Origin: Hyphomicrobiales bacterium
GTDB lineage: Bacteria > Pseudomonadota > Alphaproteobacteria > Rhizobiales > JAJFHB01
Length of the DNA: 64,000 nucleotides
Direction: 5' to 3'
NCBI GenBank assembly: GCA_021775755.1
Contig: JAJFHE010000062.1
Span: 1-64,000, forward strand
In this document: piece by piece, positions 1-64,000 of the stretch
How the letters are laid out: every line of letters starts with the position of its first letter
Position numbering within the stretch: position 1 is the stretch's first letter
Program-made: the position numbers and the translations under genes
The notes under the pieces: generated by a model
What the model was told of the DNA's origin: nothing
The model's database searches: none
What the model saw: only the letters and a program-made list of their open reading frames with translations

Positions 1-372
1 ATTGACCAAGGCGCGGACTTTGGAAAAACAACCCATCAGGAGCCCGAGCGGGATCGCCACGATGCAGGCGGCCAGGAAGCTCACGAAGATCCGCATCGCC
101 GAGATCGCGACATCGCTGTGGAACTCTTTCTCGGTGAACAGCGATACCAGCGTCGCGATCACATGTTGCGGCGAGGGCAGAAAACGCTGGCTCTCCACGG
201 CCGTCAGATAGTGACCAACAAGCCAGAGAAGGAAAAAACCGGCGGCGCCGATCGCTCCCAACAGCGCGGTTTGGGTCGCAGAGGTGGTGCTGAGGAGTTC
301 CAGAAACGGTTTGCGCGCGGCGCGTGCCGGTGCAGCGCCATCTTCTTCGCTGCCTGTCGGTGCGGAATTCAA
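1..372 (-). CDS. ABC transporter permease, SsuC/TauC-like (partial, N-terminal 124 residues)
   Basis: This is the first 124 codons of an inner-membrane permease of the nitrate/sulfonate/taurine ABC family; the rest lies beyond the left edge. A polar N-terminus is followed by a hydrophobic segment at about residues 36-56. Then comes the RFLPSPQHV stretch typical of SsuC/TauC/ThiX-like permeases, which sits just before the transmembrane core. I chose the TTG at 370-372 because a GGGGAGG ribosome site lies seven bases upstream and the frame runs open to the edge. An in-frame ATG was not found nearby. The substrate cannot be told from this fragment. No ATPase or binding protein is visible on this side of the gene. 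Confidence 0.75.
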   Translation of the reverse strand, partial: MNSAPTGSEEDGAAPARAARKPFLELLSTTSATQTALLGAIGAAGFFLLWLVGHYLTAVESQRFLPSPQHVIATLVSLFTEKEFHSDVAISAMRIFVSFLAACIVAIPLGLLMGCFSKVRALVN

Positions 373-637
373 TGCTGCCTCCCCAAACGCCGAATTCAGT
401 GGCAAACGCACGTGTCATGCGAGTGTGAAGGAGTAAGCTAGGGTATGAACACTGTTGATGAAAACTAGGAAAGTTATTATCAGAAGCATCAAATGTGTTG
501 ATGTAAATTCAAATCAGAACGAACATTCCCGACGCGGCGGAAAATTACCCTCAAGGGTGAAAGTGTCTAATTATCAATGAGATATGTGAATTACCACGGA
601 AGTTCAGCGCAACATGCGGACGCAAATCCGCAAATGT

Positions 638-1168
638 TTACTGCTGCTCCACAGGAACATGTCTCAGGACATAAGGCGGGTTGCCCGCCGTTGCGCTTTC
701 GATTGTGAACACGGCCGATCCGGGTGTGAAGGCGACCGGAGCATCCGCGAAATTTATCTCATCGCGCGGCAGGTCGAGGAAATCGACGAAGCGCGATTTG
801 ATCGAGAATATCAGCACGGTGAGTTTATCCTGTGCGGCCAGATCGGCGCGCTGTTCTGCTGAGAGGTCCCAGCCGAACGGGCAGTCCAAATCACTGCCCT
901 GCAGTTGCACGTCATTGATGATGCGCACGTGAGACCACACAAACGGAGTTACGTCCGCCAGAGAAAACGGCTTGTCCGGTGACTGGGCAGCCTCCCCGAT
1001 GGCGGTCATCAGGTTTATCCGCGAAATCGCGTGTGACGTGCAGGTCTTGTAAGTGCGGTGATAATAGAGGCCGGTGACCGCAAGAGCCATGGCGATAGCG
1101 ATATAGACGCCGGGTTTTGCCGGCAGTGAACCAATCGCTTCTCTGAGTGAGGAAGGTCTAAACGCCAA
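638..1168 (-). CDS. Hypothetical single-pass membrane protein
   Basis: I do not recognise this protein. It has one hydrophobic segment near the N-terminus (residues about 20-36, IAIAMALAVTGLYY region) and then a soluble domain of about 130 residues, probably outside the cytoplasm. It lies 75 bases after the glutamine synthetase gene on the same strand. A TTG start at 1166-1168 is preferred because GGAG lies eight bases upstream and because a strong hairpin (1192-1229) occupies the region before it. A longer form starting with GTG at 1216 would have to begin inside that hairpin. Mature-domain cysteines are few (one after the membrane segment, one in a DCPFGWD motif). Function unknown. Confidence 0.6.
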   Translation of the reverse strand: MAFRPSSLREAIGSLPAKPGVYIAIAMALAVTGLYYHRTYKTCTSHAISRINLMTAIGEAAQSPDKPFSLADVTPFVWSHVRIINDVQLQGSDLDCPFGWDLSAEQRADLAAQDKLTVLIFSIKSRFVDFLDLPRDEINFADAPVAFTPGSAVFTIESATAGNPPYVLRHVPVEQQ

Positions 1169-1191
1169 GTCCCGAACTCCACATTGAAGGT

Positions 1192-1229
1192 CCGGGGCCC
1201 GGCGAAGCGTAAACACCGCCGAGCCCCGG
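1192..1229 (-). terminator. Hairpin after the glutamine synthetase gene
   Basis: Two 13-base arms (1192-1204 and 1217-1229) pair with a single mismatch that can form a G-U pair, around a 12-base loop. The hairpin begins 14 bases past the glnT stop codon. No T-run follows on the minus strand, so it may be a weak terminator, an attenuator or an mRNA 3' stabiliser. Confidence 0.45.
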
Positions 1230-1242
1230 TTAAGATCATAGA

Positions 1243-2547
1243 TCAGCAGTCAAGCGTTTGATCGCGTTCCCACTGGGTGAGATGGTGACAGAAGCTGTCC
1301 CATTCCTGCATTTTCAGTTTCACAAAGCTTTGGATGTTTTCACGGCCGAATGCTTCGTTCATCTCTTTGCTCTTGTCGAGCTTGCGCACCGCATCGAGCA
1401 TGTTGAGAGGCAGCTTCTTGGCACCACGCGCCTTGTGGCCCTCGGTATACATGTTGATGTCGAGCCGCTTGCCCGGATCGCGCTTGTTGATGAGGCCGTC
1501 AAGCCCGCCCGCGAGCACGCCGGCTTGCAGGAGATAGGGGTTCGCCGCGCCGTCCATCAGGCGGAACTCGAAACGCCCGCCATCGGGGATGCGCACCATA
1601 TGCGTGCGGTTGTTGCCGCCGTAGGTGACGGTGTTCGGTGCCCAGGTGGCACCCGATGAAGTGGCCGGCGCGTTGATGCGCTTGTAGCTGTTCACCGTCG
1701 GATTGAAAATCGCACACAGCGCCTCGGCCGAGTGCATCATGCCGCCAAGGAAGTTGTAGGAAAGCGGTGACATGCCCAATTCGTCCTTGCCGTCGAACAG
1801 GCATTTCTTGCCCGTCTTGTCCCACAGCGAGGCGTGGCAATGGCAGCCATTGCCGGTCAGGTGAAGGAACGGTTTGGGCATGAACGTTGCGCGCAGGCCG
1901 TGGTTCTCCGCGATCTGGCGGGTCATGAGCTTGAAGAACGTGTGACGGTCCGCCGTCTCAAGACAGGGGCCATAGTCCCAGTTCATTTCAAACTGGCCGT
2001 TGCCGTCTTCGTGGTCGTTCTGATAGGGCCCCCAGCCCAGATCCAGCATGGCATCGCAGATCTCTGAGATGACATCGTAACGGCGCATCAGGGCCGGCTG
2101 GTCGTAGCACGGCTTTTCCTGGGTGTCGCGCGTGTCGGATAGACCGCTTCCGTCTTCGTTTACGAGGTGAAATTCGCACTCAACGCCGGACTTCATCACA
2201 TAGCCCAATTTGGCGGCCCGTTCGATCTGCCGCTTGAGCATAATGCGCGGGCTTGCCTCGACGGGTTTGCCGCCCATCCAAAGATCGGAGGCAAGCCAGC
2301 CGACTTCCCGCTTCCAGGGAAGCTGAATGAGGCTGTCGGGATCGGGAATTGCGAGAAGATCGGGGTCCGCCGGCGACATATCGAGCCAGGCTGCAAATCC
2401 GGCAAATCCGGCGCCGTTTTTCTGCATTCCCTTGATCGCGGCCGCGGGCACAAGTTTTGAGCGCGCCACGCCGAACATGTCGGAAAAACTGATAAGAAAA
2501 TATTTGATCTTTTTTTCTTTCGCCACCTTGGCGAGATCAACGGCCAT
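1243..2547 (-). CDS. glnT: Type III glutamine synthetase (GlnT) or gamma-glutamylmethylamide synthetase
   Basis: This cytoplasmic ATP-dependent ligase of 434 residues matches the usual length of the GlnT family (about 435). Catalytic glutamine-synthetase motifs are visible: ECEFHL at 123-128, DHEDGNGQFE at 178-187 and GNGCHCHAS at 232-240. The family makes glutamine from glutamate and ammonium. The closely related GmaS makes gamma-glutamylmethylamide from methylamine, and sequence alone does not separate them safely here. The start has an AGGAGGG site seven bases upstream. It is the last recognisable member of an operon with glutamate-synthase-like genes, which fits a GS/GOGAT-like role. No N-methylglutamate dehydrogenase genes are in view, which slightly favours ammonium over methylamine. 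An inverted repeat at 2638-2651 may regulate it. Confidence 0.9.
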   Translation of the reverse strand: MAVDLAKVAKEKKIKYFLISFSDMFGVARSKLVPAAAIKGMQKNGAGFAGFAAWLDMSPADPDLLAIPDPDSLIQLPWKREVGWLASDLWMGGKPVEASPRIMLKRQIERAAKLGYVMKSGVECEFHLVNEDGSGLSDTRDTQEKPCYDQPALMRRYDVISEICDAMLDLGWGPYQNDHEDGNGQFEMNWDYGPCLETADRHTFFKLMTRQIAENHGLRATFMPKPFLHLTGNGCHCHASLWDKTGKKCLFDGKDELGMSPLSYNFLGGMMHSAEALCAIFNPTVNSYKRINAPATSSGATWAPNTVTYGGNNRTHMVRIPDGGRFEFRLMDGAANPYLLQAGVLAGGLDGLINKRDPGKRLDINMYTEGHKARGAKKLPLNMLDAVRKLDKSKEMNEAFGRENIQSFVKLKMQEWDSFCHHLTQWERDQTLDC

Positions 2548-2637
2548 AGTCCAACCCTCCTGAGTTCTGGTCTCTTTGAAATTCTAGTTGTTGGGTGTTT
2601 CCCCTAAACAGCGCCTGGTGCGACAATCTGGAGCCCG

Positions 2638-2651
2638 TTTGATCCATCAAA
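2638..2651. promoter_or_regulatory. Candidate operator upstream of glnT
   Basis: The sequence TTTGATCCATCAAA is an inverted repeat with perfect 6-base arms and a 2-base centre, about 90 bases before the glnT start codon. A further ATCAAA half-site lies at 2666-2671, 20 bases from the matching half of the first repeat. This geometry suits a dimeric repressor, but the regulator is not known. Confidence 0.35.
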
Positions 2652-2677
2652 GTGACTCCGAATTCATCAAATGGACT

Positions 2678-5203
2678 CTAGTGTTTACCCACGAGTGGGA
2701 TGGCAGTCGCATCTGCCGTGGCAATGGTTATTGCCCGCATATCTTCCGGTTCTAGGTTCATCAGGTTCGTCTTGCCGGTGCAGCGCGCCATCATGGAGGC
2801 CTCGCCGGCATGTGCCTTGAGAATGTTTTCAACCGCGCCGGCACGGTCTTCGTCCGATCGGTCCGCTGCGAATGCGATACCATGGTCGTGCGTAATCTGG
2901 CCGCCGATCGAAAGCGCCACGGGGATGCCATAGGCAATCGCCTTGGCGCCGAGACCGATAAGCTTCGCCGCATCCGTTCCCGACCGCGCCCCGCCATACC
3001 AGATAAGATCGATATGCTCTTCCCGCTTCATCTCGCGCAATGTGTGGATTGCATTGCGGATGATGGAAAGATCCGGCGCGCCGGCAAGTTCCGCCCAATC
3101 TTCGCGTCCAAGACCGCCCGTACCGTCGAGCAGAAGAAAGTCGCACCCGTCATCAAGTGCCTGTTTCACGGCGTCGGCAACGTCCTGCGCACGCGATACC
3201 GCAATGCCCAGAAGCTGGTCTTCGGAAGTCCGCTCTGCCGCTCGTCCGCTTTCGCTGCCGAAGCCGTGGATGATTCCGCGCGCCTTCGCGTCGCCCGCGG
3301 TACTGCCATCGAGCATCTGCAGCCAGTCAACGCCGTCGCCTGGGTTGCGGCCGCCGATATAACCGCATTGGGCCGCCTTCAGGCCGCTGCAAAGTCCGTT
3401 CCAGACCTGATCCGGTACGCCATCGAAGCCGGCCACGAAAAATGGCTGCGCAATATCCATCTTGCCCGCGATGTCGGTGCTGACCTTGCACGCTTCGCGA
3501 TAGGGATCGATGACCAGCCTGGACAGGTTCGCCGGCAGGAAGCACAGGTCGTCAAGCGTTCCGCTGCGGCCTTCGGGAAAGGGATTGTCGCGCGGCGCCA
3601 GGCGCTTTTCCAGCATCGCCCGGTTCTTGTTGACATCAAGCGGATTTGTGCGGGCCATCGAAAAGATGTCCTCGCGATGCAGCACTGAGTAGTCGGCCGA
3701 CCCCGTCTCCGCATCGCAGCGGTAGCATCGTGCAGCTTCCGCTTTCGCGGTCTCCAGATCATAGCCGGATTCGATTTCAGGGAACTCGGCGGGGTTCTCG
3801 CCGACGCCGTGAAATTCCTGGTCCTGGCGCGGGAACCGCTCCCACATGATGTCCTGCGCCAGGGGCACGCGCCGGGTGCGGTAAGGCGTGCGGTAGGGCA
3901 GGGGCGCCTCAATCCCGGCCAGCGCCTGCTTCACATAATAGGCGGCGCGCTGTCCGTGGTTCATGGCCATGACAATGGTCGACCCGCCAAACGCGCCATC
4001 TCCGGCTGCGAACACCTTCGGATCGGACGTCTGCATGCTCTCCCAGGAAGTGTCGACACGGTCCGACCCCATGAGGCCATGGTCGGCAAGGTGCGTCGAT
4101 GCCGCGGTCTGACCGACGGCGGCGATGACCATGCCGCACTCGATGTCGTGCTCCGATCCCTCCAAAACGACGGGCCGGCGGCGGCCGTCCCCGTCGGGCT
4201 CACCGGCCTCGGTCTTCACGCACTGAAGCGCCAGACCGTTACCGTGGACTTCGACCGAAACCTGCTGGGTGTTGTACGCAAACTCGATTTCTTCCTTGAT
4301 CGCCCCAACGAGTTCGTCCTCGCGGGCGGGAATTTCGTCGGGACCGCGGCGGTAGACGACGATGACCTTTTCACAGCCCGGCATGCGCAGCGCCGAGCGG
4401 CAGGCGTCCATGGCGACATCGCCGCCGCCTATGACGACGACCGTTTCCGGCAGTTCCGGCCGCTCGCCCGCATTGATGCGGCGAAGGAATGAGACACCGT
4501 CGACTACCCTGTCGTCGTCCTCGCCATCGATCCCCATGGGCTTGCCCCACCACGCGCCGATTGTCAGCAGCACGGCATCGTGGCGTTCTTTGAGTTCGTC
4601 GAGAGTCACGCCATCGCCAAGCCCGCAGTTCAGGTGAACTTTGATGCCGGGGCATTTGGCGAACAGCCGGTTCATGTCTTCTTCGATGACACTTGCCGGG
4701 CAGCGGAACCCGGGTATGCCCCAGACCATCATGCCGCCCGGGCGGTCCGACATTTCGTAGACGTGCACTTCAAACCCTGCGACCGCGAGGTCATGAGCCG
4801 CGGTAAGCCCGGCAGGCCCCGCACCGACAATACCGACGGTCTGTTTCTGGGTCACCGGGACGGCGGGTGGCACGTAGTCCTTACCGAGCTGATCCATGAC
4901 CGTGCGCTTCAGGTTGCGGATCGCAAGCGCCCCGTCCGATTGGGTGCGCCGGCACGCCGGTTCGCAGGGCGCATCGCAGACGCGCCCGCAGATTGAGCTG
5001 AAAGGGTTCGTGGCGGTAATCGCTTCGAACGCTTCTTCCCATTTTTCTTCCCAGATGAACCCGATATAAGACGGCGCGTCCGTGCCGACCGGGCATGCCA
5101 CCTGGCAAGGGGCGGGCACATAGTGCCGCTCACGCGCATGGTCTTCATAATCCGGAGGTGTGTCGGGAATGTCGATCCGGTTCAGGGTATAGACTTCACT
5201 CAT
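2678..5203 (-). CDS. GltD-like FAD/NAD(P) oxidoreductase fused to a glutamate-synthase-like barrel
   Basis: This 841-residue protein has three parts. Residues 30-110 carry the cysteine-rich iron-sulfur region of GltD/dihydropyrimidine dehydrogenase (C33, C37, C72, C76, C80, C84). Residues about 120-500 form a two-nucleotide-binding-site flavoprotein, with GAGPAGL at 127-133 and a second GGGDVAMD motif near 258-265. Residues about 540-841 resemble the FMN TIM barrel of the glutamate synthase large subunit, with WYGGARSGTDAAKLIGLGA and NLMNLEP stretches, but look divergent. GltD normally ends near 480 residues, so the tail is an addition. It probably passes NAD(P)H electrons to the neighbouring GXGXG-FMN protein. 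The upstream partner starts 14 bases away, in the same operon. Confidence 0.8.
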   Translation of the reverse strand: MSEVYTLNRIDIPDTPPDYEDHARERHYVPAPCQVACPVGTDAPSYIGFIWEEKWEEAFEAITATNPFSSICGRVCDAPCEPACRRTQSDGALAIRNLKRTVMDQLGKDYVPPAVPVTQKQTVGIVGAGPAGLTAAHDLAVAGFEVHVYEMSDRPGGMMVWGIPGFRCPASVIEEDMNRLFAKCPGIKVHLNCGLGDGVTLDELKERHDAVLLTIGAWWGKPMGIDGEDDDRVVDGVSFLRRINAGERPELPETVVVIGGGDVAMDACRSALRMPGCEKVIVVYRRGPDEIPAREDELVGAIKEEIEFAYNTQQVSVEVHGNGLALQCVKTEAGEPDGDGRRRPVVLEGSEHDIECGMVIAAVGQTAASTHLADHGLMGSDRVDTSWESMQTSDPKVFAAGDGAFGGSTIVMAMNHGQRAAYYVKQALAGIEAPLPYRTPYRTRRVPLAQDIMWERFPRQDQEFHGVGENPAEFPEIESGYDLETAKAEAARCYRCDAETGSADYSVLHREDIFSMARTNPLDVNKNRAMLEKRLAPRDNPFPEGRSGTLDDLCFLPANLSRLVIDPYREACKVSTDIAGKMDIAQPFFVAGFDGVPDQVWNGLCSGLKAAQCGYIGGRNPGDGVDWLQMLDGSTAGDAKARGIIHGFGSESGRAAERTSEDQLLGIAVSRAQDVADAVKQALDDGCDFLLLDGTGGLGREDWAELAGAPDLSIIRNAIHTLREMKREEHIDLIWYGGARSGTDAAKLIGLGAKAIAYGIPVALSIGGQITHDHGIAFAADRSDEDRAGAVENILKAHAGEASMMARCTGKTNLMNLEPEDMRAITIATADATAIPLVGKH

Positions 5204-5217
5204 TGTGCACCGCGCCG

Positions 5218-7176
5218 TCAGCTTGCCTTGATCGCGAACGCTTCAGTCTCGTCGCGATGTTCTGGTTCATAGGGAAGACCGGTAATGGCGGCAGCTTCCG
5301 GTGTCAGCGCAACGAGGTCGTCGCGGCTGAGCTGGCGCACATCGGTGTAACCGAGGCCCTGCGTGATGGCCGCCATCTGCCAGCGCACGGACTCAAAGAA
5401 ACGATGAATGTTCTGCGATTCAAGATCCGGTTTATAGCGCGCCTCATGCTCCGGGTCTTGCGTTGCGATGCCGGTCACGCACTGGCCGATGTGGCATTGC
5501 ATGCACGCGATACAGCCGCCCGCAACGATCGCCGCGGTGCCGAAGGCAACGGCATCGGCGCCGAGGCACAGCGATTTCACCGCATCGATCCCATCCCGAA
5601 ATCCGCCCATCAGAACGATCTGGATCTTGTCGCGCGCCTCGATTTCTTCCAGTGCGTCGATCGCCTCGATGATCGCAGCAAGCGTCGGGATTCCGACATA
5701 CTCAAGCACTTCCGCCGAACCCGCACCGGTCGATCCCTGCATGCCGTCGAGCTCGACGAAATCGAACTCGTCCTTGGTGGCGATCTTGATATCGTCGCGT
5801 ACTCGGCCCGCCCCGAGTTTTACGCTGACCGGGAGTTTGTATCCGGTCGCCTCGCGGAACTCCTGCACCTTGATGACGAGATCGTCGGCGCCGAGAATGT
5901 CTGGATGGCGCGACGGCGAACGCAGATCGATACCGGCCGGTATGCCGCGGATGGCGGCAAGCTCGGGCGTCACTTTCTTGGCCATCAACTGGCCGCCGAG
6001 ACCGGGTTTCGCGCCCTGCGATATATAAATCTCAAGCCCGTCGGCGCGCTTCATGTCGTGAATGTTCCAGCCGAGACGCCCGCCTAGGCATTGGAAGATC
6101 AGCTGTTCGGCGGCATCGCGCTGGGCATTCGACATGCCGCCTTCGCCGGTGTTTTCCGCGATGCCCGACAGTGTCGAAGCCAGCCCGATGGCGCGTTTGG
6201 TCGAGGCTGAAAGCGCCCCGTAGCTCATCGGCGCGACCATCACCGGCATTGAAAGTTTGAGCGGGTTGGCGCCGTTGATGCCACCGATCTCGGTCTCCAT
6301 CTCGACCTGCTTTGCTATGTCGGCGTCGGCCAGGTCAGGTCTGATTGTCTTGCGGAACGCAAGGTCCGTCATATGCGGCAGGACACGCGCCCCGCCGTAG
6401 CCGCGAATGCGATACCGGCCGATCTGCGATTTGATATAGACGTCTTCCTGAACCTTCGAGTTCCAGTAGTCGGTCTTGCCGGAAAAACTGAAGAACGGGA
6501 TCGACCGCACCTGCGGCTCCGCCGATCCGTAGCGCAGTTTCTGACCGGCGTTCTGGACCTTTTGGAACGTTCCCCTGAAGGGAATTTTGTGGGTGTCGAG
6601 GAAGGTGCGAATATCATCAAGCTCATCCGCCGGCAGATCGGTAAGTTCGGCATCCGAGCCAAGCGACTGCACGTTGCCCGCCACGTAGATGTCGCCGGCC
6701 GACATGTCTTCGCCGATACGTTCGCCGGAATCTCCCAGGATTATGATGCGTCCGCCATACATCATGTAGCCGGCCATGAAATTGGCATTGCCACAGCACA
6801 ACAGCGTTCCCGCCTTCATCACCTGTCCGGCGCGCGATCCCATGTTGCCCTTGATCACGACCTCCGCACCGCGGATCGCGACACCGGCAATGGCGCCCGC
6901 GTTGCCGCCGACGACGACCGTGCCGTTATAGATGTTGTCGGCAAGACCCCAGCCAGCATTGTTCTCAACCTCAAACCGTGCGCCATCCGTAAGGCCGGCG
7001 CAGAAATAGCCCGCCGAGCCATGCACGCGAACGGTGATCGGGCTTGTCAGGCCGACGCCGATATGGTGGCGCGCGTCCGGATTGAGAACGTCGACGTTCT
7101 CACCGTCTTCGCCACATTTACGGATCAGTTCATTGGCTTCGCGAACTTCTATCCGCGAAAGATCTACCTGTGCCAT
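5218..7176 (-). CDS. Fused GlxC-GlxD (MgsB-MgsC) glutamate synthase-type subunit
   Basis: The 652-residue protein joins two pieces that are usually separate genes. Residues 1-215 are the right-handed beta-helix (GXGXG) domain of glutamate synthase (GlxC/MgsB). Residues about 230-620 are the FMN-binding glutamate synthase barrel (GlxD/MgsC), with APMSYGALS, NTGEGG and GAGSAE motifs and a CIACMQC-HIGQC iron-sulfur cluster region near 550-565. The expected reaction is reductive transfer of glutamine-derived ammonia to 2-oxoglutarate, or glutamate-dependent N-methylglutamate synthesis in the MgsABC version. Its start overlaps the end of the amidotransferase gene by 13 bases, indicating translational coupling. 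Which of the two reactions it serves is not decided by the sequence. Confidence 0.85.
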   Translation of the reverse strand: MAQVDLSRIEVREANELIRKCGEDGENVDVLNPDARHHIGVGLTSPITVRVHGSAGYFCAGLTDGARFEVENNAGWGLADNIYNGTVVVGGNAGAIAGVAIRGAEVVIKGNMGSRAGQVMKAGTLLCCGNANFMAGYMMYGGRIIILGDSGERIGEDMSAGDIYVAGNVQSLGSDAELTDLPADELDDIRTFLDTHKIPFRGTFQKVQNAGQKLRYGSAEPQVRSIPFFSFSGKTDYWNSKVQEDVYIKSQIGRYRIRGYGGARVLPHMTDLAFRKTIRPDLADADIAKQVEMETEIGGINGANPLKLSMPVMVAPMSYGALSASTKRAIGLASTLSGIAENTGEGGMSNAQRDAAEQLIFQCLGGRLGWNIHDMKRADGLEIYISQGAKPGLGGQLMAKKVTPELAAIRGIPAGIDLRSPSRHPDILGADDLVIKVQEFREATGYKLPVSVKLGAGRVRDDIKIATKDEFDFVELDGMQGSTGAGSAEVLEYVGIPTLAAIIEAIDALEEIEARDKIQIVLMGGFRDGIDAVKSLCLGADAVAFGTAAIVAGGCIACMQCHIGQCVTGIATQDPEHEARYKPDLESQNIHRFFESVRWQMAAITQGLGYTDVRQLSRDDLVALTPEAAAITGLPYEPEHRDETEAFAIKAS

Positions 7177-8075
7177 GTACGGAATGTTCCCGGCGCCGGT
7201 TCCATCGTATTGAGCGCTTGCCCCGGGAACAGCTTGTTGAGTGATACTTCTTCAGACGCGATTGCGATCATGTCGTCGGTTTCGTACATGACCATCGGCT
7301 TGACCGCGAGGCGGTCCTTGGCATAGCCGATTTCTTCCTTGGTGGAGACGAGGAAGGAAAACGTGCCGTCGAGATCGTCAATTGATGTTTTCAGGGCTTC
7401 TTCAAGCTTTACGCCCTGCTGCAGCTTGTCCGCAAGATAGACCGCTATGAGCTCTGAATCATTATCGGTATTGAATTCGAATCCGCGCTGCTGGAGCCGC
7501 CGCCGCATTTTCCAGTAGTTCGTAATCTGTCCGTTATGGACGATCGCGATATCGGCAAATCCGGTCGCCCAGAACGGGTGGGCGGCTTCGGGTTTGACAT
7601 CGGACTCCGTTGCCAGCCGAACGTGGCCGAGGCCGTGTGTGCCGGAGAAATTATGCACGTGATAGGTCGCATCGACATCGTGCGCGCCACCGATGTCCTT
7701 GACGATTTCCAGGCTTGAACCGATCGAGATCACCTTCGCCGCGTGTTCCAGATCGTAGGAAAGTTTCTGCAGATTGCCAGAGAACTCGACCACGGCCCGG
7801 TAGTTGTTGCCGATGATTTCGTCTTCTTCGATTGTTGCCGAATGATCCGAAAGAATCTGCTTGATGCGTGCGACCGCCTTTTCCGCTTCGCTGCCTGAGC
7901 CGACGAAAAACCGGAGCTTGAGATGCCCCGGCTGCATGTCGCCGTAGAGTGCAAAGCCGGTTGAGTCGGGGCCGCGATGCTGACAGCCGTCAAGCATATC
8001 GATCAATGCCTGCCCGGTGCTTGTGTTCCGGCCATCGCCGGTTTCCTTGTACATGATGCCTGCAATGCCGCACAT
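7164..8075 (-). CDS. Class II glutamine amidotransferase (GlxB/MgsA-like)
   Basis: A 303-residue N-terminal-nucleophile amidohydrolase. The start was placed at the ATG giving MCGIAG, because Cys2 must become the N-terminal catalytic residue, and because AGGAGG lies nine bases upstream. A longer reading frame upstream is ignored. The protein should release ammonia from glutamine and channel it to the GXGXG-FMN partner encoded next, with which it overlaps by 13 bases. In Rhizobium-type loci this is glxB; in the N-methylglutamate pathway the same family is mgsA. As the first gene of the operon it should follow the promoter in 8076-8207. Confidence 0.87.
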   Translation of the reverse strand: MCGIAGIMYKETGDGRNTSTGQALIDMLDGCQHRGPDSTGFALYGDMQPGHLKLRFFVGSGSEAEKAVARIKQILSDHSATIEEDEIIGNNYRAVVEFSGNLQKLSYDLEHAAKVISIGSSLEIVKDIGGAHDVDATYHVHNFSGTHGLGHVRLATESDVKPEAAHPFWATGFADIAIVHNGQITNYWKMRRRLQQRGFEFNTDNDSELIAVYLADKLQQGVKLEEALKTSIDDLDGTFSFLVSTKEEIGYAKDRLAVKPMVMYETDDMIAIASEEVSLNKLFPGQALNTMEPAPGTFRTWHR

Positions 8076-8207
8076 GGCGCGAAGCCTCCTGTCGATCACG
8101 ATATCGGCGTCATCTATGCCACAAAACCGGGAGAAGAGTCGAACTGAAATTTGCAATACAGGAAAAAAACGTGATTGTCATGAAAGATTTATCAGCCCAC
8201 GATCTAG

Positions 8208-9677
8208 TTACCTGTCCGGCGCGGCTTCGTCCAGCAAATCAGCAAGTTTCCGGCCTGCCGCTTTGAGGCTCGCCGGCTCGAAAGCGGCAAAACCGAGAAG
8301 CAGCCCCTGGCGCGCTCCTGGTCCGCGGTAATGGGTCGACAGCGGCGTTAGCGTCATGTTTCGCGCGGTTCCGCGCGCCGCGAGAGAAACGTCGTCGGTC
8401 TGTCGCGCCACAGCGTCATTCAGGAAGGCCGTCATATGCATGCCGGCATCGCTGTGCGGCGCATTCAGGTAGGCTCCCAGATCGATTGCGACAATCTCCT
8501 GAAGGCATCGGCATCGTTCCGCATAGACACGACGCATACGCCGCACATGCTGAGCCAACTGGCCCGACGCAATAAACTCTGCCAGGGCCCCTTGCGGCAC
8601 GAGCGAGGCTTGCGGTGGATGTTCGTGGATATGTCGGCGCACACGTCCGATCAGTGCGGTTGGCACAATGACGTAACCAAGCCGCAGCGACCTGAACATG
8701 ATCTTGGAAAAACTGCCCAGATAAATGACACGGCCGTCGCCATCGAGGTTCATCAAGGGTTCCAGCGGTCGTCCCTTGTACCGGTACTCGCTGTCGTAGT
8801 CGTCCTCCACGACCCAGGCATCTGCCCGGTGCGCCCACGATAGAAGTTCAAGCCGGCGGCTGAGGCTCAAGGTCATTCCGAGCGGGTATTGCCGCGATGG
8901 CGTGATGAGAGCGGCACACGCTTTTTTTCCGGCGCCGCGCGCGTTCGCAAGCTGAAACCCGTCCTCGTCGACGCGAACCGCTTCGGTGCGCATGCCGGCA
9001 AGCTGCAGGGCTCGGTATGCCACCGGATAAGACGGGTCTTCCAGCAGCACCGTGTCGCCGGGCTGCAGAATTGCCCCGGCAACGATAGAGATCGATTCCG
9101 CCGCGCCCGTTGTGATGAAAATCTGTTCCGGTGAGCAGGTAATGCCGCGCACCGACTTGATGTGCCGGGCAATCGCGGAACGCAGTTCAGGGGCACCGGA
9201 AGCGACGGCTTGATGCAGCATGTCGGCGCTCGGGCTTCGCCACGACCTTGCCAGGCATCGGCTCCATTCGGCAAATGCAAAGGTGCCGGTGTCGGGCAGT
9301 CCGGGGTCGAAGGGCCGGGGCACATCGTCCGGGTCTGTTGTGGTTTCCTGATGGGGTTCGGGTTCAGGCTGAGTTGCCGGCGGGCTCGAGACTGTCAGCA
9401 GCGCATCCGGCAGCTCCGGAGCGACATATGCGCCTGAGCCTGGCTGACCTTCCAGGTAGCCTTCGCTGGCCAGTTGGTCATAGGCGGCAAGGGTTGTTGT
9501 GCGTGATACTTCAAGCTCCGCGGCGAGCGAGCGAGTTGATGGCAGTCTGGTTCCAGCTCCAAGCCTCCCGGCCAGAATAAACTCTCTCACCTGCTCGTAA
9601 ATTTGCAGGTAAAGCGGCGTCCCGGCGCCGTGATCTAGCGCCAGGCTGTTGAGGGCGGAATTGTCGGATACCGACAC
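8208..9677 (-). CDS. pdxR: MocR/PdxR-family regulator (GntR helix-turn-helix plus aminotransferase-like domain)
   Basis: The protein has 489 residues. Residues about 18-90 form a GntR winged helix (PLYLQIYEQVREFI, GTRLPSTRSLAAELEVSRTT). Residues about 120-485 form a fold-type I aminotransferase-like domain with the PLP-site motifs DDYDSEYRY and the Schiff-base lysine in GSFSK. Family members sense PLP or an amino acid and control vitamin B6 or amine metabolism genes. It is divergent from a PNPOx-family gene, the classic arrangement for PdxR-like proteins, with a perfect inverted repeat in between. The pdxR symbol is tentative because the neighbour is not pdxS/pdxT. Confidence 0.88.
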   Translation of the reverse strand: MSVSDNSALNSLALDHGAGTPLYLQIYEQVREFILAGRLGAGTRLPSTRSLAAELEVSRTTTLAAYDQLASEGYLEGQPGSGAYVAPELPDALLTVSSPPATQPEPEPHQETTTDPDDVPRPFDPGLPDTGTFAFAEWSRCLARSWRSPSADMLHQAVASGAPELRSAIARHIKSVRGITCSPEQIFITTGAAESISIVAGAILQPGDTVLLEDPSYPVAYRALQLAGMRTEAVRVDEDGFQLANARGAGKKACAALITPSRQYPLGMTLSLSRRLELLSWAHRADAWVVEDDYDSEYRYKGRPLEPLMNLDGDGRVIYLGSFSKIMFRSLRLGYVIVPTALIGRVRRHIHEHPPQASLVPQGALAEFIASGQLAQHVRRMRRVYAERCRCLQEIVAIDLGAYLNAPHSDAGMHMTAFLNDAVARQTDDVSLAARGTARNMTLTPLSTHYRGPGARQGLLLGFAAFEPASLKAAGRKLADLLDEAAPDR

Positions 9678-9784
9678 GATGCTCAGGTTCCTGTTTTAAA
9701 TTGGTATTGAAGTGTCGCCAATGATCAGTCCTTTTGATAGGTCCGGTTTTGCGCTATCCCGGCCGCCAATGTCAATGCCAACAG

Positions 9785-9819
9785 TGATACCAAGGGTAGT
9801 GATTACCGCCTTGGTATCA
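9785..9819. promoter_or_regulatory. Perfect 11-bp inverted repeat in the MocR/PNPOx divergent promoter
   Basis: TGATACCAAGG at 9785-9795 and CCTTGGTATCA at 9809-9819 are perfect reverse complements around a 13-base spacer. A half-site TTGGTAT lies at 9701-9707, close to the regulator gene. The repeat ends 20 bases before the PNPOx start codon, so a bound protein would block or position RNA polymerase. It is the best candidate for the MocR operator. Its outer bases also match the ends of the MITE-like element at 27111-27370, so a mobile origin is possible. Confidence 0.6.
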
Positions 9820-9839
9820 TTTGCCGAAGGAGGGCACCC

Positions 9840-10493
9840 ATGACAGCGAAGCCCGCAACCGACCGCGTCCGTCTAAGACGACTGCACGAGCGCGGCAGCT
9901 ATGACCGCGGCACCATCAACGCGGTACTGGATGCCGGGTGCCTGGGCCATGTGGGGTATGTGTCCGGCGGGTCGCCGGTTGTTATCCCCACTTTGTACTG
10001 GCGCGATGGAGACAACATCTACTGGCATGGTTCATCCGCAAGCCGCATGCTGCGGGGAGCGGAAGGCACGGAAGTGTGTCTTACGGTGACGCATCTCGAT
10101 GGGTTTGTTATGGCCAGGTCGGGCTTCCACCATTCAGCGAATTTTCGATCCGCAATGATCTTCGGCACGCCGCACAAGCTCAACGGTGATGCGGAAAAAC
10201 TCAAACAGCTTGAACTCTTTATGGAAGCCGTGTTCCCCGGCCGCTGGTCTCAGCTGCGTCCGACAACTGCACAGGAACTGAAGGCCACGACGATACTCGC
10301 CATGCCGATTGACGAAGCATCGGCAAAAATCAGGACCGGCCCGCCGGGCGACGATGAGGAAGACTATGCGCTGCCCGTATGGGCGGGCGTGCTGCCGGTT
10401 TCGGTGAATTACGGCAGGCCTGAGCCCTGTACAAGATTTGCCGGGACGGCGGAACCGCCAATCGTTTCCCTCGGTTTGCGGACCACGAATTAG
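9840..10493 (+). CDS. Pyridoxamine 5'-phosphate oxidase family protein (flavin-binding split barrel)
   Basis: A 217-residue cytoplasmic protein with the FMN-binding split-barrel signature of the PNPOx-like/NimA group: RLHERGSYDR near the N-terminus, a GHVGYV strand, WHGSSAS, and VCLTVTHLDGFVMARS. Proteins of this subgroup are often flavin or F420-type reductases of unknown substrate rather than true PdxH, and the length and motifs fit the subgroup better than PdxH. The start has AAGGAGG upstream. Divergent MocR regulation links it to PLP-responsive control. It stands alone, followed by 108 bases before the next gene. Confidence 0.8.
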   Translation: MTAKPATDRVRLRRLHERGSYDRGTINAVLDAGCLGHVGYVSGGSPVVIPTLYWRDGDNIYWHGSSASRMLRGAEGTEVCLTVTHLDGFVMARSGFHHSANFRSAMIFGTPHKLNGDAEKLKQLELFMEAVFPGRWSQLRPTTAQELKATTILAMPIDEASAKIRTGPPGDDEEDYALPVWAGVLPVSVNYGRPEPCTRFAGTAEPPIVSLGLRTTN

Positions 10494-10601
10494 TTTGATC
10501 TCAAGTGGAAAATTGGGCGTTTTGGTATACCTTCACTCTCGGCAGTCAGCCATTTTCGTGTTAGGGTTTCAGTTATCGACGGCAACAACCGGTGACATAT
10601 T

Positions 10602-12383
10602 ATGGAACAGGTTGCCTCGTCCGACGTAACACCGGATGAATTTCGCGCTCAGGTCGCCCGTATTCTGGCGAGCGATGAGATGGAATCGGCGCCGCGTAAC
10701 AAGCAACTTCTGCAATATCTTGTCGACGAACAGCTTGCCGGCCGCGGAGCTCGCCTGAAGGGTTACACGATCGGTCTTGAAGTGTTTGAACGTGACGCCT
10801 CGTTCGACCCACAGACCGACACGGTTGTGCGTGTGCAGGCGGGGCGGTTGCGGCGATCGCTTGAACTTTTTTACGCGCGCGATGGTGCTGGCGACGACAT
10901 CATCGTCGAGTTGCCCCGGGGGTCCTACGCACCGGTTGCATCCAGACGCGACACCGGTGCCTCACCAGCCGAGGCTGAACCCGACGACGCAATGCCAGCC
11001 CCCCCACCGGCCGCGGAAGACAATCAGACCAGACGACGGCGCCTTATGCTCCTGGCGCCAATCTACGTCGTGGCGGCTTGCGCGCTTGCTATTGTCGTGG
11101 GGCTCTTGTGGACGCAAACTAAGACCTCGGACATTATCAGCGAAGAGGCCCGGCTTGAGGGGGATCTGGAGTCGGTGACCGCCGTAAGCGGCGAATTCCG
11201 GCCCGTGGTTGCGGTCGTTCCATTCGCTGCGCCGAGCGAAAACCCGATCGAAGAACGCCTCGCGATCGGTTTGTCGCGGCAGATTGTTGCCGATCTGGCA
11301 CGTTTTCGTCATCTATATGTCGTTGGTATAAACGATGGAAGGGATAGGTCCTCCGTTGCCGGCCCGCCGCACGGTGTGACATTCATTGTTGATGGTATCG
11401 TCCGCGTTGAGAGAATCTCATTCCGGATCACCGCTACACTCATCGATGCGCAGACATCGGGCATTCTGTGGTCGCAAACCTACACACGGACAAATGTCAC
11501 CCATGATCTGCTCGATATTGAAGCGGAGGTGTCCAGATCCATTGCAACGGTGCTGGGGCAGTCGCGTGGAATTGTCAACCGGATGGCTGGACAGCGCGCC
11601 ATGCTCGCCCAGGAGGGAGACGTGGACGCGTTCGCCTGCGTGTTCAAATTCTATGAATACGCGAGCCACAAGACGCGGGCTCAGCATATGCAGGTGCGAA
11701 AGTGCCTGACGGATGCACTGGAGGTCTACCCGTTGCACGCGCCGGCCTGGTCGGCGTTGTCCTGGGTCATCGGAGACGAATACAGATACGGATTTAATGC
11801 CGATCCGGCGGGCAATGCGGTGGAGCGCTCAATTGCAGCGGCTGAACGCGGTGTCAGCCTTGATCCTTACAACTCCATGACACGTCAGTATCTCGCCTCC
11901 GCCCTGTTCCTGGCGCCCGGCAACGACCGCCGTGTCAAGGAAGAGCTGTATCGTGCAATCGAGCTTAATCCCTACAACTCCGAACTACTTGCCGAAGCGG
12001 GTTGGACGCTTTCGGTTCTCGGCGAATGGGATGTCGGCGAAGAACTTACGCTGCAGGCCATTGAACTCAGCCCCGCGCCACCGAAGTGGTATCGTGGAGT
12101 TCTGGCAGTTCACCGGTTTATCCGCGGCAAGTTCGAGCGCGCACTGATTGAGGCTGAGCAGTATTTTCAGGAAGACGTGCTGTTGTCGCACGTCATTCTC
12201 ACGGCCTCCCTTGCGCACCTGGGCCGTGATCGCGACGCCGAAAAAGCTGCCGAAGCTTTGTTAGAGAAATTTCCAGAATTCGAGATCGATCCCTACAAGG
12301 CCATGCAAAGCTCCCGATTACCGGCCGCCATCGTCGAGCAACTGCTAAACGGTGTCAGGTTGGCCGGTGTCGATCTGTCGTGA
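10602..12383 (+). CDS. Winged-helix/TolB-like/TPR membrane regulator (CadC- or adenylate-cyclase-like architecture)
   Basis: The 593-residue protein starts with a domain (residues about 10-112) common at the N-terminus of proteobacterial TolB/TPR proteins, containing RNKQLLQYLVDE and the DPQTDTVVRVQAGRLRRSL stretch. A proline-rich linker leads to one membrane helix at 149-170. Beyond it, residues about 200-320 look like a TolB/FlgO-type domain (VVAVVPFAAPSENPIEERLAIGLSRQ). From about 350 to 580 there are TPR-like helical repeats. It is probably a membrane-anchored sensor or scaffold; no cyclase catalytic domain is present. The ribosome site is weak (GGTGA). The partner is not evident from the neighbours. 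Confidence 0.75.
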   Translation: MEQVASSDVTPDEFRAQVARILASDEMESAPRNKQLLQYLVDEQLAGRGARLKGYTIGLEVFERDASFDPQTDTVVRVQAGRLRRSLELFYARDGAGDDIIVELPRGSYAPVASRRDTGASPAEAEPDDAMPAPPPAAEDNQTRRRRLMLLAPIYVVAACALAIVVGLLWTQTKTSDIISEEARLEGDLESVTAVSGEFRPVVAVVPFAAPSENPIEERLAIGLSRQIVADLARFRHLYVVGINDGRDRSSVAGPPHGVTFIVDGIVRVERISFRITATLIDAQTSGILWSQTYTRTNVTHDLLDIEAEVSRSIATVLGQSRGIVNRMAGQRAMLAQEGDVDAFACVFKFYEYASHKTRAQHMQVRKCLTDALEVYPLHAPAWSALSWVIGDEYRYGFNADPAGNAVERSIAAAERGVSLDPYNSMTRQYLASALFLAPGNDRRVKEELYRAIELNPYNSELLAEAGWTLSVLGEWDVGEELTLQAIELSPAPPKWYRGVLAVHRFIRGKFERALIEAEQYFQEDVLLSHVILTASLAHLGRDRDAEKAAEALLEKFPEFEIDPYKAMQSSRLPAAIVEQLLNGVRLAGVDLS

Positions 12384-12393
12384 ATGTCCGCAG

Positions 12394-12420
12394 CGCCGGC
12401 ACTATCCGGTCCGGCGTTTT
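12394..12420 (+). terminator. Candidate rho-independent terminator
   Basis: A 6-base GC stem (12394-12399 with 12411-12416) is followed by TTTT, 11 bases after the preceding stop codon. It overlaps the 3' end of the convergent gene. The stem is short, so support is modest. Confidence 0.35.
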
Positions 12421-12854
12421 GCGGCGATCTTCAGATTCAGAACACACAAGGCGACACGTTCCGCATCGCATCGCGCAAGCGGTGTGGCGGCCGTCACGCT
12501 AAATGCCTCGCGCAGCTGTGCGTACTGGTGAATGTTGAATGTCCGGTCGAAAAGGCCGATGACGGGAATCTGCGTGTCGGCGGGATTGTTGGCGATCACG
12601 TTGAGAAGCCGACTGGCGACATCGACATTTGCATGATCCACATACATGAGGATGCAGCCTACATCGTTACTCATTATTTGGGGCACCCGGTCTTGCAGGA
12701 CTGATGCTGCATCTTCCATCGTTAGGACGTTGTGCATTCTGTGGTCGGGCCAGTAGATGCCGAAGCCGTAATAAAGCTCGCGCGCGTCCGCCTCGTCACC
12801 CGCCACAACGAGGACCTGCATTTGGGCATTTTCCGCCCGTATTCCATAGTTCAT
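12402..12854 (-). CDS. Degenerate response-regulator receiver-like protein
   Basis: This 150-residue protein has the alternating pattern of a CheY-like receiver: a first strand MQVLVVAGDEADARE, a central ILMYVDH strand with an acidic residue at the phospho-acceptor position, and an IPVIGLFDR strand. The conserved Lys of strand five is not recognisable, so phosphorylation is doubtful. The start at 12854 was chosen for the GGAG seven bases upstream; the reading frame stays open further upstream but shows no ribosome site or receiver-like sequence there. It is convergent with the TPR protein and divergent from the TadG-like gene. Role unknown; it may be a pseudo-receiver acting by protein contacts. 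Confidence 0.6.
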   Translation of the reverse strand: MNYGIRAENAQMQVLVVAGDEADARELYYGFGIYWPDHRMHNVLTMEDAASVLQDRVPQIMSNDVGCILMYVDHANVDVASRLLNVIANNPADTQIPVIGLFDRTFNIHQYAQLREAFSVTAATPLARCDAERVALCVLNLKIAAKRRTG

Positions 12855-13247
12855 CAGTAACTCCAAAGAATCTGTTTCACGGAGGTGCAAAGGCGGCCTC
12901 TGTTTCAGATCTGCTAATGCAGCGGCCCTTAAGAGCACTTCTGCGCACTGCCTGAAAGCAGTACCAACCGCCATGCGTCTCGGTTTCCCAGACCCGGAGC
13001 ATCGCAACCTTGGTGCGTCATCTATGGCGCATTTCTTTGATAAAAAGACGTGTCACACGGTGTGTTACGGTATCGCGCGGGCCGATCGCGCCGATCCATT
13101 AACTAATCCTCAACCAAGCCCCCACGTTAACGCAGCCGCCGTGCCCCATCGGCACGAGCCTTGCTTGTGTTCGTCCCATACCCTTGTGATGCGTCTCGAA
13201 TTCGGAAAGCTACGCATCGCGGCAATAAAAACGGGACTTGCGGCATA
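12855..13247. other. Intergenic region between divergent genes
   Basis: This stretch of 393 bases has no convincing gene. It must hold the promoters for the receiver-like gene (minus) and the TadG-like gene (plus). The only local symmetry I see is CACAC-G-GTGTG near 13054-13066, which is too short to assign. No terminator or RNA gene is evident. Confidence 0.5.
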
Positions 13248-14501
13248 ATGTTTAAGCTATTGAAAGACAGACTGTTTTCGAGCTCCTTTGCGCGAAACTG
13301 CGAGGGCAATGTTGCAATCATATTTGCTCTTGCCACAATTCCGCTTCTTATCGCTTGCGGCACGGCAGTCGACTTCGCGCGCGGTTATCTCGTGCAGACC
13401 AGGCTTCAGGCGGCCCTCGACGCGGCGGCGCTTGCAGCAGCATCTGCGCGGAACATCTCCGATGAAGAACGCATTGAGCTCGGTGAGAAGGTTTTTGCAG
13501 CGAATTACAAGCCCGGCGGTCTTGCCGGTGCCGCCGCACCGATCATAACTCTGGTAGACGGCTCGGTCAGTGCAACTGTAGATACCAATATCCAGACGAC
13601 CTTGATGAATGTTGCTGGCGTTACTGAACTCAGCATCGGCACGACCACCCAGATCACCATCCCTGAAAGCCGCAACGCCGAAATCGCCCTGGTCCTCGAC
13701 TACTCCGGCTCCATGAACTGGAACGGCAAGTATCAGGCGATGCGCGAGGCCGCAATTCAACTCGTCAACACCTTAAGCGAAGACGGCGATAGCGAGACAG
13801 TGAAACTCGGCCTCGTGCCGTTCTCGCACCATGTCTATGTCACGCTGCCCGAACAGTATGTCGAGGGCGAAACCGGATCCGGTATGTGGACGGGGTGCAC
13901 ATATGATCGCATGTACCCTTACAACACGCTGTCCTCGACGCCGGCCTCCGGTGACGATGAAACCAAATGGGGCATCGAGGTGCCGGGCGACCCGCATAAT
14001 GCGTGGGGCTGCAATGGTTATGTTTCACGCGACCTCGTCGTACAGCCGCTCACCGATGATTTTGCGGCCGTGGAAAATCAGCTTGAAGACATGCGCCCCT
14101 ACGCCTGGACGAACATCGCGCTCGGGTTTTCGTTTGGCTGGCATCTGCTGACGCCCAATGCGCCGTTCGATCAGGGCGAGCCGGCGAGTGAAGAACTGCT
14201 CAAAGCTATCGTGCTGTTGACGGACGGCCGTCAGACGCAGGACTCATGGGGCCCCGGTGGCTCGCGCTCGGTGGCCAACGGCGAAGCCAATCTTGAAGAG
14301 ATGTGCGTCAATGCCAAAGACGACGGCATCCTCGTGATCACCGTTGCATTCGATCTACAGGATCAGGCGACCGAAGACAGGCTGCGTGAATGCGCATCCG
14401 GCGACCAGTATTTCTATGTTGCGGAGGATAATGCGGAGCTTGCGGCGTCGTTCGACAACATCACGGGCCAGCTCGCGAGTGCCATCTACATCTCAGGTTA
14501 G
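13248..14501 (+). CDS. TadE/TadG-type pilus assembly protein with von Willebrand factor A domain
   Basis: The 417-residue protein has the TadG pattern. A short basic N-terminus (CEGNVAIIFALATIPLL, membrane helix about 19-43) is followed by the VDFARGYLVQTRLQAALDAAALAAA stretch typical of the family. The C-terminal two thirds is a secreted vWA domain with the metal-site motif DYSGSMN near residue 150. TadG proteins sit in the envelope and help assemble tight-adherence pili. No other tad genes are adjacent, so this is an orphan copy, as is common in Hyphomicrobiales. The start at 13248 fits the family N-terminus, though its ribosome site is poor. Confidence 0.85.
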   Translation: MFKLLKDRLFSSSFARNCEGNVAIIFALATIPLLIACGTAVDFARGYLVQTRLQAALDAAALAAASARNISDEERIELGEKVFAANYKPGGLAGAAAPIITLVDGSVSATVDTNIQTTLMNVAGVTELSIGTTTQITIPESRNAEIALVLDYSGSMNWNGKYQAMREAAIQLVNTLSEDGDSETVKLGLVPFSHHVYVTLPEQYVEGETGSGMWTGCTYDRMYPYNTLSSTPASGDDETKWGIEVPGDPHNAWGCNGYVSRDLVVQPLTDDFAAVENQLEDMRPYAWTNIALGFSFGWHLLTPNAPFDQGEPASEELLKAIVLLTDGRQTQDSWGPGGSRSVANGEANLEEMCVNAKDDGILVITVAFDLQDQATEDRLRECASGDQYFYVAEDNAELAASFDNITGQLASAIYISG

Positions 14502-14526
14502 CGCGTCGGCGCGTCACCGGCCCGGA

Positions 14527-15159
14527 TTAATCCCGCGGCCACGTGATTAGTGACAAGAACCGCAGCGGCAGCCGGACAAGCTGTTCGGGGCCGTGCGGTT
14601 TATCCGCATCGAATGACAGCGAATCGCCTTCGCTAAGATCGTAGACCGTATCGCCGTGGCGGTAGCGCATGTTGCCCTCCAGAACATAGAGGAACTCGAG
14701 CCCCGCGTGCTGAAAGCGCGGAAATACGTCACTCGGCTCGGTGATGGTTATGAGATAGGGCTCAACCGCAAGCGCGGGATGGGTCGAATGGCCAAGCAGT
14801 TGATATTGATGGCCGGCACGTGTGCCCCGGCGCTCGATCTTGAGACCCTCTCCAGCCTTCACGTGCATCGCATCGCTGACTTCGTCATAGCTTGCAAACA
14901 GCGCGGTTACTGGAATTTTCAGGGCATCTGACAGTGCACGCAACGTCGCCAGCGAAGGCGACGTCAGCCCGTTCTCGATCTTGGACAGCATACCTGCAGA
15001 AAGCCGCGCCTGATTGGCCAGGTCGACAACGGTGATGTCGAGTTTCTTGCGGTAAGCGCGAACTTGCCTCCCGATGGCTTCTTCAAGGCGGTTGTCTCGC
15101 TGTCCGACGAGTTCATGCGGATCCTGAAAATCCGAACTCGACTGGCGCGATTTGCTCAT
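14527..15159 (-). CDS. XRE-family regulator with C-terminal cupin domain
   Basis: The protein has 210 residues. An N-terminal helix-turn-helix (about 30-85: RAYRKKLDITVVDLANQARLSAGMLSKIENG) is joined to a cupin sensor domain (about 115-205) with HAGLEFLYVLEG and LSFDADKPHG. This architecture is typical of regulators of amine, polyamine or amino acid catabolism such as PuuR-like proteins. It lies divergent from the creatinase gene, with a 287-base shared promoter region, and so is the best candidate to control creatinase and the transporter behind it. Metal-binding cupin histidines are only partly conserved to my eye. Confidence 0.87.
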   Translation of the reverse strand: MSKSRQSSSDFQDPHELVGQRDNRLEEAIGRQVRAYRKKLDITVVDLANQARLSAGMLSKIENGLTSPSLATLRALSDALKIPVTALFASYDEVSDAMHVKAGEGLKIERRGTRAGHQYQLLGHSTHPALAVEPYLITITEPSDVFPRFQHAGLEFLYVLEGNMRYRHGDTVYDLSEGDSLSFDADKPHGPEQLVRLPLRFLSLITWPRD

Positions 15160-15446
15160 CGGCTGATCAATCCCCTTTTAGCGCATCCGCAATTCACGCG
15201 AAGCCGCACGTTCCCGTTTATCAGCAGTGCCTTTCAACGGCAACTGCCAGTGCCAGCTTAATGTGCGCCGCCGCATGCGATTTTGCAGCACAGACACGGT
15301 CCGATGGACGTCGCAAATTTTGCGGCGATGTCGCGCTAACGCTACACGCACTGCCGCAACCATGGCTCCATGATCTCGAGCAGGGTGCCGAAAAGTGCGG
15401 GCCCGATTGCCGCCGGTTCAACAAAATTTGACGAGGAGATCTTCCG

Positions 15447-16676
15447 ATGAATGCACCAGTCGCCGATGTTTTCGCGAACATGCCGCGGTTAGTTGGGTGG
15501 CAAAACGGTGAAAAGGCAACCGGCACATTTTCCGATGCGGAAATGGCGCGCCGGCTGACGGCATTGCGCGCCCACATGGCGCGCCACGATATCGATGCCT
15601 GCCTGCTCACGTCCTATCACAACATCTGTTATTTCGCGGACTTCCTGTACTGCCAGTTCGGGCGCAAATACGGCCTCGTCGTAACGCAAAGCGATGTGAC
15701 GTCGGTTTCTGCGGCGATCGACGGGGCGCAACCCTGGCGGCGCACATTTGGCGACAATCTGATTTACACGGACTGGCGCCGCGACAATTACTGGCACGCG
15801 GTTCAAAAACTTACGCGCAAGGCCCGGCGGCTGGCAATCGAGTTCGACCATGCGTCCCTCGATTTCCGGCGCGATCTTGAAGCTGCATTGCCCGGTGCTG
15901 AGCTTGTCGACATATCGGCCGCGGCGATGCGCCAGCGAATGATCAAGTCCGAAGAAGAGATCGCGCATATCACCGCGATGGCGGCGATTGCCGATCTCGG
16001 GGGTGCTGCTTGCGTGGAGGCGATTGCGCCGGGCGTCGCGGAGCACGAAGTTGCACTCCATTCCACGCAGACGATGGTGCGCGCAATTGCCGACACCTGG
16101 CCTCACGCCGAACTCATGGACACGTGGACCTGGTTTCAGTCCGGCGTAAACACCGATGGCGCACATAACCCCGTCACCAGCCGCAAGATCGAGCCCGGCG
16201 ACATATTGAGCCTCAATTGTTTTCCAATGGTGGGAGGCTACTACGTGGCGCTTGAACGCACCTTGTTTGCCGGCCATGCCTCCGATGATCATGTGCGGCT
16301 CTGGCAAGTCAACTGCGATGTTCACGATGCCGGCAAGGAGCTCCTCGTGCCGGGGGCTAGCTGCCGCGACATCGCGCATGAACTCAATCGTATTTACGAA
16401 AGCCACGGGCTGCTCCGGTACCGCACCTTCGGATATGGCCATTCGTTCGGTGTGCTGTGCCATTACTTCGGGCGTGAGGCCGGTCTTGAACTGCGCGAGG
16501 ATGTCGACACCGTGCTGGAGCCAGGCATGGTCGTATCCATGGAGCCGATGATCATGTTGCCGGAAGGTGTGCCCGGAGCAGGAGGTTACCGAGAACACGA
16601 CATTCTGGTAATCACGCCGGAGGGCAACCGCAACATAACCGGTTTCCCTTATGGCCCGGAGTACAACATCGTGTGA
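15447..16676 (+). CDS. Creatinase (creatine amidinohydrolase)
   Basis: The enzyme hydrolyses creatine to sarcosine and urea in the cytoplasm. The whole 409-residue length follows remembered Pseudomonas creatinase closely, including the LTSYHNICYF, PWRRT, MDTWTWFQSG and MEPMIMLPEG stretches. The expected catalytic residues are present: H240 in GAHNPV, E270 in ALERT and E366 in SMEPM, equivalent to H232, E262 and E358. The fold is the M24 pita-bread fold, but these residues separate creatinase from metal-dependent aminopeptidases. A GAGGAG site precedes the ATG. The PotABC-like transporter downstream may import creatine or a related guanidino or amine compound. No sarcosine oxidase gene is in view. 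Confidence 0.92.
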   Translation: MNAPVADVFANMPRLVGWQNGEKATGTFSDAEMARRLTALRAHMARHDIDACLLTSYHNICYFADFLYCQFGRKYGLVVTQSDVTSVSAAIDGAQPWRRTFGDNLIYTDWRRDNYWHAVQKLTRKARRLAIEFDHASLDFRRDLEAALPGAELVDISAAAMRQRMIKSEEEIAHITAMAAIADLGGAACVEAIAPGVAEHEVALHSTQTMVRAIADTWPHAELMDTWTWFQSGVNTDGAHNPVTSRKIEPGDILSLNCFPMVGGYYVALERTLFAGHASDDHVRLWQVNCDVHDAGKELLVPGASCRDIAHELNRIYESHGLLRYRTFGYGHSFGVLCHYFGREAGLELREDVDTVLEPGMVVSMEPMIMLPEGVPGAGGYREHDILVITPEGNRNITGFPYGPEYNIV

Positions 16677-16803
16677 AATTGCGATTTCCGTCGAAGCAAT
16701 ATCGACTCGCGTCCCCATTCACGATATAGATTCAACTACGTAAGGAGATCCCGGCAACAAAAGAGGATCTCACCGATGGGCGGAAAACAGAAGGGGCTGT
16801 CGT

Positions 16804-17940
16804 ATGGCAGGTAACGGCGCGAGCGGTGATTATGCAGTGCGTTTTGAGGCGGTGCAGAAGAGCTACGATGGTGAAATACTCGTTGTAAAGGATCTCAATC
16901 TCGACATCGCCAGAGGTGAATTCCTGACGATGCTGGGCCCATCGGGCTCCGGCAAAACCACATGTCTAATGATGCTTGCCGGGTTCGAACCGGCAACGCA
17001 CGGCGAAATTTTTCTTAACGACAACCCGATTAACAACGTGCCGCCGCACCGTCGCGGCATTGGCATGGTGTTCCAGAACTACGCTCTGTTTCCGCATATG
17101 TCGGTTGCCGAAAACCTCGCGTTTCCGTTGCAGGTCCGCAAGATGAACAAGAGCGATACCGAAGCGCGTGTGAAGCGGGCGCTGGAAATGGTGGAGCTCG
17201 GCGCCTTTGGCGGACGCCGCCCCGCGCAGCTCTCCGGCGGTCAACAGCAGCGCGTTGCAGTGGCTCGTGCCCTGGTTTTCGAACCCGATCTCGTCTTGAT
17301 GGACGAGCCGCTCGGCGCTCTCGACAAGCAGCTGCGCGAGCAGATGCAGTACGAGATCAAGCATATTCACGAAAACCTCGGCGTGACGGTCGTCTACGTG
17401 ACGCATGACCAGTCCGAAGCGCTCACCATGTCGAACCGTATTGCGGTCTTCAACGACGGCGTTATTCAGCAGCTGTCGTCGCCGGAAGATCTCTATGAGC
17501 ACCCCGACAAAAGCTTCGTCGCCCAGTTCATCGGCGAGAACAACAAACTCCACGGCACGATCACCAAGATTGACGGTAAGAAGAGTTGCGAAGTCGCGCT
17601 TGACGATGGCCAGACAGTGAAGGCTCTGCCGGTGAATATCGCCGGTGTTGGCGAGAAGACCATGCTGTCGCTGCGGCCCGAGCGCGTTGTCGTCAATCCG
17701 AAACGTGGCGAATGCCCGAGTGTCATGGACGCGAAGATCGAAGAGCTGATCTATCTCGGTGACCATATTCGCACGCGCATGCGTGTTGGCGACCATGACG
17801 ACTTTATCGTCAAGGTGCCGAACACCTACGGCCATGAGCCGCTCAAGGAAGGTGCCAAGACGAAAATCGGCTGGCACACTGAGGACGCGCGCGCACTCGA
17901 CTGGTATACCGGGACGATCGATCCTGGAATGGACGACTGA
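16804..17940 (+). CDS. PotA-like ABC transporter ATP-binding protein
   Basis: A 378-residue cytoplasmic ATPase of the spermidine/putrescine (PotA/FutC) type. Walker A is GPSGSGKTT near residue 46, the signature is LSGGQQQR near 141, and Walker B is LVLMDEPLGALDKQLR. After the nucleotide-binding domain comes a C-terminal TOBE domain (about 285-370). It powers the two permeases encoded directly downstream. The gene begins 127 bases after creatinase and probably belongs to the same transcription unit. Substrate is inferred from context only (creatine or another amine). Confidence 0.9.
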   Translation: MAGNGASGDYAVRFEAVQKSYDGEILVVKDLNLDIARGEFLTMLGPSGSGKTTCLMMLAGFEPATHGEIFLNDNPINNVPPHRRGIGMVFQNYALFPHMSVAENLAFPLQVRKMNKSDTEARVKRALEMVELGAFGGRRPAQLSGGQQQRVAVARALVFEPDLVLMDEPLGALDKQLREQMQYEIKHIHENLGVTVVYVTHDQSEALTMSNRIAVFNDGVIQQLSSPEDLYEHPDKSFVAQFIGENNKLHGTITKIDGKKSCEVALDDGQTVKALPVNIAGVGEKTMLSLRPERVVVNPKRGECPSVMDAKIEELIYLGDHIRTRMRVGDHDDFIVKVPNTYGHEPLKEGAKTKIGWHTEDARALDWYTGTIDPGMDD

Positions 17941-17998
17941 GTTTAAGCGGCACGGGCGCGCAAGCGCGTCACCAATGAGACCTGTTTGAATGCAGGCA

Positions 17999-18031
17999 AT
18001 TGAGTTCTCAGAATTGTATTGAGTTCTCAGA
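17999..18031. repeat. Two direct copies of a palindromic 14-mer
   Basis: ATTGAGTTCTCAGA occurs perfectly at 17999-18012 and 18018-18031, a 19-base period. Each copy contains the palindrome TGAG-TT-CTCA. The pair sits 20 bases before the first permease start codon, between the ATPase and permease genes. It could be an internal operator or an mRNA structural element. Confidence 0.6.
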
Positions 18032-18050
18032 TTTATGAGGTGGGACACAA

Positions 18051-19334
18051 ATGGTTGATGCAACCGCGAATGATCCTCAAATCGTCAATGAGCCACAGGT
18101 CGCCGATGCCGGGACCCTGAAAGCTCAACTGGCCCGTGCGACGCGCCGGCAGAAACTCATGGCGCTCGGATTGACGGCGCCTTTGGTCCTGTTCGTCCTC
18201 ATATCCTTCGTTTACCCGATCGGCGCGATGCTGGTGCGCGGTTTCTACGATACGCAAGTCCAGCAGATTCTGCCTAACACCGCGAAAGTCATCGGCAACT
18301 GGAACGGCGAGGGGTTGCCCGACGAAGAGGTCTGGGAAGCGTTCGTCCAGGACATGCAGGTCGGTGCCCAGGAAAAAACCATCGGCAAGTTTGCACTTCG
18401 CCTGAACTTTGTCCTGCCCGGCACCCGCAGTCTCGTGATGTCGAGTGCGCGTAAAGTCAAGCGTGCCGACTTGTCGGAGGTCGAGAATTTTCAGGAATAT
18501 CTGACCGATATCAAAGAGAAATGGGGCGAGCGCGAAGTGTGGGCGGTGATCCAGCGTTTGTCCGACTCTATACAATATGACTATTACGCGAACGCCATCG
18601 ACATGCGCATCAACGCCGATGGCGATTTCGTCATGCAGCCTGAAAAACAGCGCATCTACGTCACCCTGTTCATTCGAACATTGTGGATGAGCGCATTGGT
18701 CATGGGCGTGTGCCTGGTCCTTGCGTATCCGTTGGCCTATTGGCTGTCCGTATTGCCCATGCGCATCAGCAATCTGCTCATGATCATGGTATTGCTGCCA
18801 TTCTGGACATCTCTTCTGGTGCGCACGACGGCGTGGATTTCGCTGCTTCAGGAGCAGGGGATCATCAACGACATCATTGTCGGTCTGGGCATTGTTGGAG
18901 ACGAATCTCGTGTGCGCATGATCTACAACGAGATGGGCACGATCATTGCGATGACGCACATTCTGCTGCCGTTCATGATCCTGCCGCTCTACAGCGTCAT
19001 GCGCACGATTCCGCCGAGCTACATGCGTGCCGCGCGATCGCTAGGAGCAACCCAGCTCACCGCATTTGTGCGGGTGTTCATGCCCCAGACGGCGGCAGGT
19101 GTGGGGGCCGGTTCGCTGCTCGTGTTTATTCTCTGCATTGGCTTCTACATTACTCCGGCTCTGGTCGGTGGCCAGCGCGGGCAGCTGATTTCGAACCTGA
19201 TTGCAGCGCATATCCAGACAACTCAGAACTGGTCGCTGGCCGCGGCGCTTGGCGCAATCCTGCTCGCCGGCGTTCTGATCTGTTACTGGCTCTATAACAA
19301 GCTCATCGGCGTCGACAACATGAAGCTCGGTTAA
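18051..19334 (+). CDS. PotB-like ABC transporter permease with enlarged periplasmic loop
   Basis: The 427-residue inner-membrane protein belongs to the spermidine/putrescine permease family. It has a membrane helix at about 38-60, then an unusually long periplasmic stretch of roughly 145 residues (about 62-206). The remaining helices follow, with the permease EAA-type loop at RAARSLGATQLTAFVRVFMPQT. Typical PotB proteins are near 280-300 residues, so the loop explains the extra length. A GAGGTGGG site precedes the ATG. It pairs with the next permease and the PotA-like ATPase. No periplasmic binding protein gene accompanies the set. Confidence 0.88.
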   Translation: MVDATANDPQIVNEPQVADAGTLKAQLARATRRQKLMALGLTAPLVLFVLISFVYPIGAMLVRGFYDTQVQQILPNTAKVIGNWNGEGLPDEEVWEAFVQDMQVGAQEKTIGKFALRLNFVLPGTRSLVMSSARKVKRADLSEVENFQEYLTDIKEKWGEREVWAVIQRLSDSIQYDYYANAIDMRINADGDFVMQPEKQRIYVTLFIRTLWMSALVMGVCLVLAYPLAYWLSVLPMRISNLLMIMVLLPFWTSLLVRTTAWISLLQEQGIINDIIVGLGIVGDESRVRMIYNEMGTIIAMTHILLPFMILPLYSVMRTIPPSYMRAARSLGATQLTAFVRVFMPQTAAGVGAGSLLVFILCIGFYITPALVGGQRGQLISNLIAAHIQTTQNWSLAAALGAILLAGVLICYWLYNKLIGVDNMKLG

Positions 19335-19370
19335 TCCGGGTCGTTGAGATAAACGGAAGGGACGGAAAAT

Positions 19371-20489
19371 ATGGCACCGCCACCTTATGCAGGGACCGGA
19401 GAACGTGTCTGGTACTACGGGTTCCGCACGTTCTGCTGCTCAATTCTGCTATTCCTGATACTGCCGATCGTTATCGTTATGCCGTTGTCCTTCAACGTGC
19501 AGCCGTATTTCTCCTTCACTTCGGAGATGTTCGGTTTCGACAACTGTACTGGTGAGTTCAGGCCATTTTCGCCATCGACCATTGAAACCTCCGTGCGCGC
19601 TGGAAGTTCGGTGAGTGACGAGGGCGTGCAGCACTGTCTCAATGAACGCATCAGAATTTGGGAGAAAACGCAGCAAGAGGATGGCTTGGCGGGTACCGCA
19701 TGGGTCGGCGACGGCGCGTTGTCTGAAGCCTTTTCCATTCGCTGGTACATGAACATATTTACCAAAGGCATGGTCAACCCGGAACTGGAACAATTCACCG
19801 GCGCCTGGTGGTCGGACAGCTGGTCGAACAGCCAATGGCTGCACTCCCTGCGCAATAGCGTGTTCATCGCGGTGTTCGCGACCTTGCTCTCCGCAACGCT
19901 CGGGACACTGGCGGCACTCGGGCTCAGTCAGGCCAATATGCCGTATCGAAATCTGTTCATGGGGCTTTTGATTTCGCCGATGATCGTACCGATCATCATC
20001 ACCTCGGTCGGCCTGTTCTTCTTCTACAACACGGTGAATATTCCCTATTTCTATCCCGACGGATTGAACTTCAAGTATCTGGGAATCATTCTCGCGCATG
20101 CGTTGCTTGGAACGCCGTTCGTGGTCATCACCGTAACCGCAACTCTGCTCGGCTTCGATCGAAGTCTCATTCGGGCAGGGCTCAACCTCGGTGCGCGGCC
20201 GCAGACCGTGTTTTTCAAAATCATCATGCCGCTCATCCTGCCAGGCATCATTTCAGGTGCGCTGTTCGCCTTCATAACGTCATTTGACGAAGTGGTGGCG
20301 GTCATCTTCATGGCGGGCTACGAGCAACGCACAATTCCGCGACAGATGTGGGCTGGTATCCGCGAGCAGATCAATCCGACGATCCTCTCCGTGGCGACTA
20401 TTCTGGTGCTCATCTCGATCTGCCTGCTGGCAACCGTGGAAATGCTTCGCCGTCGCGGCGAGCGCCTTCGCGGTCTGTCGCCGCAATAG
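19371..20489 (+). CDS. PotC-like ABC transporter permease with enlarged periplasmic loop
   Basis: The 372-residue inner-membrane permease has a first helix at about 19-40, a periplasmic insertion of about 120 residues (41-162, with cysteines 59 and 89), and then the usual five helices. The EAA-type motif is visible in LNLGARPQTVFFKIIMPLILPG. Normal PotC proteins have only about 30 residues in the first loop. Both permeases of this transporter are enlarged in the same place, which suggests the two loops form a joint periplasmic structure. It ends 24 bases before the DUF1194 gene. Confidence 0.88.
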   Translation: MAPPPYAGTGERVWYYGFRTFCCSILLFLILPIVIVMPLSFNVQPYFSFTSEMFGFDNCTGEFRPFSPSTIETSVRAGSSVSDEGVQHCLNERIRIWEKTQQEDGLAGTAWVGDGALSEAFSIRWYMNIFTKGMVNPELEQFTGAWWSDSWSNSQWLHSLRNSVFIAVFATLLSATLGTLAALGLSQANMPYRNLFMGLLISPMIVPIIITSVGLFFFYNTVNIPYFYPDGLNFKYLGIILAHALLGTPFVVITVTATLLGFDRSLIRAGLNLGARPQTVFFKIIMPLILPGIISGALFAFITSFDEVVAVIFMAGYEQRTIPRQMWAGIREQINPTILSVATILVLISICLLATVEMLRRRGERLRGLSPQ

Positions 20490-20513
20490 GAAGGCACCGG
20501 TTTTGCCCGCATC

Positions 20514-21263
20514 ATGGAGACGACGCCGGCATCGTTCCTACGTCTGCTCGGCCTGAGCCGGAAGTCTGCGCTTGTCGCGCTTGCGCTGATTGTGTGCCTT
20601 TCGGTTCTGGGGCGAAGCTCCAGCGAGCGGGTCGCCGCGCAGTCAGCCGGCGTAGATCTCGCCTTGGTGCTTGCCATCGATTGCTCCTACAGCGTCGATA
20701 TGGCGGAGTACACGCTGCAGATCGAGGGCATGGCGTCGGCCTTCCTGAGGCCGGAAATTCATGCCGCCATTGCCAGTGGCGCGTATCAGCGCATTGTCGT
20801 CTCGGTCGTTCAGTGGTCGGATATGGAACATCAGTCCCTGGTTGTTCCGTGGACGGTCGTGTCGGACCCGGCAAGCGCGGAGTTGCTCGCAGCGACGATC
20901 CAAAGCCTGCCCCGGACCCTTGCGGAGGGCGGCACTTCGATTGCACATGCCATCCGCTACAGCGCACAACTTCTCAATTCGCTGCCGTTTCCGGCCGACC
21001 GTCAGGTCATCGACGTTGCCGCGGACGGGCGCAACAACAACGGCGGCGATCCAAGACCCATCCGCGATGCCATTCTGGCCCAGGGCATGACGATCAACGG
21101 CCTTACCATTCTCAATGAAGTGCCGACGCTGGATCGATATTTTGAACTCTACATTACCGGCGGTCCGGCGAGTTTCGTGATGGTCGCCAACGACTACAGC
21201 GCCTATTCCACGGCGATATACCGGAAGCTTCTGCGCGAGATCATCGGGCCAAGGCTTTCCTGA
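20514..21263 (+). CDS. DUF1194 von Willebrand factor A-like secreted protein
   Basis: A 249-residue protein with a hydrophobic N-terminal segment (about 20-36) that could be a signal peptide. A DUF1194 domain follows, a vWA-like fold found mainly in alphaproteobacteria. The metal-site motif appears as DCSYSVD near residue 56, with a later TSIAHAIRYS segment. The domain also shows the FLRPEIHAAI and VQWSD elements characteristic of the family. Function is unknown. The gene lies between the transporter and the cyclodeaminase homologue on the same strand and may share their transcript. Confidence 0.82.
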   Translation: METTPASFLRLLGLSRKSALVALALIVCLSVLGRSSSERVAAQSAGVDLALVLAIDCSYSVDMAEYTLQIEGMASAFLRPEIHAAIASGAYQRIVVSVVQWSDMEHQSLVVPWTVVSDPASAELLAATIQSLPRTLAEGGTSIAHAIRYSAQLLNSLPFPADRQVIDVAADGRNNNGGDPRPIRDAILAQGMTINGLTILNEVPTLDRYFELYITGGPASFVMVANDYSAYSTAIYRKLLREIIGPRLS

Positions 21264-21279
21264 AACCAAGGGGAACACC

Positions 21280-22227
21280 GTGCGCGTCATTTCGGGCGAC
21301 CGGGTGCATGAACTTCTCGACTTCAAGGCGCTGGTGGGCGCTCTGCGCGAGGCCCATTGCGGCCCGTTGCCGCTTGTGGAGCGAGCCGAGCAACACCACG
21401 ACCCGGGCACCGGGCATCCACAATCGTTCCTAAACCTTCCGGCCTGGATACCCGGCCGGGCGATGGGCATCAAATCGATTACCGTCATACCCGGCAACGA
21501 GCGAGAACGCGGACTGCCAACTGTACACGCGGTCTATCTGGTGTTCGATGGTACGTCCGGCCAGCCCCTGGCGTCGATCGACGGAACGGTTCTGACCTAC
21601 TACAAGACCGCGGCCGACTCAGCCCTTGGGTGCGAGCTTCTCGCCCGGCAGGATGCGAAGACCTTGCTCATGTGCGGCGCCGGCGCCATGGCGAAACCGT
21701 TGATCGATGCGCACCGCTCTGTTCGTCCCTCGATCGAGCGTGTGCTGATCTGGAACCGGACAGCCGGGAAAGCCGCCGCGCTGGCGGAACAACTCGGCGG
21801 TGTCGAGGCTCTGGCCGTCGGCGAGCTCGAACCGGCGGCCCGCGAGGCGGATCTGATCAGTTGTGCCATGAGTTCAACCGAACCGTACATTGACGGTGCC
21901 TGGCTGAAACCGGGGTGTCACCTCGATCTCGTCGGCAGCTTCACGCCCGAGATGCGCGAGAGCAACGATACGGCGGTGCAGCGGGCGAGCGTGTTTGTCG
22001 ATTCGCGCTGGTTCGCGATCCATGAACCCGGCGATATTGCCGATCCTCTCAGCCGCGGGATCATCGCGGAGACGGATATACTCGCCGATCTGTTCGAATT
22101 GTGCACTGGAGCGCATACCGGCCGGCGGACATCGGATGAAATTACATTGTTCAAGAATGGCGGCGGCGCACATCTCGATCTCTTCACGGCCTTGCATTTG
22201 ATAGAAAGTGATGACGCAACCGTATAG
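21280..22227 (+). CDS. Ornithine cyclodeaminase/mu-crystallin family protein
   Basis: A 315-residue NAD(P)-dependent enzyme of the family that includes ornithine cyclodeaminase, alanine dehydrogenase and ketimine reductases. Visible features are the IKSITVIPGN region, DGTVLTYYKTAADSALGCELLA, and the dinucleotide site MCGAGAMA. GSFTPEMRE and a C-terminal TLFKNGGGAHLDL motif follow. True ornithine cyclodeaminase yields proline and ammonia, but family members vary in substrate and the specificity here is not assigned. GTG is the likely start, with AAGGGGA upstream. Neighbours are the transporter set and pcaB. Confidence 0.85.
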   Translation: MRVISGDRVHELLDFKALVGALREAHCGPLPLVERAEQHHDPGTGHPQSFLNLPAWIPGRAMGIKSITVIPGNERERGLPTVHAVYLVFDGTSGQPLASIDGTVLTYYKTAADSALGCELLARQDAKTLLMCGAGAMAKPLIDAHRSVRPSIERVLIWNRTAGKAAALAEQLGGVEALAVGELEPAAREADLISCAMSSTEPYIDGAWLKPGCHLDLVGSFTPEMRESNDTAVQRASVFVDSRWFAIHEPGDIADPLSRGIIAETDILADLFELCTGAHTGRRTSDEITLFKNGGGAHLDLFTALHLIESDDATV

Positions 22228-22284
22228 GTGCGCGGTCGCCGACTAGCGCAACGTGCCGGAGAACTTTGAAAGCCAATTGAAAAC

Positions 22285-23628
22285 ATGACGGTCAATCTCG
22301 TTGACTCAGCCCTGTTCGGCAACCTGTTCTGCACGGCGGAGATGCGCGCGGCCTTTGACGACCGCATGCGGATCGGTGCCATGGCCGAGGTCGAGGCGGC
22401 ACTGGCGCGGGCGCAGGCGTCGGTCGGCATAATCCCGCAAATCGCGGCGCAGCGTATCACCGAGGCTGCCGGCCTCGATGCGTTCGATATGGATGCCTTG
22501 AGAGGCGATACGGAGCGCATCGGTTATCCGGTCATGCCGCTGGTGCGCCAACTCTCCAGTCTTGCCGGAGATGAAGCCGGCCGCTTCGTCCACTGGGGCG
22601 CCACCACTCAGGACATTATGGACACGGGCCTGGTCCTGCAGATGCGCCGCGGTGTGGAGCTTCTGAAGGAGGACCTATCGCTAGTTGTTGCCGCACTTGC
22701 ATCGCTCGCCGATCGCCACCGTCACACGGTGATGGCGGGTCGAACGCACATGCAGCATGCGCTCCCCATCACCTTCGGCTTCAAATGCGCCACCTGGCTC
22801 TCTCCGCTGCTCACCAGCCGCAAGCATTTGCACGCGGTATCGGCTGAGGTGCTCAAACTGCAGTTTTCCGGTGCCGTCGGAACGCTGGCATCGCTCGGCG
22901 AGCATGGCGGCGCGGTTGCCGAAGCGCTTGCGCGCGAACTTGATCTGCCAATGGCGCCGGTAGCCTGGCATGCCGGCCGCGACGGCATCGCGCGCATCTG
23001 CAGTGAACTCTCCATTCTGTGCGGGGCACTCGGCAAAATCGCAACGGACATCGTTCTATTAATGCAGACGGAAGTCGCGGAGGTTTTCGAACCGCCGGCC
23101 GCCGGCCGCGGCGGCTCAAGCACCATGCCGCAGAAACGCAATCCCGTACTGAGCGAGTACATACTTGCCGCGTCGCGGAACGTTCACGGGTTGAGCGGCG
23201 GTGCGTTCGAGGCGCTGTTCGCCGATCATGAACGGGCCACCGGGCCATGGCACGGCGAGTGGCTTGTTGTGCCCCAGGTCTTCGCGCTCTCGTCCGGCGC
23301 GCTGCGTCACGGCGTAACCGTAACGCAAGGTCTTGAGGTCGATGCGGAACGCATGCGCGCCAATCTCGATCTGACGGGCGGCCTCATCATGGCGGAGGCG
23401 GTGATGATGGCGCTGGCGCCGCATATCGGCCGTGACCCGGCGCACGACCTTGTCGAAGAGTTGTGCCGGGGCTGTGGATCCGGAGGCGGGAGTTTCCGGG
23501 AATTGCTTGTGGCGAATAAAGCCATCGCATCCCATTTGACGGCACGCGATGTCGACCGCCTGCTCGATCCCGCGCACTATACGGGTCGTGCCGATGATGC
23601 AATCGATGCAGTGCTCGCGCTGGTATGA
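22285..23628 (+). CDS. pcaB: 3-carboxy-cis,cis-muconate cycloisomerase
   Basis: The 447-residue cytoplasmic enzyme of the fumarase/aspartase superfamily carries the signature GSSTMPQKRNP (near 272-282) and the WGATTQDIMDTG and AGRTHMQHALPITFG motifs. PcaB converts beta-carboxy-cis,cis-muconate to gamma-carboxymuconolactone in the protocatechuate branch of the beta-ketoadipate pathway. It is followed 43 bases later by pcaD, which supports the call over adenylosuccinate lyase. The rest of the pca set (pcaGHCQ, pcaIJF) is not in this window. Confidence 0.88.
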   Translation: MTVNLVDSALFGNLFCTAEMRAAFDDRMRIGAMAEVEAALARAQASVGIIPQIAAQRITEAAGLDAFDMDALRGDTERIGYPVMPLVRQLSSLAGDEAGRFVHWGATTQDIMDTGLVLQMRRGVELLKEDLSLVVAALASLADRHRHTVMAGRTHMQHALPITFGFKCATWLSPLLTSRKHLHAVSAEVLKLQFSGAVGTLASLGEHGGAVAEALARELDLPMAPVAWHAGRDGIARICSELSILCGALGKIATDIVLLMQTEVAEVFEPPAAGRGGSSTMPQKRNPVLSEYILAASRNVHGLSGGAFEALFADHERATGPWHGEWLVVPQVFALSSGALRHGVTVTQGLEVDAERMRANLDLTGGLIMAEAVMMALAPHIGRDPAHDLVEELCRGCGSGGGSFRELLVANKAIASHLTARDVDRLLDPAHYTGRADDAIDAVLALV

Positions 23629-23671
23629 GCCGGCACAAATCGGAACAAAGAGTTCCAGGGGAGGGTTGGAA

Positions 23672-24454
23672 ATGCCGCATGCGCATTTGAACGGGATTGA
23701 CATTTACTACCGCATCGACGGGGCCGATGAAGCGCCGCCGCTTCTGTTCAGCAACTCCCTCGGCACGAACATCGGTATGTGGGACCGTGAGACAGCCGAA
23801 TTGGCGCGGGACTTCCGTGTCATCAGATATGACAGCCGCGGCCACGGCAAGTCCGGAGCGCCCGAGAGCTTTTACACCATCGATCAACTGGGCGCCGACG
23901 CGGTGGCGTTGCTCGACCATTTGGAGGTCGAACGGACCTGGTACTGCGGCCTCTCCAAAGGCGGCATGGTGGGCCAATGGCTCGGTATCAATGCCCCTGA
24001 GCGGGTTGAGCGGCTGGTGTTGTCAAACACGTCGGCACATATGGCGCCGAAGGATCTGTGGGACGGCCGCATCGCGACGGCGCTGGATGGCGGCATGGCG
24101 GCCCTTACTGAAACCGTGGTTGAGCGCTGGTTTACGCAAGCGTTCCGCGACAAAGCGGAAAGCGACGTGGAGCGAATACGCCAGATGTTGCTGACGACGC
24201 CTGCACACGGATATGCCGCGTGCTGCGGTGCGATCCGTGACATGGACCAGCGCGCCGGTCTGGCATCCGTTACAGCTCCGACAATGGTGATTGTGGGTGA
24301 CAGCGATCCGGCAACGCCACCCGATCACGGGGAACTGATCGCTTCGGCGATCCCCGGTGGACGCCTTCACGTCATCGAAAACGCTGCACATCTGTCCAAC
24401 ATCGAACAGCCCGAGCAGTACATGGCGGCATTAAGAGGGTTTCTCACAGCGTAG
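23672..24454 (+). CDS. pcaD: 3-oxoadipate enol-lactonase
   Basis: A 260-residue alpha/beta hydrolase that opens beta-ketoadipate enol-lactone. Motifs seen are YYRIDGADEAPPLLFSNSLGT near the N-terminus, YDSRGHGKS, the nucleophile elbow GLSKGG, and a late catalytic histidine in ENAAHLSNIEQP. The start at 23672 has a strong GGGGAGGG site; an in-frame extension upstream overlaps pcaB and is unlikely. It follows pcaB in the same operon and ends convergent with the oxidoreductase gene. Confidence 0.88.
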   Translation: MPHAHLNGIDIYYRIDGADEAPPLLFSNSLGTNIGMWDRETAELARDFRVIRYDSRGHGKSGAPESFYTIDQLGADAVALLDHLEVERTWYCGLSKGGMVGQWLGINAPERVERLVLSNTSAHMAPKDLWDGRIATALDGGMAALTETVVERWFTQAFRDKAESDVERIRQMLLTTPAHGYAACCGAIRDMDQRAGLASVTAPTMVIVGDSDPATPPDHGELIASAIPGGRLHVIENAAHLSNIEQPEQYMAALRGFLTA

Positions 24455-24459
24455 TGTTG

Positions 24460-25608
24460 TTACTCGGCGGCCAAGATCTTCTTCAGTCCATGCGACCGGC
24501 GCTCGAGCCACCAGCCGTACTGTTCAGGCCACATGGCAAACTCATCGTCCAACCCCATGGCCTGTGCCTGATGCAGCGGCCAGAACGGGTCGGCCAGCGC
24601 CTCGCGGCCGATGGCAATGAGGTCCGCGTCGCCGGATTGCAGGATGTCCTCTGCCTGGGCGCCATCGATTATGAGACCGACCGCTTGCGTCATAATGCCG
24701 GCCTTCTCGCGGATGCTGCTTGCGAACGGCACCTGAAAGCCAAGACCGCGGCCAACGCTTGAGTTGGTCGCACCCTTTGGCGAGTTGCCCCCGCTTGAGC
24801 AGTCGATTACATCGACGCCGAGCGCTTTAAGTTCGCCGGCAAGCGCAATGCTGTCTTCGATTTCCCAGCCGTTCTCGATGCCGTCCACGGACGACACACG
24901 GAAGAACAGCGGTTTGCCTTCGGGCCAAGCGGCTCGTACTGCCTCGGTGACTTCAAGTGCCAGCCGCATGCGCCCCTTGAGGTCGCCGCCATAACCATCG
25001 TTGCGCGTGTTGGAAAGCGGCGAGAGAAATGTCTGGATGAGATAGCCATGAGCGCCATGCACTTCAAGCACGTCGACACCGGCGGTGTCGGCGCGCCGGG
25101 CGGCCGCAACGAACGCCTCGGTCAGATGTGCGATATCGCCTGCCGTCATTGCTTGCGGCTCAAGCCAGCCGTCATCGAGCGGTTCTGCGGTTGCGCCGAA
25201 AATGGGCCAGGCGACATCGCCGCGTGAGGCATCGTCCGCCCCAACCGGGCCATTGCCGAACCAGGGCCGTTGCATGCTTGCCTTGCGCCCGGCATGGCCC
25301 AGCTGCAGCGCCACTTTCGAGCCCTGGCCTTGTATGAATTCAATGGCCGGCCGCAGCGCGTCGGCATGTGCATCGCTCCAGATGCCAAGGTCCCCGTGAG
25401 TAATTCGCCCTTGTGCCGTGACCGCGCTGGCTTCGATGAACACGAGCCCGGCGCGTCCCATGGCGAATTTCGCCAGATGCGCGAAGTGCCATTCATTGGC
25501 CAGGCCGTCATTGGCGGAGTACTGGCACATGGGCGAGATAACGATGCGGTTCGGAAGTTGTGTGTCGCGGATGTGCAGCGGCGAAAACAGAAGAGGGAAT
25601 GCGGGCAT
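24460..25608 (-). CDS. Old yellow enzyme family NADH:flavin oxidoreductase (YqjM-like)
   Basis: A 382-residue FMN barrel enzyme. It begins with LFSPLHIRDTQLPNRIVISPMCQYSA and contains LQLGHAGRKAS, the catalytic HGAHGYLIQTFLSPLSN motif, FFRVSS and an IAIGREALADP C-terminal segment. Members of the YqjM/XenA class reduce activated C=C bonds with NAD(P)H. The Cys in SPMCQYS is the class-defining residue. The physiological substrate is not evident. It lies 121 bases downstream of the DddP-like gene on the same strand and may be co-transcribed. Confidence 0.87.
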   Translation of the reverse strand: MPAFPLLFSPLHIRDTQLPNRIVISPMCQYSANDGLANEWHFAHLAKFAMGRAGLVFIEASAVTAQGRITHGDLGIWSDAHADALRPAIEFIQGQGSKVALQLGHAGRKASMQRPWFGNGPVGADDASRGDVAWPIFGATAEPLDDGWLEPQAMTAGDIAHLTEAFVAAARRADTAGVDVLEVHGAHGYLIQTFLSPLSNTRNDGYGGDLKGRMRLALEVTEAVRAAWPEGKPLFFRVSSVDGIENGWEIEDSIALAGELKALGVDVIDCSSGGNSPKGATNSSVGRGLGFQVPFASSIREKAGIMTQAVGLIIDGAQAEDILQSGDADLIAIGREALADPFWPLHQAQAMGLDDEFAMWPEQYGWWLERRSHGLKKILAAE

Positions 25609-25729
25609 GAAGATCTACCGTGTTTGATGTCGCGTTCAGGTTCACCCCGGCGAGCCCGGGATGGCCGATACTCCCTCAAAGACGCGGCAAGCGATAGCGG
25701 ATTTCTCGCATCGTACCGGGGATGGTGGC

Positions 25730-26965
25730 CTACCAGTCTTCGAGCGGAAACGTATCCAGCTGTTTGAGCCCGTCTTCCGTGACAAGGCACTGAATCTCAA
25801 GTTTGACGCCCTCGCGTCCGCCTTCGGATCCGGTATAGCTTTCCACGCAGACCACCATGCCCTCCTCGAACATGCCCCCATAGTCCGCCTCGTAGTCGGG
25901 ATGATTGGGTATTGCCGGCCATTCATCGCACAGGCCGACCCCGTGTACGGCGACACCATAGCGGTTGGCGACAAATTCGTCGGGGATCTGCCAGCTTTTG
26001 TCGTTGAACTCACTAAAGCTCATGCCCGCCTTGATGATGTCTGCGTTGAACTCGACTTGCGCGCGCGCCACGTTGTATATGCGGCGCTGTTCGTCGGTTG
26101 GCGGAGTGTGGTCAACGGTCCAGGCGCGCGAAATGTCGGCGCAGTATCCGTAAGGACCGACCATGTCGGTATCAAAGGAGAAGATGTCTCCCGATTCCAT
26201 GACCCGGTTTGAGCATTCGTGAAACCACGGATTGGTACGCGGGCCCGTGGCCAGCAGGCGCGTTTCGATCCATTCGCCGCCGTTGCGGATATTCTCGAAG
26301 TGCAACTCCGCCCAGGCTTCGTTTTCCGTCCGGCCCGCCTGCGACATGGCATGCATGCGCCACATGCCGGTTTCTGCGACTTTGATGGTCCAGTCCATGA
26401 GAACGAGTTCATCGGACGACTTGATCTTGCGCGCGTTCTCCGTGAGGTTCTGGCCTTCGATCAGGTCGAGGCCGAGGTTGCTGAGCGCAAATGTGCCTTC
26501 GGGTTCAAGTTTGTCGACCGCAAGACGGGTGTTGCCGCCGCCCTGCGTCTTGACGATATCGTGAATCTCGGCTGCCCATTTCTTGGCGTTATCAGAGACC
26601 TGTTCACCGGCGCCGAAGTAAAACCAGTGGATCGCCCGACGCACCTCATCGACTGTGTCCACGCCTTCGGCAAGGTGTTCGCAGTTCTGGAACTCCCAGA
26701 TCGTGCACGGACCCTCGTTCATGATCAGGCAATAACGCGCCGCGTTGTGCATCGTCCACACCTGCATGTTCGAGGTGTCCGTCGCGTAGCGGATGTTCAA
26801 CGGGTCGTAGAGCAGGATGCCGGCACAGTCGTGCTCTTTGAGTTTCTCGCGCATACGCCCCATGCGGTATCCACGCGCCGCGTCGACGGTTTCCTGTTTG
26901 ATGGGATTGGCAAGCGGTTTGTCTGCGGCTTCGCGATTGAGGTAGGTCTTCTTGTCATCAAACAT
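25730..26965 (-). CDS. dddP: M24-family protein, candidate DMSP lyase DddP
   Basis: DddP cleaves dimethylsulfoniopropionate to dimethyl sulfide and acrylate. Against remembered Ruegeria DddP, the metal ligands D295, D297, D307, H371, E406 and E421 correspond to D265, D267, D277, H341, E375 and E390. The catalytic D377 and Y366 correspond to D347 and Y336, in the segment RYGVAVHGVGLCDEWP. The offset is a constant 30, shifting to 31 only after H341. Long shared stretches include GGEWIETRLLA and GPRTNPWF. Metal ligands alone are common to all M24 proteins, so the D347/Y336 pair and these stretches carry the call. The protein is 411 residues with the ATG at 26965, which has AGGAA upstream; known DddP proteins are about 447. 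It could instead be a DddP sister clade with another substrate. Confidence 0.65.
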   Translation of the reverse strand: MFDDKKTYLNREAADKPLANPIKQETVDAARGYRMGRMREKLKEHDCAGILLYDPLNIRYATDTSNMQVWTMHNAARYCLIMNEGPCTIWEFQNCEHLAEGVDTVDEVRRAIHWFYFGAGEQVSDNAKKWAAEIHDIVKTQGGGNTRLAVDKLEPEGTFALSNLGLDLIEGQNLTENARKIKSSDELVLMDWTIKVAETGMWRMHAMSQAGRTENEAWAELHFENIRNGGEWIETRLLATGPRTNPWFHECSNRVMESGDIFSFDTDMVGPYGYCADISRAWTVDHTPPTDEQRRIYNVARAQVEFNADIIKAGMSFSEFNDKSWQIPDEFVANRYGVAVHGVGLCDEWPAIPNHPDYEADYGGMFEEGMVVCVESYTGSEGGREGVKLEIQCLVTEDGLKQLDTFPLEDW

Positions 26966-27110
26966 CCGCGTTATTCCTTGATCGTCACCGGGCAACGCAT
27001 TGCGATGGCGTTGTGGCATTGGTTCACTCAAGGGTGAGGAAACCCTGTCAACGGGCCCGTATCAAGTGAAGTTTAAACAGGTGTCGATGAAAAGCGCTCG
27101 CTTGCATAAA

Positions 27111-27370
27111 TACCAAGGGCAGTAATTATTGACCCATTTCACCGGGATGATTTTGCCCTCCGGCAAGGCGCGTGCTGCGCTGCGGTACTGGTGCCGTAAG
27201 CAGTACGCAACACCGCTGGAGGGCAAAAGCACCCGGCCTGCGGTGGGCCACTCCGGCTCGTCGACCGTGTTGCGGGCCTTGTCCGATACAACGCATCGCA
27301 CTGCAGCCCGCGCTTCGTCGAGCGAGCCGGAGTGGCCCATGAAATGGGCCAATAATTGCTGTCCTTGGTA
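27111..27370. mobile_element. MITE-like palindromic element with 31-bp terminal inverted repeats
   Basis: The ends 27111-27141 and 27340-27370 are inverted repeats of 31 bases with three mismatches, beginning TACCAAGG. Inside are two strong hairpins: 27151-27161 pairs with 27218-27228 (11 bases), and 27245-27260 pairs with 27323-27338 (16 bases, perfect). The two halves are also similar to each other in inverted orientation. The element ends in TA on both sides, as expected for insertion at a TA target by an IS630/Tc1-mariner transposase. It encodes no plausible transposase, so it would be non-autonomous. Short open frames within it are by-products of the palindrome. Confidence 0.75.
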
Positions 27371-27383
27371 TCAGGCGAAAAGA

Positions 27384-27410
27384 AACCCCCGGCGACTGGC
27401 GCCGGGGGTT
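27384..27410 (-). terminator. Rho-independent terminator of the peptide transporter operon
   Basis: An 11-base perfect stem (27384-27394 with 27400-27410) with a 5-base loop is followed on the minus strand by TTTCTTTT. It lies 19 bases after the stop codon of the fused ATPase gene. The proximity of the mobile element, which ends 14 bases further on, is notable. Confidence 0.85.
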
Positions 27411-27428
27411 GGTTTCATGTCAGGCCGT

Positions 27429-29876
27429 TCAGGACTTCTTGGAGAGCTTCTTGGATTGCGCAATCCATTTGTCGCGCTGGATGCGGCCCTTGAACTTCAG
27501 GTAGTCATCAACCCACTCAATCTCCTCCTTCGTCCAGGCGGAAACCTGATCGAAGTGGAAGATGCCGAGGCCGTTCAGCACACCTTCAAGCTTGGGGCCG
27601 ACGCCGCTGATCAGTTTGAGATCATCCGCATTGCCGCGCCGTGCCGCCTTGAGAGCCCTGGGCCGCTTCGGGCCTTTCGGCTTCGCAGGCCGCCGGGCCG
27701 CGGGTTTCGCCTTTGGCTTGGGCTTGGTTGTCCGGCTCCGCACCGGCGCCGTGATGGCACCAGCAGGGACCGATGGTCCCTTCTTGGTCTTGGCGAACTC
27801 GATGACCGGCTCCATCCGCAACAATATATCGTCGTCGAGATGACACTTCACCCGGTGCCCCGGTCCGATTTCCTTCACCGGCGGCATCTCCGTCTCGCAA
27901 AGCTGTTGCGTGCCGTGCCGTCCCTTATGCGGGCAGCGCGTCTGGAACGGACAGCCGGGCGGCGGGTTTGTCGGCGACGGCAGCTCGCCTTCGAGGACGA
28001 TATGCTTCTTGATCACCGAGGTATCCGCGATCGGTACCGCCGACAGCAGCGCTTCGGTATAGGGATGGTAGGGCGGCGAGAAGATCTGATCCGTCGTGCC
28101 CTGTTCCATGATGTGGCCGAGATACATAACCACGATGCGGTCGGCGAGATAGCGCACGATCGAAAGGTCGTGGCTGATGAACAGCATGGTCGTGCGCTTC
28201 TCGCGCTGGATCTCGGTCAAAAGGCCGGTCACCGCGGCCTGCACCGACACATCAAGCGCCGACACCGGCTCATCGGCGATAACGACCGAAGGGTTACCGC
28301 CAAACGCACGGGCGATACCGATGCGCTGCTTCTGCCCGCCGGAAAGCTGGCGCGGTTTGCGGAACGCAAAGTCACGCGGCAGCTTCACGATGTCGAGAAG
28401 CTCGAAAACCTTTTGCTGGATATCTTTCTTGGATTCGGCGATGCCGAATTTTTTCAGAACACGACCGATCTGCGAGCCCACATTGTGGCTTGGATTAAGC
28501 GTTTCGAACGGGTTCTGGAAGACGATCTGAAGATTGGACACGAGCTGCGGTTTGCGCTGCCGCACGGGCAGTTGCGATATATCCTTGCCGTCCAGAAGAA
28601 TGGTGCCTTCCGTGGCCTCTTCAAGGCCCATGAGAACCTTGGCAAAGGTTGTCTTGCCGCATCCCGACTCGCCCACAATTGCCACGGTTTCTGCTTCACG
28701 CGCATCAAAATCTAGCTGCTCGTTCGCCTTAACGTAGCGCACCCGCTCGCCGCTTATCATGGCCTTGAGCGAGTTATCGTGGATTTCGTAGTACTTCTTC
28801 ATGTTGTGGACTTCGAGAACCTTGTCCCCGAACTCCGCCTTTTCCTGCACCACGGCGTCGGGTTTGTAGTGTTCCCAGTCGATCTCTTCATAGCGCGAAC
28901 AGCGCACCGTGTGTCCGGGGTCGTCGCCCACCTGACGCATGGCGATGAAGCCGCCGCCACAGATGCCTTCCTGGAAGAAATCGCAACGCGGGCCGAAGTA
29001 GCAGCCGCGCGGCCGCTCGTGCGGCAGTGGCAGCTGACCGCGGATCGGCACCAGCGGTGTCGAATAGCGGTCAGTACCCGGCAACGGGATCGAACTGAAA
29101 AGTCCCCGCGTGTAGGGATGGCGCATGTAGTCGAACACCTGACTTACGGTGCCGAGCTCCACGGCCTGTCCCGAATACATTACCGTGATCCGGTCGCAGG
29201 TTTCCAGGATCAGCCCCAGATTGTGCGAGATATAGATCATCGACGTGCCGTATTTGGCGGAGATGTCCTTGATCAGTTCGACAATGCCGGCTTCCACCGT
29301 CACGTCGAGCGCCGTTGTCGGTTCATCAAGCAGCAAAAGCTTTGGATTGGACAGCAGCGCCATTGCGATGAGCACACGTTGCTGCTGACCCCCCGAAAGC
29401 TGGTGCGGATAGGACTGCAGAATGCGGTCGGGATCCGGCAGGCGCACGTCCTGAAGGATTACACGTGCCCGATCGAGAGCCTCGTTCTCCGAGATGCCTT
29501 CGTGCACGGTGAGCACTTCCGACAGCTGATCCTTGCACCGGAGAGCCGGGTTCAGTGAGGCCATCGGTTCCTGGTAGACCATGGAGATTTCGGAGCCGCG
29601 AATTTCGCGCAACTCTTCCTCCGACATGGTCGTCATATCGCGACCCATGAACTTGATTTCGCCACCGACAATAGCGCCGTTGCGGCCCATGTAGTTCATG
29701 ATTGCGAGTGCCACCGTTGACTTGCCGCACCCGGACTCGCCGACAATGCCGACGGCTTCGCCCGGGTTGACGGTAAGGTCGAAGTCGATCACGGCCGGAA
29801 TTTCTCCGGACCGTGTGTAATAGGAGATCGACAGATTGTTACACTCAAGAACGGGAACTTGGTCTTGTTTTGCCAT
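27429..29876 (-). CDS. Fused dipeptide ABC transporter ATPase (DppD-DppF type) with C-terminal helix-hairpin-helix domain
   Basis: The 815-residue protein joins both ATPases of an oligopeptide transporter. Domain one (about 8-325) has Walker A GESGCGKST, LSGGQQQR and LLLLDEPTTALD. Domain two (about 350-670) repeats these with GESGCGKTT, LSGGQKQR and VVIADEPVSALD. Each ends in the cysteine-containing oligopeptide C-terminal region (CYFGPRCDFF; CPFQTRCPH). A basic Pro/Ala/Lys linker (about 698-748) then leads to a helix-hairpin-helix domain (749-811: LKLISGVGPKLEGVLNGLGI). Similar HhH tails occur on NuoE and ribosomal L21 of alphaproteobacteria. The permeases are encoded upstream in the same operon; no binding protein gene is present. 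Confidence 0.92.
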   Translation of the reverse strand: MAKQDQVPVLECNNLSISYYTRSGEIPAVIDFDLTVNPGEAVGIVGESGCGKSTVALAIMNYMGRNGAIVGGEIKFMGRDMTTMSEEELREIRGSEISMVYQEPMASLNPALRCKDQLSEVLTVHEGISENEALDRARVILQDVRLPDPDRILQSYPHQLSGGQQQRVLIAMALLSNPKLLLLDEPTTALDVTVEAGIVELIKDISAKYGTSMIYISHNLGLILETCDRITVMYSGQAVELGTVSQVFDYMRHPYTRGLFSSIPLPGTDRYSTPLVPIRGQLPLPHERPRGCYFGPRCDFFQEGICGGGFIAMRQVGDDPGHTVRCSRYEEIDWEHYKPDAVVQEKAEFGDKVLEVHNMKKYYEIHDNSLKAMISGERVRYVKANEQLDFDAREAETVAIVGESGCGKTTFAKVLMGLEEATEGTILLDGKDISQLPVRQRKPQLVSNLQIVFQNPFETLNPSHNVGSQIGRVLKKFGIAESKKDIQQKVFELLDIVKLPRDFAFRKPRQLSGGQKQRIGIARAFGGNPSVVIADEPVSALDVSVQAAVTGLLTEIQREKRTTMLFISHDLSIVRYLADRIVVMYLGHIMEQGTTDQIFSPPYHPYTEALLSAVPIADTSVIKKHIVLEGELPSPTNPPPGCPFQTRCPHKGRHGTQQLCETEMPPVKEIGPGHRVKCHLDDDILLRMEPVIEFAKTKKGPSVPAGAITAPVRSRTTKPKPKAKPAARRPAKPKGPKRPRALKAARRGNADDLKLISGVGPKLEGVLNGLGIFHFDQVSAWTKEEIEWVDDYLKFKGRIQRDKWIAQSKKLSKKS

Positions 29877-29887
29877 GTTGTTTCTCC

Positions 29888-30772
29888 CTAATCCCTGAGC
29901 GAGATTTCGCGCAGGCCGTCGGCCAGCATGTTAAGGCCGAGGACCAGCATGGAAATCGCGATGGCCGGCCAGATAGCACCGTTGGCACCGAATGAGCCGA
30001 GAGGCTGCGCCTCCGCGATCATCTTGCCCCAGTCGGGATCGGGTGGTGGAAGGCCAATGCCGAGATAACCGAGCAACGCAATTGTGATCGCCGTATAGCC
30101 AAGTCTCAGGCACACATCGACGATCAGCGGACCGCGCGCGTTCGGCAGAAGCTCGACAATCATAATGTAAAGCGGTCTCTCGCCGCGCACTTCCGCGGCG
30201 GCGACGTAGTCGCGTGTTCGCAGATCGAGCACGAGCCCGCGCACAATCCTCATGATCGCCGGACCCGTCGCAAAGGTCACCGCAATGATAACGTTAAAAC
30301 CCGATGACCCCAGATAAGTGATGATGATCAGATAGAGGACCATCACCGGGAACGACAAAAGCACGTTGGCGAAGAACGAAATCGCCTCGTCCCACCAGCC
30401 GCCGAGATATCCCGCGGCGACGCCAAGCATGATGCCAACCGCATAGGCGACGATCGTTGCAAGGGTCGACCACAGAAGCACAAGTTGCGATCCCCAGATC
30501 AGGCGCGAGAGAATGTCGCGTCCCTTATGGTCGGTGCCGAGCCAGAAGTTTGTGCCGTCTTCCATGGTGGTAAACGGACCCTGCAAAGGCACCATAGGTG
30601 TGTTCGGTGGATGCAGGGGCAGGAGCGGCGCGATGATCGCCATAATCACCCAGAAGCCGACGAGGATAACGCCAAACATTCCAATTCTCGATTCACGCAA
30701 CAGCCCGAGAGCCTTGAAGAACTGTGACAGTCCTGAGGGAGGCGTGGCGTGGTCTGCTGTTTTATCAGTCAT
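29888..30772 (-). CDS. Peptide ABC transporter permease, DppC-like
   Basis: A 294-residue inner-membrane permease. It has a cytoplasmic N-terminus, an N-terminal helix with the IGMFGVILVGFWVIMAIIAPLLPLHPPN pattern of the OppC N-terminal domain, and a FWLGTDHKGRDILSRLIWG motif. Five further helices follow. The EAA-type loop region appears as AAEVRGERPLYIMIVELLPNARGPLIVD. It forms the channel with the DppB-like permease encoded just upstream, and ends 11 bases before the fused ATPase gene. Substrate class is peptide or a related small molecule. Confidence 0.9.
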   Translation of the reverse strand: MTDKTADHATPPSGLSQFFKALGLLRESRIGMFGVILVGFWVIMAIIAPLLPLHPPNTPMVPLQGPFTTMEDGTNFWLGTDHKGRDILSRLIWGSQLVLLWSTLATIVAYAVGIMLGVAAGYLGGWWDEAISFFANVLLSFPVMVLYLIIITYLGSSGFNVIIAVTFATGPAIMRIVRGLVLDLRTRDYVAAAEVRGERPLYIMIVELLPNARGPLIVDVCLRLGYTAITIALLGYLGIGLPPPDPDWGKMIAEAQPLGSFGANGAIWPAIAISMLVLGLNMLADGLREISLRD

Positions 30773-30786
30773 TGTTGTAGCCTTCC

Positions 30787-31719
30787 TCAGCTGTAGCGGA
30801 TGCGCGGGTTCAACAGCGTGTAGCCGATGTCGGAGATAACCTGCGACAGCACGGCGACGAACACTGCGACCATGGTGCAGGCCTCAACGACATAAATGTC
30901 GCCGAAGAGCGCTGAGTCATAGAGAAGTTTACCGAAGCCCTTATAGGCAAAAAACACTTCGACCACGATGACGCCGGACAGCAGGTAGTTGAGCTGCAGC
31001 ACCATGACCGTAAACGGCGCGATGAGCGCATTGCGCAGAGCGTGCTTCAGAACGACACTCCTGAAAGGTATGCCTTTCAGGATTGCCGTTCGAACATATT
31101 GCGACGTCATAACCTCCGCCATGGAGGCGCGCGTCATTCGTGTGTAATAGCCGAAATTGTATATCACCAGCACCGAGACAGGCAGAACAAGCTCCGCGAG
31201 TTCGAAGCCGTTCGTAAATGGTGATGTCCCCGGTAACCAGTCCAGCCAGAATACGAAAATTGCAACAAGCAGTGTTGCAGAGGCAAACTCCGGCACCGAT
31301 GTTGTCAACACCGAGAAAACGGTTATCGCCCGGTCTTTGAAACTCGCCTCCGATATGCCTGACAACACCCCGAGCACGAGCGATATTCCGATTGTTATGA
31401 AGAATACGAACCCGCCCAGAATGCCGGTATTGGCGAGGCGCGGCAGAAGCAGTTCGGAAACCGGTTGATCGAACTGGATCGACTGCCCCCATTTGCCGGT
31501 CAGGAAATTACCCACCCAGCTGAGATACCGCTCCGCAAACGGCCGGTTGTAACCGTTTTTTTCCAGCCAGATTTCGCGCTGCTCCGGCAGCGAATACTGC
31601 CCAAGCACTTTCGCGGCGACTGACGACTTGTCGCTTTCAAATATCAGAAACAAAGCAAACGAAATCACCGCCATGATGAGCACCATGGAGACGAACCGCC
31701 TGAGTAGGATCGCTAACAT
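30787..31719 (-). CDS. Peptide ABC transporter permease, DppB-like
   Basis: A 310-residue permease, first gene of the operon. It starts with the LLRRFVSMVLIMAVISFALFL helix typical of DppB/OppB. A periplasmic region holds PFAERYLSWVGNFLTGKWGQSI, and YYTRMTRASMAEVMTSQYVRTAILKG is the cytoplasmic EAA-type region. The last segment VLSQVISDIGYTLLNPRIRYS is characteristic. It lies 14 bases upstream of the DppC-like gene. The 284-base region upstream (31720-32003) holds its promoter and nothing else I can assign, so the expected substrate-binding protein gene is missing from this locus. Confidence 0.9.
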   Translation of the reverse strand: MLAILLRRFVSMVLIMAVISFALFLIFESDKSSVAAKVLGQYSLPEQREIWLEKNGYNRPFAERYLSWVGNFLTGKWGQSIQFDQPVSELLLPRLANTGILGGFVFFITIGISLVLGVLSGISEASFKDRAITVFSVLTTSVPEFASATLLVAIFVFWLDWLPGTSPFTNGFELAELVLPVSVLVIYNFGYYTRMTRASMAEVMTSQYVRTAILKGIPFRSVVLKHALRNALIAPFTVMVLQLNYLLSGVIVVEVFFAYKGFGKLLYDSALFGDIYVVEACTMVAVFVAVLSQVISDIGYTLLNPRIRYS

Positions 31720-32003
31720 ATGGAAATACCGCCTGAGCTACGTTTGTTATTGTCCCCGCGCACGCCGATGATCGAGAGCGCACACCCCTCCGTCGCCAGT
31801 GCACTCGCTGACCACCGACCATTCTGGTCGAAACGCGAACGCACAGGCCGCAAAAACGTCATTTTCGGCAAAATATTGCCTCCCCAGCAATTTTGCTTTC
31901 GCGGCGCGCCGCCTCAAACGGGCGTTGCGCCACTTTAGTATTATTCCAGCGATCATAGCTGCTGGCGTTGCCGCTGCGCAAGGCGCGTTATTCATGCCCC
32001 GGT

Positions 32004-32774
32004 TTATCCGCTCTGCTGCAGCACCCAGTCGACCGCGTTTGCAAGGTCGCGGGCGATATACGTGGGAGACGGTTTGTGCGCTTCTTCGTCCCCCGTTGCG
32101 TACTTGCCGGTTTGTACAAGCACGCCCGCTCCGACACCGGCTGACAAGGCGCCGGCCACATCCGCCTCGGCATCGTCTCCAATCATCACCGCATCGGCCA
32201 TGTCGCAGCCAAGGCTCGATACGGCGGAGGCGTAAAATTCCGGCGACGGCTTTCCGAGAACGACGGCCTTTTGGCCACTTGCGTATTCCAGCGCCGCGAC
32301 AAACGCACCGACATCCATACTGAGTTCATGGTCTTCATCCATGAACGTGCGATTGGCAGCCAGCGCGAGAAATTCCGCTCCCCGGTTGAGTTCGCGATAG
32401 GCGGCATTGAGTGCGGCATAAGTAAAGCCGTCTGCCGCGTCGGCGACGACCACGGCCTTGCGCGACCCGGGCGTGTCGACGGCCAGATCTTCCCTCAGCG
32501 CAGGGTGCACGATGAGGTGCGGGACTAACTTGTGCTCTTCAATGTAGCTGCGCGCCGCGCGCGCCGGCGTAAAGACATCCTCTGCGGTGATGTCGAGGCC
32601 CATACCGCGCAGCCTGTCGACAATCCCCCACAGGGGCGTGCGCGTGGTGTTGGTCACACAGCGCACAGGGAGCCCGGCCGCTTTCAGTTTTGCCACCGCA
32701 TCGACTGCGCCGGGCAGTGCCGTGTCTCCGACATAGACGACGCCACCGACATCGAGCAGGACACCTTTGATCAT
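32004..32774 (-). CDS. LHPP-like HAD-family phosphatase (TIGR01458 type)
   Basis: The 256-residue cytoplasmic protein resembles the phospholysine/phosphohistidine pyrophosphate phosphatase LHPP along its length: LLDVGGVVYVGD at the N-terminus, RCVTNTTRTP, SMDVGAFVAALEYASGQKAVVLGKPSPEF and MIGDDAEADVAGA. HAD motif I reads D-V-G rather than D-x-D, as I recall also for LHPP, which has D-I-S. The ATG at 32774 matches the family start; upstream in-frame sequence is GC-rich and unlike protein. It is divergent from the Rossmann/DoxX gene. The natural substrate in bacteria is uncertain. Confidence 0.87.
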   Translation of the reverse strand: MIKGVLLDVGGVVYVGDTALPGAVDAVAKLKAAGLPVRCVTNTTRTPLWGIVDRLRGMGLDITAEDVFTPARAARSYIEEHKLVPHLIVHPALREDLAVDTPGSRKAVVVADAADGFTYAALNAAYRELNRGAEFLALAANRTFMDEDHELSMDVGAFVAALEYASGQKAVVLGKPSPEFYASAVSSLGCDMADAVMIGDDAEADVAGALSAGVGAGVLVQTGKYATGDEEAHKPSPTYIARDLANAVDWVLQQSG

Positions 32775-32881
32775 GGGCCCACAATGCCAAGACACGGCCG
32801 CGCCGTCAAAGTGGCGGCGAGGCGCTGATCGCGATAGGTTGCGCGGGTGCCGGGTCGTCCGGTGCTTTGGGAACGGCGGGC

Positions 32882-34192
32882 ATGGCAAACTCAAAGACTG
32901 TTCTGGTGCTCGGAGCCTACGGACTGATTGGCGCGGGGATCGCGCGTGCCCTTTCGGGCGCCGGCCACGAGATTGTCGGCCTGGGGCGCTCGCGCGCCGC
33001 CGCGCAGCGCGCCTTTCCGGATATTCGATGGATCGTTCACGACATTGCAACAGCGCGGACCGCCAGCGACTGGCGGACGCATCTCGCCGGTATTGACATT
33101 GTTGTCAATGCGGCAGGTGCCCTACAGCAGGGTCTCAAGGATGATCTCTCAGGCGTTCATGACACAGGGATCTGCGCCCTGATCGATGCGTGCGTCGAGG
33201 GCGGGGTGGGCGGATACGTCCAGATCTCCGCGCCCGGCGCCGGCGCAGATGCCGACACGGCCTTTTTGCGCACGAAAGCCAAAGCCGACGATTATCTCAA
33301 GGCATCGGCGCTCAACTGGGTGGTGCTGCGCCCGGGCATCGTCATCGGCGCAAATGCCTATGGCGGCTCGGCCCTCGTTCGCATGCTGGCGGCCGTTCCG
33401 GTTGTTCAGCCGCTGGTGCTCGCCGACGCCACGATGCAAACCGTCGCGCTCCAGGATGTCGCGTACGCCGTACTCGCCGCGGTGGAGGGCAGGGTGCCGG
33501 CGGGCGTTGATGCCGATCTTGTGGAACCTGGAAGCCACGATCTGGAAGCCGTTGTCGCGCGCTTCAGGCAGTGGCTCGGGTTTAGACCGGCGAGGCTCAC
33601 CGTGCGGTTGCCGCTCTGGTCAGGCCTCGCGATCGCCCGGACAGCGGATGTGCTCGGCTGGCTTGGCTGGCGCTCGCCGCTGCGCACGACCGCACTGACC
33701 GTCTTGCGCTCGGGCGTTACCGGAAATCCAAAAGCGTGGGCAGACCTGAGCGGCCATGCGCTCTCATCGCTCGATGAAACGCTCGCCGAGCTGCCGGCAA
33801 CGGTTCAGGAGAGATGGTTCGCTAGGCTCTATCTGCTCCTGCCAATGATGATCGCCGTTTTGAGTGCGTTCTGGATCGCCTCGGGCGCTATCGGTTTTTG
33901 GCGGCGCGAGGCGGCCGCACTTGTGCTGGACGGCACTGCATTGTCGGGCGAGGCCGCAATGGTTTGCGTAGTTGCCGGCGCCATCGCAGATCTGGCCGTT
34001 GGCGCCGCCGTGCTGGTGCGCCGGCTGGCGCGCTGGGCCTGTCTCGGTATGATTGCTCTGACGGCGGCTTATCTCGCATCGGGGTCGTTTTTGACGCCGC
34101 ACCTTTGGGCGGACCCGCTCGGCCCCTTCGTCAAGACCGTGCCGGCGGCCATGCTGGCGCTTGCCGCCTGGGCCCTGCTGGAGGAGCGCTGA
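32882..34192 (+). CDS. NAD(P)-binding SDR-like protein fused to a DoxX-like membrane domain
   Basis: A 436-residue protein. The N-terminal half is an atypical short-chain dehydrogenase/NmrA-like Rossmann domain, with VLGAYGLIGAGIARAL at 9-24 and a middle VLRPGIVIG segment. The C-terminal 135 residues are hydrophobic with four predicted helices (about 305-435) of the DoxX-like type. This two-part architecture is known in proteobacteria, but its reaction is not defined. ATG at 32882 is preferred to a TTG five codons upstream. Its stop overlaps the start of the DUF2269 gene by one base (TGATG), so the two are coupled. Confidence 0.85.
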   Translation: MANSKTVLVLGAYGLIGAGIARALSGAGHEIVGLGRSRAAAQRAFPDIRWIVHDIATARTASDWRTHLAGIDIVVNAAGALQQGLKDDLSGVHDTGICALIDACVEGGVGGYVQISAPGAGADADTAFLRTKAKADDYLKASALNWVVLRPGIVIGANAYGGSALVRMLAAVPVVQPLVLADATMQTVALQDVAYAVLAAVEGRVPAGVDADLVEPGSHDLEAVVARFRQWLGFRPARLTVRLPLWSGLAIARTADVLGWLGWRSPLRTTALTVLRSGVTGNPKAWADLSGHALSSLDETLAELPATVQERWFARLYLLLPMMIAVLSAFWIASGAIGFWRREAAALVLDGTALSGEAAMVCVVAGAIADLAVGAAVLVRRLARWACLGMIALTAAYLASGSFLTPHLWADPLGPFVKTVPAAMLALAAWALLEER

Positions 34193-34662
34193 TGGAACTT
34201 GCCCTGATATTGCGTTGGCTTCACATCATTGGTGCGACGGTCATATTGGGAACCGGCGCGGGTATTGCGTTTTTCATGCTCATGGCGCACCGCACGAACA
34301 ATCCCGTCATCATCGCGCACACCGCACGTGCCGTGGTTCTTGCCGACTACCTGTTCACCGCATCGGCTGTCATTGCCCAGCCGGTGACCGGTATCTGGCT
34401 CGCATTCGAAATGGGCTGGTCGATTTCCGAAGGCTGGATCGTCCTCTCGCTCATTCTTTATGTCGTCGTTGGTCTGTTCTGGTTGCCGGTTGTGCGCATG
34501 CAGACGCGCATGCGCGATCTTGCCCGCCAGGCCGCCGCCGATGGCACAGCTCTGCCGCCGAAATATTACCGGCTGTTCGCCTGGTGGTTTTCGCTCGGCT
34601 TTCCCGCTTTCTTTGCGGTGCTCGCCATCATCTGGCTGATGGTCAACCGGCCGGTGATCTGA
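34192..34662 (+). CDS. DUF2269 family integral membrane protein
   Basis: A 156-residue protein with four hydrophobic helices (about 5-27, 46-68, 78-98, 131-151). The N-terminal LRWLHIIGATVILGTGAGIAFFM pattern, with a conserved histidine, is typical of the DUF2269 family. It overlaps the preceding Rossmann/DoxX gene by one base, so the two products probably act together in the membrane. A heme or redox role is sometimes suggested for such short four-helix proteins, but nothing here proves it. Confidence 0.83.
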   Translation: MELALILRWLHIIGATVILGTGAGIAFFMLMAHRTNNPVIIAHTARAVVLADYLFTASAVIAQPVTGIWLAFEMGWSISEGWIVLSLILYVVVGLFWLPVVRMQTRMRDLARQAAADGTALPPKYYRLFAWWFSLGFPAFFAVLAIIWLMVNRPVI

Positions 34663-34671
34663 GCGTCGGCA

Positions 34672-35580
34672 TCAACGCCGCGATACCAGAGGATGTGCGA
34701 CGGGCTCCTTGGCGCGCAGCAGATGCGCGGCCACAAGTCCGGCGTAGCCGCTGAATCGGTAACCCTCGTTCTCAGCCAGCAGGCGCGCCTTGTTTTCCGC
34801 GTAGTATTTCGGCAGCCGGTACCACGCCATGCCCGGGCGGTCGTGGTGGGCGGAATGCAGATTGTTGTAGAGGAACAGTACCGACAGCAGCCAGTTGGTT
34901 TCGACAATGAGGGTGCGCGCCGGCACGTTCTTGTGGGCGCGGTGCTCGGCGAAAGACCGCAACAAAATGAACGCGGTACCCGGATAGGCGAAGCACACGG
35001 CGTAGACCCAGAACGGCATGCCGCATATCTGCGTCGTCCAGTAGAGGACAAGTCCAGCCGCGGGAATATGCATCAGCCAGTCGCTCAACACTTCCCGGTC
35101 GCCGCCGAGCGCAAGTCTCGCCTCGCGCCACCAGAAGCGTGGCATGTTGATGGCCGCACCGATCGTCACACGGCCGAGTAGCGTGTTGTTGAACACAAGC
35201 ACCCATCGTGCCGGTGCCGGCAGACGGCGCCACTGTTCGGGGGCGAGATAGAACGACTCTGGATCTTCGAACGGGTCCGTGAGCATGTCGTTGTTATGGT
35301 GCGTGAGATGTTGAGAGCGGTAACGCCGGTAGGGCACCCACATCAAGATGGAGGGCAGAACAAGGAGCTCGTTCAGCCCGCGCGAGCCGGTCGGGTGGCC
35401 ATGGATCGCTTCGTGCTGAAGTCCGCCATGCAATGCCGTCAAATAGGCGCCGAGCGCAAACAGAAGCCACCCGGGCAGCGCGTCCCAGTTATGTGTCACC
35501 AGTCCGAAGGCGCCGTAGCACGTGGCAAGCAGCGCCATGGTCGGCCATTCAATCTCGGAAAACAGCGGTTTTGAACGCAT
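34672..35580 (-). CDS. Fatty acid desaturase family membrane protein
   Basis: A 302-residue membrane di-iron enzyme with the three histidine boxes in the expected order: HEAIHGH at 56-62, HLTHH at 91-95 and HSAHH at 242-246. Hydrophobic helices flank the boxes (about 14-50, 72-84, 172-210). Family members introduce double bonds or hydroxyl groups into acyl chains using oxygen. Which lipid is used is not evident; the acyltransferase gene at 38812-40236 is a possible lipid-metabolism neighbour. It is convergent with the DUF2269 gene and divergent from the XRE regulator. Confidence 0.9.
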   Translation of the reverse strand: MRSKPLFSEIEWPTMALLATCYGAFGLVTHNWDALPGWLLFALGAYLTALHGGLQHEAIHGHPTGSRGLNELLVLPSILMWVPYRRYRSQHLTHHNNDMLTDPFEDPESFYLAPEQWRRLPAPARWVLVFNNTLLGRVTIGAAINMPRFWWREARLALGGDREVLSDWLMHIPAAGLVLYWTTQICGMPFWVYAVCFAYPGTAFILLRSFAEHRAHKNVPARTLIVETNWLLSVLFLYNNLHSAHHDRPGMAWYRLPKYYAENKARLLAENEGYRFSGYAGLVAAHLLRAKEPVAHPLVSRR

Positions 35581-35732
35581 CGCTCAGTCCCAATGATGCA
35601 GTTTCATGTGGGCGCAGTGTCGTTCACGTGTCAGGAGGAATAAACGATACGATGCACATTTAATGGTGATTATGATATACAAATGCGACATTCGGTGACT
35701 TTAATAAACAAACAGAACAGGCCCCACAAACG

Positions 35733-36578
35733 ATGCTCGATAAGCGCGATACGGTTGCCGTGTTCCGTGACCGGCTCACGATGCTGATAGAACGAGTGAA
35801 TCAGAGCCAGGCCCGGTTTGCCGCCGATGCGGGGCTTGACCGATCGACGCTGTCACAGCTTTTGTCCGATGCCAGCGTGCGTCTGCCGCGCGCCGAAACC
35901 ATCGCCCGCATTGCCGTGCGTCATCATGTGAGCATCGATTGGCTGCTTGGCCTGAGCCAGAGCGAAAGCGGAAGTACGGACATCCTGCACCAGCTTGAGA
36001 TCGAAACCGGCGAGCGCAGCGAAGACGACGAGAGGCTGAACCGCTGGCACCGAGAGGCGGCGGGATATAAAATCCGCTATGTGCCGATGTCACTGCCGGA
36101 TCTGCTTAAGACCGAAGACGTGATCGAGTACGAGTACCGGCAGCGGCCCACGGCGGCGGAAGCGCGCAAGGAAGACGCTGAGGAGCGGCTCGCCTACACC
36201 CGCAAGCCCGAGACGGACATGGAAGTGTGCCTGTCGTTTCAGGCACTTGAGAGCTTTGCCGACGGCGGCGGCGCGTGGAGCAATCTTTCGGGCGAGGTTC
36301 GATCCGCCCAGATTGACCGTATCAGACAGCTCAGCGAGGAGCTGTATCCGACCCTCAGGCTGTTCCTGTTCGATGGCCGCCGCAATTACGCCAGTCCCTA
36401 CACAATTTTCGGCCCAAAGCGCGCCGCCATCTATATCGGCGAAATGTATTTCGTTTTCAATTCAACCGAGCATATCCGTCTGCTGACCCGGCATTTCGAC
36501 AACCTCATCCGTCAAGCCGTGGTGCAGCCAAACGATGTTCCGAAGTTCATAGACGGGCTTCGCAGCCGCATTCAGTAA
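35733..36578 (+). CDS. Helix-turn-helix (XRE) transcriptional regulator with long C-terminal domain
   Basis: The 281-residue protein has an N-terminal helix-turn-helix (about 12-75: SQARFAADAGLDRSTLSQLLSD and ETIARIAVRHHVSIDWLLGLS). The C-terminal domain of about 180 residues is one I cannot name; it contains MEVCLSFQALESFADGGG and a LRLFLFDGRRNYASPYTIFG stretch. It lies 18 bases upstream of a PhnD-like protein on the same strand, and divergent from the desaturase gene across an AT-rich promoter region (35581-35732). It may control either. Confidence 0.83.
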   Translation: MLDKRDTVAVFRDRLTMLIERVNQSQARFAADAGLDRSTLSQLLSDASVRLPRAETIARIAVRHHVSIDWLLGLSQSESGSTDILHQLEIETGERSEDDERLNRWHREAAGYKIRYVPMSLPDLLKTEDVIEYEYRQRPTAAEARKEDAEERLAYTRKPETDMEVCLSFQALESFADGGGAWSNLSGEVRSAQIDRIRQLSEELYPTLRLFLFDGRRNYASPYTIFGPKRAAIYIGEMYFVFNSTEHIRLLTRHFDNLIRQAVVQPNDVPKFIDGLRSRIQ

Positions 36579-36595
36579 GCAAAGTGGGGTGTGTG

Positions 36596-37399
36596 ATGAG
36601 AGCGTCTCTGCCGATGTATGACTTGCCGGAAATCCGCGAGGCGACGGATGCCTGGTGGCGCGGGCTCGCCGCAGCGTTCAGGGCTGAAGGATTGACGGGT
36701 GTGCCCGATGTCTTGACGCGCAGCGATACGCCATCGCACCTGTGGGGCGAGCCGGACCTGTTATTGTCGCAAACCTGTGGCTATCCGCTGACACATGCCT
36801 GGGCGGGCCGGCTTCAGGTCGTTGCAACGCCGGCCTACGGTTTGGAGGGGTGTGAAGGGTGTGATTACTGCAGCTTCATTCTGGTGCGCCGCTGCGCAAC
36901 GGCTGTATCGCTGGAAGACCTGCGCGGCGCACGCGCCGCATTCAACGGTCCCGACAGTCAGTCGGGGTACTCCGCGCTGCGGGCAGTGTTCGCGCCGCTT
37001 GCCCGCGACGGGCGGTTCTTCGGCGAGCTGGTCAAAAGCGGCGGGCATCTCAATTCCATCCGCATGGTGGCCGCGGGCGATGCGGATGTTTGTGCTGTCG
37101 ATTCCGTTGTCTGGACGCTTGCCCGCACGCACTGCAGCGATCTCACGGACGAACTGCGCGCCATCGCGACATCGCCTCCAGCTCCGGGGTTGCCCTATGT
37201 CACACGGCCCGACATCGCCCCCGACGATCTCGCCCGACTGCGGTCCGGGTTGCGTGCGGCGGTCGCGGATGCGGTCCTTGCCGAGGCGCGCCACGTGCTT
37301 TCGCTGGAGGATTTTGAGGTGCTGCCAGACACAGCCTATGACCGGATCATGCATATCGAGCAGGACGCCGAGGCGGCTGGATACGCATCGCTTGGGTGA
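36596..37399 (+). CDS. PhnD-like phosphate/phosphonate-binding domain protein lacking a signal peptide
   Basis: A 267-residue protein with the fold of ABC phosphonate-binding proteins: DLLLSQTCGYPLTHAWAGRLQVVATPAYG, then RGARAAFNGPDSQSGYSALR, and AAGDADVCAVDSVVW. These segments are characteristic of the PhnD-like/DUF of cytosolic relatives. The N-terminus (MRASLPMYDLPE) has no signal sequence, so it is probably cytoplasmic. No phn transporter genes are adjacent. Being just after the XRE gene, it may act as a small-molecule sensor or a co-factor of that regulator, which is inference. ATG at 36596 is preferred over the GTG twelve bases upstream. Confidence 0.75.
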   Translation: MRASLPMYDLPEIREATDAWWRGLAAAFRAEGLTGVPDVLTRSDTPSHLWGEPDLLLSQTCGYPLTHAWAGRLQVVATPAYGLEGCEGCDYCSFILVRRCATAVSLEDLRGARAAFNGPDSQSGYSALRAVFAPLARDGRFFGELVKSGGHLNSIRMVAAGDADVCAVDSVVWTLARTHCSDLTDELRAIATSPPAPGLPYVTRPDIAPDDLARLRSGLRAAVADAVLAEARHVLSLEDFEVLPDTAYDRIMHIEQDAEAAGYASLG

Positions 37400-37403
37400 G
37401 CAG

Positions 37404-38798
37404 TCACGCTGCCAGTTTTTCGAAAATCTCGCGCAGGCGCACCAGTGAGGCATGGTCGCGCATCATGCCGACCGGCACGCTGAAATGGCCGCGCCGCGAC
37501 ACAAACCGGTTTTCCGGCGGAAGCGCCCACTCATCTACCAGCACGCGTGCGCTGTCATAGGGCGTTACGTTGTCGTGATCGCCGAGCACGCTGACAATGT
37601 TGCCAGGCTCCATGACGGGGCTTCCTTCGGCATCCAGCAATGGCATGTACCGCCGGATCAGATCGGAACGCCAACCGTGATCCATCGTTGCCTGCGCAAT
37701 GCCCCAGACCTTGGCAAGCTTGCCATGCACGACCGCGTCTTCGATATGGCCGCAATGGGTGATGAGGAACATGGCGTCCGGGCGCAGCCGTTCAGGCCAG
37801 TGGCGCGCCTTGTCGGCAATAATCTGCGACGTCATGGCGCCGAGGCTGCTGCCTCCAATGCCGATCGGCGCCGATGTCGTGCGGCGGAAATAGTCGATGA
37901 TCACCGACCACTCACGCGCCGCAGAGGTGAACAGGTCGAGGGCGCCGGCTGGCGCGGTCGCGATAAACTTTTCGCCGCCATAAAGCCCGTCCGGGACGCG
38001 TCTGCCATGCCAGGGCGCTTCGGGGCGCACAACGCGGATCCCCAGGTCCACGAGCGCTTCGACTTCATCGACCAGACCATGCCAGTGGTCGAACTCAACG
38101 CAGATACCGTGGCCGAAGATCAGTGTCGGCGCGTTCTCCTCGTTCGCCGGTTCGTAAACCCGTGCAATGACGTCGTCGCGCATACGGGATGCCGGCGAGG
38201 CAAACCGCAGCCAGTAGCTTTCACCGGTTTTGTTGCGCACGCGGTGGGAAACCGTGACGTCGGGCATCGGGTCGGGCGGCGCGAAGGCACGGGTCGGATC
38301 GGTAACCAGGTCGTCATAAACTTCGCCGACATCGGCGGGATCGGGAATGTTCCACGCCACCGGCGGCACGGTCGCGGAAAGCCGCACGGGGATGAAGATA
38401 CGGCGCAGGCTGTTATAGGCATTGCGGTGCGCCAACCGGTCGGCTTCGGCGCGGTCCGCATCTTGCGGTGCCGGCTCATTACTGCCGAAAATAACATCTT
38501 CCCACGCATGCTCTACGTCGACCATGTCACGGCGCACTGTTTCAAACCGCGGTAGGCGCCGCGCAACAAGGCGCGCGAGGCGATTTGACGGTTCAACGCC
38601 TGCTTCGTCGAAGAAGCGTTCGACCGAACCGTCCGCGGCGCGCGCCGCCGCCCACAGCCGCGACAAGGGAAAAAACCAGTAGGCAATAGAACTTAAGGCA
38701 ACCCGGTCGAACCAAGGCCGCGCCACCAGATCGCCAATCGGCGTGCGCAGGGTATCGACAAGAAGTTCCTGCGCCGAGGCGCGCCACGAATTTTCCAT
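37404..38798 (-). CDS. Alpha/beta hydrolase family protein
   Basis: A 464-residue protein. The N-terminal 230 residues are poorly recognisable. The C-terminal part is an alpha/beta hydrolase with an oxyanion-type GHGICVEFDHW, a nucleophile elbow GIGGSSLGAMT (serine), and a late histidine in RRGHFSVPVGM. A VLGDHDNVTPYDSARVL segment supplies the acid region. No signal peptide is evident. It follows the acyltransferase gene by 13 bases on the same strand, suggesting a role in acyl or lipid ester turnover. Substrate unknown. The start is the ATG giving MENSWRASAQ; its ribosome site is weak. Confidence 0.78.
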   Translation of the reverse strand: MENSWRASAQELLVDTLRTPIGDLVARPWFDRVALSSIAYWFFPLSRLWAAARAADGSVERFFDEAGVEPSNRLARLVARRLPRFETVRRDMVDVEHAWEDVIFGSNEPAPQDADRAEADRLAHRNAYNSLRRIFIPVRLSATVPPVAWNIPDPADVGEVYDDLVTDPTRAFAPPDPMPDVTVSHRVRNKTGESYWLRFASPASRMRDDVIARVYEPANEENAPTLIFGHGICVEFDHWHGLVDEVEALVDLGIRVVRPEAPWHGRRVPDGLYGGEKFIATAPAGALDLFTSAAREWSVIIDYFRRTTSAPIGIGGSSLGAMTSQIIADKARHWPERLRPDAMFLITHCGHIEDAVVHGKLAKVWGIAQATMDHGWRSDLIRRYMPLLDAEGSPVMEPGNIVSVLGDHDNVTPYDSARVLVDEWALPPENRFVSRRGHFSVPVGMMRDHASLVRLREIFEKLAA

Positions 38799-38811
38799 GT
38801 GTGCTTTTTCG

Positions 38812-40236
38812 CTATTCTTGGAGCAGTGAGGACTTAAGCTGAATGATCGAATTTGCGTGGTACTGGAGCAACCCCTCTTCGCCGGTTTTCGGCGCGACCA
38901 TTTGCTGCGCGTCAAAGGTGATCAAACCGACCTCACGCATCAGTTCGACCCCATCCTTTAACGATTGTGCCTCGGTGCCGGGTTTCATCCCGGCATGCCC
39001 CCCGCGCGCGCAAAGGTGTTCGAGTTCGCGGTGCGCCTTTTCAATCAGACCGTCCACGCCGAGCGGTGGGTCTGCTTCCAGTAGTGCCATGGCGAGAAGC
39101 GGCACCGGCAGGATCGGGACGACCGAAACGACCTGCTCGCTAAGCTCCGACCCGAGGGCTTCGATGGCGGCGAAATAAGGCTCGTGTTCCAGGGACTTGA
39201 GGTTCAGATTTCGCTGTCTCGACCATGATCGCAAGGACACCGGTTCGCCGAAATTGGCGCATGCCATGCCGAAGCCTTTCCAGCGCCCGGTAAGCTTGCG
39301 CCAGATCTGGCGCAAGACGAAGAACCCAGTCGATCCGATCACAAACCTCGCGCCGCGGCCGCGAAAATCGGTCTCCGCATTGGCGATCAATGTGCGTTCC
39401 TCGACTACGCGATCGAAATTCGTAGCGACGGGAATGAGCAGAATATCAAACTCGCCGTCCACATCGAAGTTGCGGCAAATGTAACCGAGCATGCCGAGCT
39501 TGGGAGCGTTGACCATACCGTTCCGCGACAGTTGCCCTTCGCTGAAGATGGCGTGCGGTACGGCTGCCGCGGTTGCCATCTGCACATAGCGTTGCAGGAC
39601 GACGCGGTAGATCGGGTCTTTGGTGTTGCGGCGCAGAATATAGGCACCGGCAAGGCGCAGTATGGAGCGGAATGGCCATATGCGCGCCCACTCGCCCGCG
39701 CCATAGGACACCGCCGCCTTGCGCGAGGCGAGGTAGGTGACCAGCAGGTAGTCCATGTTGGAGCGGTGATTGATAAAGAACACCACCGCCGCGTTCGGCG
39801 GGAACTCAGCAAGCGCAGCCTCATGCGCCCAGCCGAGTCTGACCCGGTAAAAGGCACGCAGGAAACGCCGCGCCAGACGGTAGCCGAGCCGAAAGTAGAA
39901 ATAGGCGTTGAACGCGGGAACCATTTCGCGGGCGAAGATGACCACCTCCGCCATGACGCCATCGCGCGTTACGCCACGTTCGTCGGCGGTCTTGGCCACC
40001 GCCGCCATGACCACAGGGTCATAGGTCAACCGGTCGATCAGAACCTGGCGCTTGGTGAGTTGAAACGTCGGCAGTTCAAGGCTGAAGCGCGTGTTGACGT
40101 CTTTGATGGCGCTGTTGACGTAGCGGCGCACAAGCCAGCGCAACGCCGGCAGAAAGAAATGGTTGATCGATGCCAGCGCCGCCAAGGCCACCAGCACGAC
40201 CGCAAGCCAAATCGGCAGGGCTATCGTTCCCGACAC
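38812..40236 (-). CDS. PlsC/PlsB-type phospholipid acyltransferase
   Basis: A membrane-bound glycerolipid acyltransferase of about 474 residues. The catalytic H-x4-D motif appears as NHRSNMDYLL and the glycerol-phosphate-binding motif as FSEGQLSRNG. An N-terminal hydrophobic helix (IALPIWLAVVLVALAALASI) anchors it. The length and the NHRSNMDY form resemble glycerol-3-phosphate acyltransferase rather than short PlsC. GTG at 40236 is preferred to a GTG at 40290, because GGA lies nine bases upstream and the hydrophobic anchor starts directly after. It is the first gene of a pair with the alpha/beta hydrolase. Confidence 0.83.
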   Translation of the reverse strand: MSGTIALPIWLAVVLVALAALASINHFFLPALRWLVRRYVNSAIKDVNTRFSLELPTFQLTKRQVLIDRLTYDPVVMAAVAKTADERGVTRDGVMAEVVIFAREMVPAFNAYFYFRLGYRLARRFLRAFYRVRLGWAHEAALAEFPPNAAVVFFINHRSNMDYLLVTYLASRKAAVSYGAGEWARIWPFRSILRLAGAYILRRNTKDPIYRVVLQRYVQMATAAAVPHAIFSEGQLSRNGMVNAPKLGMLGYICRNFDVDGEFDILLIPVATNFDRVVEERTLIANAETDFRGRGARFVIGSTGFFVLRQIWRKLTGRWKGFGMACANFGEPVSLRSWSRQRNLNLKSLEHEPYFAAIEALGSELSEQVVSVVPILPVPLLAMALLEADPPLGVDGLIEKAHRELEHLCARGGHAGMKPGTEAQSLKDGVELMREVGLITFDAQQMVAPKTGEEGLLQYHANSIIQLKSSLLQE

Positions 40237-40369
40237 GCGCTCATCCGTTCCACCAGCGGGCGTCGCAAACCGGACGCCCGCCCCCCTCACGTTTCACGCA
40301 AACATTGTGAAGGGAATCGCAGTTTCATGCAAAGCCGATGGACGAGTTGCGGTTTCTCGCGGACGCACA

Positions 40370-40386
40370 GGCGGGAAGGTCCCGCC
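40370..40386 (-). terminator. Weak candidate terminator after the beta-propeller gene
   Basis: A 7-base perfect GC stem (40370-40376 with 40380-40386) around a 3-base loop lies about 30 bases past the stop codon of the beta-propeller gene. No T-run follows on the minus strand, so this could only be a partial terminator. Confidence 0.3.
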
Positions 40387-40414
40387 CGTGCGCGCCTGAT
40401 GCGTCTTTGTCCCG

Positions 40415-41590
40415 TTAGTGGCCGGCAAGGTCGTTCCACTGCGGCAGCAAAACGATACAGTTCGGATTGTAGCCGCGCTCTTTCAGAGTATCGACGGAGG
40501 CGATCACCTGTTCCGTTGCCATGTCGATCACGGTTATCGACCCGTCGCTCAATCCGGGAAGGTTGAGCAGGGTGTTCTGTACGAACGCGTACTTGCCGTC
40601 CGCTGTGAACGCTACGTGATGTGCGCCCTCGCCGGTGGCGATTGAGTTCAGCAGGCGCGGGTTGGTCACATCACCGCTGATATCGAAGATATGCATGTGC
40701 CCGGGCTTGCCGGTTGTCACATACATGCGGTCGCCGTCGCCGTTGAAATACATCTCAAGCGCCACGCCCGAGCCGATTTCGCCAAAGTCGTAAGCCTTGG
40801 CGGTATCGAAGTCTGACGTTTCGGAATTCCAAGTCATCGTCCACAATGTGCCCCCGAACATGTTCGTGACATAGGCGACCGGCGGACTGGCGCCTGGCAC
40901 GAACATGACCTCAACCGGCGCTTCGCCGGACGGCGAGGGCTTGTCCGAAACACGGTGGCGTCCAAGCACGGTGTTGGTGCTGGCTTCAATGACGGTGATG
41001 TATTCTCCCGCATCGCCGAGATCGGTGGCGCGCACGGTGTTTGTCACCAGCACGCGGTCAATGCTCTGGTTCACCGCAAGCCCGTGCGGGTACGGCGTAT
41101 CCAACTCGATGACCGCTGTTACTTCGTCCGTCGCCACATCGCCGACAACGACCGTGTTGGAACCCATGCAGGTCAAATACCAGGTCTTGTTGTCTTCCGA
41201 CACGATCACGTCCTCTCCGACGCTGCATTCGGGTATGTTGATCGTGCGAATGCGGTAGGGGAACTGCGTCATGTCCATAACGCGCAGTTGCGTCTTGCCG
41301 AGTGCGGTGATGTAGGCCTTGGTCATCGTGCGGTCATAGAAGAGATGATGCGCGACGAGATCGCCGGGCAGGGGAATCTGCATCAGAATATTGCCGAAAG
41401 CTTCCGAAGTCGGATCGACGTCTATGATCGCAATCCCTTCTTCACGCGCCGGCGCCTGACTCAGATTGAGCGCCTGTAGCGACTCTGCCGATTTCGTTTC
41501 ATAGTTCACCATCGCGAGAATTTCCGCCTGCGCGCCCGTCGGCCACAGCATGAGCGAAATCAATCCGATTGCGAAGAGTATGCGTTTCAT
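40415..41590 (-). CDS. Secreted YncE-like beta-propeller protein
   Basis: The 391-residue protein has a clear signal peptide (MKRILFAIGLISLMLWPTGAQA, cleavage near 22). Repeated YVTN/YncE-type blades follow, recognisable by MTKAYITALGKTQLRVMD, VVVGDVATDEVTAVIELD, RVLVTNTVRA and KYAFVQNTLLNL. About six or seven blades fit the length. Such periplasmic propellers often bind proteins, quinones or metals, but the ligand is not evident here. It is divergent from the cupredoxin-like gene. The 248-base shared promoter region has a 10-base direct repeat, and the three genes may form one module. Confidence 0.85.
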   Translation of the reverse strand: MKRILFAIGLISLMLWPTGAQAEILAMVNYETKSAESLQALNLSQAPAREEGIAIIDVDPTSEAFGNILMQIPLPGDLVAHHLFYDRTMTKAYITALGKTQLRVMDMTQFPYRIRTINIPECSVGEDVIVSEDNKTWYLTCMGSNTVVVGDVATDEVTAVIELDTPYPHGLAVNQSIDRVLVTNTVRATDLGDAGEYITVIEASTNTVLGRHRVSDKPSPSGEAPVEVMFVPGASPPVAYVTNMFGGTLWTMTWNSETSDFDTAKAYDFGEIGSGVALEMYFNGDGDRMYVTTGKPGHMHIFDISGDVTNPRLLNSIATGEGAHHVAFTADGKYAFVQNTLLNLPGLSDGSITVIDMATEQVIASVDTLKERGYNPNCIVLLPQWNDLAGH

Positions 41591-41753
41591 GGTGTTACCC
41601 CGTTTCCTTGGGGCAGGATGGCCGCTGTATTCTTGTTATTGCGCCACTGCCGGTGTGATGCCCCGGTCCGGTAATGCTATGCGTAGTCCAGCACCTGCCC
41701 CCGCAGCCGCTATTTAAATGAGATTGTGCGAGGGAATGCACGTTAAAAGTCAT

Positions 41754-41774
41754 TGAAACACGAATGAAACACGA
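41754..41774. promoter_or_regulatory. Two helically phased direct repeats in a divergent promoter
   Basis: TGAAACACGA occurs at 41754-41763 and 41765-41774, an 11-base period that puts both copies on the same face of the helix. Tandem repeats with this spacing are typical for OmpR/PhoB-class activators. They lie between the beta-propeller and cupredoxin-like genes, 65 bases before the latter start codon. Confidence 0.4.
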
Positions 41775-41838
41775 TTGGATATCCATCAGGCGGGAAACGG
41801 AGGCATGTTCGGTTGAATTGATTGTACGGAGCAGTTCA

Positions 41839-42228
41839 ATGAACGTTGCGATGACACTGAAAAGGCACAAATTATTCGGCACGGGTCTGGCCGTTTGTGC
41901 AGCCCTGACGCTGCTTTTGATGATGCATCCTGCCGCAACCGCCGGCGAGCGGACCTTCGAACTGACGATATCAAGGGGCCACCTTGACCCCGCCCAAGAC
42001 ACCATCAGGGTGACGCAGGGAGATATGGTCCGCTTCATATGGTCAAGCGACAAGGCCGTGGAAGTTCATCTGCACGGCTATGACCTTCTGGTTGATGTGC
42101 CGCCGGGCGAGCCTGTGGAACAACAGTTTGAAGCCCATGCAAGCGGCCGCTTCCCGGTTTCACTGCATGATTCAGGCAGCGGTCACGATCACGGTCCGCT
42201 TGTGTATCTGGAAGTTTATCCGGACTGA
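41839..42228 (+). CDS. Cupredoxin-like secreted protein
   Basis: The 129-residue protein has an N-terminal hydrophobic segment (about 13-34) that acts as a signal peptide or anchor. A short beta-sandwich domain like the Cupredoxin_1 family follows: FELTISRGHLDPAQDTIRVTQGD, VRFIWSSDKAVEVHLHGYDL and a final RFPVSLHDSGSGHDHGPLVYLEV. There is no cysteine in the domain, so it cannot form a classical type 1 blue copper site. Several histidines (HLHGY, LHDSGSGHDHG) could bind copper. GGAG lies seven bases before the ATG; an upstream in-frame ATG at 41764 overlaps the repeat and is rejected. Its stop overlaps the start of the membrane gene. Confidence 0.78.
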   Translation: MNVAMTLKRHKLFGTGLAVCAALTLLLMMHPAATAGERTFELTISRGHLDPAQDTIRVTQGDMVRFIWSSDKAVEVHLHGYDLLVDVPPGEPVEQQFEAHASGRFPVSLHDSGSGHDHGPLVYLEVYPD

Positions 42229-43715
42229 TGCAGGCTGGCGCCACATCGGTGATTAGATTTGTCGCCGCGCTCGTGGCTTTGCTCTTCGTTTGGCCCCAGC
42301 AAAATGCGGAGGCGCATGCCTTCGGTGCGCGATACGATCTGCCCTTGCCGTTGTCGCTTTACCTTTACGCGGCGGGTGCCGCCGTTGCGCTGTCTTTCGT
42401 GGTCATGGCCTTCGCCATGCGTTCAAACAGTATCCACCTGCCGGTATGGACGTGGACGCTTTCAGGCCGGAGCGTCACGATTGCCCGCTGGCTGGCGATA
42501 CTGCTCGGCACGTCGTCTGTCGCCGTACTCGCGCTCATAACCATCGCCGGTTTCATCGGCAACGTATCTCCGGTGAAAAACATAGCTCCCGTGATCGTGT
42601 GGGTTCTGTGGTGGGTCGGGTTCGTCTTCGCGACCGCGTTCGTTGCCAATTTCTGGGTGGTCATCAACCCGTGGGACGCATTGGCGCGGGCCTTTTGCGC
42701 CGCCCGTCTCCGCCTCGGGCTTTGGCCCGGCTATGTGCCGAAGAGCTATCCCGAACGACTGGGCTCATGGCCTGCCGCGTTTCTGTTCATCGTATTCGCG
42801 TGGCTTGAAATCATATCGGGATTTGGCGAATTGCCGCGAGTGCTGGCGTGGCTCATCGTCGGGTATTCCGCCTTGACGTGGGCGGGTTGCGGCGCCTTCG
42901 GACGCAACACGTGGTTCTTGAAGGGCGATGTGTTTTCCCAGGTCCTGTCCGTTTACGCGAGGTTCGCGCCGCTAAGTATCGAGCGGGCGACCCCGGACAA
43001 ACCGGCCGCGATAACCCTGCGACCTCCGGCGTTCGGGCTCATACCTAAGCAACCGGTCAGTTGGTCGATGCTGGTTCTGGTGGTTGCCATGCTTGCGACC
43101 GTCAGCTTCGACGGTTTTCTGGAAACGCCGGCGTGGTCAGCCTGCGTAAAGGCGATCGAGACTTCCAGCTGGCTGCGACCCGCGCTGATCGCTCTACAGG
43201 GTGCAGGCGTGAACCTGCTGAAACTTGCCGAAACAATCGCTCTTTTGGCGTCGATTCTGCTGTTTTTGTGCACGTATGCACTGTTCCTGCGGGCGGCGTC
43301 GGCATTTGGCGGTGGTGCCGTCGGTTTTGCATCGCTGTCACGCGCGCTCGTTCTTTCCCTTGTTCCGATCGCCATCGCCTACCATCTCGCGCATTACATT
43401 TCCTATCTGCTGCTCGCCGGACAGTTTATCATTCCCCTGCTGTCCGACCCGTTCGGGTACGGTTGGGATCTGTTCGGGACCGCGAGCTACACACTCGACA
43501 TATCGGTGATCGATGCGAAGGCCGTCTGGTATGTCGCCGTGAGCGCGATTGTCGCCGGACATATTATTGCGGTGATGCTCTCTCATGCGACCGCCATGGC
43601 GCTTTATGACGACACGCAGAAAGCATTGCTGTCGCAGTTGCCGGTGACTGTCCTTATGGTGCTCTACACCATGGTGAGCTTGTGGATTCTGGCACAACCG
43701 GTTGTCAGCCTTTAG
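42228..43715 (+). CDS. Polytopic membrane protein linked to the cupredoxin-like protein
   Basis: A 495-residue protein with a signal-like first helix (about 8-26) ending at EAHAFGARYDLPLP, and then about ten to eleven hydrophobic helices. It resembles a family in actinobacteria and proteobacteria often labelled fenitrothion hydrolase, which carries an AHG..RxDLPIP start. That label does not establish function. The start overlaps the cupredoxin-like stop by one base (TGATG). Coupled translation with a periplasmic cupredoxin-like partner suggests metal uptake, insertion or redox work at the membrane, which is inference. Confidence 0.75.
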   Translation: MQAGATSVIRFVAALVALLFVWPQQNAEAHAFGARYDLPLPLSLYLYAAGAAVALSFVVMAFAMRSNSIHLPVWTWTLSGRSVTIARWLAILLGTSSVAVLALITIAGFIGNVSPVKNIAPVIVWVLWWVGFVFATAFVANFWVVINPWDALARAFCAARLRLGLWPGYVPKSYPERLGSWPAAFLFIVFAWLEIISGFGELPRVLAWLIVGYSALTWAGCGAFGRNTWFLKGDVFSQVLSVYARFAPLSIERATPDKPAAITLRPPAFGLIPKQPVSWSMLVLVVAMLATVSFDGFLETPAWSACVKAIETSSWLRPALIALQGAGVNLLKLAETIALLASILLFLCTYALFLRAASAFGGGAVGFASLSRALVLSLVPIAIAYHLAHYISYLLLAGQFIIPLLSDPFGYGWDLFGTASYTLDISVIDAKAVWYVAVSAIVAGHIIAVMLSHATAMALYDDTQKALLSQLPVTVLMVLYTMVSLWILAQPVVSL

Positions 43716-43840
43716 CGCATGACTCAGGGCGGTGGCTTTACCAATCAACAAGTCGTCAATTGACGCATCCGGCCGCGCAATGCATCACACCCACTGAAAT
43801 CCGCAGCGCGCTGACTTCAATTTCCAGGAGACACCAACGC

Positions 43841-44470
43841 ATGATCGATCTTTACACCTGGTCCACGCCGAATGGACGGAAAGTCTCCATAGCGCTTGAA
43901 GAACTTGGCCTGGACTACAATGTGCATGCCATCGACATCACCAAGGATGAGCAGTTCGACTCGGCGTTTTTGAAGATTGCGCCGAACAATCGCATACCCG
44001 CAATAGTCGATACGGACAACGGTCTGACGCTTATGGAATCCGGCGCCATCCTCATGTATCTCGCGGAGAAAACCGGCAAGCTCATGTCCGGCGAGTTCGA
44101 ACCAAGATGGCGGACGGTTGAGTGGCTGATGTGGCAAATGGGCGGCCCCGGCCCGATGCTCGGTCAGGCGCACCACTTCATCAAGTTTAATCCGGGCGTG
44201 TCCGACTATGCCGAGCAGCGTTATCTCAACGAGGGTAAACGGCTTTATGGCGTGCTCGACAAGCGTCTGGAAGGGCGGGATTTTGTCGCCGGCGACTATT
44301 CGATGGCCGATATCGCCGTGTGGCCGTGGATCGCACGGTTTGAGTGGCAAACAATTGATTTGAATGAATTTCCGCGTGTGCGAGACTGGTATATGAGGAT
44401 TGTGGAGCGCCCGGCGGTGCAAAAAGGCTATGTGGTGCCTAATCCTCAGGAAATTCCGCTACCAGCCTGA
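43841..44470 (+). CDS. Glutathione S-transferase (Nu/YfcG-like)
   Basis: A 209-residue cytoplasmic protein. The N-terminal thioredoxin-like domain has YTWSTPNGRKVSIALEELGL, the cis-proline segment RIPAIVD, and ESGAILMYLAEK. The helical C-terminal domain ends with DIAVWPWIARFEW. The TPNGRK and ESGAI motifs fit the YfcG/YghU (Nu) class, which has disulfide-reductase activity. AGGAGA lies upstream of the ATG at 43841; longer in-frame readings are rejected. It is a single gene between the membrane protein and the efflux pair. Confidence 0.88.
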   Translation: MIDLYTWSTPNGRKVSIALEELGLDYNVHAIDITKDEQFDSAFLKIAPNNRIPAIVDTDNGLTLMESGAILMYLAEKTGKLMSGEFEPRWRTVEWLMWQMGGPGPMLGQAHHFIKFNPGVSDYAEQRYLNEGKRLYGVLDKRLEGRDFVAGDYSMADIAVWPWIARFEWQTIDLNEFPRVRDWYMRIVERPAVQKGYVVPNPQEIPLPA

Positions 44471-44549
44471 ACCGCGACACGTGGCAGCGGACGCCGCAAG
44501 CCGTACAATCCGGACGGGGTTGGCGTGTGCGGCAGGAACCGAAAGAGCT

Positions 44550-45665
44550 ATGAGAGTACTTGGCAGAAACGTGGGCAGACACCTGGCATTGGCTTTTGCC
44601 GTTTGGGCAGGCCTGTCTTGTGCGGCCGTCGCGCAGGAAGTCTCGCTGGTGCGGGTCGATGAGGTGCGGCTCGAACCGCTGACACAGACGGTGCCGGTTA
44701 TCGGCCGCCTCGTGGCACGCCAGATCGGCGATGTTGCAACGCGCATAGGCGGCGCGGTGGAAGCGTTCCATGTCGAGGTGGGCGACCGGGTCAGCGCGGA
44801 TCAGATCATCGCCGAACTGGACACAGACCTTCTAAACGCGCAACTGGCGCTCGTTGAAGGCGAATTGGCCCAGGCCGAGGCGGATCTGGAATCGGAACAG
44901 GCCACCCGGCAGCTCGCGCAGCAGGAGCTCGACCGCTACGCCGGCCTGCAGGGAACGCAGGCCTATTCGAAGGCGCGGTTCGACGATGCGGTGCAGAACG
45001 TGGCGCGTGCCCAGGCGGCTATCTCGAAAGCACAGGCGCAGATCGCGACACGCCGAGCAGGACTGACGCTCAACCGTCTCAATCTTGAATATGCCCGCAT
45101 CCGTGCGCCATATGACGGCGTCATCATCCGCCGCATGGTCGAAACCGGGGCTTATGTGCGCACCGGCGATGCGCTGGTGCATATGATGTCCGACACAAAT
45201 CTTGAGGTCGAAGCGGACGTGCCCTCGCAACGTATTGTGTCGCTGCTTCCGGGAACACAAGTGTCGGTGCAGCTCGATGACGGTAGCGCCCACACGGCAA
45301 CGGTGCGTGCAAGCCTGCCGGTTGAAAATCCGCTGACGCGCACCCGGGCGGTGCGTTTCGTGCCGGAATTTGCAGGCGAGGTTGAGCGCCTGGCCGACGC
45401 GCAGACGGTAACCGTAATGGTGCCGGTTGGCGCCGAGCGGGAAGTTCTGACCGTGCACAAGGACGCCATTATTCAACGCGGCGGCCAGAGCGTCGTCTAT
45501 GTGGTTGTCGAAGACGCGGCGCAGTTACGCACTATCGAACTCGGCGATGCGACCGGTGGCCGGGTAGAAGTCCTGAGTGGACTGGAACAGGGCGACAAGG
45601 TTGTTGTGCGCGGCAACGAGCGCCTGCAGCCGGGCGCGCGGGTGCAGATAGACGCGGGGTCCTGA
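44550..45665 (+). CDS. RND efflux periplasmic adaptor (HlyD/MFP family)
   Basis: A 371-residue periplasmic adaptor with a signal peptide (about 1-29, cleavage after AVAQ). A lipoyl half-motif (VEAFHVEVGDRVSADQIIAELD) is followed by a coiled-coil hairpin (about 95-165, rich in Ala/Glu/Gln). The second lipoyl half (LNLEYARIRAPYDGVIIRRMVETGAYV) and beta-barrel/membrane-proximal domains complete it. It links an inner-membrane RND pump to an outer-membrane channel. Its stop overlaps the pump start by one base. No TolC-type gene is adjacent. Confidence 0.9.
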   Translation: MRVLGRNVGRHLALAFAVWAGLSCAAVAQEVSLVRVDEVRLEPLTQTVPVIGRLVARQIGDVATRIGGAVEAFHVEVGDRVSADQIIAELDTDLLNAQLALVEGELAQAEADLESEQATRQLAQQELDRYAGLQGTQAYSKARFDDAVQNVARAQAAISKAQAQIATRRAGLTLNRLNLEYARIRAPYDGVIIRRMVETGAYVRTGDALVHMMSDTNLEVEADVPSQRIVSLLPGTQVSVQLDDGSAHTATVRASLPVENPLTRTRAVRFVPEFAGEVERLADAQTVTVMVPVGAEREVLTVHKDAIIQRGGQSVVYVVVEDAAQLRTIELGDATGGRVEVLSGLEQGDKVVVRGNERLQPGARVQIDAGS

Positions 45666-48600
45666 TGAACCTGATCCGGCTGTCGATAGATCGCCCTATC
45701 GCGGTAATCTCGGCTGTGTTGATGGTCGTGATGTTCGGCTGGGTCGCGCTACAGACTATTCCGATCCAGCTAACTCCCGATGTCAACCGGCCGGTTATCT
45801 CGGTGCGTACGATCTGGCCGGGCGCCGCACCCGCGGAAATCGAGAGAGAGCTCACCAATCGACAGGAGGAGGTGCTCAAGGGCATCAACGGTCTGGCGTC
45901 GATTGACAGCCGGTCAGAGCAGGGCCGCTCTTCCATTAAGCTTGAGTTCGACGTCGGAACCAATATGGACCGGGCGCTGCTTCTCGTGTCGAACCGGCTC
46001 GACCGCGTGACCGGATATCCCGAAGAGGCGGACGAGCCGACACTGCGCACGGCCGGTGCGGAGGATCAGGCAATCGCCTGGTTCATCATTACACGTGTCG
46101 AGGGCAACGCCCGGCCGATCCACGAATATGGCGACTTCATCGAAGACATCGTGAAAGAACGTATCGAGCGCGTGAACGGTGTTGGGGAGGTTACCGTTTA
46201 TGGTGGCAGCGAACGCGAAATTCAGATCACTACACAGCCTGCGCTGTTGGCACGCTACAGTTTGACGGTCAGCGCTGTCACAGATGCCCTGCGGCGCGGC
46301 AATGCGGCGATCAGTGCGGGCGATGTGGATGAGGGCAAGCGCCGCTATGTCGTCCGCACGGAAGGTGAGCTCAACACTCTTGAGGCGATCCGTGAAGTTG
46401 TCCTGCGTTCCATTCGCGACGAGACAACCGGCCGGATGGCGCGCGTCACAGTGGGTGACATTGCCGATGTGAACTTTGCCTTCAAGGATCCTGTGTCCAA
46501 CATCCGCATGCTTGGACAGCAAGCCCTGGCGTTCAACGCGAAGCGCGAAACCGGCGCAAACGTCATAGAGATTATGGCCGGGATCGATCAGGCTGTGCAT
46601 GAACTCAACGCGCAAGCAATACCCGATGCAGGTTTGCGGTTGCGTCAGGTCTATGACGAAACCGTCTACATCAACTCGTCCGTCGATCTCGTGCAGCAGA
46701 ATATCTGGGTCGGCGGCACTCTGGCGGCAATTATCCTCATATTGTTCCTGCGTTCGATCCGCGCAACGCTTATCGTTTCCCTTGCCATTCCGGTATCGGT
46801 AGTCGGGTCTTTCGTTGCTATGGCGGCGCTTGGCCGGTCGATCAACGTGATCTCGCTTGCCGGTCTCGCGTTTGCGGTCGGTATGGTTGTTGATGCGGCG
46901 ATTGTGGTGCTGGAAAATATCTACCGGCTTCGCGAACAGGGTATGCCCGTGCACCGCGCCGCGTTTGAAGGCGCGCGCCAGGTTTGGGGTGCGGTGCTGG
47001 TTTCCGCCCTCACCACGGTTATGGTGTTCATCCCGATCCTCGTGATGCAGCTTGAGGTCGGTCAACTGTTCCGCGACATCGCCGTGGCAATATCGGTGTC
47101 GGTGACGCTCTCGCTGCTTGTGTCGATTACGGTTCTGCCGGCGCTGTCAAACTATCTTCTGAAGGGCCGCGGCGCGGCCGACGATGCAGGTGCCGTGACC
47201 CGTATCCGCCTGCCCGGCATCGATGCCGCGGCCGGGGCTTTTGTTGCCCTGGTCATTGGATACACACGCCGCGTAACTCACAATAAAATGCTCTCGCTGC
47301 TGGTCGTCGTGGGGCTTAGCGTTGGCGCGACATTCGCCGCTTGGTCGGCGCTGCCGAAGCTTGAGTATCTGCCTGACGGCAACCGCAACCTGATGTTCGG
47401 CATCGTGTTGCCGCCGCCGGGTTACAACCTCACAACCATGAGCGAGATTGCCCAGACGGTGGAAGACGCGACACGGCCATATTGGGCGTCCGAGGCAGAA
47501 GGCGAGGCCGGTCCGGACGATCCGCCACAGATTGAGCGCATCTTCTTTGTCGTGTCGCGAGCCACAACGTTCATTGGGGCCGCCGCCGTCGAGCCCGGCC
47601 GGGCGACGGAACTCAGGCCGTTGCTTCGCGATCCGGTACTGCGGGAGCCGGGCACCTTCGCGATCGTCAATCAGCTCTCTCTGTTCGGCCGGGGTATTGG
47701 CGGCGGTCGTAAGATCGAGCTCGATGTATCCGGTCCCGACCTTGAGACCATTCTGCGCGTGGCCGGGCGCGCGACCGGTATGATTTTCTCCGTCTTTCCA
47801 CCGGCCGAGGGTCATCAGTTCAGGCCGCAGCCCGGGTTGGAACTCGGGGCGCCCGAAGTGCGCGTCATCCCCGACCGGTTGCGACTCGCCGACGCGGGCG
47901 TCACGACGACGGAGTTGGGGCTCTCCATCGATGCTTTCAATGACGGTCTGAGGGTGGCCGAGGTTACTGTCGGTAACGATCGGCTTGACCTGATGCTCAA
48001 GGGAAGTCGAACCGAAGTCGAGGAAACCCAGGGCATTGCGGCGCTTCCCGTTGTCACTTCAAATGGCCAGATCCTGCCGGCCTCGTCGCTGGCGCGTATT
48101 GAACTCACCGCCGGGCCGACCGAGATCCGTCACCGCGAGCGCGCTCGAACCATCACGCTTGAAGTTGTGCCTTCGGCCGGACTTCCACTCGAGACGGCGC
48201 TGGATCTTATTATTGAGAATGTTATCGCTCCCCTGCGTGCGCAAGGTATGCCTGCCGGTGTAACACTTCGTATCAGCGGAACCGCCGACAAACTGACCAA
48301 GACCTGGAACGCCATGGTGCGTGATCTCGTTATCGCCATTGCCATCGTCTATCTTGTCATGGCGGTGTTGTTTGAGAGTTTTGTTTACCCGTTGATCATC
48401 TTGCTGTCGGTTCCCCTAGCCGCAGCTGGCGGCGTTGCCGGTCTGGCGGGCCTGAACTTCTTGCTCAGCTATTCAAATGAGTTTCAACCCCTCGACATGC
48501 TAACGATGTTGGGGTTCGTCATTCTCGTCGGTATTGTCGTGAACAATGCAATTCTTCTCATTCACCAAACGCTCCTGCATATCCGCGAAGACGGCATGGC

Positions 48601-48877
48601 CGCGCAGGATGCCATCATCGAGGCGACGCGCAACCGGGTGCGGCCGATCTTCATGTCGACCCTGACATCGGTGTTCGGCATGCTGCCGCTTGTCGTGCTG
48701 TCGGGCGCGGGCTCTGAACTTTACCGGGGCCTCGGCTCCGTCGTGGTTGGCGGACTATCGTTGTCGGCGCTGCTCACGCTGATCATTGTGCCGCCGATGA
48801 TGTCGCTTGTGGTGCAGCCGCTTGAGGAGCGTGCCCGGGCGCGCAGAGCCAGCCTTCAGGAAGTTCCCGCGGAATAA
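45665..48877 (+). CDS. RND efflux pump, HAE1 family inner-membrane transporter
   Basis: A 1070-residue AcrB/MexB-like transporter, close to the family norm of about 1040. It has the N-terminal helix, a first large periplasmic domain with VNRPVISVRTIWPGAAPAEIE, and helices containing GLAFAVGMVVDAAIVVLENIYRLRE (Asp proton-relay region near residue 410). A second periplasmic domain and a C-terminal VGIVVNNAILLIHQ helix follow. It exports small molecules using the proton gradient, together with the adaptor encoded just before. Substrate is not predicted. It ends 11 bases before the convergent nadE. Confidence 0.93.
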   Translation: MNLIRLSIDRPIAVISAVLMVVMFGWVALQTIPIQLTPDVNRPVISVRTIWPGAAPAEIERELTNRQEEVLKGINGLASIDSRSEQGRSSIKLEFDVGTNMDRALLLVSNRLDRVTGYPEEADEPTLRTAGAEDQAIAWFIITRVEGNARPIHEYGDFIEDIVKERIERVNGVGEVTVYGGSEREIQITTQPALLARYSLTVSAVTDALRRGNAAISAGDVDEGKRRYVVRTEGELNTLEAIREVVLRSIRDETTGRMARVTVGDIADVNFAFKDPVSNIRMLGQQALAFNAKRETGANVIEIMAGIDQAVHELNAQAIPDAGLRLRQVYDETVYINSSVDLVQQNIWVGGTLAAIILILFLRSIRATLIVSLAIPVSVVGSFVAMAALGRSINVISLAGLAFAVGMVVDAAIVVLENIYRLREQGMPVHRAAFEGARQVWGAVLVSALTTVMVFIPILVMQLEVGQLFRDIAVAISVSVTLSLLVSITVLPALSNYLLKGRGAADDAGAVTRIRLPGIDAAAGAFVALVIGYTRRVTHNKMLSLLVVVGLSVGATFAAWSALPKLEYLPDGNRNLMFGIVLPPPGYNLTTMSEIAQTVEDATRPYWASEAEGEAGPDDPPQIERIFFVVSRATTFIGAAAVEPGRATELRPLLRDPVLREPGTFAIVNQLSLFGRGIGGGRKIELDVSGPDLETILRVAGRATGMIFSVFPPAEGHQFRPQPGLELGAPEVRVIPDRLRLADAGVTTTELGLSIDAFNDGLRVAEVTVGNDRLDLMLKGSRTEVEETQGIAALPVVTSNGQILPASSLARIELTAGPTEIRHRERARTITLEVVPSAGLPLETALDLIIENVIAPLRAQGMPAGVTLRISGTADKLTKTWNAMVRDLVIAIAIVYLVMAVLFESFVYPLIILLSVPLAAAGGVAGLAGLNFLLSYSNEFQPLDMLTMLGFVILVGIVVNNAILLIHQTLLHIREDGMAAQDAIIEATRNRVRPIFMSTLTSVFGMLPLVVLSGAGSELYRGLGSVVVGGLSLSALLTLIIVPPMMSLVVQPLEERARARRASLQEVPAE

Positions 48878-48888
48878 GTCGCGGTTCT

Positions 48889-50550
48889 CTACGCCCGGTC
48901 CCGGAACTTGTTAGTAATAGGGTAGCGCCGGTCTCGGCCAAAGTTTTTCTGCGTGATCTTGACGCCAGGCGCCGCTTGCCGGCGCTTGTACTCCGCGATG
49001 TGAAGCAGATGCTGGATGTGCTCAACTGTTGCTGCATCGTGACCGCGAGCGACCGTGTCCGACACCGACATCTCCCCCTCAACCAGGCTTTCAAGAATGT
49101 CATCGAGCTCATCGTAGGGTGGCAGTGAGTCCTGATCCGTCTGATCTTCGCGAAGCTCCGCGGATGGGGCTTTTGTGATGATGTTTTCCGGTATTGCCCG
49201 GCCTTTGGGCCCTAAGCATCCTTTTGGCATGCTCTGATTTCGCAAGCCCGAAAGTGCGTATACCTGCAGTTTGTAGAGGTCTTTGACTGGGTTGAACCCG
49301 CCGTTCATGTCGCCGTAAAGGGTTGCATAGCCGACCGACACTTCCGATTTGTTGCCGGTCGTAACAACCATCGATCCAAACTTGTTCGACACCGCCATGA
49401 GCAGCGTGCCACGGGCGCGCGACTGGATATTCTCCTCCGTGGTGTCTGCTTCGCGGCCTTCGAACAGCGGTGCGAGAACCGCGTTGAAGCCCTCCACGGG
49501 GTCGGATATCGCAATGATGTCGTAGCGCACACCCAGCGCCTCGGCGCAGGCCTTGGCGTCCACCAGGCTTTCGTCGCTGGTGTATTTGTAGGGCATCATT
49601 ATGCAGTGCACACGCTCAGCGCCCAGCGCATCGACGGCCATCGCCGCGCAGAGCGCGGAATCAATGCCGCCTGACAAACCGAGCACGACGCCGGGAAAGC
49701 CGTTTTTCTCCACGTAGTCCCGCAGGCCCGTCACGCAGGCGAGGTAGTTTGCCTCATGACCCTCTTCAACGGGGGTGGTTTCGGCAACGGAACATGTCCA
49801 TCCGTCCTCGCCGCGCGTCCACTCGCTCACGCAAAGGGCAGATTCCCAGGCCGGCATCTGAAACGCCAGCGAACGGTCGCCATTGAGAGCGAACGATCCG
49901 CCATCGAACACAAGCTCGTCCTGACCGCCAAACTGGTTGGCGTAGAGCAGCGGCAACCCGGTTTCCGTGACCCGGGCGACCACGACATTGAGCCGGATAT
50001 CCTGTTTGCCGGACCAGTATGGCGATCCGTTCGGCACGATGAGGATTTCAGCTCCGGTTTCTTCCAGGCATTCGCAGACTTCGTCCGTCCAGATGTCTTC
50101 GCAAATCGGCAGGCCAAGCCGCACGCCGCGAAAGTTCACCGGTCCGGGCAGGGGTCCCGCCGCGAACACGCGCTTCTCGTCGAAGGGTCCGTAGTTGGGC
50201 AGGTCGGCTTTATAGCGCACCGCGTCCACCTTGCCGTCGACAAGCAACGCAACCGCATTGTACAGACCCGCCTCGTCTCGCCACGGCGTTCCCATGACGA
50301 TGCCGGGCCCGCCTGACTTCGTTTCGGCTGCAAGCTTTTCCACCGCCGCCATCGCGGCATCCTGAAAAGCCGGATTCAAAATGAGATCTTCCGGAGGATA
50401 GCCGGTGATGAAGAGCTCGGTGAACACCACCAGATCGGCTTGTTCTGCGGCCGCATCCCGGTAGGCGCGAAGCGCCAGTTCAAGATTGCCGTCAACGTCT
50501 CCGACGACAGGGTTGAGTTGAGCCGTGGCGATGCGCAGTTTGTCCATCAT
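48889..50550 (-). CDS. nadE: Glutamine-dependent NAD+ synthetase
   Basis: A 553-residue cytoplasmic enzyme that makes NAD+ from nicotinate adenine dinucleotide, ATP and glutamine. Residues about 1-265 are a nitrilase-type glutaminase domain with ELFITGYPPEDL, the Lys-region YKADLPNYGPFDEKRVF and the nucleophile segment GLPICEDIW. Residues about 275-553 are the synthetase with the P-loop LGLSGGIDSA and the GNKSEVSVGYATLYGD motif. It is transcribed convergently with the efflux operon and divergently from the sensor kinase gene. Essential housekeeping gene. Confidence 0.95.
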   Translation of the reverse strand: MMDKLRIATAQLNPVVGDVDGNLELALRAYRDAAAEQADLVVFTELFITGYPPEDLILNPAFQDAAMAAVEKLAAETKSGGPGIVMGTPWRDEAGLYNAVALLVDGKVDAVRYKADLPNYGPFDEKRVFAAGPLPGPVNFRGVRLGLPICEDIWTDEVCECLEETGAEILIVPNGSPYWSGKQDIRLNVVVARVTETGLPLLYANQFGGQDELVFDGGSFALNGDRSLAFQMPAWESALCVSEWTRGEDGWTCSVAETTPVEEGHEANYLACVTGLRDYVEKNGFPGVVLGLSGGIDSALCAAMAVDALGAERVHCIMMPYKYTSDESLVDAKACAEALGVRYDIIAISDPVEGFNAVLAPLFEGREADTTEENIQSRARGTLLMAVSNKFGSMVVTTGNKSEVSVGYATLYGDMNGGFNPVKDLYKLQVYALSGLRNQSMPKGCLGPKGRAIPENIITKAPSAELREDQTDQDSLPPYDELDDILESLVEGEMSVSDTVARGHDAATVEHIQHLLHIAEYKRRQAAPGVKITQKNFGRDRRYPITNKFRDRA

Positions 50551-50747
50551 TCCCGGTTCTTAGCGCGGCGCAATGCGCGTCGCAACCCGGCGTCGCGCAG
50601 TATCTTCCCAACAGCACCCGAGGCCGGCAATCGCGAAACAAGGTTAACGATTCCTTTATCTCCACCGCTTAGCGTTGCAGAAGGAAGATTGGACAAGTCT
50701 GCGTGACAAACTGAGGATGCGCAATCTGAGCTACTGGGGGCATTTTG

Positions 50748-53678
50748 GTGAAAGACCGGCAAATAGAATCGGACCTCGATCCGGCCGTCAGTCGCGTTGA
50801 ACCGGCTGATTTGCAGGTGCCGGCCGGTAACGGTGAGCCTGCGGTCGACTACAAGTCTACGTTGGCGCGCCTGAAAAAGCGTGAACGCGCGCTCAATGAA
50901 TTGCTGAGCGGTTCGGGCGAAAGCGCCGAACATGACGCCGTTGCCGCACTGGCGACCGCGTTTGACTCCGAGTTCTGCGCAGTTGCCCTCTTTCAGCCAC
51001 ATACACCGGCGCTGAAGCTGGAAGCGGTGTGCTCGGGTGACGATTTCCTGGAACCGGATGAATGGAATCTATCGGCGGACAGTCTGCGCCGGATGGCTGG
51101 TGCCGGTCACACGACGTGGCACGGGCGCCTGTGCGCTGCTGACCTGCCGGACTGGGTTTCCTTTGATGCCGCGGACGGCGTGGATTTTTGCTCCAACATC
51201 CTGCGGTGCAATGGCGATGTTGTCGGGTTTCTTGTCTATACGCTGTCGGAACCCGCCGACTTGAGCGTGGAAAGTGGCGCCGACCTGGGTCATCTCATCG
51301 CCTCGCGGCTGTCGGCGGAGTTGGAGCTGAGGGCCGAGCGCACCGCGCGCCGATCCACCGAAAAACAGTTTCAGGACGTCGCCAGTATTGCCTTTGACTG
51401 GTTCTGGGAGATCGATGAAGACCACTGCGTCTCCTATCTCTCCGAACGCTGGAGCAGCCTTACTGGTCGAGATCGTAAGGACGTTGTCGGGCTGACATTG
51501 CACGACCTAGGCATTGACGCCAGCGACCCGCGATGGGCGACCCTCTATGAAGGGCTGGATACGCACCAGCCGATCCGCGGCATCAAGACCAGTGCAGTCG
51601 ATGCCGATCGCAAGCTTCGCTACTGGATCGTCAACGGCAATCCGTGGTTTGACGAGCGTGGAGAGTTCCGCGGGTACCGGGGAACCGGTACCGACGTTAC
51701 TGCGGAAGTCAAACAACGCCACCGCGCCGAGAAAGCCGAACGCTTGCTGCGTGATGCCATTGAGGCACTGCCGCAGGGCTTCATCTTGTTCGATGAGGAT
51801 GACCGTCTCGTCGTCTGCAATGGCAAATATGGAGAACTGCATCCCGAAATCACGGACGGGCTCGTAGCCGGTGCGGACCTGTTCGACCTTGTGACCTGCT
51901 GGGCCCATCAGACAAGTGATCGACCGGACGGAATGAGCACAGATGAGCTGATCAACCGGCGGATGAAGGCGCACCGGTCGCACACCCGTGAAATCGAGTT
52001 TGCAAGATCCAGCGGCGAAACCTTTCTCGTTAACGAGCAGAAGACGCAAAGCGGCTGCTCGGTGTGGATGCATACCGATATTACGTCTCTCAAAAAACGT
52101 GAGAACGAATTGCAACGGCTGAGTGATGAGCTTCGCAGCAAGAACGCGCAACTGGATGCCACTATAAACTCCATGGGCGATGGTCTGATCATGCACGGTC
52201 CGGATGAGCGCGTCATGCTGGTCAATCAGTGCTGGAAGAACATGTTCGACATTCCCGAAACCATGCAGGTAACCGGGACCGCCCACTCCGAGATCATCGC
52301 TTACCTGGAAGACAATGGCGTGGCGCCCGAGCTACAGCAATCTGTGCGGGCCAACTGGGAACGGGTCTTGCGTGAGGGTGAGGTCACCCACAAGCGCGAG
52401 CTGGCTGACGCGAGGGTCATCGAAGTCAAGGGCTTTGGCATGGATGACGGTGGTGTCGTGCTCACTTTTCGCGACATCACTCTTGCCGAGCGCCAGGCCG
52501 CCGCGTTGCGCGAACAGGCCACCCAGTTTGAGGCATTGAGTGAAGCCCTCGCCAAACAAAATGCCTATTTTGATGGCGCCCTCAACGCAATGGTGCAGGG
52601 GCTGGCGACGTTCACCCCCGGTAATCGTCTGGTGGTTTGCAACCGGCGCTTCCAGCAGATATTCGGGCTGCCCGACGAGCTCGTTTCGCCAGGTGCGAGT
52701 GTTGGCGACATCGGCGCGTTCCTCAGCGAAAACGGTCTGATGCCCAACGCCGCGGAGCGCATCGAGGCATCGCACGAAACAGCGCGCACAGAAGGTGCAC
52801 ACAACAATACAATGCGGTTCGGCGACGGCCGGGTTTTTGAAGTGCAGAACAATCGCCTCGAAGACGGCGACCTGCTCGTGGCTTTCCACGAAATAACCGA
52901 TCTTGAGAATCATGCGCGCAGGCTGGATGAATACGCAAAGCGGCTTGAGGCATCGAACCGGGAGTTACAGGAATTTGCCTACGTTGCCTCGCACGACCTG
53001 CAAGAACCATTGCGCAAAATTGAAGCATTCAGCGACCGCTTGCGTTCCAAATATGGAGACGAACTGGACGATACCGGGCGTGCGTATATAGAGCGCATGC
53101 ATCTGGCCGCGCAGCGGATGCGCTCGCTGATCGAAGATTTGCTGGGCTACTCACGCATCACAACAAAGGGCAGGGAGTTCGAAATCGTCGCGTTGCGCCA
53201 GGTCATCGATGGTGTTTTGAATGATCTTGAAATCGCGATTGACGCGTCCGGAGCCGAGATCCGCGTTTCCCCGGACTTGCCGGAAATCGAAGCCGATGCC
53301 GCACAGATGCGAAGATTGTTCCAGAACCTGGTCTCCAATGCGATCAAGTTCAGGAAGCCTGATATTGCGCCGGCCATCGAAATATCCGCCGAGCTTGTCC
53401 TCGCAACGGCAGGCGACGCCTGCGCGAATGTGGAAATTTCTGTAGCGGACAACGGCATCGGCTTTGAAAGCAAATACACCGAACAAATATTCAAGATTTT
53501 TCATCGTCTGCACGGCAGGTCTGAGTATGAGGGCACCGGCATCGGCCTTGCGACATGCCGCAAGATCGTCGACCGGCACGCAGGTTCCATAACCGCAACC
53601 AGCGTTCCCGATGAAGGCACGACGATGACCCTTTGCCTGCCGCTTAGTCAACCCAGCACCACGGAGGATTTGGAATGA
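50748..53678 (+). CDS. Multi-PAS sensor histidine kinase
   Basis: A soluble sensor kinase of about 976 residues. An N-terminal GAF-like region (about 40-200) is followed by three or more PAS domains. Clear PAS starts are FDWFWEIDEDHCVSYLSERWSSLTGRD, ALPQGFILFDEDDRLVVCNGKY, INSMGDGLIMHGPDERVMLVN and ALNAMVQGLATFTPGNRLVVCN. A coiled coil leads to the HisKA region with H749 in YVASHDLQEPLRKIE. The ATPase domain carries NLVSNAIKFRKP, DNGIGFE and GTGIGLATCRKI. GTG at 50748 is preferred to TTG at 50745, since GGGGG lies seven bases before it. Its stop overlaps the start of the response regulator gene by four bases, so that protein is the likely partner. Confidence 0.9.
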   Translation: MKDRQIESDLDPAVSRVEPADLQVPAGNGEPAVDYKSTLARLKKRERALNELLSGSGESAEHDAVAALATAFDSEFCAVALFQPHTPALKLEAVCSGDDFLEPDEWNLSADSLRRMAGAGHTTWHGRLCAADLPDWVSFDAADGVDFCSNILRCNGDVVGFLVYTLSEPADLSVESGADLGHLIASRLSAELELRAERTARRSTEKQFQDVASIAFDWFWEIDEDHCVSYLSERWSSLTGRDRKDVVGLTLHDLGIDASDPRWATLYEGLDTHQPIRGIKTSAVDADRKLRYWIVNGNPWFDERGEFRGYRGTGTDVTAEVKQRHRAEKAERLLRDAIEALPQGFILFDEDDRLVVCNGKYGELHPEITDGLVAGADLFDLVTCWAHQTSDRPDGMSTDELINRRMKAHRSHTREIEFARSSGETFLVNEQKTQSGCSVWMHTDITSLKKRENELQRLSDELRSKNAQLDATINSMGDGLIMHGPDERVMLVNQCWKNMFDIPETMQVTGTAHSEIIAYLEDNGVAPELQQSVRANWERVLREGEVTHKRELADARVIEVKGFGMDDGGVVLTFRDITLAERQAAALREQATQFEALSEALAKQNAYFDGALNAMVQGLATFTPGNRLVVCNRRFQQIFGLPDELVSPGASVGDIGAFLSENGLMPNAAERIEASHETARTEGAHNNTMRFGDGRVFEVQNNRLEDGDLLVAFHEITDLENHARRLDEYAKRLEASNRELQEFAYVASHDLQEPLRKIEAFSDRLRSKYGDELDDTGRAYIERMHLAAQRMRSLIEDLLGYSRITTKGREFEIVALRQVIDGVLNDLEIAIDASGAEIRVSPDLPEIEADAAQMRRLFQNLVSNAIKFRKPDIAPAIEISAELVLATAGDACANVEISVADNGIGFESKYTEQIFKIFHRLHGRSEYEGTGIGLATCRKIVDRHAGSITATSVPDEGTTMTLCLPLSQPSTTEDLE

Positions 53679-54133
53679 TGGGTCAGAATGGCAAAGCGAT
53701 CACTATTGTGGTCGCCGATGATGATCCTGACGATCGGATGATGATAGAAGAGGCGTTCGAGGAAAACCGCCTGACGAACAATCTTGCGTTCGTCGAGGAC
53801 GGCGAGGATCTGATTGACTATCTGAGGTCGCAGGGCAAGTACGCCGACACGCCGCGAGGGCCCGTGGGTGTCATATTGCTTGACCTCAACATGCCGCGTC
53901 TTGATGGCCGCGAAGCTTTGAAGATAATAAAGGCGGACCCGGATCTGCATCGAATCCCCGTCGTTGTTCTGACTACATCCAAGGCCGAAGAAGACATTCT
54001 GAGGACCTATGACCTTGGCGTCTCGAGCTTCATAACAAAGCCGGTGACGTTTGACGGACTGGTCGAGGTCATCAAGGTGCTGGGCCGCTACTGGTTTGAG
54101 ATTGTGGCTCTGCCTTCCGATTACGCGGCGTAG
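53675..54133 (+). CDS. Single-domain response regulator (Rcp1-like)
   Basis: A 152-residue CheY-type receiver with acidic residues DDDPDD at 15-20, phospho-acceptor D70 in ILLDLNMPRLDG, the VVVLTTSKAE switch strand, and the Lys in ITKPV. The DLNMPRxDG form and length match Rcp1-type regulators that partner phytochrome-like kinases. The start overlaps the kinase gene by four bases, so the two are co-translated. There is no output domain; it probably relays the signal to the next protein or to a phosphotransfer step. A second ATG three bases on is also possible. Confidence 0.93.
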   Translation: MMGQNGKAITIVVADDDPDDRMMIEEAFEENRLTNNLAFVEDGEDLIDYLRSQGKYADTPRGPVGVILLDLNMPRLDGREALKIIKADPDLHRIPVVVLTTSKAEEDILRTYDLGVSSFITKPVTFDGLVEVIKVLGRYWFEIVALPSDYAA

Positions 54134-54156
54134 GCTGCAGGGTTTCTGGGTGCACC

Positions 54157-55668
54157 ATGTCGGTTGAACCGGTCAAAATTCTGCTCGTTGAAGATGATGA
54201 GGACGACTATCTGCTGACGACGGATCTCCTGGCAGACATTGAGCAGTTCAAATACGACCTGACATGGGCGCCGAAATTCGAAGACGGCGTCGCGCGGTTG
54301 CGCGAGGGCGTGTACGACATTTGTCTTGTCGATTTCCGCATTGGCGGGCGTACCGGGCTCGACTTTGTCCAGGAAGCTCGCGAACTGGGGTGCCGCGCGC
54401 CTGTCGTCTTCCTCACCGGCATGGGCGACCGCGAAATGGATATCGCGGCGATGGAGGCCGGGGCTTCCGACTTTCTGCAGAAATCGGAACTGACGTCGGC
54501 AACGCTCGACCGCGCGATCCGGTACTCGATAAATCAGGCTCGCGACCGCAAGTTCCTCGAAGAACGTACGGTCCTGTTGCAGGCGACCCTAGACAATACG
54601 GGTGCAGGCATTGGTGCAATCGATCAGGATGGCTGTCTGGTAACCTGGAACGACCGGTTCGTGTCGGTACTCGAAAAGCTCGCCGCCGACCGGGCGGAGG
54701 GGTCCGGTTTGCCGCCCGAACTTTCCGGGTTTCGGCTTTGTGAGCGGTTTCCGATGCTTCAGTCTTCGTGCGAAGAATTGGAGTGCGTGGACGGTACGAT
54801 CCTGAGTATCAACCGGAACAACATCGCCGAAGGCGGCGCCGTGATCGTTTGTCACGACACGACGCAGCAGAAACAGACCGAGCACGCGCTGCGCCATGCA
54901 AAGCAGCACGCCGAAGAAGCCAACCGTGCAAAGTCCGCCTTCTTTGCAAACATCTCTCACGAATTGCGCACGCCGCTAAACGCGATCATCGGATTTGCCG
55001 ACCTGATTGTCGGCCAGTCGCAGGGCCCCATCGGCTGTCCGGACTATGAAGGCTATGTCGGCTTCATACGCGAATCGGGGACGTCGCTTTTGGGGTTGAT
55101 AAACAAGACGATAGATCTCGCCCGCATCGAAGCTGCCGACTACCCGCTGGAGCGCGGTGAAATTAACGTTGCCGACAGTCTCGGCGCCGCGTTGCGCCTC
55201 GTCGAGGCCGTGGCGAACGAGCGCAAAGTCCGCGTAACGGCCGATCTGGCGGTTCCGGAGCTTGCTGCATTCGGTGATGAGACAGCGGTGTCGAAAATCT
55301 TCAGCGAACTTCTGTCCAATGCCGTCAAGTTTTCCGAAGAAGGCGGCAGTGTGATTGTCTCGGGCGCTTATGACGGCGCCATGACAGTGTTGCGCGTTAC
55401 CGATCGCGGGATCGGCATGGAACAGGCTGAAATCGACCGGGCGCTGTCGCCCTTTGCCCAGGTGGATCAGAAACTGGCGCGCCAGTATGAAGGGGCGGGG
55501 CTTGGCCTGCCGCTCGCCAAGGCACTGGTGGAAATTCACAACGGCAGCCTGTCGATAGACAGCCAGCGCCACGCCGGAACCACGATAACGGTTGTACTGC
55601 CCACGCACGCTTCCGCCGCCGCCAGCCCCAAGAGCAGCACACCCCAGCCTGTTCCCCTGACCACCTGA
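54157..55668 (+). CDS. Receiver-PAS-histidine kinase hybrid
   Basis: A 503-residue cytoplasmic protein with an N-terminal receiver domain (residues 5-125, phospho-acceptor D59 in CLVDFRIG). A PAS-like domain (about 145-240, NTGAGIGAIDQDGCLVTWNDRF) follows. The HisKA domain has H268 in NISHELRTPLNAIIGFADL, and the ATPase domain has ELLSNAVKFSEEGG, DRGIGM and GAGLGLPLAKALVE. The receiver comes first, so it may accept phosphate from the upstream kinase or regulator and control its own kinase. It starts 23 bases after the regulator gene. A single relay module with both neighbours is likely. Confidence 0.9.
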   Translation: MSVEPVKILLVEDDEDDYLLTTDLLADIEQFKYDLTWAPKFEDGVARLREGVYDICLVDFRIGGRTGLDFVQEARELGCRAPVVFLTGMGDREMDIAAMEAGASDFLQKSELTSATLDRAIRYSINQARDRKFLEERTVLLQATLDNTGAGIGAIDQDGCLVTWNDRFVSVLEKLAADRAEGSGLPPELSGFRLCERFPMLQSSCEELECVDGTILSINRNNIAEGGAVIVCHDTTQQKQTEHALRHAKQHAEEANRAKSAFFANISHELRTPLNAIIGFADLIVGQSQGPIGCPDYEGYVGFIRESGTSLLGLINKTIDLARIEAADYPLERGEINVADSLGAALRLVEAVANERKVRVTADLAVPELAAFGDETAVSKIFSELLSNAVKFSEEGGSVIVSGAYDGAMTVLRVTDRGIGMEQAEIDRALSPFAQVDQKLARQYEGAGLGLPLAKALVEIHNGSLSIDSQRHAGTTITVVLPTHASAAASPKSSTPQPVPLTT

Positions 55669-55779
55669 CACCGAACGCACAATGCCTCTGGCACCACCTT
55701 GCGCTTGCAATCTATAATGCGGCGCGAGGGCGGGGCGCCCAAGTGGCAACCGTGCCGAAAGTGAAAGGAATAATCTACC

Positions 55780-56673
55780 ATGCGTTGGAGAGGCCGCAGA
55801 ACCAGCCAGAATGTTGAAGACCGCAGATCTCAGGGCGGCTCTGGCGGGCGCAGAATGCGCATTCCCACAGGTGGCCGCGGCGGCCGGATCGGTGGGTTCG
55901 GTCTGATAGTCATTGTCGTGCTTGCACTGTTTTTCAACGTTGACATGAGCGCGTTTCTGCAGGGACAGCTGTCGCCCGGTCCCGCGCCGGCGCCGGATCA
56001 GCAGGGATCTCAGACGGCTCCGGCAAACGACGATCTTGGAAAGTTTGTTTCAGTGGTTCTCGCGGACACGGAGGAGACCTGGACAAAACTGTTCCAGGGA
56101 ATGGGCCGCCAGTACGAAAAGCCCGTTCTTGTGCTGTTCAGCGGATTTACACAGTCCGGCTGCGGCGCGGCGCAATCCGCGACCGGCCCGTTCTATTGTC
56201 CGCTCGATCGCAAGATTTATATCGACCTTGGCTTCTATCGCGAAATGCGCCGCATGGGGGCATCGGGAGACTTTGCGCAGGCCTATGTCATTGCCCATGA
56301 GGTCGGACATCATGCGCAAACTCTGCTCGGAATTGCACAGAAGGTTCACGAGGCGCGCCAGCGCGCCGACCGGACGCAGGCGAATCAACTTTCGGTTCGC
56401 ATGGAACTGCAGGCCGACTGCTTTTCCGGCGTCTGGGCGAAGCATGCCGATCAGAGCTTCGACATGCTTGAAGAAGGCGACATTGAAGAGGCGCTTCGCG
56501 CGGCAAGCGCGATCGGCGATGATCGCCTGCAACGCCAGTCACAGGGCCATGTCGTGCCGGATTCGTTTACGCACGGGTCATCTGAACAACGGGTGCGCTG
56601 GTTCCGCACTGGCTGGCAGTCCGGCAATTTGGGCGACTGCGAGACATTCGCCCTCCCGATGTCGCAACTCTAG
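55780..56673 (+). CDS. Neutral zinc metallopeptidase, YpfJ-like
   Basis: A 297-residue protein of the family known as YpfJ/zinc metallopeptidase. A basic, glycine-rich N-terminus is followed by a membrane helix at about 38-54. The domain contains VLFSGFTQSGCGAAQSATGPFYCPLDRKIYID, and HEVGHH at 173-178 is the zinc site. An E-rich segment (MELQADCFSGVWAKHA) supplies the third ligand. Topology suggests an inner-membrane anchor with the catalytic domain outside. Function is not established. A TATAAT-like -10 box lies at 55713-55718 in the upstream region. Confidence 0.9.
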   Translation: MRWRGRRTSQNVEDRRSQGGSGGRRMRIPTGGRGGRIGGFGLIVIVVLALFFNVDMSAFLQGQLSPGPAPAPDQQGSQTAPANDDLGKFVSVVLADTEETWTKLFQGMGRQYEKPVLVLFSGFTQSGCGAAQSATGPFYCPLDRKIYIDLGFYREMRRMGASGDFAQAYVIAHEVGHHAQTLLGIAQKVHEARQRADRTQANQLSVRMELQADCFSGVWAKHADQSFDMLEEGDIEEALRAASAIGDDRLQRQSQGHVVPDSFTHGSSEQRVRWFRTGWQSGNLGDCETFALPMSQL

Positions 56674-56941
56674 ACGCCATCTGGTGCACGCCGAGGTGGC
56701 GCGGGGTAGTGGCCTCGCGTCCCTGAAAGAATCGTTTCACACCGTTTGAAAATATCATTACAATAAACAAATTGATTGTACGCGTTCGCACGGCGGGGGT
56801 GCGACGCGGTGAGGCCTGATCTTTGGATGGTTTCTGCCAATTCAAGATCAACAAGAATTCTTGCAATGGGAGGGGGAGCGTCCTGTTTCGCGATGGCGGA
56901 ACGGGGTCGGTAATTGATCTGGACACGAATGCGGTAGGAAA

Positions 56942-57397
56942 ATGACTGTTAAGATATCGGGTGCGCAATCTGCGCATATTCTGTTGGTGGAAGACGATCC
57001 CGACGACGTGAAGTTTATCAAACGTGCCTTTGCCAAGGTCTGGGTCGATTACGAGCTGCATGTTGCGAGCGATGGTGAGCAGGCGCTTGCCATGCTGCGC
57101 CGGAGCGATGGCTACGAAGACGAGCCGAAGCCCGACCTCATTCTTCTCGACCTGAACATGCCGAAAATGAACGGATTTGAGGTTTTGGACAGCCTCAAGT
57201 CGGATTCGGAACTCTGCCAAATTCCGGTCGTTGTGCTCACCACGAGCAACGATCGCGAAGCGATGGCAAAGGCCTATCAGCTGCACGCGAATTCGTTCAT
57301 TTCAAAGCCGGTGACGTCGGAAGAGTTGAACCGAATGGTCGAGATGGTTGCTCAGTACTGGTTCAACACGGTCGGTATGGACGCTGACGCGCAATAG
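56942..57397 (+). CDS. Single-domain response regulator (Rcp1-like)
   Basis: A 151-residue receiver-only protein with VEDDPDDV at 16-23, phospho-acceptor D70 in LILLDLNMPKMNG, VVVLTTSNDREAM and FISKPVTSEE. It is a close paralogue of the regulator at 53675-54133 (same length, same D70 position and DLNMP motif). It lies 268 bases beyond the zinc peptidase gene and has its own promoter region. It may be a second target of the upstream sensor kinase. No output domain. Confidence 0.92.
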   Translation: MTVKISGAQSAHILLVEDDPDDVKFIKRAFAKVWVDYELHVASDGEQALAMLRRSDGYEDEPKPDLILLDLNMPKMNGFEVLDSLKSDSELCQIPVVVLTTSNDREAMAKAYQLHANSFISKPVTSEELNRMVEMVAQYWFNTVGMDADAQ

Positions 57398-57413
57398 CAG
57401 GCCGCGGGGCCGT

Positions 57414-58208
57414 TCAGTCCGGTACCCGGGCTGGCCAAATCGATACCAAGGCAGCCCAGATTCGGGAAATCGACAAGGTGCCAACCGACGGCAGTTTCAC
57501 GGCAAGGCTTTGAGGGTCTATACCGAGTGTGCCGCCCAGAATGTGCAGTTCAAGTCCTTCCTTCACCCCGATTCCAGCACCGATCACTCCGGACAGGGAT
57601 ATCTGCCAGCCGGTACCTGAAGGCGTTGTTTCCACGGCAAACCCTTCGCCCAGATAATCCTTGCCGACGGCAGTCGGCGGCAGTTCTGCTCCAAGTTCGG
57701 GTACGTTTCGCGCCACCCATGCAACGAAGGAGTTCGAATTCGGCCCGGGCCACACGGAGTAGGCGCCTCGGGCGCTGTGGGGATAGCGGGTGATTGCCGC
57801 TTCTATGCGTGGGATAAGTGCCGCCGCCGCGTCGCCGCGCACATCGTGAATGATGTCGGGCACATTTGAGTACCATCGCCCGTCGGTCGGGTAGGCGTTG
57901 CGTCTGACCGGGTTTCCCCAGCCCACCACCTCGTAGCGGGTGAAACTGTCGGCACCTTCCCGCTTGAGGACAATCCAGGTATGAACCGCGAACATGCCCT
58001 TCCAGCGGCCGGCGCGCGCGGCGTAGACCTGAATTATGGCCTCCCGTGCGGTGCGTGGGTCAGGCGCAATTCCGCTTGCCGACCAGTCGGCGGTCCGCCA
58101 GCTTGCCGGCCAGCCCTGTTGCGCATACCAGGCCGCGGTCGAGGCGACCGGTGCAACGATGCAAAGAAACACGGCAAGTGCCACAAACTTCAGCCTTTTC
58201 GTGATCAT
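57414..58208 (-). CDS. DUF3750 family protein with signal peptide
   Basis: A 264-residue protein with a signal-like N-terminus (about 7-28, LKFVALAVFLCIVAPVASTAAW) and the DUF3750 domain. That domain is recognised by IIQVYAARAGRWKGMFAVHTWIVLK, RYEVVGWGNPVR and YRVWPGPNSNSF-like YSVWPGPNSNSFVAW. The family is widespread in alphaproteobacteria with unknown function. ATG at 58208 is preferred, since it starts directly before the signal peptide. It is convergent with the response regulator gene. Confidence 0.83.
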   Translation of the reverse strand: MITKRLKFVALAVFLCIVAPVASTAAWYAQQGWPASWRTADWSASGIAPDPRTAREAIIQVYAARAGRWKGMFAVHTWIVLKREGADSFTRYEVVGWGNPVRRNAYPTDGRWYSNVPDIIHDVRGDAAAALIPRIEAAITRYPHSARGAYSVWPGPNSNSFVAWVARNVPELGAELPPTAVGKDYLGEGFAVETTPSGTGWQISLSGVIGAGIGVKEGLELHILGGTLGIDPQSLAVKLPSVGTLSISRIWAALVSIWPARVPD

Positions 58209-58349
58209 CGTCCTGGGTTCCGATACGGTCGGCCTGTTGTTTGCCGCAAAACGCGGGCAGACATGCCATGCGCCTTTCCAGTATATCTGAGTGCCATGAT
58301 CGTATGGCACAAAAGTGGCAATCTGTCTCTCGTGCCCGGGTTCCGTGTG

Positions 58350-59015
58350 TCACGCTTCGACATCGGCGCGTTCCCGCAAATCCGGTGAATTGTTGCGGAC
58401 ATTTCCGACCGCGCGTTTCACCGGATGGCTCGTCAGAACATTGTCGTTACAGGGAACCAGCAGGCCGGCGTCCGCGGATGCGAGCCAGGCGTCAACGCCG
58501 TCACGCTCCAGAACAACCGGCATTCGGGTGTGGATCTGGCGCATATAGTCGTTGGCATCGATTGTCAGGATCGTACAGTTCAGGAGCGGCTTGCCGCTTT
58601 CCGGATCGTCCCAGCGTTCCCAGAGGCCGGCAAAGGAGAGCGGCGTACCATCGGCGCGGTAGATGAAATAGGGCTGTTTCTCCGATCCTGAGCGTTTCCA
58701 CTCATAAAAACCACCAGAAGGAATGACACATCGGCGCTGCTTGAAGGCGGCGCGGAACATCGGCTTTTCCGCGGCGGTTTCGGCGCGGGCGTTGAAGGTT
58801 GACGGCAGGTCCTTGAGCGGCTTTTTCCACCAGGCGGGTATCAGTCCCCAGCGTGCTTCGCCCAACGTCAGCCCTTGTTCGCTGCGGCCCAGCATGTGCA
58901 CGGTCTGGGTTGGGGCGACATTGTAACTTGGACGGAGATTGAGGGCGGGACCGGTCAGATTGTAAAAGTCGAACACTTCCTCCCACGTATAGTCCTGTGT
59001 GAAGCGTCCGCACAT
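58350..59015 (-). CDS. SOS response-associated peptidase, YedK/HMCES family
   Basis: A 221-residue protein that forms a covalent crosslink with abasic sites in single-stranded DNA. Cys2 becomes N-terminal after Met removal, and the start was chosen so the protein reads MCGRFTQ. Other expected features are NARAETAAEKPMF, CVIPSGGFYEW and the HTRMPVVLERDG segment with the conserved histidine. It belongs to the DUF159/SRAP family. A single gene; the 142 bases to DUF3750 hold its 3' end only. Confidence 0.9.
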   Translation of the reverse strand: MCGRFTQDYTWEEVFDFYNLTGPALNLRPSYNVAPTQTVHMLGRSEQGLTLGEARWGLIPAWWKKPLKDLPSTFNARAETAAEKPMFRAAFKQRRCVIPSGGFYEWKRSGSEKQPYFIYRADGTPLSFAGLWERWDDPESGKPLLNCTILTIDANDYMRQIHTRMPVVLERDGVDAWLASADAGLLVPCNDNVLTSHPVKRAVGNVRNNSPDLRERADVEA

Positions 59016-59097
59016 AAACAAGTCTCCGGAAGTCCTGCGACAGGGGTAGCTCAGCCGGGCACAGTGTAACGGTGCGACACGCCCCGGCGCAATAAAA

Positions 59098-59125
59098 CCG
59101 GCCCGCAGAGTGATCTGCGGGCCGG
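59098..59125 (-). terminator. Terminator of secreted paralogue 1
   Basis: A perfect 12-base stem (59098-59109 with 59114-59125) around a 4-base loop, followed by TTTTATT on the minus strand. It lies 37 bases past the stop codon of the gene at 59162-59524. Confidence 0.85.
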
Positions 59126-59161
59126 GTTTGTTAGGGAAATTGCTGTGTGACTTCCGAGCGA

Positions 59162-59524
59162 TTACGAACCGTAAAACGTGAAGGTCGAGATGGTGCAGAC
59201 GTCTATGTCGAATTTCTCCGATTCGTCGCCATCGGCGAACTTGCCCTTGAAATCAAACTTGCACTCGCCGAAGCCGTCGTCGATGTCCAGCGTGATGGAG
59301 TGGCCGGGTTCCAGGACCTGCTCGCGCAGGTCGTCGGCGCCCCAATACTCCGCATTGGCGTTCGACACATAAAGGTGCGTCAGCGTCGTATTGGTATCGT
59401 TGATGATCTCGACGACGCGGTTGTAGTCATCGGCAAACGCCGCGCCGGTAAGGGCGGCTGTGGCAGTCGCTGCCAGAAGTGCGGCGGCGATAGTGTTGCG
59501 GGCGGTTTTGGTAATGTTCGACAT
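59162..59524 (-). CDS. Small secreted protein, paralogue 1 of four
   Basis: I do not know the function. The 120-residue precursor has a signal peptide (about 1-31, ending ALTGAAFA) and a mature domain of about 89 residues. Shared family features are YNRVVEIIND, a WGADDL motif, a VLEPGHS motif and GECKFDF with one cysteine, then DVCTIS with the second. The two cysteines probably form a disulfide. I recall similar short proteins in alphaproteobacteria being mislabelled as argininosuccinate lyase; that label is not credible. This copy is more acidic and more divergent than paralogues 2 and 3. GGAAATCAGG precedes the ATG. Confidence 0.8.
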   Translation of the reverse strand: MSNITKTARNTIAAALLAATATAALTGAAFADDYNRVVEIINDTNTTLTHLYVSNANAEYWGADDLREQVLEPGHSITLDIDDGFGECKFDFKGKFADGDESEKFDIDVCTISTFTFYGS

Positions 59525-59692
59525 CCTGATTTCCTTTCGTTTCCGGGGGCGGGTTCTGTTCCCGCTTTCGATAAACTCAAGATAGGCGCGTTTCCCGGCC
59601 TCGCTGGTGATCGACGTCACATCGCGAGAGGAAATTCGGAAATCCGCATAAGGTATTGAAACTAAATATTATAATCTCAAGCGAACGCGAAA

Positions 59693-59719
59693 AGGCCCGG
59701 AGCGAAACGCTCCGGGCCT
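59693..59719 (-). terminator. Terminator of secreted paralogue 2
   Basis: A perfect 12-base stem (59693-59704 with 59708-59719) around a 3-base loop, followed by TTTCG on the minus strand. It lies about 45 bases past the stop codon of the gene at 59765-60124. Confidence 0.75.
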
Positions 59720-59764
59720 GGAATTCCGCGACATGGCGGAGGCGCGTGGAACTCGAGTGCGAAC

Positions 59765-60124
59765 TCAGCGGAAAGTCACCGAGTACTCTGAGCACACGTT
59801 CACGTTATAGCGCTCCGACGTTGCACCGTTCTCGAACGTGGCGCGCAGGTCGAATTTGCAGTACCCGCTGTAGTCGTTGAAATCGATCGCCATCGACTGA
59901 CCGGGATGGAGCACATAGGAACCAAGGTGATCGTGGCCCCAGTCGTTGCGGCCCTTGTTGGACGCATGCAGGTACTCCAGTGCCATGCCGGTGTTGTTGA
60001 TGACTTCAACGACGCGGTTGTAGCCATCCGATGCCGATACCGACACGCTGATGGCGGTCGAGGCGGCGGCGGCCAGAAGTACTGCGACAACCGTGCGGCG
60101 GGCGGTTTTGCTGAAATTGGACAT
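59765..60124 (-). CDS. Small secreted protein, paralogue 2 of four
   Basis: A 119-residue precursor with a signal peptide (about 1-33, ending SVSVSASDG). The mature domain has YNRVVEVINNT, SNKGRNDWGHDHLGSYVL, PGQSMAIDFNDYSGYCKFDLRATF and VNVCSEYSVTF. It is closely related to paralogue 3 in both signal and mature parts. Two cysteines are conserved. It has its own terminator and a 186-base upstream region, so it can be transcribed alone. Function unknown; a small extracytoplasmic beta-rich binding or structural protein is plausible. Confidence 0.82.
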   Translation of the reverse strand: MSNFSKTARRTVVAVLLAAAASTAISVSVSASDGYNRVVEVINNTGMALEYLHASNKGRNDWGHDHLGSYVLHPGQSMAIDFNDYSGYCKFDLRATFENGATSERYNVNVCSEYSVTFR

Positions 60125-60254
60125 TGTCTTCTCCTTGTTTGCTCGGTTGGAGGCCGGCGGCGACCTCCGATGAGCCAGAAATAGCGCGGAACCGAACAGC
60201 CACCGGTGAAGTGGATCACAGGGCAGAAAAAAGCTTCCCGGTTCACAAAAAAAT

Positions 60255-60282
60255 ACGGCCCGGGGCAGAAGTCCCGGGCCGT
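60255..60282 (-). terminator. Terminator of secreted paralogue 3
   Basis: A 10-base perfect stem (60255-60264 with 60273-60282) with an 8-base loop, followed on the minus strand by ATTTTTTTG. It lies 28 bases past the stop codon of the gene at 60311-60670. The long T-run makes it the strongest terminator in the cluster. Confidence 0.9.
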
Positions 60283-60310
60283 TCACTGGGAGGTTGTTGG
60301 TGCTGCAGGC

Positions 60311-60670
60311 TTAGTAGAACGTCACTGTGTATTCGGCACAAACGTTCACGTCGCGAGCTTCGGCGGTGGCGCCGTTGGCATAGGTTGCGCGCATATCGAA
60401 GTGGCAGGCGCCGGTGTAATCGTCGAAATTGACATGCAGGGACTGGCCGGGGCGCAGAATGTACTGGCCGAGGTGGTCATGACCCCAGTCTTCGCGGTTG
60501 ACGTTTGAGGCGTTGAGATACTCGATGGTGACGCCGGAGTAGTTGATGATCTCAACGACGCGGTTGTGACCGTCGCTGGCGTATGCGGGTGCGGCGATAG
60601 AGGCCGTCGCGGCAGCGGCGACGAGGGCGGCGGCGATCGTGCGGCGGGTCATTTTTGCAATCTTGGTCAT
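60311..60670 (-). CDS. Small secreted protein, paralogue 3 of four
   Basis: A 119-residue precursor with a signal peptide (about 1-32, ending APAYASDG). The mature domain has HNRVVEIINYS, NREDWGHDHLGQYIL, PGQSLHVNFDDYTGACHFDMRATY and VNVCAEYTVTF. Both cysteines align with those of the other three copies. The DWGHDHLG and PGQS motifs match paralogue 2 exactly. It is the first of the three minus-strand copies at 59162-60670. Unknown function. Confidence 0.82.
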   Translation of the reverse strand: MTKIAKMTRRTIAAALVAAAATASIAAPAYASDGHNRVVEIINYSGVTIEYLNASNVNREDWGHDHLGQYILRPGQSLHVNFDDYTGACHFDMRATYANGATAEARDVNVCAEYTVTFY

Positions 60671-60877
60671 CGTTCTGTTTCCTCATTCCTGGTTGATTTT
60701 TGGGAGCTGCGCTCCGTGTTGCGATGACCTGAAGATATGCCGCCCGGCCAGTTGCACCCGTGACCCGCATCACAGGGAATGAAAAATGTCTGCGTACCGA
60801 AAATGCGTTCAGGCTTCCCGCCGGATGCAGCCCTTGATAGTGTGCGCAGCGCCTGGCGTTAACGGGGAGCTCATGTC

Positions 60878-61705
60878 TTGCAGACGGTAACCGCCCAACT
60901 GCCGGAATTTCTACGTCCGGTCTCCGCGAGCGGCCTCGTGCGCATCGGCGGCACGCACGATGGCGGATATGTCGTCAGCCGGGCAATGCTTGAGCGAACC
61001 GGGTTTCTTCTAAGCTTCGGGCTCGATCAAAGCTGGGCGTTCGAAGCGGCGGTCTGCGATTATCTCAAGGCAAGCCCGGCCGTTGACCACGAGTTTGTGT
61101 GTCACGCCTACGGTAAAGCCAGTTCGGCGCCGAAGCGCCCGTGGTGGGCGCGCAAGATCGCGCCCGTCATCCCCAATCCGCCGTTCGACAACCGCCACGC
61201 CACGCACTTCAGCCTGAATGTCGGGCGCGAGAGCGGCGGCGGCACGGTAACGCTTCGCGACGCCATGGACCGGGTGTCCGTTGAGGGGCCTGTGCTGCTG
61301 AAGATCGACATTGAGGGTTGGGAGTACAACGTCCTTAAAGACGTTTGCGACTTTGCAACGCGTGTGAGCGGCGTTGTCTTTGAACTGCACGGTCTGGGCG
61401 TTCTGGAAGACTATGCGTTAGTGCTTCTCCTGAAGCTCATGAGCGTGTTCGACGTGGTGCATGTCCACGCGAACAATCACGGCGGCATCGCGCCAAACGG
61501 CATGCCACAAGTGATCGAGGTGACCATGGTGCCGAAATCCGCCGCCGCAAGCACCGGTGCCGAGCCGGCCGAATACCCGCTGCCGGATCTGGATGCCCCG
61601 AATGATCCGGCAAAGCCCGACATCGCGCTTGAGTTTGCGATCCCGACTGTCGATGTGTTCAAGCAGCTCGACTCGCATCGGCTGCGGGAAATGAATGTGT
61701 TCTGA
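60878..61705 (+). CDS. FkbM-like SAM-dependent methyltransferase
   Basis: A 275-residue cytoplasmic protein. The N-terminus has LVRIGGTHDGGYVV and LLSFGLDQSWAFE, and the middle LLKIDIEGWEYNVL and VVFELHGLG; these are typical of FkbM-family methyltransferases. TTG at 60878 is the start, since GGGGAG lies eight bases before it. An ATG at 60873 is out of frame and opens only a five-codon peptide. The C-terminal 60 residues are proline-rich and atypical. It sits inside the cluster of secreted paralogues, with paralogue 4 converging on its end, but no functional link is proven. Confidence 0.78.
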   Translation: MQTVTAQLPEFLRPVSASGLVRIGGTHDGGYVVSRAMLERTGFLLSFGLDQSWAFEAAVCDYLKASPAVDHEFVCHAYGKASSAPKRPWWARKIAPVIPNPPFDNRHATHFSLNVGRESGGGTVTLRDAMDRVSVEGPVLLKIDIEGWEYNVLKDVCDFATRVSGVVFELHGLGVLEDYALVLLLKLMSVFDVVHVHANNHGGIAPNGMPQVIEVTMVPKSAAASTGAEPAEYPLPDLDAPNDPAKPDIALEFAIPTVDVFKQLDSHRLREMNVF

Positions 61706-61721
61706 ATCGCGATCCGCACTT

Positions 61722-62096
61722 TCAGTCAAAGAATCGGAAGACGGCCACCTCGCAGACATTGACGAGGTACTTTTCGACAACGTCTTCCTGGCCGTCATTG
61801 CTTGGAAACACACCGCGGAAATCGAACATGCAGTATCCGCTTGTGTCGTCGAGATTGATGGAGAGGGATTCGCCCGGCGCCAGGGTTCTGTGGCCGAGAT
61901 GATCGCGGCCCCAGACCGTGCGCCCCACATGCGAAGCGAACAGACGTAGCAGCGGCTCGGAGGTGTTGTTGACCACCTGCACCCAGCGGTCATAGCTGTC
62001 GGCGCGTGCCGTACCGGCGGTCACGGCCAGCGCCGCGGCAACTACTGCTGCGGCAAGGGCCGTGCGGCATTGAAGGCATGAGCGAATAATCAGCAT
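61722..62096 (-). CDS. Small secreted protein, paralogue 4 of four
   Basis: A 124-residue precursor and the most divergent copy. A signal peptide (about 1-32, ending TAGTARADS) is followed by YDRWVQVVNNT, HVGRTVWGRDHLGHRTL and APGESLSINLDDTSGYCMFDFRGVF, then VNVCEVAVFRF. Both mature cysteines align with paralogues 1 to 3. An ATG at 62132 would add 12 residues; 62096 gives a more normal signal peptide. It is separated from the other three by the methyltransferase gene. Confidence 0.75.
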   Translation of the reverse strand: MLIIRSCLQCRTALAAAVVAAALAVTAGTARADSYDRWVQVVNNTSEPLLRLFASHVGRTVWGRDHLGHRTLAPGESLSINLDDTSGYCMFDFRGVFPSNDGQEDVVEKYLVNVCEVAVFRFFD

Positions 62097-62152
62097 TGGC
62101 GATACTCTAGCGTGCTGAGTGGTGTCATTCAAAACATCGTTGCCGGCCGTTT

Positions 62153-64000
62153 TCAGCGCATCATCGCCGCGACATTTCCACCGTCGACGGTGACCACGGC
62201 GCCGGTTGTGGCGGGCGCAAGCGCAAGGTGCACAAAGGCCAGCGCCACGTCGGTGGCCTCGACCTCGCGGCCAAGCAGGTTGCCGGACATGTAATCGTCT
62301 TCGCTCACCTGCCGCGCCGCACTGCGGCTGGCAATCATGTCACTGGTGAGGAGCCCGCCTCTTATGCGGTCGGCATTGACCGCGTTCGACCGGATGCCGA
62401 TGCGCCCGTAGTCCACCGCATACTGGCGCATGAGGGCGAGGGCCGCCGCCTTGGGGATGCCGTAAGGGCCAAAGTCGGCGCCCGGATTGACCGCTTGCTT
62501 TGTGACGTTGAACAGGAGGCAACCGCCGGTCCGCTGTGCCTGCATAATTGAGACGGCTGCTTGCGCGATGCGCTGATGGCCCCAGAAGTTGAGTTCAAAC
62601 GATTGGCGCATGACATCCTCGCCGACTTCGCCGATGCGCCCCTGCCAGGCGGCGCCGGCATTGGAGATGACGATGTCGACGCCGCCGAAGCGCTCTGCGA
62701 TACGCTGCATCGCTTCATGCGCTGAGGCCTCGTCCGTGACATTGCCGGCAACCGCGAAAGCGCCGGTCTCCGACGCCGCGCCCGCCAATGCGTCACCTTC
62801 AAGGTCGATGATCGCGACCTCCGCGCCCTGCGCCCTGAAGGCCTCCGCCGTGGCGCGACCGATGGTGCCGGCGCCGCCGGTGATTGCCACCACATGGCGT
62901 GCCAGCGGCGGTTCGGTTCCCTTCCTGAGCTTTGCCTGTTCAAGCGACCAGTATTCCATATCGAACAGCTGATCGAGGCTAAGCGGCTCGTATCGCCCGA
63001 CGGCCTCTGCCGCGGTAATGACTTCGATGCTTGTCTCGGCGAGATCGGCGGCAATGGCAGCTTCCTTCGCCGATTTGCCGGCGGCGAACAGGCCGAGCCC
63101 CGGCACCAGTGCCACACGCGGCATCGTGTCGAGCATCTTCTTTGCACTGTCAAGGCGTGCGTTGTTCCGCTCAAAATAAGTCCGATACTCTGCTTCGAAC
63201 CTGGTGACCGCATGATCGGCCGAACCTGCAAAGTCGTCGAGCGCTCCCGCTTCAGGTGCCGGCAAAACGACGGGTGTGCCTTTCGTTCTGATCACATGAT
63301 CGGGCGTAATCGTGCCGCGCGTCGCGTAGTCGGCGACATTCTCCCCATTGGTGAAAGCCAAAATTTTGGGGCTTGAGCGGTGTTCCAGCACAAAGCGCTG
63401 GCATGTGCCGCCCGTTTCGTCGTGCACCGCAAGTGCTCCTCTGATGATCGGAGCGACATCGGCTGCGCTTGCAAGGTCTTCCGGCAGTTTGACCTGAGCG
63501 AACGGTGCCCGCGTTGCCCGGATAAGTTCTTGTTCGGCAAGGCCGACAAGCGAAATCATGCGCTCATAAGCCTCCTGTGCGGTGTCGCCGAAGCTGAAAA
63601 TGCCGTGATTGTGGAGCACCAGTCCCTCCACATCGCGGTTGCCGCGCCAGATTTCCGCACACTCTTTGGCAAGATCGAAGCCCGGCATGACGAACGGTAC
63701 GACCGCTGCGCGGCCGCCGTAGAGATTGGCGCAACGCGCTTCGCCGTCGGGCTGGTCGCTCAGTGCCAGCACCGCGTTGGCATGGGTGTGATCTACGAAT
63801 TTGTGCGGCAGGAAGGCATGCAGAAGAGTCTCAACGGAAGGGTTGGGGGAGGCCGGGTTGAGCAGGTTGCGGCGCTGGTGGCTCACCATGTCTTCATCCG
63901 ACAGGGCATCCAGCGCTTCGAGCCGCGTTAGCGGGTCGAGCCGCACGGCGGGCAGGCCCGGCGGTTCGATCGCTGCCATGTCCCAGCCGCTGCCCTTGAC
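62153..64000 (-). CDS. Bifunctional class II aldolase/short-chain dehydrogenase (partial at 5' end)
   Basis: Only the last 616 codons are in the window; the frame is open to the right edge. The first residues read VKGSGWDMAAIEPPGLPAVRLDPL, characteristic of this family, whose members are about 680-700 residues. The aldolase half (about 1-390) has NHGIFSFGDTAQEAYERM and metal-binding histidines in HTHANAVLAL. The C-terminal half (about 395-615) is a short-chain dehydrogenase with the GGAGTIG dinucleotide motif and YGIPKAAALAL, where the catalytic Tyr and Lys lie. RhaD/RhaEW-type enzymes of this class act in rhamnose, fucose or related sugar acid catabolism. The exact sugar is not determined. 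Confidence 0.9.
   Translation of the reverse strand, partial: VKGSGWDMAAIEPPGLPAVRLDPLTRLEALDALSDEDMVSHQRRNLLNPASPNPSVETLLHAFLPHKFVDHTHANAVLALSDQPDGEARCANLYGGRAAVVPFVMPGFDLAKECAEIWRGNRDVEGLVLHNHGIFSFGDTAQEAYERMISLVGLAEQELIRATRAPFAQVKLPEDLASAADVAPIIRGALAVHDETGGTCQRFVLEHRSSPKILAFTNGENVADYATRGTITPDHVIRTKGTPVVLPAPEAGALDDFAGSADHAVTRFEAEYRTYFERNNARLDSAKKMLDTMPRVALVPGLGLFAAGKSAKEAAIAADLAETSIEVITAAEAVGRYEPLSLDQLFDMEYWSLEQAKLRKGTEPPLARHVVAITGGAGTIGRATAEAFRAQGAEVAIIDLEGDALAGAASETGAFAVAGNVTDEASAHEAMQRIAERFGGVDIVISNAGAAWQGRIGEVGEDVMRQSFELNFWGHQRIAQAAVSIMQAQRTGGCLLFNVTKQAVNPGADFGPYGIPKAAALALMRQYAVDYGRIGIRSNAVNADRIRGGLLTSDMIASRSAARQVSEDDYMSGNLLGREVEATDVALAFVHLALAPATTGAVVTVDGGNVAAMMR

Follow-up and report, generated by a model that had tools for sequence, protein, structure and literature searches.

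The closest described systems to the proteins studied here are small beta-sandwich domains. AlgF (PF11182) is an envelope protein with two such domains and alginate partners, and it is reported to mediate protein-protein interactions in the envelope (PMC10641220). The same paper states that sandwiches of this kind bind proteins, cholesterol, carbohydrates or hormones, and it reports the ectodomains of PepT1 and PepT2, which are parts of mammalian transporters, as trypsin binders (PMC10641220). A further point of comparison is given by the bacterial trypsins, whose usual partner is the PDZ domain (63 Tryp-PDZ and 49 Tryp-PDZ-PDZ out of 133 multi-domain proteins; PMC2605481).

We analysed a window of 64,000 nucleotides from a Hyphomicrobiales bacterium, in which four genes (g1 to g4; Table 1) had been described in an initial annotation as encoding paralogous two-cysteine precursors with signal peptides. 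This description was borne out. A search with g3 recovered g2, g1 and g4 with E-values of 2.4e-46, 3.2e-29 and 1.0e-18, respectively, far above chance. Each protein carries a single family domain with the invariant Asn, the two Cys and the conserved Trp and Asp, preceded by an N-terminus that resembles a signal peptide by eye. The motifs WGxDxL, PGxS, GxCxFD and (D/N)VC are present in all four. Two details had to be amended: the first motif, previously given as YRV(E/Q)(I/V)(I/V)N, is NRVVE(I/V)IN in g1 to g3 and DRWVQVVN in g4, and (D/N)VC sits 8-10 residues short of the C-terminus rather than at the end. An FkbM-type methyltransferase gene does separate copies 3 and 4, with a score above the PF05050 cut-off (26.6 bits vs. 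22.7) but below that of NCBIfam TIGR01444 (30.2 vs. 37.7). No link between this gene and the g1-g4 system was found.

Table 1. Positions in the window of the four family genes and of the features around them.
Feature	Position	Strand	Basis
SRAP-type gene (presumed), syntenic neighbour outside the family, marks the conserved locus	58350..59021	-	homologue in L035
Terminator-like hairpin after g1	59098..59125	-	scan; T tail; -27.1 kcal/mol
g1, family member, 120 aa precursor	59162..59524	-	ORF from ATG, homology, motifs
Hairpin after g2, short tail TTTT	59693..59719	-	12 pairs; -26.8 kcal/mol for a 41-base stretch; missed by the scan rule
g2, family member, 119 aa precursor; sister of g3	59765..60124	-	ORF, homology, motifs, tree, model
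Terminator-like hairpin after g3	60255..60282	-	scan; T tail; -23.4 kcal/mol
g3, family member, 119 aa precursor	60311..60670	-	ORF, homology, motifs, model
FkbM-type methyltransferase gene between g3 and g4	60878..61705	+	Pfam PF05050 match
g4, family member, 124 aa precursor	61722..62096	-	ORF, homology, motifs

Individual terminators had also been proposed for copies 1-3. This is supported: a hairpin follows each of these genes, the weakest case being that of g2, and none is visible after g4. The terminator scan gave a total of 5, which does not exceed the chance expectation (shuffle mean 3.2, sd 2.0), so that the case for terminators rests on the quality of the stems and on their position. 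The three copies may be separately dosed or regulated, as had been suggested, the terminator hairpins being the one feature that speaks for it. A consensus search for sigma-70-like promoters returned 0 sites, against a shuffle mean of 1.1.

The family was found in 45 out of 385 sampled genomes of the class and in 48 out of 398 of the phylum. It is thus present in about one in eight of these genomes and, without a family model, invisible to current annotation. None of the models in Pfam or NCBIfam fits the 75 aligned members, in line with the previous statement that no function had been assigned: the best matches (E = 0.0029 for Pfam, 0.0049 for NCBIfam) are scattered over unrelated families, and four members weakly match PPC in Pfam (best E = 0.0097). 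A sequence search of the PDB gave a single match that is not credible (E = 1.4), and none of the titles listed in searches of the open literature concerns the family, which has no name to search under. Residues R37, N43, W62, D84, G87, C89, F91 and C111 are invariant across the 75 members; in a wider sample of 49 domains, the Asn and both Cys remain invariant, and the Trp and Asp are conserved in at least 90%. A lipobox-like N-terminus was detected within the first 40 residues of 7 out of the 75 members, one of which (L157) may be a chance match. These N-termini point to the cell envelope, and the term "secreted" used in the initial annotation is better read as "exported". A defence role was rejected, as g1-g4 match no PADLOC model. 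Matches to PHROGs are weak and at chance level. A mobile or phage origin was likewise discarded: a search of phages gave no match, none of the 43 pattern stretches in viral contigs was confirmed as a relative, and single-domain queries retrieved two plasmid records only.

The cluster is part of a larger set, since the source genome carries 8-9 family copies, four of them at this locus. In a tree built from 27 of the 80 named loci, including four of the five copies of G002, a genome that belongs to the same family but to a different genus, seven copies of the source genome and the four from G002 group behind a single branch (support 99/95). Moreover, the locus is syntenic in G002: on its contig L035, two family genes adjoin a homologue (62% identity) of the gene next to g1, which we take from its sequence to be SRAP-type. 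No FkbM match was found in this 3.4-kb contig, but only 147 bases of it precede the first family gene, so that an FkbM gene may lie beyond its end. The grouping of the copies from both genera and their common locus indicate that the expansion is old. We read the four genes as the product of local duplication within an expansion specific to the lineage. Between paralogues, dN ranges from 0.31 to 0.62 and dS, which is near saturation, from 1.34 to 2.98; at the sequence level, dN/dS is below 1 and amino-acid change is selected against. The functional specialisation previously proposed from the divergence of the copies fits with old paralogues under selection, but such evidence is no proof of it. 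The 8-9 paralogues of this genome form a natural set for testing specialisation.

Structure prediction and fold search, the checks proposed initially, gave a confident six-stranded beta-sandwich of about 85 residues (AlphaFold). The block-mean pLDDT of the g3 model is 91-98 over residues 41-119, the mean pLDDT of the g2 mature-domain model is 92.5, and most of the domain exceeds 90 in both. In the g3 model, Cys89 and Cys111 flank the hairpin formed by strands 90-97 and 102-109. Each precursor would be exported by its N-terminal signal peptide, the domain would fold outside the cytoplasm, and one disulfide would probably staple this hairpin.

Several entries among the fold neighbours, such as VHL, PepT2 and the N-domain of AlgF, are binding modules; cytolysin domains, expansins, pilus ushers, titin Fn3 and designed proteins appear in the same lists. 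As no Z-score reaches 8 and no Foldseek E-value is below 1e-3, the similarity may reflect just a common arrangement of strands. In both model comparisons the top Z-score (7.6 and 7.5) belongs to the VHL beta domain (PF01847), with an rmsd of 2.5-2.6 over 73-74 residues; the score is under the level that separates a relationship from chance. By eye, VHL has a similar N-terminal strand and L-x-PG turn. Despite this resemblance, membership was rejected: hhalign gave a probability of at most 1.7% against three bacterial VHL sequences, and in Pfam none of the 75 members matches PF01847 at E up to 0.05. The N-domain of AlgF (6czt) has Z 6.8 and rmsd 1.9 over 66 residues. Here too membership was rejected, with hhalign probabilities of 0.2-0.3% against 15 AlgF sequences and no Pfam match in the 75 members; PF11182 has no match in the source genome either, and the window proteins have one domain each where AlgF has two. 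The extracellular domains of PepT1 and PepT2 reach Z 5.6 and 7.0, respectively, but identity for PepT2 is 12%, and the likeness observed is structural. Finally, an uncharacterised protein of Eubacterium rectale (PDB 2mca) gave the best Foldseek probability on the model (1.00; E = 0.032, TM-score 0.61), with Z 6.7-7.1 but 14-16% identity, and its title states no function.

The most informative feature of the family, and a new one, is that relatives carry the domain in one, two, three or five copies ahead of trypsin-like proteases. Pfam was run on two of these fused proteins: L025 has five domains followed by Trypsin_2 (E = 9.7e-30) and L075 has two (E = 2.9e-27). Judged only from a protease sequence motif, fusions with five domains are seen in L191, L194 and L195, with three in L192 and with two in L186 and L187; a Roseomonas marmotae protein annotated as trypsin-like (WP_207448315.1) has one. 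A match to the L025 protein spanning residue 43 or earlier to 782 was found in all 12 genomes of its genus. The same query retrieved 817 plasmid records, and among the 12 listed, nine cover the protease part only, two Roseomonas records reach from residue 513 and a Thioclava record from 530. Of the two examined, the first Roseomonas record holds the domain and the Thioclava record lacks it. The fusions to S1C/HtrA proteases (PF13365) thus concern several alphaproteobacterial lineages, whereas no trypsin-like catalytic domain was found in g1-g4 (Pfam search) and, among the matches listed, none of the six trypsin-like protease matches of the source genome is overlapped by a domain match. These fusions turn an orphan family into a testable question, namely how exported trypsin-like proteases without PDZ choose their targets.

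The joining of relatives to trypsin-like proteases suggests binding pieces that work in the cell envelope. Our preferred, still tentative reading is that this locally duplicated, exported beta-sandwich is a ligand-binding envelope adaptor, probably for proteins, with paralogues that would recognise different targets. Single-domain copies would work by themselves, either as soluble proteins or, in certain relatives, with a lipid anchor. In the fused form, one to five copies before an S1C-type protease would keep the enzyme in place on its target or offer that target to it. In a more speculative extension, which we consider doubtful, the domain would be a hitherto undescribed protein-interaction domain of the proteobacterial envelope that evolved alongside trypsin-like proteases, acting in cis as a tandem substrate-holding neck replacing PDZ, and in trans as free paralogues serving as exchangeable adaptors that send particular envelope proteins to proteolysis or keep them from it.

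The ligand could instead be a polysaccharide or another cell-surface polymer, the domain being structural or tethering enzymes to the wall. Beta-sandwich folds are frequent glycan binders, and the Thioclava S1C protease WP_330629529.1, a relative without a domain match, has an N-terminus that presumably resembles a peptidoglycan-binding module, so that a location at the N-terminus may serve for tethering. However, inspection by eye, with few clusters compared with a family library, revealed no polysaccharide genes among neighbours common within groups, and the fold neighbour AlgF reportedly does not bind alginate in vitro (PMC10641220). We consider polymer binding unlikely. Inhibition of hydrolases (proteases or lysozymes) by the proteins in the periplasm seems less probable still; fused copies would then be built-in inhibitory prodomains and free copies would inhibit foreign or own enzymes. 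Known lysozyme inhibitors are, like this family, small, two-cysteine, exported, sometimes lipidated and multi-copy, and the fused domains do sit N-terminal to the protease. Nevertheless, no inhibitor family, lysozyme inhibitors included, appears among the Pfam and NCBIfam matches of the 75 members at E up to 0.05, five tandem copies would be unusual for a prodomain, and L186 and L187 keep their domains although, by eye, their protease part has lost the catalytic-serine motif.

Equally improbable is binding of calcium or another metal at a putative site made of the DDxxGxC loop and the WxxD motif. Across the 75 members, D84 and G87 never vary and the G85 column hardly does, and the loop occurs in 95 out of 169 distinct single-domain sequences (108 in the looser form [DN][DN]xxxxC), including g1, g3 and g4, g2 reading ND. 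In its strict form it is nevertheless missing from the other 74 single domains, from all 30 distinct protease-fused domains, a class defined by sequence motif, and from all 5 tandem-only domains, so that a metal site would not be the basic function of the family. For the preferred adaptor reading, the absence of the acidic loop from fused domains means that the ligands of fused and free copies may differ.

Finally, gene neighbourhoods were surveyed in relatives with a rough ORF caller, which overlooks small genes and in many cases favoured antisense ORFs. Family ORFs were retained in three clusters of 41, 18 and 6, and no neighbour common to all lineages was recovered by this survey. A two-component system near the family gene is common to beta- and gammaproteobacteria, and the family gene is divergent from the two-component regulator gene in seven loci of these groups. 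This neighbour bears on regulation more than on mechanism.

The four genes g1-g4, initially described as paralogues, belong to a single family: with g3 as the query, g2, g1 and g4 match at E = 2.4e-46, 3.2e-29 and 1.0e-18. By eye, each precursor begins with a stretch resembling a signal peptide, as had been proposed for all four, and the motifs first described are found in the proteins, although the first motif needs a small correction. Individual terminators had also been claimed for copies 1-3: a terminator scan places hairpin terminators 3' of g1 and g3; the hairpin that follows g2 is strong, and its T tail is short. The FkbM-type gene reported to split the group does sit between g3 and g4, on the strand opposite to the family genes; it passes the Pfam cut-off and fails that of NCBIfam.

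Coordinates of the family genes in the window and of two protease-fused relatives (coordinates of their own loci)
Feature	Positions	Strand	Description
g1	59162-59524	-	120 residues from ATG
g2	59765-60124	-	119 residues from ATG
g3	60311-60670	-	119 residues from ATG
g4	61722-62096	-	124 residues from ATG
L186 two-domain protein	7548-8963	+	His region kept, GNSGG missing (by eye)
L187 two-domain protein	1442-2845	-	His region kept, GNSGG missing (by eye)

For 75 aligned members, no match was better than E = 0.0029 in Pfam or E = 0.0049 in NCBIfam, and the weak matches were spread across unrelated families. The window's genome contains eight matches at E < 1e-3, and a profile recovered a ninth, very divergent copy (C21:31264-31587, locus L045). 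At E <= 1e-5, and with this genome included, 45 of 385 genomes were positive in its class, 69 of 297 in its order and 48 of 398 in its phylum; these counts are lower bounds, since the surveys, whose reach was that class, order and phylum, scored no more than the top candidates of each genome. In the first set of relatives, 12 out of 61 had a match at E <= 0.001. Named relatives among the 80 listed loci are members of Rhodobacterales, Microvirga, Devosia, Kaistia, Aurantimonas, sphingomonads, Alcaligenaceae and Lysobacteraceae. At least three matches, tandem domains within one gene each being counted singly, were found in 15 of the 69 positive genomes of the order survey, namely 12 of genus g22, G821, the window's genome and G002, from another genus within the same taxonomic family. 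Within that family, the window's genome (eight matches) and G002 (five) were the sole positive genomes in this survey, G001 and G003 having none.

The age of this expansion was addressed with an unrooted tree of 52 domains, which took in 27 of the 80 named loci and four of the five G002 copies and was built on only 88 columns with a bootstrap that had not settled. Seven copies of the window's genome (g1-g4 and those on contigs C29, C33 and C77) and the four G002 copies are grouped behind a single supported branch (99/95). Within this group, g2 and g3 form a sister pair (100/94), which a G002 copy joins (95/85). The copies on C29 and C33 make up a second sister pair (99/82), weakly placed beside another G002 copy (89/46), and g4 falls with G002 copies without firm support (83/85). 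Together with G023b (100/96), the C26 copy is part of a separate subfamily, and the C21 copy has an extremely long branch. Moreover, two family genes of G002 adjoin homologues of the window's SRAP-type gene (62%) and of the gene at 57414-58310 (60%), so the cluster locus is older than the split between the genera. Pairwise dN ranges from 0.31 to 0.62 against a dS of 1.34 to 2.98, which indicates selection against amino-acid changes, with dS near saturation and the ratios rough.

AlphaFold2, run with the 75 sequences, predicts six strands, with a block-mean pLDDT of 91-98 from residue 41 onward; the mature g2 domain modelled alone reached a mean pLDDT of 92.5 and a pTM of 0.81. In the predicted structure, the two invariant cysteines lie on either side of a single beta-hairpin, and a disulfide between them is therefore likely. 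Foldseek returned neither a PDB nor a viral-protein match at E < 1e-3. With VIA-align, the top Z was 7.6 (VHL), with HGSNAT, PepT2, AlgF, 2mca and others slightly lower, and according to the tool's own note similarities at such values may reflect a mere common arrangement. Profile comparisons with VHL (three sequences) and AlgF (15 sequences) did not support homology.

The domain architecture is the most telling result. In L025, from genus g22, five domains precede a Trypsin_2 domain, and two do so in L075. Other ORFs with a protease motif carry five domains (L191, L194 and L195), three (L192), two (L186 and L187) or one (L204, Roseomonas marmotae); the protease part of L186 and L187 is apparently inactive, judging from its motifs. 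Nearly full-length matches to the L025 protein were found in all 12 genomes of genus g22. Such matches cross two TGA codons in G958 (C323:21304-23643) and one in G942 (C25:12161-14431); these stops may lie at the match ends, since the domain-bearing frames (743 and 752 aa) were open in the order survey. Tandems without a protease also exist, of three domains (L076) and two (L083), and in L078 and L080 the domain is fused to other N-terminal parts. In L078 (genome G384), these are two copies of a further beta-rich module that contains cysteine and had no match in a Pfam search; by eye, one copy of this module precedes the domain in L172 (Sphingomonas sp. Leaf407). A related S1C protease on a Thioclava sp. 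FTW29 plasmid (L205:2377-3753) has a different N-terminal module in place of the domain. In the window's genome, the catalytic part of the fused protease has six matches, none overlapped by the listed domain matches, and the three whose sequences were inspected lack the domain and are of the ordinary HtrA-like kind.

Being found alone, in tandem and before a protease, the domain behaves like known binding modules. Its fold neighbours include several binding domains, among them AlgF, reported as an envelope protein-protein mediator, and the PepT1/PepT2 ectodomains, reported as trypsin binders; the same source also describes the ligands of such sandwiches as chemically diverse (PMC10641220). Given these modular architectures and binding neighbours, the most economical reading, with a confidence somewhat below even, is that the domain would act as a protein-binding adaptor; inhibition of a hydrolase, metal binding and polymer binding are less likely alternatives. 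Of 169 distinct single-domain sequences, 95 contain the acidic loop DDxxGxC, against none of 30 protease-fused and none of five tandem-only ones (108, 0 and 0 with the looser [DN][DN]xxxxC), in a comparison of sequences that are related by descent and not independent events. As the fused copies are devoid of this loop, their ligand may not be that of the free domains. A lipobox-like N-terminus in seven of the 75 aligned single-domain proteins would place at least some of them at a membrane.

A small exported beta-sandwich module is an already known general kind. In family libraries and the literature, where a nameless family is hard to search, we found no description of this family, its fusion to a trypsin-like protease or its expansion. 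The fusion is absent from the architectures in the available part of a 2008 survey of prokaryotic serine proteases, which could not have seen the domain because partners were named by Pfam (PMC2605481).

Finally, clustering of ORFs from 80 loci revealed synteny chiefly within groups (Rhodobacterales, Microvirga, Devosia, Kaistia and Lysobacteraceae-type gammaproteobacteria). In Rhodobacterales, a mutase-like gene, which we take to resemble methyl- or ethylmalonyl-CoA mutase, adjoins the family gene in 21 loci (L094 and 20 others); its position is conserved, but there is no sign of a functional link. A tRNA-synthetase-like neighbour was found in four loci of the Lysobacteraceae-type gammaproteobacteria. 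A regulator sensing an outside signal is the only clue from context, and it concerns few members of the family: in L120, L122, L143, L148, L152, L155 (beta) and L165 (Rudaea, gamma), the gene of a LuxR-type response regulator is divergent from the family gene, about 35-190 bases upstream of it. Six of the seven loci have a gene for a 7TMR-DISM sensor kinase beyond the regulator gene, the contig stretch of L122 stopping short of where the kinase gene would fit (Pfam was run on the pairs of L143 and L165). The family and regulator genes may have moved as a unit, and control of the family gene by a signal is possible at these seven beta and gamma loci, from gene order. Three further cross-group clusters comprise two or three loci each, one of them antisense to the family gene.
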